A DNA stretch of 22,548 nucleotides, from positions 1 through 22,548 of the IMG/VR virus record IMGVR_UViG_3300025645_000502; one strand, written 5' to 3'. The notes below the pieces were generated by a model that saw only the letters and a program-made list of their open reading frames with translations, had not been told where the DNA came from and ran no database searches. Position 1 is the first letter of the stretch. The number at the start of each line of letters is the position of its first letter. Shown piece by piece: positions 1-22,548 of the stretch. The translations under genes were made by a program, and so were the position numbers. This DNA is from a virus.

Positions 1-258
1 AGTGGAAAGAAAGGTGTACTTAAGGGTCTAGCAAATCGTAGAGCAAAAATGTTTAATAAATATGCTATACCTAATAAATTACCTAGGGTAACTGACTTTG
101 AATTTACCAAAGGAGACAAAGGAGGAACAAATGTTACTTATTACTTTGAGGGCAATAAGAAACCAATAACCAAATTTATATCCAAGGGTATACATCCTGA
201 CTCCAAAGGAGCAGACACAGAAACCAAAGGCTACGAAAAATTCAAAGTACAAAATTAA
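1..258 (+). CDS. 3' end of unknown phage late protein (partial)
   Basis: The frame is open from the first base of the window to the TAA at 256-258, so only the last 85 residues of a longer protein are seen. An ATG at 49 exists, but the upstream codons (S-G-K-K-G-V-L-K-G-L-A-N-R-R) read through in frame and look like the same protein, so I treat it as a truncated gene rather than a 69-aa one. The piece is lysine-rich and polar, with no cysteine, no membrane segment and no motif I recognise. It lies four bases before the next small gene and upstream of the scaffold and capsid genes. In podoviruses the portal or a head-completion gene often sits here, but nothing in these residues proves either. 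Confidence 0.6.
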   Translation, partial: SGKKGVLKGLANRRAKMFNKYAIPNKLPRVTDFEFTKGDKGGTNVTYYFEGNKKPITKFISKGIHPDSKGADTETKGYEKFKVQN

Positions 259-262
259 ACAC

Positions 263-472
263 ATGGATTTACAATCAGCACTAGACGCATTATCAAATCA
301 CGAAACTTTCGCAGTATTTATACTAACCATACGAGACCTCAGAGAAGAAGCTATAGCAGAGCTACACAAAGCTGACTTTGAGCAAATACAACAAATTAGT
401 GGTCGTATATTGACCTATGACCAAATCTTACAAATGGCTGATTACAAGACATTGGAAAGAAGATTTGGATAG
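263..472 (+). CDS. Small helical protein upstream of the scaffold gene
   Basis: A 69-aa protein predicted to be almost entirely alpha-helical, without cysteines or membrane segments. Readable motifs are LSNHETFAVF near the N-terminus, the charged helix DLREEAIAELHK in the middle and QISGRILTYDQIL near residues 43-55. I remember similar short proteins next to the scaffold and capsid genes in podophages, where they have no assigned function, so the family link is from memory only. The start follows the previous stop by four bases and has no clear Shine-Dalgarno site. A role in head assembly is inferred from position alone. Confidence 0.7.
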   Translation: MDLQSALDALSNHETFAVFILTIRDLREEAIAELHKADFEQIQQISGRILTYDQILQMADYKTLERRFG

Positions 473-525
473 TATGTTATAATAACTTTATCGCAATCGC
501 TTAGGCGCAAAGAAAGTGGAAAATT

Positions 526-1623
526 ATGACAGATGAAATCAAAGGAGCAGTCGCTGAGGCTCTTAAAGAAGATAGAAGCGGAGCAAACATCACCCCTGCG
601 CAATTAGCTGCAAGGAGACTAAATCAATCACAACCAGAACCTCAACCAGAGATTCAGGAAGAGATTCAAGAGCAGGTAGAAGAAACTGAAGTAGAAGAAC
701 CAGTAGCAGAAGTACAAGAAGAAACTCAAGAAGTTTCTGAAAGTCCAGAAGTTACTGAAGAAGTTACAGAGGAGACCCAAGCCGAAGATGTTCTTTCACA
801 GTACAACTTGGACGAAATGTCTGAGGAAGAGTTAGAAGACTTATCAAAGAAACTTGGAAGTCGTGCAGTTGCTCGTTATGGCGAACTTACAGCCAAACGG
901 AAAGCTGCTGAAGAAAAGTTAGCTGAGTTACAAAAGCAAATGTCTGAGCAGAAAAATGATATTCTGCAAAGCAAGAAGCCAGTCGAAAACAATCCTTACT
1001 CAAACCTAGAAACCGTTGAGGCTCTGCAAGACAAAGCCCAAGAGGTGAATGAAATAATAGGATGGGCAGAGGATATATTGTTTGAGTCAGATGGTTACTC
1101 AGCTGATGATGTGGTCACAGAGGTAGAGGGCAAAGAAGTTACCAAAGCGCAAGTTCGCAAAAGTTTACTTCAAGCCAGAAAAGCAAGAGATGCTTTCTTA
1201 CCAGACCAGTTAAATACACTTCAGCAAATTGAAAATGGCAAGCAACTTAGGTCTGCATTTGAAGAACAAGCAAAGCAAGAGCTTTCTTGGCTTCAAGGAG
1301 AAGACAACGATACAAGGAAACAATATGAGTCAATGTTATCTGATAAAAGATTCATTGACTTACAAGATAAGGTTGACCCAGATATATCAGCTCAGTTGCC
1401 ATACTTGATTGCTCATGCAGCAAACAGTATGTATGGTCGCAAGCTAATACAGGATAAACCAAAGGTTTCTATCACTCCTCCAAAGACTGGTGCAACTTCT
1501 GCACCTAACACAAGTCGTGCTAAGAAAAGTACAAAAGCTCTGGCTGACCTATCCAGTCGATTTAAAGATTCAGGGAATGAAAAAGATTTCATCAAACTTC
1601 GTACAAAACAACTCACAAAATAA
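526..1623 (+). CDS. Scaffold-like protein (head assembly)
   Basis: A 365-aa hydrophilic protein immediately upstream of the major capsid gene, the classic place for a scaffold. Residues about 30-95 are extremely rich in Glu, Gln, Val and Pro. Residues about 100-150 form a probable coiled coil (TAKRKAAEEKLAELQKQM). The middle (about 170-290) is helical and charged, and the C-terminus (about 320-365) is basic with SRAKKSTKAL and ends in RTKQLTK. A highly acidic, helical body with a short basic C-terminal tail that could contact the shell is typical of phage scaffolds. There are no cysteines and no protease motif, so I see no sign of a fused prohead protease. The start context is AAAATTATG without a Shine-Dalgarno site. 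The function is inferred from position and composition. Confidence 0.8.
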   Translation: MTDEIKGAVAEALKEDRSGANITPAQLAARRLNQSQPEPQPEIQEEIQEQVEETEVEEPVAEVQEETQEVSESPEVTEEVTEETQAEDVLSQYNLDEMSEEELEDLSKKLGSRAVARYGELTAKRKAAEEKLAELQKQMSEQKNDILQSKKPVENNPYSNLETVEALQDKAQEVNEIIGWAEDILFESDGYSADDVVTEVEGKEVTKAQVRKSLLQARKARDAFLPDQLNTLQQIENGKQLRSAFEEQAKQELSWLQGEDNDTRKQYESMLSDKRFIDLQDKVDPDISAQLPYLIAHAANSMYGRKLIQDKPKVSITPPKTGATSAPNTSRAKKSTKALADLSSRFKDSGNEKDFIKLRTKQLTK

Positions 1624-1636
1624 ATTTTAAAATAAA

Positions 1637-2659
1637 ATGGCAATTACAGATACATTCAATCCAGCGTTACAACCAGTAACGACCCAAGGACCGAGTGCTT
1701 CTAACCGTGAGGATTTGACAGATGTCTTGACAATCCTTGCGCCAGAAGAAACACCAGCCCTTTCATCCGCTAACAAACAAAAAGCTAACGCTACATTTGT
1801 TGAGTGGACAGTCGATTCATTAGCTACTCCTGCTACCACAGGTATTTCAGAGGGAGCTGATGTTACATCATTCACAGACCAATTTGCATCTCGTGCAAGA
1901 CTTGGTAACTATATCCAGAAGTTCCGTAGAGACTTCATGGTTTCTGATTTACAAGAAGCTGTTGACTCTGTTGGACCTGCTAAAGTTGCACAAGCTGAAG
2001 CAAAAGCTATTCGTGAGCTTAAACGAGACATTGAGGCTACAATCTTATCAGACAATGACCGTCAAGCAGAAACAGGAGCAGTTCCTTACAAAATGCGTGG
2101 TCTTGGTGATTGGTTAGATTCAGCTGGACCTTCAGATGTTCCTGCTGACTATCGTACACCTGCTGGCTCTATCAACACTCAAGCAGCAGCTGGTGACATC
2201 ACAGAGTCTGAGTTCAACACAATCATTCGCTCAATCTATCGTGCAAATGGTGAAGCTAACAACTTGGTTCTTATCGCTGATACAACACTTCGTAAACAAA
2301 TCGCTGACTACGCTCGCTTCGGTGCAGATGTAGCTGACGGAACTAACGCAGGTGTTCGTTCAGTAAACTATGATGGAAATGACTCAACTATCAAATTATC
2401 TGTTGAAGTATATCAATCAGACTTTGGTATCGTTTCTATCGTAAACATGAATCCTGTTACTAATCCAGAAACTGTTACAGGTTCTACTGCAAATCATGAC
2501 CGTGGTTACTTAATCAACCCTGACTACTATGGTATTCATGAGTTGATTCCTATGGGTTCTACTCGCTTACCTAACATGGGTGGTGGAGAGCGTGGTTTCG
2601 TAGACTGTGCATTAACACTAGGTGTTTATGCTCCAGCAGCTCACGGTAAAATCGTTTAA
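1637..2659 (+). CDS. Major capsid protein, DUF5309/SU10-like
   Basis: A 340-aa protein that should build the icosahedral shell. It has the architecture I associate with the SU10-type major capsid family (DUF5309): an N-terminal part with EDLTDVLTILAPEETPALS, the segment FRRDFMVSDLQEAVD, a long helix ELKRDIEATILSDN near residues 133-146, and RGLGDWLDS shortly after. The C-terminal half is beta-rich and ends with GERGFVDCALTLGVYAP. The length fits the family. It lies 13 bases after the scaffold-like gene and before a probable decoration protein. Codon choice looks optimised (many GCT, GGT and CGT), as expected for an abundant protein. Oddly, there is no Shine-Dalgarno site: the start is preceded by the A/T-only stretch TAAATTTTAAAATAAA. 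Confidence 0.9.
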   Translation: MAITDTFNPALQPVTTQGPSASNREDLTDVLTILAPEETPALSSANKQKANATFVEWTVDSLATPATTGISEGADVTSFTDQFASRARLGNYIQKFRRDFMVSDLQEAVDSVGPAKVAQAEAKAIRELKRDIEATILSDNDRQAETGAVPYKMRGLGDWLDSAGPSDVPADYRTPAGSINTQAAAGDITESEFNTIIRSIYRANGEANNLVLIADTTLRKQIADYARFGADVADGTNAGVRSVNYDGNDSTIKLSVEVYQSDFGIVSIVNMNPVTNPETVTGSTANHDRGYLINPDYYGIHELIPMGSTRLPNMGGGERGFVDCALTLGVYAPAAHGKIV

Positions 2660-2665
2660 TAAAAT

Positions 2666-2671
2666 AGGAGG
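2666..2671 (+). promoter_or_regulatory. Shine-Dalgarno site AGGAGG of the decoration-protein gene
   Basis: A perfect AGGAGG, eight bases before the ATG at 2680. It fixes that start and contrasts with most genes in the window, which have no recognisable site. Confidence 0.85.
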
Positions 2672-2679
2672 ATAATTAT

Positions 2680-3159
2680 ATGGCACTAGTATTAAAAAAA
2701 ATAGGTAATCTTGAAACACTTGCACAAGGCTATACTCATGAAGTAGAGTTTGAAGCAAACGAACTATCAGCTTCAACAGGCGCTCAATCAACAGCAGTTC
2801 AGTTCCCATCTGGGTCTGCACTTGCAGGTGTTATCGCTAAAGCAAGCATTGAAGTTAAAGAGTTAGTAACTGCGGCAGTATCTACTGGTTCAGCTATCTC
2901 TAATGCAACAATCTCTTGTGGAGATGACGATGTTGATGGATTCGTAGCATTAACAGACTGTTTCACAGGTGACACAGAAAACCAAGGATATGTAAACACA
3001 GGAGTATTATTAAATGGTGCAACTGCTACATCTCATGTGGTTTCTCAGTTCAATGTATCATCTAATGGTACAGGTAATGGATTCGGTAACGCAGAAAAGG
3101 GTAAATTTAAACTCTTGGTAGCTTACTATCCAACAGCTGGTTCAGGACTTACAAGTTAA
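2680..3159 (+). CDS. Probable head decoration or minor capsid protein
   Basis: A 159-aa protein, rich in Ser, Thr, Gly, Ala and Val and predicted to be mainly beta. It has a short basic N-terminus (MALVLKKIGNLETLAQG), three cysteines in the middle (SCGDDD and TDCFTGD regions) and a C-terminus ending FKLLVAYYPTAGSG. I do not recognise the family firmly. Its place directly after the major capsid gene, its strong AGGAGG site and the terminator directly behind it argue for a highly expressed virion protein, most simply one that decorates or stabilises the capsid. A tail-tube subunit is a less likely alternative, as no other long-tail gene is visible. Confidence 0.75.
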   Translation: MALVLKKIGNLETLAQGYTHEVEFEANELSASTGAQSTAVQFPSGSALAGVIAKASIEVKELVTAAVSTGSAISNATISCGDDDVDGFVALTDCFTGDTENQGYVNTGVLLNGATATSHVVSQFNVSSNGTGNGFGNAEKGKFKLLVAYYPTAGSGLTS

Positions 3160-3172
3160 TAAATAATCTCAT

Positions 3173-3205
3173 AGGGTGGTAGGCAGATACCTGCCACCCT
3201 TTTTT
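3173..3205 (+). terminator. Intrinsic terminator after the capsid genes
   Basis: An 11-bp stem (3173-3183 pairs with 3190-3200, one G:U pair) closes a 6-base loop CAGATA, followed by a T run at 3200-3205. It sits 13 bases after the stop of the decoration gene and just before the ATG at 3209. Its position matches the late terminator that follows the capsid gene in T7-like phages. It should leave capsid proteins more abundant than downstream proteins if it is only partly efficient. Confidence 0.9.
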
Positions 3206-3208
3206 ATA

Positions 3209-3517
3209 ATGGATATACTACACTTTAAAAACAAATCCCACGATGAGGGAGAACATTGCAAGGCAATGGCAGATGTTATTAACAATGCTATCTTGCAAGA
3301 AAAACTAACTGAAAAAGACAGAACAGATATTGCTCGTAAAGAGGCAAGTGAGCTAAAAGGTAAGACACACCCTACGCTTGGTAAGTGTGTAGCGACTATA
3401 CCAGCTCGTGAATACTTTCGCTTGGTAAAGAAGTATGGCTCTGATACAGTATTATCTAAAGAATTTTTACAATACTTCAATAAGAAGCACAAAGACCTTT
3501 CACCTAATAAAGCATAA
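3209..3517 (+). CDS. Small conserved-looking protein after the capsid terminator
   Basis: A 102-aa charged helical protein. I start it at the ATG at 3209 (MDILHFKNKSHDE). The frame is open further upstream to an ATG at 3176, but those codons form the terminator hairpin and encode an unlikely leader. Residues about 15-60 are helical and charged (EKLTEKDRTDIARKEASELKG). The C-terminal half has GKCVATIPAREYFRLVKKYG followed by a lysine-rich tail. Two cysteines (about residues 17 and 57) are not arranged as a metal site. I recall comparable proteins in other podophages between the capsid and adaptor genes, without function. Its stop overlaps the next start (TAATG), which implies translational coupling to the adaptor. 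Confidence 0.75.
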   Translation: MDILHFKNKSHDEGEHCKAMADVINNAILQEKLTEKDRTDIARKEASELKGKTHPTLGKCVATIPAREYFRLVKKYGSDTVLSKEFLQYFNKKHKDLSPNKA

Positions 3518-4530
3518 TGATTCTACGAAGAAACCAAGACTTATTTAATACAATCAAAGCACTAGCTGGTGTTAATGATTTTACAGATAATGAAATAACC
3601 GACTTGGTTTCATTTACTAATCGTAGGCTTACAATGGCTTACAACACTAGCCCAATGTGGGAAAGATATGTTGTGGTATCTGAAGAAAGAAATGTATCTT
3701 CATTTGCTTTAAGTGGGTTATCAACAGCAAGTTATAATGCTGCTTACACTAAGTATGGAAAATATGAATCAACTTCAGGAGTGTTTACTGACTTCTATGT
3801 TCCCAATAATTCAACAGCTATTGGCTCAAATTTTCAATTCATAAGAAATAGTAGTGGTAAATGGCTATGGGGAACATCGGCTTATCAAAAAGACCCAGTT
3901 ACCGATATTATTACTCTTACTGGTTCTGGTGTTGGCTTTGCTACACAACAAGATGATGAGGTATATGACTCTCCTATTGAAGTAAAAAATTGGGGTTCAT
4001 TAACTAATGTTAGTGGATTTTTAAAACTAACAGCAAAGCAAATCGTAACATACGATGAAGCCTTTGAGGAATTAACATCTGGGGCAACTAGAGTAGCTAA
4101 GGATACAATACAAGACTTTATTCGTATTCACCGAAATCAATCTTTCTTAAATAACTCTGCTACTGAGTATGACTTCTATGTAGATGTTAATGGAGCAAAT
4201 GTACTTAATAGCTCTGCAACTGATGGAAAAGTATTTGTTACTTATAAAAAACCAATAGTAAATACTACTACTGGTCAGGTAATTACATCTTTAGATACAA
4301 CTGCTACAAGCAATTATCTAACAGAGATACCCCTAGAATTTTTTAATTATACTGCTCATGCAGTATATGCAGACTTCCTAAGAATGGATGGTCAGCACGA
4401 CAAGGCAGCATTTGAAGAGCAAAAGGCTGATATGTTCCTTGCAACAGAGCTTGAACGCATTGATATAATAAATAATAACAATTCTTTAAATCATAAGTTC
4501 ACGACTTATGTAAACACTTCATCACGATAA
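3517..4530 (+). CDS. Probable head-tail adaptor protein
   Basis: A 337-aa protein. The N-terminal helices contain FTDNEITDLVSFTNRRL and AYNTSPMWERYVVV. A beta-rich insert occupies the middle (about 60-260), and a helical C-terminus contains EIPLEFFNYTAHAVYADFL and DGQHDKAAFEEQKADMFLATEL. The combination of N-terminal helices with NRR, a beta insert, and a C-terminal helix that reads like Y-A-x-F-L-R-x-D-G-Q-x-D-K-A resembles phage adaptor proteins that sit under the portal ring. The residue pattern is seen in the sequence; the family link is from memory. Its place between the capsid genes and the tail/adhesin genes supports this. It overlaps the previous gene by one base. A minor tail protein is the main alternative. 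Confidence 0.65.
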   Translation: MILRRNQDLFNTIKALAGVNDFTDNEITDLVSFTNRRLTMAYNTSPMWERYVVVSEERNVSSFALSGLSTASYNAAYTKYGKYESTSGVFTDFYVPNNSTAIGSNFQFIRNSSGKWLWGTSAYQKDPVTDIITLTGSGVGFATQQDDEVYDSPIEVKNWGSLTNVSGFLKLTAKQIVTYDEAFEELTSGATRVAKDTIQDFIRIHRNQSFLNNSATEYDFYVDVNGANVLNSSATDGKVFVTYKKPIVNTTTGQVITSLDTTATSNYLTEIPLEFFNYTAHAVYADFLRMDGQHDKAAFEEQKADMFLATELERIDIINNNNSLNHKFTTYVNTSSR

Positions 4531-4535
4531 CAATT

Positions 4536-4877
4536 ATGCCTAATTCAAATGTAGTAAACTTATACCCAGTTCCTAATGGAACAATCGGAGATAGAGTATT
4601 AACCGTGGCAGATTCAGCAGTTACTCTTTTGACTACTGCTAGTCTTTCAGGAAATACTGAACCATCTTTTGATTCACTAACTCGTTACATCGTTCTTGAT
4701 ATTCAAGACGCAGATGTTCGTGTAACATATGATGGTGGTGACCCAACTTCTTCAGTTGGTCACATTCTATTCGCTGGTCGCTCTTACACTTGGGCAGTAG
4801 AAACTGCTAGAGTTGCTAAGTTCATTAGAGACGGTGGTACATCTGCTAAGATACACGCTTCTGAATTTACTCAGTAA
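4536..4877 (+). CDS. Small beta-rich virion protein
   Basis: A 113-aa protein, mainly beta strands, with no cysteines or membrane segment. The segment RYIVLDIQDADVRVTYDGGD, then HILFAGRSYTW and AKFIRDGG, reads like a compact beta-sandwich. Small proteins with a similar strand pattern (x-V-R-V-T-x-D-G-x-x-P-T, then a G-rich strand) occur in many phages next to connector or head-completion genes, usually called virion or head-decoration proteins. This is my recollection of the pattern, not a database result. The start context is CAATTATG, with no Shine-Dalgarno site. It overlaps the following large gene by one base (TAATG). Confidence 0.65.
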   Translation: MPNSNVVNLYPVPNGTIGDRVLTVADSAVTLLTTASLSGNTEPSFDSLTRYIVLDIQDADVRVTYDGGDPTSSVGHILFAGRSYTWAVETARVAKFIRDGGTSAKIHASEFTQ

Positions 4878-7513
4878 TGTCTTCCGAATTTCTAGCATCT
4901 GGAGAGAATGTTCTTGATTCTAACCTAGGTGGTGCATGGGACATCATCAATGGCTATGCTGGGCGCAAACAAGACCTAGGAATAGCTCGTAGGTTCGGAG
5001 GTTCCGCAGCTGCGTACTCATTGCGAGACATTGGTGCAATGAATGGAAGAGTCGTCAAAGTCCGCAGAGACCTAGATGGAGAAGAGGCAGACCCAGAAGA
5101 AGATTTCTCAGCTAATCAAGTCCAGAGTGGTGCATTAGAAGATTGGGTAAATGGTAAACTAGAGAGTACACTACCAGCAGATGTAGCAACAGCCGCAGCT
5201 GCTTATAGTCTTCGTAAAGTAAAAGCTAGTTACAGCGGTGATGCAGTTCGTATTCGTAGAAGCTCAGATGATATTGAGGTAGATGTAGCTTTTGATTCAG
5301 ATGATAAGGTAAGTGCAAGTTCTTCTATTACAAATATAGCTGAACAAGGTGGAGAAAGTGGAAGCACAACTGCTACTGACCTTAATGGATTTTTAAATGA
5401 AACACTAACAGTAGGTACAGCAGTAAATGGTACTGGTGGTTTTGATAATTACACTTTAACTAATGTTTCTAACACTGGGTTTTCAGCCGATAATAGTGCT
5501 GGAGGAACTGGTTCAGCTGGATTTCCCTACAAGCACGCTACTGGAGATGTAATGGTAATAAGGTACACAGTAAGTAACTTTAGTAGTACATCTAGTTTAA
5601 GTCCAGTTATCAGAGGAACAACTGGTGTTGGAAGTGTAGTAGGAACAACTACTGGTGGTACTGAAATACTTGCTAATGGAACTCGTACTGAAACTTTAAC
5701 TGCAACAGCAGAGGGAACTCACCTTATGTTTGCTGATGGTAATACTGGTTCTTACACAATCAGCGACTTTGAAATAGTATCTCATACTCACTTAGCCTTT
5801 GTCCACACTTGGTACGACCAAGCTGGGTCATACAATGCAGTTCAAGAGACTGATGCTAACCAACCAAAGATTGCAGAGAGTGGAGCATTGCTTACTGATG
5901 GTATAGACTTTGATGGTAGTAATGACTTCTTGGGATTTGGTGCTGATATATGTTCTAATATAAATAACTTTAGTGCATTTACTATTGCAAAATCCGATGG
6001 TGGGAATGGAGGTTTACAAGTACTTTTTTCAGTAGGATTTAGTGGAGATGGAACTATTTTCGCTCAAGCTAGAGACGACAGTAATATTGAAGCTCATTTT
6101 GGAAATGGAAGCAGTTCAGCTAATGTAGTAAATTTATCTCAAAATGTATCGCAATTTGAAAGTGATATGTTGTTTACAACAATAGGTGGTTCATCTACCT
6201 CTAAAGGATTTGCTGATGCAGTAGAAGGAGGTTCTGTATCTTCGGCTAGTGCTAACCCAACCAATACAACTGGAGGAATTGGTATGCACACTGGAAGCTC
6301 AAGCCCATTTGATGGTTCTGTTAAAGAAGCAATATTTTATAATTCAGACCAATCAGACAATCGCTTCAAGATTGAGTCCAACATCAATAACTATTATGGT
6401 TTGTACAATGATGCGAATGAAACCAATGGAGACTTTGATAAAACATTTAGTCCTACAGCAGATGGAACATTTACCCCAAATGGTAAAGATGGATTCACAT
6501 TAGCTGTAGTGTCTAGTACAGTATATGCTGGTATTAAATTAAATGCAGATGTTACGAGTGGGGATTCTATATATGTATCATTTAATTGTTCCTTTGATGC
6601 TGGTAGCCCATCGCCAAAAATTGTACTAAGAGATACTGATTCTGATTTCTTTGGAGGTGGAACTTTAATGTCAAATGAAGAAAGTGTAGTAAATGGATTT
6701 AATTCATTTACACTAACATCTACTAATAGTAGTGCTAGTGGTGTTGTATTATCTGAAGCTGATAATAATTTAACTTATTCTATATCTGATTTCAAAGTAT
6801 CTCGCATAGCTCGTAATGGTTTCGTAGAAACTTTGTACGACCAAAGTGGTAATGGTAGAGATATATCTCAAGCCTCTGCTTCAAACCAACCTACTATTGT
6901 TTCCAATGGTGGTATTTATAAAAGTGGTGCATATCCATCAATTAGATATACCGATACTTCCGCAACATATTTAGTTACAGAATCCTATAGTCCAGTTGAA
7001 CAAGGTGGTTCTGGAATGCCAAACTTTACATTATTTGCAGTTACTGGAATACCAGAAGCTGCTGGGTTTGATAGTATCGTAAGTGCTGGTGGTTCAGAAG
7101 GTTCTAACTCAATTGGTGGTTTTAAACTAAGGCATTTAAAAGATGGTTCTGGTAATATAGATTCTAGAATTGATATAGCTCAAACTGGAGCAAGTCCTCA
7201 CCAAGCTAATGCTCAATCAAATAATGCAACACCTCAATCTGTAAATTTACATACTTCTTATTTAGATAGTACAGATGATGAGTTATTTGCTCAACAAAAT
7301 AGTGCAACAAGTGGAACAACTACTACAACCTTGATACCATTATCTGGTCAAGGAGCAGAGAATGACAATCTTAAAGTAGGGACAGATATGTTTAATGATA
7401 CTCCAAGAGCTAGTTACTTAGGTGAAATACTAGAAATAATACTTTATACAGATAGTAAAAAATCTGACCTATCTGACTTAACGAGTGAAATAAATAATTT
7501 TTACAACATTTAA
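4877..7513 (+). CDS. Large adhesin-like virion protein with duplicated lectin-type modules
   Basis: An 878-aa protein rich in Gly, Ser, Thr, Asn and Asp, with a beta-sandwich appearance. Near the N-terminus the motif AAAYSLR...R(V)VKVRRD occurs at residues about 44-66 and again, diverged, at about 106-132 (AAAYSLRKVKASYSGDAVRIRR). Farther on there are two copies of a (W/L)YDQ(A/S)G motif, at about W312 and Y654, each followed by a Q-P-(K/T)-I segment. I know this combination from phage and bacterial proteins that carry an arabinofuranosidase-B/LamG-like concanavalin fold, often on tail fibres. No catalytic residues can be assigned with confidence, so a sugar-binding or receptor-binding role is more likely than an enzyme. 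It lies between the connector genes and the putative lysis genes. Confidence 0.7.
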   Translation: MSSEFLASGENVLDSNLGGAWDIINGYAGRKQDLGIARRFGGSAAAYSLRDIGAMNGRVVKVRRDLDGEEADPEEDFSANQVQSGALEDWVNGKLESTLPADVATAAAAYSLRKVKASYSGDAVRIRRSSDDIEVDVAFDSDDKVSASSSITNIAEQGGESGSTTATDLNGFLNETLTVGTAVNGTGGFDNYTLTNVSNTGFSADNSAGGTGSAGFPYKHATGDVMVIRYTVSNFSSTSSLSPVIRGTTGVGSVVGTTTGGTEILANGTRTETLTATAEGTHLMFADGNTGSYTISDFEIVSHTHLAFVHTWYDQAGSYNAVQETDANQPKIAESGALLTDGIDFDGSNDFLGFGADICSNINNFSAFTIAKSDGGNGGLQVLFSVGFSGDGTIFAQARDDSNIEAHFGNGSSSANVVNLSQNVSQFESDMLFTTIGGSSTSKGFADAVEGGSVSSASANPTNTTGGIGMHTGSSSPFDGSVKEAIFYNSDQSDNRFKIESNINNYYGLYNDANETNGDFDKTFSPTADGTFTPNGKDGFTLAVVSSTVYAGIKLNADVTSGDSIYVSFNCSFDAGSPSPKIVLRDTDSDFFGGGTLMSNEESVVNGFNSFTLTSTNSSASGVVLSEADNNLTYSISDFKVSRIARNGFVETLYDQSGNGRDISQASASNQPTIVSNGGIYKSGAYPSIRYTDTSATYLVTESYSPVEQGGSGMPNFTLFAVTGIPEAAGFDSIVSAGGSEGSNSIGGFKLRHLKDGSGNIDSRIDIAQTGASPHQANAQSNNATPQSVNLHTSYLDSTDDELFAQQNSATSGTTTTTLIPLSGQGAENDNLKVGTDMFNDTPRASYLGEILEIILYTDSKKSDLSDLTSEINNFYNI

Positions 7514-7515
7514 TT

Positions 7516-7779
7516 ATGAGCGAAGAAACCGAAGAAGAAATTACAATCAATTACTTAGTATACGAAACACTAGACGATGCTATTGCTAGAGCAGACACAG
7601 AGGGCGCTAGACGAGGCTATGCTTACCATAGAGTAGGCTCTGGAACTCGTTATAGGACTTACCCTCAAGAGACTGCTGATGCAAAGTATGCACTAGTTGT
7701 GGACGGATATGAACTAACAGAAGATGAAGAGTCAGCTATTACAACTAGCGTCACCTTCCCAGCACCAGAGGAAATCTAG
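7516..7779 (+). CDS. Small acidic protein following the adhesin
   Basis: An 87-aa acidic protein. It begins MSEETEEEITINYLVYETLDDAIARAD, has GSGTRYRTYPQETADAKYALVV in the middle and ends with a Glu/Pro-rich tail. The central part looks like a single alpha/beta module. I recall similar short proteins directly behind tail-fibre or adhesin genes, where an accessory or chaperone role is guessed. Two bases separate it from the adhesin stop (TAATTATG junction), so it is probably translated from the same message. The function is not known to me. Confidence 0.7.
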   Translation: MSEETEEEITINYLVYETLDDAIARADTEGARRGYAYHRVGSGTRYRTYPQETADAKYALVVDGYELTEDEESAITTSVTFPAPEEI

Positions 7780-7780
7780 T

Positions 7781-7939
7781 ATGGAGGAGACACTACAAAG
7801 ATTATCCGTAGGAATCTTCGGATGGATAGCCACGGATACATTACAGAATGTGGACTTAATGTTAGGTGTAGTGTCTAAGGGAGTCTTAATTACTTTAACA
7901 GTTTTATCAATCTATAAACTATGGAGGGAACTTAAATGA
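7781..7939 (+). CDS. 52-aa single-span membrane protein
   Basis: I place the start at the ATG at 7781, one base after the previous TAG. An upstream ATG in the same frame at 7724 would overlap the previous gene by 56 bases. The protein has one clear hydrophobic segment (residues about 25-45, MLGVVSKGVLITLTVLSIYKLW) and a short positively charged C-terminus (WRELK), so its C-terminus is likely cytoplasmic. The N-terminal part is moderately amphipathic. It precedes the holin-like gene and overlaps it by four bases (ATGA). A small holin, antiholin or other lysis partner is a reasonable inference; nothing in the sequence decides this. Confidence 0.7.
   Translation: MEETLQRLSVGIFGWIATDTLQNVDLMLGVVSKGVLITLTVLSIYKLWRELK
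7923..7927 (+). promoter_or_regulatory. Shine-Dalgarno site GGAGG of the holin-like gene
   Basis: GGAGG eight bases upstream of the ATG at 7936, lying inside the 3' end of the preceding gene. It supports the ATGA-overlap start. Confidence 0.75.
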
Positions 7940-8343
7940 CACCAGAATTATTAGCAATGTTAGGTGGTGGAGCTAGTGGCTTCATCTTTAAACTAGTAGG
8001 TACATTGGTACAAAATCAAGCAGCACTCACTAAAGGACTAATTGAAAAACAAAAAGCATCAGACGAAAGTGCCGATGCCGCAGCAAAAAGGGTAGATGCC
8101 TTTGGTGCTTGGACACGCAGGATTATTGTATTAACAGTTTTATTTGGTGTTATTATTGCACCATTTATTTTAGCAAATAGTGATTCAGGAGTTACTATTG
8201 CTACTGATTACAGTAATTGGTTTGGAATCTTTAAGGGTACAAATTATCAAACCCTACATGGATATATAATTTTACCAGAAATCAAGACAGCTGTTATCAG
8301 TATTATCAGTTTCTACTTCGGTAGTGCAGCAGTAAGTAAATAA
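7936..8343 (+). CDS. Holin-like membrane protein
   Basis: A 135-aa protein. The N-terminus has a glycine-rich hydrophobic stretch (LAMLGGGASGFIFKLVGTL). A charged helix follows (LIEKQKASDESADAAAKRVDAF), then a strong membrane span at about 67-86 (IIVLTVLFGVIIAPFILA). A loop with WFGIFKG follows, and a last hydrophobic segment near 112-132 (AVISIISFYFGSAA). I remember a phage family with exactly this plan, in which an MLGGGASGFIFK-like start and a TRRIIVLTVLF span are conserved; its members are commonly labelled holin-like without proof. The small size, the membrane spans and the neighbouring tiny membrane proteins support a lysis role. No endolysin is recognisable in the window. Alternatively it could be an inner-membrane virion component. 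Confidence 0.65.
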   Translation: MTPELLAMLGGGASGFIFKLVGTLVQNQAALTKGLIEKQKASDESADAAAKRVDAFGAWTRRIIVLTVLFGVIIAPFILANSDSGVTIATDYSNWFGIFKGTNYQTLHGYIILPEIKTAVISIISFYFGSAAVSK

Positions 8344-8345
8344 TT

Positions 8346-8525
8346 ATGAACGAGTGTTATATTTGTAAATGGACAAAAAACAAGCCAGAAAAGAACTGCA
8401 AACTCTCAGGGACTCCATCACCAAAGTGCTTGGCGAAAAGAGTAACGAAGATATTAGCGAGCATATACAAGAGGCTCAAGAGTCTGCTAGTGAAGGTGCT
8501 AAAGCGCTTAAGAAATCTCTTATAG
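8346..8525 (+). CDS. Overlapping 59-aa ORF: CxxC head plus cationic amphipathic helix
   Basis: Starting at the ATG at 8346, two bases after the holin-like stop in the same TAATTATG junction used by several other genes here, a frame runs 59 codons to the TAG at 8523-8525. Cysteines are at residues 4, 7, 18 and 28 (C-x2-C-x10-C-x9-C), a possible zinc-binding or disulfide head. Residues 29-59 contain ten Lys/Arg and no acidic residue. Leu, Val and Ile recur every three to four positions, giving a textbook amphipathic cationic helix. Most of it overlaps, in another frame, the 5' part of the gene starting at 8369. It resembles in concept the disruptins, cationic peptides that disrupt the outer membrane in place of spanins. 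The composition and start context are seen directly; translation and function are inferred. Confidence 0.45.
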   Translation: MNECYICKWTKNKPEKNCKLSGTPSPKCLAKRVTKILASIYKRLKSLLVKVLKRLRNLL

Positions 8526-9133
8526 AGAGAATCAAGGATTTACCAGTCGTAACTCAAGTATCTCAGCTTGGGGCAGCTGGTACTGTGGCTGTATCTACAG
8601 CTGCTGTAACACAGGTAGACATCGCTAAAGATAGGACTGAGATATTTGTAGCAGAGGTTGCTCAAGATGTAGTAGAACAAAGATTTGAAGTTCCACAGTT
8701 TATTGATAACTTTGTGGACTTTGCTAGTCTTAACGATTGGGGACAAGAAGTTATTGCTGAGAAGATTCAGGAGGCTCAGGCTTTTGTAGCAGAGGCTTCC
8801 GAACCACAACAGACTTCCACACCATCTGCTGAGTCTTCGGACACCACACCTGAAACCTCGTCTTCTTCGCAAGATAGTTCCTCCGATAGTCCTTCTCAGC
8901 CTTCAGAAACTGAAGAACCCCAAGAACCAAAATCAGAAGAGTCAGAGCCAAAAGAGGGTAAATCATCCTCAGAGCCTACTGAAGAGCCTAAGGAAGTCAA
9001 GTCTAATGATGAGCCTAAGGAAGAGTCAAAAGGCGATACAGAGCAATCTGAGGCTAAATCTAATGCCATACCTATAGTTGAAACACCTATAGATAATGAC
9101 TCATCAATTAGACAAGTATCACCAACATCATGA
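8369..9133 (+). CDS. Ser/Glu/Pro-rich protein of unknown function
   Basis: A 254-aa protein in two parts. Residues 1-150 are helical: a basic/acidic N-terminus (MDKKQARKELQTLRDSI), an Ala/Val-rich patch at about 69-84 (GAAGTVAVSTAAVTQV) that might touch a membrane, then helices with EVPQFIDNFVDFASL. Residues about 151-235 are a low-complexity tail of Ser, Thr, Glu, Pro and Lys with repeated EEPKE-like units. I do not recognise the family. The start at 8369 is preceded in frame by a TAA at 8366-8368, so no longer form is possible. It has no Shine-Dalgarno site and would be read either independently or by coupling to the overlapping frame that starts at 8346. It overlaps the next gene by four bases (ATGA). 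Confidence 0.7.
   Translation: MDKKQARKELQTLRDSITKVLGEKSNEDISEHIQEAQESASEGAKALKKSLIERIKDLPVVTQVSQLGAAGTVAVSTAAVTQVDIAKDRTEIFVAEVAQDVVEQRFEVPQFIDNFVDFASLNDWGQEVIAEKIQEAQAFVAEASEPQQTSTPSAESSDTTPETSSSSQDSSSDSPSQPSETEEPQEPKSEESEPKEGKSSSEPTEEPKEVKSNDEPKEESKGDTEQSEAKSNAIPIVETPIDNDSSIRQVSPTS
8984..9023 (+). repeat. Short direct repeat in the low-complexity tail
   Basis: The 13-mer GAGCCTAAGGAAG occurs at 8984-8996 and again at 9011-9023, encoding EPKE units in the Ser/Glu/Pro-rich tail. It probably reflects slippage or duplication inside a disordered region. Confidence 0.6.
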
Positions 9134-9537
9134 ATGCAAAAGAATATGCCCAAAAAAGAGTAGATGATAAACTACTTGGTTATAAAATAAGAGCTAAATT
9201 ATTTTCTGGAGAAGATAATTACTTTAAACAAAACCCCAATGTTGCAGGAATGGCTAATTTTGAAACCAATGATATTGTATTAAACCCATACTCAAAAGAT
9301 AGAAATATGGAATCAGTAGCAATGAATGAAGCCATAAGATTAAAAATGAGAAAAGAGGGGTTTGTTCCAGATATAGAAATATCAGACGAACAAAAACAGT
9401 TTTTTAAAGGAACTGCCTATGAGGGTAATGATGATGCAATCAAGGAAACAATATTTGCTAGAATATACTCAAAGGACTCATCGGCTAATGCTACAGAAGA
9501 CCAAATGAAAGCATACAAAGAATATATAGGAAAATGA
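9130..9537 (+). CDS. Conserved-looking phage protein of unknown function
   Basis: A 135-aa soluble, charged protein without cysteines or membrane segments. Readable motifs are NPNVAGMANFETNDIVLNPY near residues 36-55, the helix NEAIRLKMRKEGFVPDIE, then SDEQKQFFKGTAYEGND and IFARIYSKD. A final helix has ATEDQMKAYKEYIG. I remember this pattern (N-P-x-V-A-G-M-A...I-V-L-N-P-Y) from marine phage proteins with no assigned function. The family is therefore probably real and widespread, but that is memory only. It overlaps its neighbours by four bases on both sides (ATGA), placing it firmly in the same translation unit as the small membrane proteins. Confidence 0.75.
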   Translation: MNAKEYAQKRVDDKLLGYKIRAKLFSGEDNYFKQNPNVAGMANFETNDIVLNPYSKDRNMESVAMNEAIRLKMRKEGFVPDIEISDEQKQFFKGTAYEGNDDAIKETIFARIYSKDSSANATEDQMKAYKEYIGK

Positions 9538-9698
9538 TAGAATTTATTTTAACTCACTATAAAGACGACTTACTAGCTATGGCATTTGCCTACATTGGTA
9601 TAATATCTATTATAATGATGTTCTTACCAAAGGACAACTTCATTAAAAAATTCTTCAAAGAATTTGCATCAATCTTTACAACTTTTTTTAAAAAATGA
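9534..9698 (+). CDS. 54-aa single-span membrane protein
   Basis: An ATG at 9534 within the ATGA overlap opens a 54-codon frame ending at the TGA at 9696-9698, which overlaps the next start. The protein has a short polar N-terminus (MIEFILTHYKDD), one strong membrane span at about residues 14-31 (LAMAFAYIGIISIIMMFL) and a C-terminus rich in Phe and Lys (FIKKFFKEFASIFTTFFKK), which looks like an amphipathic basic tail. The tight overlaps on both sides and the coherent composition make it a real gene despite its size. It may belong to the lysis set (holin or spanin-like partner) or act with the VPEP-tailed protein that follows. I cannot assign a function. Confidence 0.7.
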   Translation: MIEFILTHYKDDLLAMAFAYIGIISIIMMFLPKDNFIKKFFKEFASIFTTFFKK

Positions 9699-10000
9699 GC
9701 CACGAATTTTCAGAATTAGATATTAACAATGACTCCGACTATGGTTGGGGTGAAAGCATTACATCAACCAATTACAATTATTTCTTTGTACCTTCTATAC
9801 CTGAGTGGGCATATAGTGAGTATGATGGCTTATACTATGAAGGCGTACAATACAATTGGGATGAGGTAGATTACAGATTAACTGTAGATTACAATAGTGT
9901 ACCTGAGCCAGCAGATGCAGGATTCATAGGTGCATTGATGGTAGGAATTTTTGTAGCATTCTGTTACTTTAAAAACAAGAAAGATATGGAGGAAAAATAA
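9695..10000 (+). CDS. 101-aa protein with PEP-CTERM-like C-terminal anchor
   Basis: Residues 1-68 are acidic and rich in Tyr, Trp, Asp and Ser (IPEWAYSEYDGLYYEG). The last third shows a tripartite tail: V69-P70-E71-P72, a hydrophobic segment at about 76-92 (GFIGALMVGIFVAFCYF) and a lysine cluster (KNKK). This is the layout of PEP-CTERM sorting signals, which exosortase/EpsH enzymes cut at the PEP box in bacteria that make exopolysaccharide. However, I see no N-terminal signal peptide and no exosortase in the window, and the final DMEEK is longer than the usual tail. A tail-anchored phage membrane protein with a chance VPEP is the simple alternative. The start is set by an ATGA overlap with the preceding tiny membrane protein. 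Confidence 0.7.
   Translation: MSHEFSELDINNDSDYGWGESITSTNYNYFFVPSIPEWAYSEYDGLYYEGVQYNWDEVDYRLTVDYNSVPEPADAGFIGALMVGIFVAFCYFKNKKDMEEK
9988..9992 (+). promoter_or_regulatory. Shine-Dalgarno site GGAGG before the basic-protein cluster
   Basis: GGAGG ten bases upstream of the ATG at 10003, at the head of the run of tiny basic genes. It supports the reality of the first, 27-codon gene. Confidence 0.7.
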
Positions 10001-10002
10001 TT

Positions 10003-10086
10003 ATGGCACATTACGGAAAAGGAAGTTGTGGAGAAAAGAAGGGTGGCAAGAGTAAAGGTCGCAGAACAATGAAAGGAAAATACTAA
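10003..10086 (+). CDS. 27-aa glycine/lysine-rich basic peptide
   Basis: A very short frame, MAHYGKGSCGEKKGGKSKGR followed by a basic end (RTMKGKY), with one cysteine. It is preceded by a good GGAGG site and its stop overlaps the next start (TAATG), which makes chance unlikely. Glycine/lysine repeats like this occur in tiny phage proteins near tail genes. I know no function. Nucleic-acid binding or packing inside the capsid is a guess from charge alone. Confidence 0.6.
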   Translation: MAHYGKGSCGEKKGGKSKGRRTMKGKY

Positions 10087-10199
10087 TGCCATTTAGCAAG
10101 TATAGTCCTAAGCAAAAGAAACTAGCCAGAGTTGCAGCACCTCGTAATAAGATTACTCAGGCTGACTTCAAAGCACTCAAGCGCAAGAAGATTAAATAA
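10086..10199 (+). CDS. 37-aa basic protein
   Basis: The frame begins in a TAATG overlap and ends in another. It encodes MPFSKYSPKQKKLARVAAP and then a helix containing ADFKALKRKKIK. The product is highly basic with no cysteine or acidic patch. Proteins beginning MP-x-S-K-Y-S-x-K-Q-K-K-L-A are familiar to me as small hypotheticals from marine phages. The function is unknown. Its position and charge match the other genes of this run, which are likely produced together. Confidence 0.65.
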   Translation: MPFSKYSPKQKKLARVAAPRNKITQADFKALKRKKIK

Positions 10200-10348
10200 T
10201 GGCTAAGATATGCAAGAGAGGTGTAGCGTGGGCTAGGAGAACTTTTGACAAGTATCCTAGTGCTTACGCAAATATGGCTGCCTCCAAGTATTGCAAAGAC
10301 CCCAACTATGCCAAAGGCGCTAAAGGCAAGAAAAGAAAGAAGAAGTAA
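10199..10348 (+). CDS. 49-aa basic protein with conserved-looking YPSAYAN motif
   Basis: It starts in a TAATG overlap. It contains C5, a short helix GVAWARRTFDKYPSAYANMA, C32 in ASKYCKDPNYAKG and a terminal block of eight basic residues in nine. The motif A-x-R-x-F-D-x-Y-P-S-A-Y-A-N-x-x-A-S-K-x-C is one I recognise from tiny phage (and giant-virus-related) proteins, where it is conserved though unassigned. Two cysteines separated by one helix suggest a small fold, and the basic tail suggests contact with nucleic acid. It overlaps the next gene by one base. Confidence 0.7.
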   Translation: MAKICKRGVAWARRTFDKYPSAYANMAASKYCKDPNYAKGAKGKKRKKK

Positions 10349-10602
10349 TGGGTGAACTCAAAAAGTGGAGAGAACAAAACTGGGTTAGGATTGGAACTGA
10401 TGGGAAGATTAAAGGACCTTGCGGAACTTCAAAAAACAAAAAGAACCCAGACCGTTGCCTTCCAATGGCTAAAGCCAAGAGTTTATCTCAATCTGAGCGA
10501 GCAGCCACAGCAAAGAAAAAGAAAAGAGCTGGTTCAAAGGGCAAGCAATTTGTGGCAAATACACCTAGAGCCAAGGTATCATTCAAAAGAAAGAAAGCAT
10601 GA
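10348..10602 (+). CDS. 84-aa basic protein with W-x2-x-W and two cysteines
   Basis: It begins MGELKKWREQNWVRIGTDG, continues with IKGPCGTSKNKKNPDRCLPM (C near 28 and 40) and then a long lysine/arginine-rich helix to the end. The pattern L-x-x-W-x-x-x-x-W-V-x-I followed by G-x-C-G and R-C-L-P resembles a small family found in phages and large DNA viruses; this is my recollection, not checked. The Cys pair and basic tail fit a DNA- or RNA-binding structural protein, but no activity is known. The start lies in a TAATG overlap and the stop overlaps the next gene (ATGA). Confidence 0.75.
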   Translation: MGELKKWREQNWVRIGTDGKIKGPCGTSKNKKNPDRCLPMAKAKSLSQSERAATAKKKKRAGSKGKQFVANTPRAKVSFKRKKA

Positions 10603-10862
10603 AAAGAAAACTCATAGGAGATAGCTTTGACTCAGAAGGTAGTGGATATGATTATGCAGGTGCAGGATTTGATGTAACTAGAGATGCTCTAGGTAAAATG
10701 CGTTCAAGAAACCCAAGGACTGGACAAATACTTAAAGGAAGAAAACACCCAACATATGAATTAACAAAAAAGGGAGAAAAGGAAGCAGGATATGCTATTG
10801 GTAAGTTATTTCCTAAAGGCAAATATACATCTTATAAACCAAATAGAAAGACAGTAAAGTGA
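10599..10862 (+). CDS. 87-aa basic protein with LKGRKHPTY motif
   Basis: The N-terminal third is acidic and glycine-rich (DSFDSEGSGYDYAGAGFD), followed by TRDALGKMRSRNPRTGQ, the motif LKGRKHPTYELTKKGEKEAG and a Lys/Tyr-rich end (FPKGKYTSYKPNRK). Such L-K-G-x-x-H-P-T-Y/F motifs occur in short phage and algal-virus proteins that keep company with the SFCARMSG-type protein encoded next to it. That pairing is from memory. It has no cysteines or membrane segment. It overlaps both neighbours by four bases (ATGA, GTGA), consistent with one co-translated set. Confidence 0.75.
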   Translation: MKRKLIGDSFDSEGSGYDYAGAGFDVTRDALGKMRSRNPRTGQILKGRKHPTYELTKKGEKEAGYAIGKLFPKGKYTSYKPNRKTVK

Positions 10863-11095
10863 AGAAAGAACATAAAAGCAAAAAGGGAGGACTAACTGCC
10901 GCAGGAAGAGCTTACTTCAAGAGAAAGACTGGTGCTAACTTACAAGCTCCAGTTACTGAGTCTAAGCCAACAGGTAAGAAGGCAGCTAGAAAGAAATCAT
11001 TTTGTGCCAGAATGTCTGGTGTCAAAGGTCCAATGAAGGACAAAAAAGGAAGACCAACTCGTAAAGCACTAGCGTTGCGTAGATGGAAATGTTAA
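10859..11095 (+). CDS. 78-aa basic protein of the SFCARMSG type (DUF6321-like)
   Basis: A GTG start at 10859 overlaps the previous TGA. The residues read KSKKGGLTAAGRAYFKRKTG, then NLQAPVTESKPTGKKAARK, then the hallmark KSFCARMSGVKGPMKDKKGR and the end ALALRRWKC. I know this arrangement as a widespread small family in phages and large DNA viruses, which I believe is DUF6321, without a known function. The two cysteines (in SFCARM and the last residue) and dense Lys/Arg are typical. The family is strongly basic and may bind packaged DNA or RNA; that is inference. A 12-base gap separates it from the next gene. Confidence 0.8.
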   Translation: MKKEHKSKKGGLTAAGRAYFKRKTGANLQAPVTESKPTGKKAARKKSFCARMSGVKGPMKDKKGRPTRKALALRRWKC

Positions 11096-11107
11096 TAATT
11101 TAATACA

Positions 11108-11500
11108 ATGAATAGAATAACTAGAGAAAGAATCAAAAAGCAAAGAGAAGCCAAGGGTTTTACTGGAATCCAAATCAAGGATTTAGGTAAGTTCTTCAAG
11201 CGAAAAGAAATGCAAGCACCTACACCTAGTGGAGTAAAGCCCAAAGCTGATGCCCCTAAGTCTAGTACCACTAACACTACTACTTCGGTACAGCAAAAAA
11301 AGAATGACAGAGTTTCTGGCAGAATAAAAACTGGTACTCCTACAGCTAGTCAACAAACACAAACTCAACAAACATCTGTTTCTCAAAAAGATGCGATTAG
11401 GAATCAAATTAAAAATCTTCAAGCTAGACAAGAAAAAGCTGGGAAGAAATTAAAGTTTTCGCTTCAACAACAGATAGACAAACTCAAAGCAAAGCTATAA
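11108..11500 (+). CDS. Basic, partly disordered protein ending in a coiled coil
   Basis: A 130-aa protein. The N-terminus is a basic helix (MNRITRERIKKQREAKGF, then DLGKFFKRKEMQ). The centre, about residues 37-95, is a Thr/Gln/Ser/Pro-rich linker (TNTTTSVQQKK, SQQTQTQQTS). The C-terminus is a lysine-rich helix (IRNQIKNLQARQEKAGKKLK) likely to form a coiled coil. There are no cysteines or membrane segments. It closes the run of basic genes and lies three bases before the large tail gene. I do not recognise it. A nucleic-acid-binding or virion linker protein is plausible from composition only. Confidence 0.7.
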   Translation: MNRITRERIKKQREAKGFTGIQIKDLGKFFKRKEMQAPTPSGVKPKADAPKSSTTNTTTSVQQKKNDRVSGRIKTGTPTASQQTQTQQTSVSQKDAIRNQIKNLQARQEKAGKKLKFSLQQQIDKLKAKL

Positions 11501-11503
11501 GTA

Positions 11504-13771
11504 GTGCCTAGATACGACAAGTACGGACCACAGGATGATGTAACCCTTGAAGACCTAGACATAGGTTTTACTGGGTTCAACAATCGTTTGCGCCCAGACC
11601 AGTTAACTGCTGGTATGCTCGCTGAGTGTAACAATGCTAGGCTAGATAGAACTGGCTCTTGGGAACTCCGTAATGGTGTCGATTCAGTAGGTGCGCCTAT
11701 TGCTGTAGGTGCTGATGCCCTGATTCTTACTGAATCAGGATTTACCTTGTTGGCAGATGATAATACTGTAACTATTACCATTGATGGTAATGATGATTTG
11801 CAGATAGCTGATTATAATAACATAGCTACTTTGCCAGCTACTGGCAGTATTCTCATATCTGGATTAACAGGAGTTACACCTGACCCTACAACTGCACCAC
11901 AAACTTACACAAAGAGTGGCTCTAATCTTATTGTAGCAGGAACATTTTCTGGTACACCAGCTGGGACAGAGGTAGTAAAGTTCCCAGTATTAAATGACAA
12001 TGTAGTAAATAAGGTATATGGTTCTTGTTCTTTTTCTGACCCCAACTCAGCGGACAACGAGAGCTATATTATTGTTGCTACAAATATCAAGGCAGTTGCT
12101 TACAAGGTATCTGACCCAAGCACTACTTTTAATTTATCTTACCCAAGTGCGACAACTATATCTAGTAAAGTAGATATGATACAAGCCTTTAATAAATTAC
12201 TTATATTTAGAAAAGGTGAGGTAGCACTAGAGGTAGACTTAGCTGCAAATAATATCACAAGTAGTCCAGCTATGTCATTGGTCTCAAGTGGAGTATACAC
12301 TCAACAGTCAACTGTTAGTGTTACTGACTTAGATATAGCAACAAAGGTTGCGACAGCTACAGTATCTAGTGTAGGTGGATTAAATGTAGGTCAAGTCCTA
12401 ACAGTTTCTGCTGTTGGAAGTTCTAGTGGATTTTCTGTAAATGACACAATTACAATTAGTACCATAGATACTGCAACAAACAAATTTACATTTATTGCAG
12501 ATGTAACCGACCAAACAAACAAGAATATAACATTTGTAACCAAAATATCCAGTAACCTTGGGTTTATCCATATGCCTACACCAGAGTTTGGTACATTACA
12601 CCAAAGGAGATTGGTTGTACCTTATCAGTTTGACCCAGAAAATAGCAATGCTTCTCGTAAAATCTTTGATGAAGTGATTGCTTCAGATATTTTAGACAGT
12701 AATACATATGACAGAATTTTTGGTTCATTTAGATTTAATGCAGGTGCTAGTGACTTTACTGTTGGGATTGTTTCTTTTACTGAGGACTCTATCTTAATAT
12801 TTAATAAGAATAGTATATACAGAGTATCTGGAACAGTTAACCCACAGAATGCTACTACTCAAGTATTGACCAATGAGATTGGTGCATTGGCTAGAAAGTC
12901 AATCGTACAAGTAGGCAAGAATGTATTCTTCTTATCAGATAATGGTGTGTACTCATTAGAGTTCCTTGATGAATACAATCTTCGTGGTACACAAACCCCA
13001 CTATCTGAGCCAATACAGAATACAATAGAGCAAATTGACCAAAGGTTTGCTAAGAACTCTACTGCTGTTTACTTCAATAATAGATACTATATAGCAGTAC
13101 CATTGAAGACAAACCCAGATGGTAGCTCAAATGACAATGGTGTAAATAATGCAATACTTGTATATAACTTCTTAAATAATCAATGGGAGTCAGTAGACAC
13201 AGTTAACACATCACCACAATTTGAGTACACAAATTTAATAATAGCTGGTTTAGGAAATGACAGAGGTGTTTATTCCATTAATGAAAATGGTGGCATACAC
13301 TTAATTGCCTCAGATGAAGCTAACTTTTCTACATCATCTCGCTCTGGCTTTGACAATGTTATTACACAAGTTGGAGAAACATCAAGCACACCAGTCAGGG
13401 TAGAGGGCAAGCTCAAGACTAGAATGTATACATATAATGATATTGGTCGCAAGAAGTATAATAGTTTTGACATACAAGCTGAAGGTAATACCATTGTCCC
13501 AACTGATTTTTCTATAAAGATAGAGACAGAAAACATTGATACAGACTTAGGGACACAAAAATCATTACTTGGTAATGCTAGCAAATACCTAGGAAATGAA
13601 CCAATTGCTCCATCTACTCCAGCTGAAGATGTTGCCATTCGTGGTAGAATAGGAAATATGAGAGCTTATGGTGCGCAATTACAGATTGAAAATATAGAAG
13701 GTACACCAAAAATCCGAAACATAAAGACAGCAGCAACACAGACTTTCAAATCAACTAACCCAGCAACATAA
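11504..13771 (+). CDS. Large tail protein, nozzle-like
   Basis: A 755-aa, mainly beta protein. I use the GTG at 11504, since the codons after it (MPRYDKYGPQDDVTLEDLDI) lead into the conserved-looking block GFNNRLRPDQLTAGMLAECN; the next ATG (11615) would cut this block. Repeated beta blades such as SILIFNKNSIYRVSG, NVFFLSDNGVYSLEF, STAVYFNNRYYIAVPL and ILVYNFLNNQWESV look like a beta-propeller, as in the gp12-type nozzle of podoviruses. The block N-x-R-L-R-P-D-Q-L-x-x-G-M-L-A-E is familiar from phage tail proteins with this plan. It overlaps the next, fibre-like gene by one base (TAATG). A receptor-binding role is a less likely alternative. Confidence 0.7.
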   Translation: MPRYDKYGPQDDVTLEDLDIGFTGFNNRLRPDQLTAGMLAECNNARLDRTGSWELRNGVDSVGAPIAVGADALILTESGFTLLADDNTVTITIDGNDDLQIADYNNIATLPATGSILISGLTGVTPDPTTAPQTYTKSGSNLIVAGTFSGTPAGTEVVKFPVLNDNVVNKVYGSCSFSDPNSADNESYIIVATNIKAVAYKVSDPSTTFNLSYPSATTISSKVDMIQAFNKLLIFRKGEVALEVDLAANNITSSPAMSLVSSGVYTQQSTVSVTDLDIATKVATATVSSVGGLNVGQVLTVSAVGSSSGFSVNDTITISTIDTATNKFTFIADVTDQTNKNITFVTKISSNLGFIHMPTPEFGTLHQRRLVVPYQFDPENSNASRKIFDEVIASDILDSNTYDRIFGSFRFNAGASDFTVGIVSFTEDSILIFNKNSIYRVSGTVNPQNATTQVLTNEIGALARKSIVQVGKNVFFLSDNGVYSLEFLDEYNLRGTQTPLSEPIQNTIEQIDQRFAKNSTAVYFNNRYYIAVPLKTNPDGSSNDNGVNNAILVYNFLNNQWESVDTVNTSPQFEYTNLIIAGLGNDRGVYSINENGGIHLIASDEANFSTSSRSGFDNVITQVGETSSTPVRVEGKLKTRMYTYNDIGRKKYNSFDIQAEGNTIVPTDFSIKIETENIDTDLGTQKSLLGNASKYLGNEPIAPSTPAEDVAIRGRIGNMRAYGAQLQIENIEGTPKIRNIKTAATQTFKSTNPAT

Positions 13772-14712
13772 TGGCAAGATTCGTAACAGGTAATTCATTT
13801 AGTACAGGAGACCAAGTAACAGCAACTACATTAAATAATGCTGTTAACAATGCTAAGGCATCAACTGATTCAGTAGATAACTCTAGTATTGCAGTAGATG
13901 GCTCTGGAGTATTAAGCGTAAAGACTTCAACAAGTGCATCTGATGGTGTAACATTTGCTAAGTTTCAACAAATTCCAGCTAACACAGTATTAGTAAGAGA
14001 TGCTAATTCTCTGGGTTCAGTATCTGCAAAGGCAGTAACTGATACTCAAATACTTATTGGTGATGGTACTGGTTTTACTTCAGCAGCACTTAGTGGTGAT
14101 GCCACTATGACAAATGCAGGTGCAGTAACAGTTAGTAGTGTTGCTTCTGGCGCTACAGGTACAACTGCTAGTTCGGGGGATAGTTCAAATAAATTAGCGA
14201 CTACTGAATATGCAGACTCCATAAGACCTAATATTGTTACTAGCACAAAACTAGATGCAGCTACATTAAGTGTAACCAAAAGCACATATGCCGACTTTCC
14301 AACATTAGAAACTGCAATTACTTCAAGGTATGAGAATACAAAATTTATAGTAACTGGTTTTGTTTCATGTGGATTTACAAGTAATGCTTCTGATGGCATC
14401 GTTAAGGCTCAATACAAGGTTGGTGCTGGTGCTTACCAAGATTTTAATTTAGCTACTGGTGTTGGCAATAGAGTGGCTGGTCATTTTTCTATTGGACAAA
14501 ATGCTGATAACAATACAGGAATAAACTCAGAGGCATTTAGTATACCAACACCAGCGATAACAAACTCAGCTGGAGATGTTATTACATTTAAACTACAAAT
14601 TACTCTTGTTAATGCTAATGGAACACTTTATATTAATAGAGAAGAATCAGATGATAGTGATGATAATGGTACTCGTAGGGTAATTTCAACACTAACGGTA
14701 CAAGAAGTGTAA
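13771..14712 (+). CDS. Tail-fibre-like protein
   Basis: A 313-aa protein, rich in Ser, Thr, Asn, Ala and Asp. The N-terminal part includes MARFVTGNSFSTGDQVTATT and ASTDSVDNSS. The middle has the fibre-type strand motif LSGDATMTNAGAVTV and NKLATTEYADS, repeated in many phage tail fibres. The C-terminal 150 residues form a beta-rich head with KFIVTGFVSCGFTSN, VIT.KLQITL and a final STLTVQEV. This gives a short trimeric-fibre-like shaft with a globular tip that may touch the host or the adsorption apparatus. The family is inferred from these motifs and from its place behind the tail gene. It overlaps both neighbours by one base. Confidence 0.7.
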   Translation: MARFVTGNSFSTGDQVTATTLNNAVNNAKASTDSVDNSSIAVDGSGVLSVKTSTSASDGVTFAKFQQIPANTVLVRDANSLGSVSAKAVTDTQILIGDGTGFTSAALSGDATMTNAGAVTVSSVASGATGTTASSGDSSNKLATTEYADSIRPNIVTSTKLDAATLSVTKSTYADFPTLETAITSRYENTKFIVTGFVSCGFTSNASDGIVKAQYKVGAGAYQDFNLATGVGNRVAGHFSIGQNADNNTGINSEAFSIPTPAITNSAGDVITFKLQITLVNANGTLYINREESDDSDDNGTRRVISTLTVQEV

Positions 14713-15179
14713 TGTCACTAGCATCATATGTTCGCAAATGGCTTGAGATAAATGGAATACCAGAAGAGATAAAGAAGATTGTGGGATATTGTATAAGAAA
14801 AGAAAACGGTAAAGTATTTGAGGGAATGGATGAAGATACCATTACCACAATGATTACTTATCATTTCTTGAAGAAGACAATATCCGTTATCTATGAAGAT
14901 GAAGAAGTTGTGGGTGTTCATATGTGGTATAATTGTAACTATACTGATGACTTTTCATTCATAGAAAACTGGGAGGAGGACAGAGAGGACGGAGATACAA
15001 TATTTATGGCATTTCTTTTTGCTGAAAGTAATGATGTGATGAAAAAACTCATACATGATTTCATGGATAAAGAGCCAGATATGTTAACAAAGAATCTAGT
15101 AGCAATGAGAAAGAAGGGTGGATACCCAAGAAGACTAGATGTATCAAGAAAATATTTTAGCAAAATACTTAAGAGATAA
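14712..15179 (+). CDS. 155-aa protein at the head of the ejection module
   Basis: A mixed alpha/beta, acidic protein (MSLASYVRKWLEINGIPEEI ... ISVIYEDEEVVGVHMWYN ... ENWEEDREDGDTIFMAFLFA ... YPRRLDVSRKYFSKILKR). The pair of strands with E-D-E-E-V-V-G-V-H-M-W, a helix and then a basic C-terminal end recalls GNAT-like small proteins that some podoviruses encode directly before their internal virion proteins. I cannot see a clear acetyl-CoA loop, so I do not call it an enzyme. It starts in a TAATG overlap with the fibre gene and precedes the internal proteins by two bases, so it is likely part of virion assembly or ejection. Confidence 0.65.
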   Translation: MSLASYVRKWLEINGIPEEIKKIVGYCIRKENGKVFEGMDEDTITTMITYHFLKKTISVIYEDEEVVGVHMWYNCNYTDDFSFIENWEEDREDGDTIFMAFLFAESNDVMKKLIHDFMDKEPDMLTKNLVAMRKKGGYPRRLDVSRKYFSKILKR

Positions 15180-15181
15180 TT

Positions 15182-16270
15182 ATGGGAGGAAGTAAAACAG
15201 TTATACAACAGCCAGCACAAATTGACCCATCTGAATCAATGGGCGAATACTTGTTTGGTAGCGGATTTAAAGATTTTGAAGGTATCACCGACCCTCGATT
15301 GCAGCAAAGAATTATAGAGGCAGAGGCTCAATATAGACCACAGTATACTGCGCTAGAGTTAGCTGAACAAGAGGCTGCACTCTTTGGTAAAGATGGACAA
15401 GCTGGACTTCTTGAAATGCAAAGACGAGCAGGTGAGGAAGCCATAGACTTTGAGGAAGCAGCTAGAGAAAGACAGATTCGCAAAGAGACTTCATTACTTG
15501 GTGAGCTAGGTCCAGAGGTTACTGAAGCACTAAGGGCAGCTGACCCTACATCGGCAAGACTTGCTGACTTACAGGCACAGCAAGCAGAGACTTTATACGC
15601 AGAAGCAGAAGGTGGACTATCACCAGAGAGAGCTAGAGAAGCAGAGCAAGCAGCTCGTATGGCTGGAGTAGCTCGTGGTAGAGTAGGCGATGCTGGAACA
15701 ATGGCACAAGAGTTACTTGGCAGGGAAGCATCGAGAGCGCAACTTCGTGCAGAAGCAAGACAAGCTGGTCAACTAGGATTTGGTCAAGCTCGTCAAATGG
15801 GTGGAGACCCATCAGCATTCTTGTTTGGTAGACCTACCCAGCAGACACAAATGGGTTCACAGTTATATGGACAAGCATTTGGACTAGCTTCTCAACAGCA
15901 AGGACCACAACTCTTTGACCCAAATGTTGGTGTCAACTTAGCAATGCAACAACGCTCACAAGATATGACATTGATGGGTGCGCAAGCACAAGCTAAAGCT
16001 ACTAAAAGCGCAGGTACAATGGGTGCTATAGGTAGTATTATAGGTGGAATGGCTACAGGTGGTACAGGATTTTTTTGTTGGGTAGCTCGTGAAGTATATG
16101 GAGCAGAAAATCCTCGTTGGCTACAGTTTAGACAATGGGTTATACACAAGTCTCCAAATTGGTTCTTTAGATTTTATGCAAAGTACGGAGAAAGATTTGC
16201 AAAATTTATTTCAAACAAACCTTTTATAAAGAATATCATTCGCAAGTGGATGGATACAAAGATTAGTTAG
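15182..16270 (+). CDS. Probable internal virion (DNA-ejection) protein
   Basis: A 362-aa protein in three parts. Residues about 20-215 are a long Ala/Glu/Gln/Arg-rich helical region (AEAEGGLSPERAREAEQAAR). Residues about 216-298 are Gly/Gln/Ala-rich and end in a hydrophobic glycine stretch (TMGAIGSIIGGMATGGTG). Residues 299-358 form a distinct C-terminal domain, C-W-V-A-R-E-V-Y-G, then SPNWFFRFYAKYGERFAKF and ISNKPFIKNIIRKWMD. I remember this C-terminal domain from proteins of many aquatic phages, attached to different N-terminal parts, with no assigned role. A helical body and a position beside the giant ejected protein fit a gp14/gp15-type internal protein. No catalytic motif is evident. 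Confidence 0.65.
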   Translation: MGGSKTVIQQPAQIDPSESMGEYLFGSGFKDFEGITDPRLQQRIIEAEAQYRPQYTALELAEQEAALFGKDGQAGLLEMQRRAGEEAIDFEEAARERQIRKETSLLGELGPEVTEALRAADPTSARLADLQAQQAETLYAEAEGGLSPERAREAEQAARMAGVARGRVGDAGTMAQELLGREASRAQLRAEARQAGQLGFGQARQMGGDPSAFLFGRPTQQTQMGSQLYGQAFGLASQQQGPQLFDPNVGVNLAMQQRSQDMTLMGAQAQAKATKSAGTMGAIGSIIGGMATGGTGFFCWVAREVYGAENPRWLQFRQWVIHKSPNWFFRFYAKYGERFAKFISNKPFIKNIIRKWMDTKIS

Positions 16271-16272
16271 TT

Positions 16273-16899
16273 ATGGCATTTCAATCAGGAACACGAGTTG
16301 ACCCAAGACTATTAGATTACAGCGGATATGCCCAAGGCATGACCCAAGCATCTGCTATACAGGCTACTGCATTAGCAGACTTAGGTAATCGTGTCGGAGA
16401 AGCAATCGAAGAAGCTGGTAAAAAGAAAGCTGACAAAGAAATCAAGAAAGGACTAGAGGGTTTACTTAAATCTAATACAGAGTTTGCTGCTACATTAGGT
16501 ATAACACCAACTCCTTCTATAGGAGCAGCTGGAGAACTAGTTGTCACACAACCTACAGACGAAGCTTACAAGATTGGTGCAGATACTATATTCAAGACAT
16601 TTGGTAGAGATGCTTCTAAGGCATTATATGGACAAGCTCTTCTGTCTACCTTTGAAGATGATGATGACGATGATGATAGATTTACTGCATCAAAACTTGA
16701 TAAGTTTGTTGACTCAGTTGATTCTGGTGCATTGAAAGATATGTACCAAATCAAAGACAATAAGTTATTTAGAAGAAAAAGCAAAGGACAAACGGAGAGG
16801 CAGATTACCTTAGGAGATATTGATGAAATTCTTGAGTACGAGGGAGCTAAAGAGTTTATTGAACTAGGAAGTGACCCAAGAGGACTTTTTTCTGACTAA
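16273..16899 (+). CDS. Small internal virion-protein candidate with a poly-Asp tract
   Basis: A 208-aa helical protein starting MAFQSGTRVDPRLLDYSGY, followed by a helix with ALADLGNRVGEAIEEAGKKK. The middle is charged, with a run of seven aspartates at residues 129-135 (16657-16677, mostly GAT codons). The C-terminus has GQTERQITLGDIDEILEYEG. The first 60 residues look like the helical N-terminus of phage internal proteins (short P-x-x-L-D-Y-S then an Ala-rich helix). It lies between the ejection-protein candidate and the giant gene, two bases after the former. The role is inferred from position. The poly-Asp run could bind cations or be a flexible acidic linker. Confidence 0.6.
   Translation: MAFQSGTRVDPRLLDYSGYAQGMTQASAIQATALADLGNRVGEAIEEAGKKKADKEIKKGLEGLLKSNTEFAATLGITPTPSIGAAGELVVTQPTDEAYKIGADTIFKTFGRDASKALYGQALLSTFEDDDDDDDRFTASKLDKFVDSVDSGALKDMYQIKDNKLFRRKSKGQTERQITLGDIDEILEYEGAKEFIELGSDPRGLFSD
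16657..16677 (+). repeat. GAT/GAC trinucleotide tract encoding seven Asp
   Basis: Seven consecutive aspartate codons (GAT x3, GAC, GAT x3) in frame within the internal-protein gene, a simple repeat that could change length by slippage in whole codons. Confidence 0.75.
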
Positions 16900-16907
16900 T
16901 CTTTGCT

Positions 16908-19900
16908 ATGCCTGAAACTGTACAAACCTTTGCCCAAAGAGTAAAAGAGAAAGACCCTAGTTACAGGGGTATGGATGATGCTCGTGTTGTGTACGATGTA
17001 CTCAATGAATCTCCTGTATATAGACAAAGGTTTCTACCACAAGAAAGAAGAAACAATATCTTTGGTACTATATTCAGGGAAGCATTACTTGGATTTGCAG
17101 AAACTGGTAGTAAAACAGTAGAAGGTATTGGGTTCAATCTAGCCTCAATGATTGCCTCTGAAACAATGACAGAGGAGGAGTTCAATCAAAGTGATAAGGC
17201 TGGCACAATGTCTTATCAGGACTACAAGGAACACAACGATGAGAGAGTAGAGGTAGAGAACAAGGCTATTGCTCATGCTCAGAATGTAGGAGACTTTTTT
17301 AAAAACTTAACACCAGAGGATACAGCTGGACCACAGGGTACATTTGAAACACTTGTTGGTCAAGTAGCCAGAGGCTTAGGACAATTTGCTGGATACGCTG
17401 CTGCTGGTACTGCTGTTACTGCCGCAGGTACAGCCTTGGGTAGTCCAGTAGGTGGTGCTGCCGCAGCTACTGCTTCCATATATACTATTGCTACAATGAA
17501 CAGACAAATGGAGTTCATTGATGATGCAGAGAGAACTCTTGGTAAAAATATCACAGAGATGTCTGCTGATGAGAAGGACAAGATTACAAAGGGTAGTCTT
17601 GGCTATGGTGCAATAACAGGTGCGCTTGACGCAACAGTATTTAAATATGTTGCTGGTATGCCCAATGCCTTGAAGTCAGTTCTTCAAAAAGCAAAGATAG
17701 GCAAGCCAGTATCTGAGAAATTATTTAAGTCAGCACTCGCACAAGCATCAAGCAACGCACTCAAGAGAGGTGCAGCAGAAGGTTTACAAGAATCTATTGG
17801 TGATGGTATGACACTAGACATCATGGCTAAGAACCTTTACGATGAAGAAAGAAAGTTCATCACAGGTGATGCCCTTGGTCGCAGAATCATGGAGTTCACA
17901 GTTGGTGGATTAGTCGGTGGTATTGGTTCAGGTATTGGCGATAGTGGCAAATTGCTACAAGGTAAGGCTATCACTCCAGAGGGTCAGCAAAGACTCAATG
18001 ACGAGACAGATAGAATCCTTGAGGCAATGCCTAGTGTAGATAGAGAGAAAATCGCCAAAGCTATACTTGATGGAGACCCAAATCCAGAGATTACTGTATT
18101 TGATTTAAATGGTACACCAGTAAATGTAAAGGTCACAAGCTACGAACAAGATGGAAAGATTGAGGTAGAGACTCAAGATGGTATCAAGCAAGTCTTAGGA
18201 GAAGGAGACTTAGTTGAATACAATAGTCGTAGTCCTGAATACACCTTACAAGTAGAGACAGAGACTGGTAAGCCAGACCAAAAACTTAGTGACTTATCTT
18301 CTCAGGAACTAGACAAAGCTATCAAGGAAAGAGAAGCATATGCTGAAGAGAATGCACAAAGCGAAGACCCTATGTTTGTACAAGGAGTTAACAATGCTTT
18401 GGGTGATGTGTTTGCTTTGAGAGCAGAGAAGCGTAGAAGGGCTAGACTAGAGAGAGAAGCTGGAAGACCAGTAGAACCAAAGCAGCCTAAGAAGAAAGCT
18501 AAGGATGTGGACCAAACTGGTGGTCAAACATTTACTGTTACATATGTGTCCAAGGAGAGTGGGCTAAAGACTACTACTGAGGTTGTAGCGAGTTCACTAG
18601 AAGAAGCAGAGACACAATTTAGGAATTTATATAAAGATGATATTTCAAGAGATGGTGCTGTAGAGGTTACTGTCAAAGGAAAGCCAGAGCCAGCTCCAAC
18701 TGAGCCAGTACCAACTGAGCCAGTACCAACTGAGCCAGTACCAGAGCCGACACCTGAAGTTGATTACAGTAATGTTAAAGTAGGTGACACTATAAAAATT
18801 TATGGCGTTACTGGAAAAGAGTCTGATGTTGAAGTAATTGGAGTTTCGGATTCTGGGACTATAAGATTCAGAAGAAAAGATGGCTCAGAAGGTATAGTAG
18901 GATTAGAAACAGACTCTGTTTTATTTAATATAAACTCAACTAACTATACAACTCAAGCGAGAGGAACTGGTTTTGGTGGTAGAAAAATTTCTGATATGAC
19001 AGATGCTGAACTAAAAGAGTTAGCTAACATCATTGACGAAAAATTTAAATCAAAGAAAATTCCCAAGGATGGTAAGGAAGCTACTTCTCTGGAACACCTA
19101 GCTGATAGAAATGCTATCAAGTTAGAGCAAAAGAGAAGAAAACAAAAGCCAGAGCCTACTCCACCAGAAACAGAGACAACTCCACCAGAACCAGATGTCG
19201 AAGAAGGAGAAACAAACCTCAAGCCAAAGATAGTAAAAACATCTGCTGAAACTGGAGGCTATCCTTTATCCAAGATAACTATTCGTGGTAAGGATATATT
19301 TATTGGTGCTGTGGATGCAGTTGGTGGTGGTAGACATTATCATGTTACGGATGAGGGTGGATTTACTTTCTTGGAGCTAGATGGTGAAACAAAAACAGAG
19401 GATACATTTTTATTTTTACCAAGAACTAGGAAAGAACTCATAGAAGAACTTAAGAAGTTCTATAAGGTAGGTGAGCCAACTAAAAAAGCACCAAAGAAAA
19501 CAGCCCCAAAGCCAGAGCCTACTACAACAGATAGACCAGAGCTAGATGTTGGTACGCCTCTTGACCCAATCCCTGAAGAGAAGTTTGATGAACCAGAACT
19601 TAGTCTTGTTGAAAGAGAAATCAATGAGGCAAATGTAATTAAATTCATTACACAGAAGTTTGGTAACATATTTAATTCTGACTTACTTGCATTAGGTGGG
19701 ACTAAGCTAAGAGTAAAGTTCGTAAGTAAATCACCAAAGGATAGCGGAACTATAGCTGTTTATAAGAGAGTTGATGCTTTATTTGACCCAAATAAAGACC
19801 AAGTATTTAGCGACAAAGACCATACAATTATATTCTATGTAGATAAATTAATGGAAGGAGGGGACGGAACTCGTGGCATAATTAAGACTGTTCGCCATGA

Positions 19901-22548
19901 GTTGATGCACGCAATCGGTCGTGTTGCTGCTGCAAAGAAAGGTAAGAGCGTCACTAAGTTATACGAAGCAATTAGCAAGTCCATGACCCCTGACCAAAGA
20001 AGATTGATGGACGAACTATACGCTCGTAAGGGATACCAATATAGTAGTGGTCAACATAATGGTAGAGGAGCTGAGTTTTTTAGAGCAATATTGGAAGAAT
20101 TTGGATACGGTACTCCTAGTGAGGAAAACTCAAGAAGAAAAGAAATACTCAAGAAAGGTACAGCTTTCGAGAAAGTTACACAACTTATCAAGGACATACA
20201 GTCCTATATCGCAAACTTCTTCAAAGGAGATGTGTTAACAAATCCAGAGGTTGCTACATTGTTTATTGATTCAGTAAACCTTTTAGCACAACTTGACCCC
20301 AAGGCTAGACCAGTTAATCAAAAGCTAGTAGACTTAGTTCGCTCCAGAATATCTCCTAACACAGATACTTTGTATGACAATGTAAATGATTATACAAAAA
20401 ATATGGAGACATTCGTAGATGAGCAGTTGGCTCAAGATGATGGCAAAAAAGTAAAGCACGAACAAGTACCCAAGGACACTACAGCAAAGGGTATGAGCTT
20501 TGCTTCAAAGTATTTAATACCAGTTGGTCAAGTATTGGGCAACATACATTCTGACTTAGAGAAAGCATTCCATAAGTATATACAAATCAAGGATGAAAAG
20601 ATTTTAATAAGACACAGAATGGCTCGTCCTTTCTCTGAGAAGATGAAGGCACTCAAGAAATCTAATGAGGGTGACTACATCAAGCTATGGGCATTGATTG
20701 CATTTAGTCCAAACGCTACGGAGTCTCGCTATAGTGCAGATGAGCAAAACCAATTCATTGAAGAACGAAATACTTTACTCAAGAAGTATGGTATGTACAA
20801 TGAATACCTAGCTACTCGTAAGGTACTAGACAATGTAATGAATGATGCCTTGGATACAGGCATTGAGATTGGATTCCTTGAGCAATACTTCCCTCGTTAT
20901 CTAAACCCAGAGGGCAGAGCTGGATTCCTCAAGAAGTATGCAGGCATAGACAGAAGGACATTCTTGGGAGAGATAGATGCAGAGAACAAGCGAAGAGCTA
21001 ATCTCAAGGCAACAAGATATGTACTAAAACTAAACGGAGAAGACATCGGTACATTTGGCAGACGCTCTGCTGCTGCAACAGCGAGAGCAAGAAGGGCTGC
21101 TGAACTAGGAGTAACCGAACAAGATATTGAGATTGTAGCAATGGAGCTACCTGCGCCACAGCCTCCAATAGAAGAAGGTTCTATACAAGAGGTACAGTTT
21201 ATACAGAAGTTACTCAATGACCCTAAGTATAGAGGAAAGGGTAAATCAAACTTCCAGAAACAGCGTGTTATTGAAAAGATTTCAGAGGAAGATACTCAGT
21301 ATTACTTAGACCCAATGCAGGCATACAGTAATTACATCACACAGATGACTACTACCATTGAGACTGCTAAGTTTGCTGGAGTCAATCAGCCAGAAGCAAA
21401 CGCACCAAGCAAGGATAGAATAACAGTTGAGTATGACCCAACATCAGAGCTAGGTAGATTGATTGCAAAACTAGCTAGAGAGAATCCTGACCCAGAGTTT
21501 CAGTCACAACTATACGAATATTTGCCACAAATATATAGGGCAATCATGTCTAAGGGTGCGCAAGAATATCAAGTGTTAGCTTGGATGCGTCAGTTCAGTT
21601 ACTTTAGTTTACTTGTTGAGATTACATCTACAATGTCTCAGCTATATGACTTACCATTTATCATGTATGACAATGGTTTCTTGAACACACTTCGTTCTAT
21701 GATTGGCAACAAGGAGTTCAATGTAGGAGATTACCTTGACCAAGACAGAATGGTTGAGCAAAACTTTGGTGGAGACAAGGATGCAGTATTAATGAAGTTA
21801 ACAAGTAAAGGACTTCAGCTAACTGGTTTCCGTAAGCTAGACCAAATCATGAAGAACACCACTATGGATGCAAACTATAAGAGGTACATGAGACTAGCTA
21901 GAGAGTTGAACTTATCTTACTTGAATCCAGATGGTTCAATCAAAGAAGAACACAAGAATAAATTTAATAACAAGCAAAGAAAGTTCTTAGCTGAACTCAA
22001 TCAATTCCTAAGTCCAGAGGTTACAAATCCAAATGAACCAATGGAGATGTTGGTTGCATTGAGAACACAGCCAGAGCAAAGAAGTCAAAGACAACAAGAC
22101 TTAATCAAGAGTACACTTGTAGCCAAGTTATTCCAGAATCAACCATTGTCTGAACTCCGTATGCCACTAGCTGTAAGACAAGACCCTAATATGCGTATGT
22201 GGTATACCATGAAATCATTTATGATTGTTCAAGTAAATACTGCTCGCAATCTTGCGTTCAACAAGATAGCTCGTGGACTAAACCAAGCTGTAAGAACTGG
22301 AGGCAAGGAAGGTGTAGACGAACTCAGAGAGGGTATGCTAAACTTACTTATACTCATGGGTTACTTTGTAATGCTTGGTATACCAGTTGACTTTGTAAAA
22401 GATATTATCGCAGGACGAGTTGGTTACATCTCTGACTATACATTTAACTCAATGGTTCGTGTGGCTGGTGTAAATAAATACTTCTTATACAAAGGACGCA
22501 ACGAAGGATATGGTACAGCTATCATGAACTTTGCGATGCCTGCACCTT
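16908..22548 (+). CDS. Giant virion protein with metallopeptidase motif and LPD38-like C-terminal part (3' end outside)
   Basis: An open frame from the ATG at 16908 (MPETVQTFAQRVKEKDPSYR) to the window edge, at least 1,880 codons with no stop seen. In order: a helical N-terminus; Gly/Ala-rich hydrophobic segments at about 148-197, 227-250 and 331-345 that could enter membranes; a linker with three PTEPV units (about 597-611); an SH3-like beta unit (VGDTIKIYG ... GTIRFRRKDG, about 620-670); two more Pro/Glu linkers (about 748-768 and 861-885); and H997-E-L-M-H1001, a zincin motif, with E1056 as a possible third ligand. A long helical region follows, ending in a segment (NKIARGLNQAV, NLLILMGYFVMLGIPVDFVK) like LPD38 of polyvalent proteins. 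It is probably packaged and ejected with the DNA, like T7 gp16. Metal binding is inferred. Confidence 0.8.
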   Translation, partial: MPETVQTFAQRVKEKDPSYRGMDDARVVYDVLNESPVYRQRFLPQERRNNIFGTIFREALLGFAETGSKTVEGIGFNLASMIASETMTEEEFNQSDKAGTMSYQDYKEHNDERVEVENKAIAHAQNVGDFFKNLTPEDTAGPQGTFETLVGQVARGLGQFAGYAAAGTAVTAAGTALGSPVGGAAAATASIYTIATMNRQMEFIDDAERTLGKNITEMSADEKDKITKGSLGYGAITGALDATVFKYVAGMPNALKSVLQKAKIGKPVSEKLFKSALAQASSNALKRGAAEGLQESIGDGMTLDIMAKNLYDEERKFITGDALGRRIMEFTVGGLVGGIGSGIGDSGKLLQGKAITPEGQQRLNDETDRILEAMPSVDREKIAKAILDGDPNPEITVFDLNGTPVNVKVTSYEQDGKIEVETQDGIKQVLGEGDLVEYNSRSPEYTLQVETETGKPDQKLSDLSSQELDKAIKEREAYAEENAQSEDPMFVQGVNNALGDVFALRAEKRRRARLEREAGRPVEPKQPKKKAKDVDQTGGQTFTVTYVSKESGLKTTTEVVASSLEEAETQFRNLYKDDISRDGAVEVTVKGKPEPAPTEPVPTEPVPTEPVPEPTPEVDYSNVKVGDTIKIYGVTGKESDVEVIGVSDSGTIRFRRKDGSEGIVGLETDSVLFNINSTNYTTQARGTGFGGRKISDMTDAELKELANIIDEKFKSKKIPKDGKEATSLEHLADRNAIKLEQKRRKQKPEPTPPETETTPPEPDVEEGETNLKPKIVKTSAETGGYPLSKITIRGKDIFIGAVDAVGGGRHYHVTDEGGFTFLELDGETKTEDTFLFLPRTRKELIEELKKFYKVGEPTKKAPKKTAPKPEPTTTDRPELDVGTPLDPIPEEKFDEPELSLVEREINEANVIKFITQKFGNIFNSDLLALGGTKLRVKFVSKSPKDSGTIAVYKRVDALFDPNKDQVFSDKDHTIIFYVDKLMEGGDGTRGIIKTVRHELMHAIGRVAAAKKGKSVTKLYEAISKSMTPDQRRLMDELYARKGYQYSSGQHNGRGAEFFRAILEEFGYGTPSEENSRRKEILKKGTAFEKVTQLIKDIQSYIANFFKGDVLTNPEVATLFIDSVNLLAQLDPKARPVNQKLVDLVRSRISPNTDTLYDNVNDYTKNMETFVDEQLAQDDGKKVKHEQVPKDTTAKGMSFASKYLIPVGQVLGNIHSDLEKAFHKYIQIKDEKILIRHRMARPFSEKMKALKKSNEGDYIKLWALIAFSPNATESRYSADEQNQFIEERNTLLKKYGMYNEYLATRKVLDNVMNDALDTGIEIGFLEQYFPRYLNPEGRAGFLKKYAGIDRRTFLGEIDAENKRRANLKATRYVLKLNGEDIGTFGRRSAAATARARRAAELGVTEQDIEIVAMELPAPQPPIEEGSIQEVQFIQKLLNDPKYRGKGKSNFQKQRVIEKISEEDTQYYLDPMQAYSNYITQMTTTIETAKFAGVNQPEANAPSKDRITVEYDPTSELGRLIAKLARENPDPEFQSQLYEYLPQIYRAIMSKGAQEYQVLAWMRQFSYFSLLVEITSTMSQLYDLPFIMYDNGFLNTLRSMIGNKEFNVGDYLDQDRMVEQNFGGDKDAVLMKLTSKGLQLTGFRKLDQIMKNTTMDANYKRYMRLARELNLSYLNPDGSIKEEHKNKFNNKQRKFLAELNQFLSPEVTNPNEPMEMLVALRTQPEQRSQRQQDLIKSTLVAKLFQNQPLSELRMPLAVRQDPNMRMWYTMKSFMIVQVNTARNLAFNKIARGLNQAVRTGGKEGVDELREGMLNLLILMGYFVMLGIPVDFVKDIIAGRVGYISDYTFNSMVRVAGVNKYFLYKGRNEGYGTAIMNFAMPAP
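18696..18740 (+). repeat. Three perfect 15-bp tandem repeats
   Basis: The unit CCAACTGAGCCAGTA occurs three times in a row (18696-18710, 18711-18725, 18726-18740) and encodes PTEPV three times in a proline-rich linker of the giant protein. The repeats are in frame and identical at the DNA level, so they are recent or freshly homogenised. Confidence 0.9.

Follow-up and report, generated by a model that had tools for sequence, protein, structure and literature searches.

Gene arrangement at the locus

The 22,548-nucleotide stretch of viral DNA analysed here (the window) carries a short open reading frame (ORF) that opens at 8346, just behind a gene for a holin-like protein, and runs out of frame into the gene starting at 8369 (the 8369 gene). 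The features of this locus are as follows.

7936..8343, + strand: gene of the holin-like protein directly upstream (PHROG 38283; its hydrophobic segments were read from the sequence, not computed)
8342..8348, + strand: AATT-ATG start context, also present at the starts 526, 4536, 7516 and 15182
8346..8525, + strand: overlapping gene of a 59-aa peptide with four cysteines and a predicted basic amphipathic helix (from frame conservation, selection tests and AlphaFold2)
8346..8372, + strand: head of the peptide, MNECYICKW, with its CxxC pair, lying for the most part ahead of the 8369 gene; 66 of 73 heads in the family have CxxC or CxC
8369..8525, + strand: dual-coding stretch common to the short ORF and the 8369 gene, 154 coding nt plus the stop codon of the short ORF
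8369..9133, + strand: gene hosting the overlap, encoding a 254-aa protein whose C-terminal half is acidic and rich in Ser, Glu and Pro; 111 viral contig stretches have relatives

The TAA codon of the upstream gene occupies positions 8341-8343 and is followed by TT and the ATG at 8346. The frame opened by this ATG has 59 codons, ends with TAG at 8523-8525 and lies in +1 relative to the 8369 gene, whose own start falls inside the short ORF. The peptide has cysteines at residues 4, 7, 18 and 28, while residues 29-59 include ten Lys/Arg and no Asp/Glu. The earlier note on this DNA had described the ATG two bases past the holin-like stop, the four cysteines, the 31 basic residues behind them and the overlap with the 8369 gene in another frame, and all of this was confirmed. 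Shine-Dalgarno-like motifs are rare at gene starts across the window, and such a motif is absent from 72 of the 73 short-ORF starts in the family. AATTATG occurs seven times in the window, five times at a gene start.

The holin-like gene has 254 relatives, and its product is 45% identical to a protein of the Verrucomicrobia phage P8625; we infer from its sequence that it may be a holin. Both P8625 and phage C75C1 have the holin-like gene only, without the 8369 gene. The phages of this group are tailed, have a major capsid protein of the SU10 type and are related to C75C1 (65% in the capsid protein) and, by way of the holin-like gene, to P8625. The short ORF usually stands directly 3' of the holin-like gene; in four relatives (L023, L035, L045 and L055) another small gene lies between them.

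The 8369 protein belongs to no Pfam, PHROG or NCBIfam family, and relatives were found neither in the isolated-phage collection nor in the bacterial and archaeal genomes searched. Its AlphaFold2 model is poor past the N-terminal helix. Together with a gene for a 54-aa protein with a single transmembrane (TM) segment (9534) and the 9695 gene, the 8369 gene forms a conserved unit (8369-10000 in the window) that relatives have at several places in the genome. In the window this unit is interrupted by gene 9130, which is missing from the relative L010.

The gene at 9695-10000 and its counterparts L075:6281-6547 and L028:4762-5004 encode a small phage protein with a PEP-CTERM-like tail (VPEP, a hydrophobic stretch and a basic end). 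The L075 homologue falls just below the Pfam and NCBIfam PEP-CTERM cut-offs, and the window copy gave no match. A PEP-CTERM-type sorting signal would be unusual on a phage protein and would hint at an exosortase-bearing host. Farther downstream, a cluster of small Lys-rich basic proteins (10348-11095), present in several copies or variants in relatives, includes one DUF6321 protein (PF19846, E 1e-29). An ORF of at least 1880 codons with a HELMH zincin-like motif runs off the window end (16908-22548); its relatives are 1841-2596 aa long.

Conservation of the overlapping frame

IMG/VR was searched for relatives of the holin-like gene and the 8369 protein, and the comparison set was formed by the 83 distinct 8369 homologues whose upstream sequence could be read. 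An upstream ATG opens the +1 frame in 73 of them, and in all 73 no stop closes it over the first 139-190 nt of the 8369 gene, so that the frame conservation proposed in the earlier note as a check was found. Meanwhile, in the ten homologues without the upstream ATG the +1 frame closes at 49-109 nt of the 8369 gene, and no form intermediate between the ORF-bearing and the ORF-lacking ones was seen among the 83. The sorting script used both the ATG and the openness of the frame; sorting by the ATG alone gives the same outcome.

In the ten ORF-lacking relatives, the 8369 gene lies at another genomic place, for example after a small TM gene or after basic genes. Judging from these sequences, the small gene is missing there rather than in decay. 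A broken 8346 frame beside an intact 8369 protein had been named in the earlier note as evidence against the ORF. This combination does occur in the ten relatives, but they also lack the start codon and have the 8369 gene relocated.

The 8369 protein does not by itself dictate an open +1 frame, because synonymous recoding of this protein rarely keeps the frame open (P ~0.005-0.01 per sequence; 0.3-1% for the window). Codon shuffling gave probabilities mostly at or below 0.01, with a maximum of ~0.04, and eight control homologues without the ORF have many +1 stops over the same stretch.

Selection on the dual-coding stretch

The choice of synonymous codons in the 8369 gene differs strongly between the overlap and the rest of the gene. 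In the ORF-bearing relatives, Leu codons ending in TA make up 8/305 (2.6%) in the overlap versus 187/284 (66%) in the rest of the gene; in the ORF-lacking controls, the corresponding stretch has 44 of 58 and the rest 31 of 49. On 23 dereplicated sequences this avoidance has p = 4e-32, the p-values in this study being nominal, since the sequences are related, and the effects very large. Ala, Ser and Thr codons of the overlap are enriched in third-base T (GCT/TCT/ACT; odds ratio ~3 versus downstream, nominal p = 5e-16). This base has no effect on stops; it turns the +1 residue into Leu or another large hydrophobic one.

Synonymous sites of the 8369 frame, which the earlier note had proposed to examine, were also constrained across the overlap. 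After codon-family correction, the ratio of observed to expected synonymous differences is 0.68 for pairs 75-97% identical, compared with ~1.0 in the relatives without the ORF. Over all pairs the ratio is 0.82 (column permutation, nominal p ~0.001), with the lowest values, 0.57-0.75, over the helix. An uncorrected profile of synonymous differences was set aside, as it is confounded by amino-acid composition. For the 20-codon non-overlapping head of the long-headed homologues, pN/pS is 0.25 when read in its own frame, against ~1.5 in either alternative frame.

By these measures, 8346-8525 is almost certainly a real protein-coding gene that lies out of frame over the 5' end of the 8369 gene and is under purifying selection at the amino-acid level in most lineages of this uncultured marine phage group.

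The predicted basic helix

The AlphaFold2 model of the peptide has a helix at residues 26-58 (block means 91-96) and a low-confidence helix at residues 5-20. Across the family the peptides are 48-78 aa long with a net charge of +10 to +22, that of the window peptide being +14. The structure gave no meaningful match in a Foldseek search, the sequence gave no match in the PDB, and no family was found for the peptide in Pfam, PHROGs or NCBIfam.

The short, cationic, amphipathic helical character, which is a disruptin trait, is present in the peptide and is largely a by-product of the host frame. GAR codons (Glu) become AR-N (Lys/Arg/Asn/Ser) one base on, and an acidic helix is therefore read as a basic one in +1. 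The overlap in the window has a net charge of 14 versus 12.5 in synonymously recoded sequences and a helical moment of 0.46 versus 0.47. The real peptides differ from the recoded ones in being more hydrophobic and having fewer prolines and more cysteines (mean z 1.3, -1.0 and 1.25, respectively). Selection has modestly refined the positive charge and amphipathicity, which otherwise follow mostly from the host frame. The cationic amphipathic peptide of the earlier note is thus there, but its character is no more than the 8369 frame alone would give. We rejected charge and amphipathicity as stand-alone evidence, since recoded 8369 sequences give almost equal values.

The four cysteines

Exactly four cysteines are found in 62 of the 73 peptides, and their placement takes two main forms: a pair each in head and overlap (2+2; 44 peptides) or all four in the head (4+0; 18 peptides). 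The pair in the tail occurs in 44 of the 48 peptides with two head cysteines, in none of the 18 with four and in none of the 7 without head cysteines, the overlap of the last holding one cysteine at most. The pattern holds among the 23 dereplicated sequences (13 of the 2+2 type, 5 of the 4+0 type, 4 without head cysteines and one 2+1). The spacings include Cx2Cx13Cx3C, Cx2Cx10Cx2C and Cx2Cx6Cx2C, and in some relatives the CxxC head is replaced by a CxxC-x6-CxxC head.

The four-cysteine total has probably been restored more than once, because the tree of these sequences puts 2+2 forms (L069/L205-L207 and L203) in two places inside the 4+0 clade and the distant 4+0 form L161 has a head of its own. 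The tail cysteines come from CTG, TTG and GTG codons of the 8369 frame; downstream, in the aligned part of the 8369 gene, CTG accounts for 2 of 147 Leu codons.

The simplest reading of the four cysteines would be a single Cys4 metal site, with two disulfides as the alternative. We consider it likely that the peptide combines one four-ligand cysteine site, most probably Zn(Cys)4, with a basic amphipathic helix formed by its C-terminal 33 residues. The near-constant four cysteines lend support, at the level of sequence patterns, to the metal-stabilised peptide suggested earlier. It should be noted that zinc-finger family profiles gave no match beyond chance for the peptide family; one weak match (PF16988, E 0.006) appeared in 1 of 47 members.

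Possible lysis setting of the short ORF

In five relatives (L063, L066, L068, L071 and L075), a lysozyme-like gene stands directly after the holin-like gene, in the slot of the short ORF. It has a conserved Glu and Asn-Gly-Gly and gives weak SLT and transglycosylase matches. Members of this divergent lysozyme-like family (conserved Glu, GDNG, NGG; L115:11449-11805, L118:2914-3285, L071:2861-3310, L075:2847-3404) either adjoin the holin-like gene on its downstream side or lie at another genomic place, and they are barely recognised by Pfam and PHROGs. For a comparison with the short ORF, a profile of the enzyme was searched in 38 records. Among those of at least 31 kb, the lysozyme-like gene is present in 2 of the 12 with the ORF and in all 3 without it (nominal one-sided Fisher test ~0.02, calculated by hand and ignoring descent and completeness). 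This partial inverse relation, drawn from few, related and possibly incomplete records, is suggestive. It is not a replacement rule, because three ORF-bearing records, two above 31 kb and the shorter G018, also have the lysozyme-like gene. In the ORF-lacking relative L037, a lysozyme-like match with in-frame stops (G030:C1:11342-11734) is perhaps an alignment spill or a decaying copy.

The earlier note had seen a real gap in the lysis genes of the window. The absence of endolysin and spanin there proves little, because the record is 22.5 kb long and relatives reach 35-40 kb, and we discarded the missing endolysin as weak evidence, the record being partial and several relatives having the lysozyme-like gene elsewhere. 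A gap may still hold: one 37.8 kb ORF-bearing relative gave no Pfam endolysin for any of its 41 ORFs, and four relatives scanned crudely for lipoboxes showed no convincing o-spanin.

A lysis role is plausible because the ORF adjoins the holin-like gene and shows the partial inverse relation with the lysozyme-like gene. The explanation that we favour as a whole, with a confidence a little short of even, is a real overlapping gene whose product has a Cys4 site and a basic helix and serves as a lysis accessory. Its functional part is tentative: the protein may be a membrane-active accessory of lysis, acting alongside the holin-like protein in the late phase of infection. A cysteine knuckle would fold the N-terminus of the peptide, and the leucine-faced, Lys/Arg-rich helix would lie on an anionic membrane surface and help to disrupt that membrane. 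Candidate surfaces are the inner leaflet or, once the holin opens the cell, the lipopolysaccharide of the outer membrane. As to origin, the +1 reading of an acidic Glu/Ala/Ser-rich helix would automatically yield a Lys/Arg/Leu-rich helix, to which selection would later have added cysteines while removing prolines and raising hydrophobicity. The membrane-activity reading is weakened because the host frame yields charge and amphipathicity anyway; the 7 peptides without head cysteines and the small gene intervening after the holin-like gene in some relatives also count against lysis. That an overprinted lysis effector, a basic helix with an added zinc knuckle, occupies in most of these marine phages the slot next to the holin-like gene in which relatives have the lysozyme-like gene, and aids lysis as a zinc-stabilised membrane-active peptide of an undescribed kind, is, in our estimate, improbable.

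Alternative explanations

The most serious rival, in our view still unlikely, makes the peptide a partner of the 8369 protein. Its basic helix would pair with the N-terminal helices of that protein, which are acidic and amphipathic and come from the same DNA, the overlap would match the synthesis of the two proteins, and both would belong to one virion or lysis module. The charges are indeed opposite, the peptide is found only with the 8369 gene and stays with it where other small genes intervene between the two and the holin-like gene, and Rz/Rz1 (PMC6139136) provide a precedent for complex-forming proteins from overlapping frames. Such co-occurrence is, however, forced by the shared DNA, and the ten relatives that keep the 8369 gene without the peptide indicate that this gene does not need it.

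Quite unlikely, too, is a small zinc-knuckle regulator with a head folded by a Cys4 site and a basic helix for binding to DNA, RNA or a host factor. The near-constant four cysteines with zinc-finger-like spacings, the net charge of the family and the many other small basic genes nearby are what such a regulator would have. Selection for a hydrophobic Leu-rich helix face is unusual in a plain nucleic-acid helix, however, several lineages lose the cysteines yet keep the helix, and a clear zinc-finger family match is missing.

Translation of the 8346 frame might merely set the ribosome supply for the 8369 start, which falls within it, with the peptide itself irrelevant; both starts are without a Shine-Dalgarno-like motif in nearly all relatives. 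We regard such a leader ORF as very improbable in the face of amino-acid-level selection (the head pN/pS, the conserved and relocated cysteines and the GCT/TCT/ACT bias), and the 46-63 overlapping codons would be needless for a leader. A programmed -1 frameshift joining the head to the 8369 frame as an alternative N-terminus could use the A AAA AAC heptamer just past the 8369 start in most close relatives of the window, but no slippery site is conserved family-wide and the end of the short ORF differs between clades; we rejected this product as extremely improbable. A chance open frame without a gene would fit the naturally Lys/Arg/Leu-rich reading of an acidic helix in +1, but it is contradicted by all selection tests and is hardly conceivable.

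Comparison with known systems

The original paper on disruptins is reportedly that of Holt et al. 2022. To our knowledge, a metal knuckle is no known feature of disruptins, and we know of no family signature against which the peptide could be tested. Disruptins are defined by completing lysis through breakage of the outer membrane. As described in PMC12819732, disruptins such as that of phage phiKT are short, basic phage peptides with an amphipathic helix, encoded near lysis genes. The membrane-active lysis accessory proposed here resembles them as a short basic peptide with an amphipathic helix near lysis genes, and in one near-complete relative the crude lipobox scan recognised no spanin. 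Unlike them, it is encoded out of frame inside another gene and has a probable Cys4 site. Since the look-alike features are partly automatic, the peptide should not, on present sequence patterns, be filed as a disruptin. Of the reading in the earlier note, the hidden overlapping gene stands, while a disruptin or lysis role is at most plausible.

With the Rz/Rz1 spanins (PMC6139136) the locus shares two phage proteins encoded by one DNA stretch in a +1 relation near a holin-like gene. The short ORF, however, starts upstream of the larger gene, not within it, and its peptide has no lipobox, signal peptide or TM segment; its helix is basic and leucine-faced, whereas Rz1-type proteins are Pro-rich outer-membrane lipoproteins. 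An o-spanin identity was rejected, the first cysteine being at residue 4 or nearby with no hydrophobic segment before it and no lipobox. Zinc-ribbon and zinc-knuckle small proteins likewise have paired CxxC motifs with four cysteines kept overall, but here the pairs relocate between head and overlap, and several lineages are without them.

Like other overprinted viral genes (reviewed in PMC8227390), the ORF is an extra frame within an existing gene whose synonymous sites are constrained. Compared with overprinted viral genes at large, it represents a new protein family; its carriers are marine tailed phages, and the phage collection has no annotated relative of the 8369 gene. Standard gene finders rarely keep an ORF that lies mostly inside another gene, and the conserved family has therefore probably gone unannotated in these marine phages so far. 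The 73 relatives with the ORF and the 10 without it provide a clean natural comparison for the birth of a gene inside a gene. The locus also illustrates how simply an acidic helix can give rise to a basic amphipathic one when its DNA is read in +1. Should the lysis role hold, a further gene type would join those behind lysis in marine phages that have no recognised spanins, a process still poorly understood.
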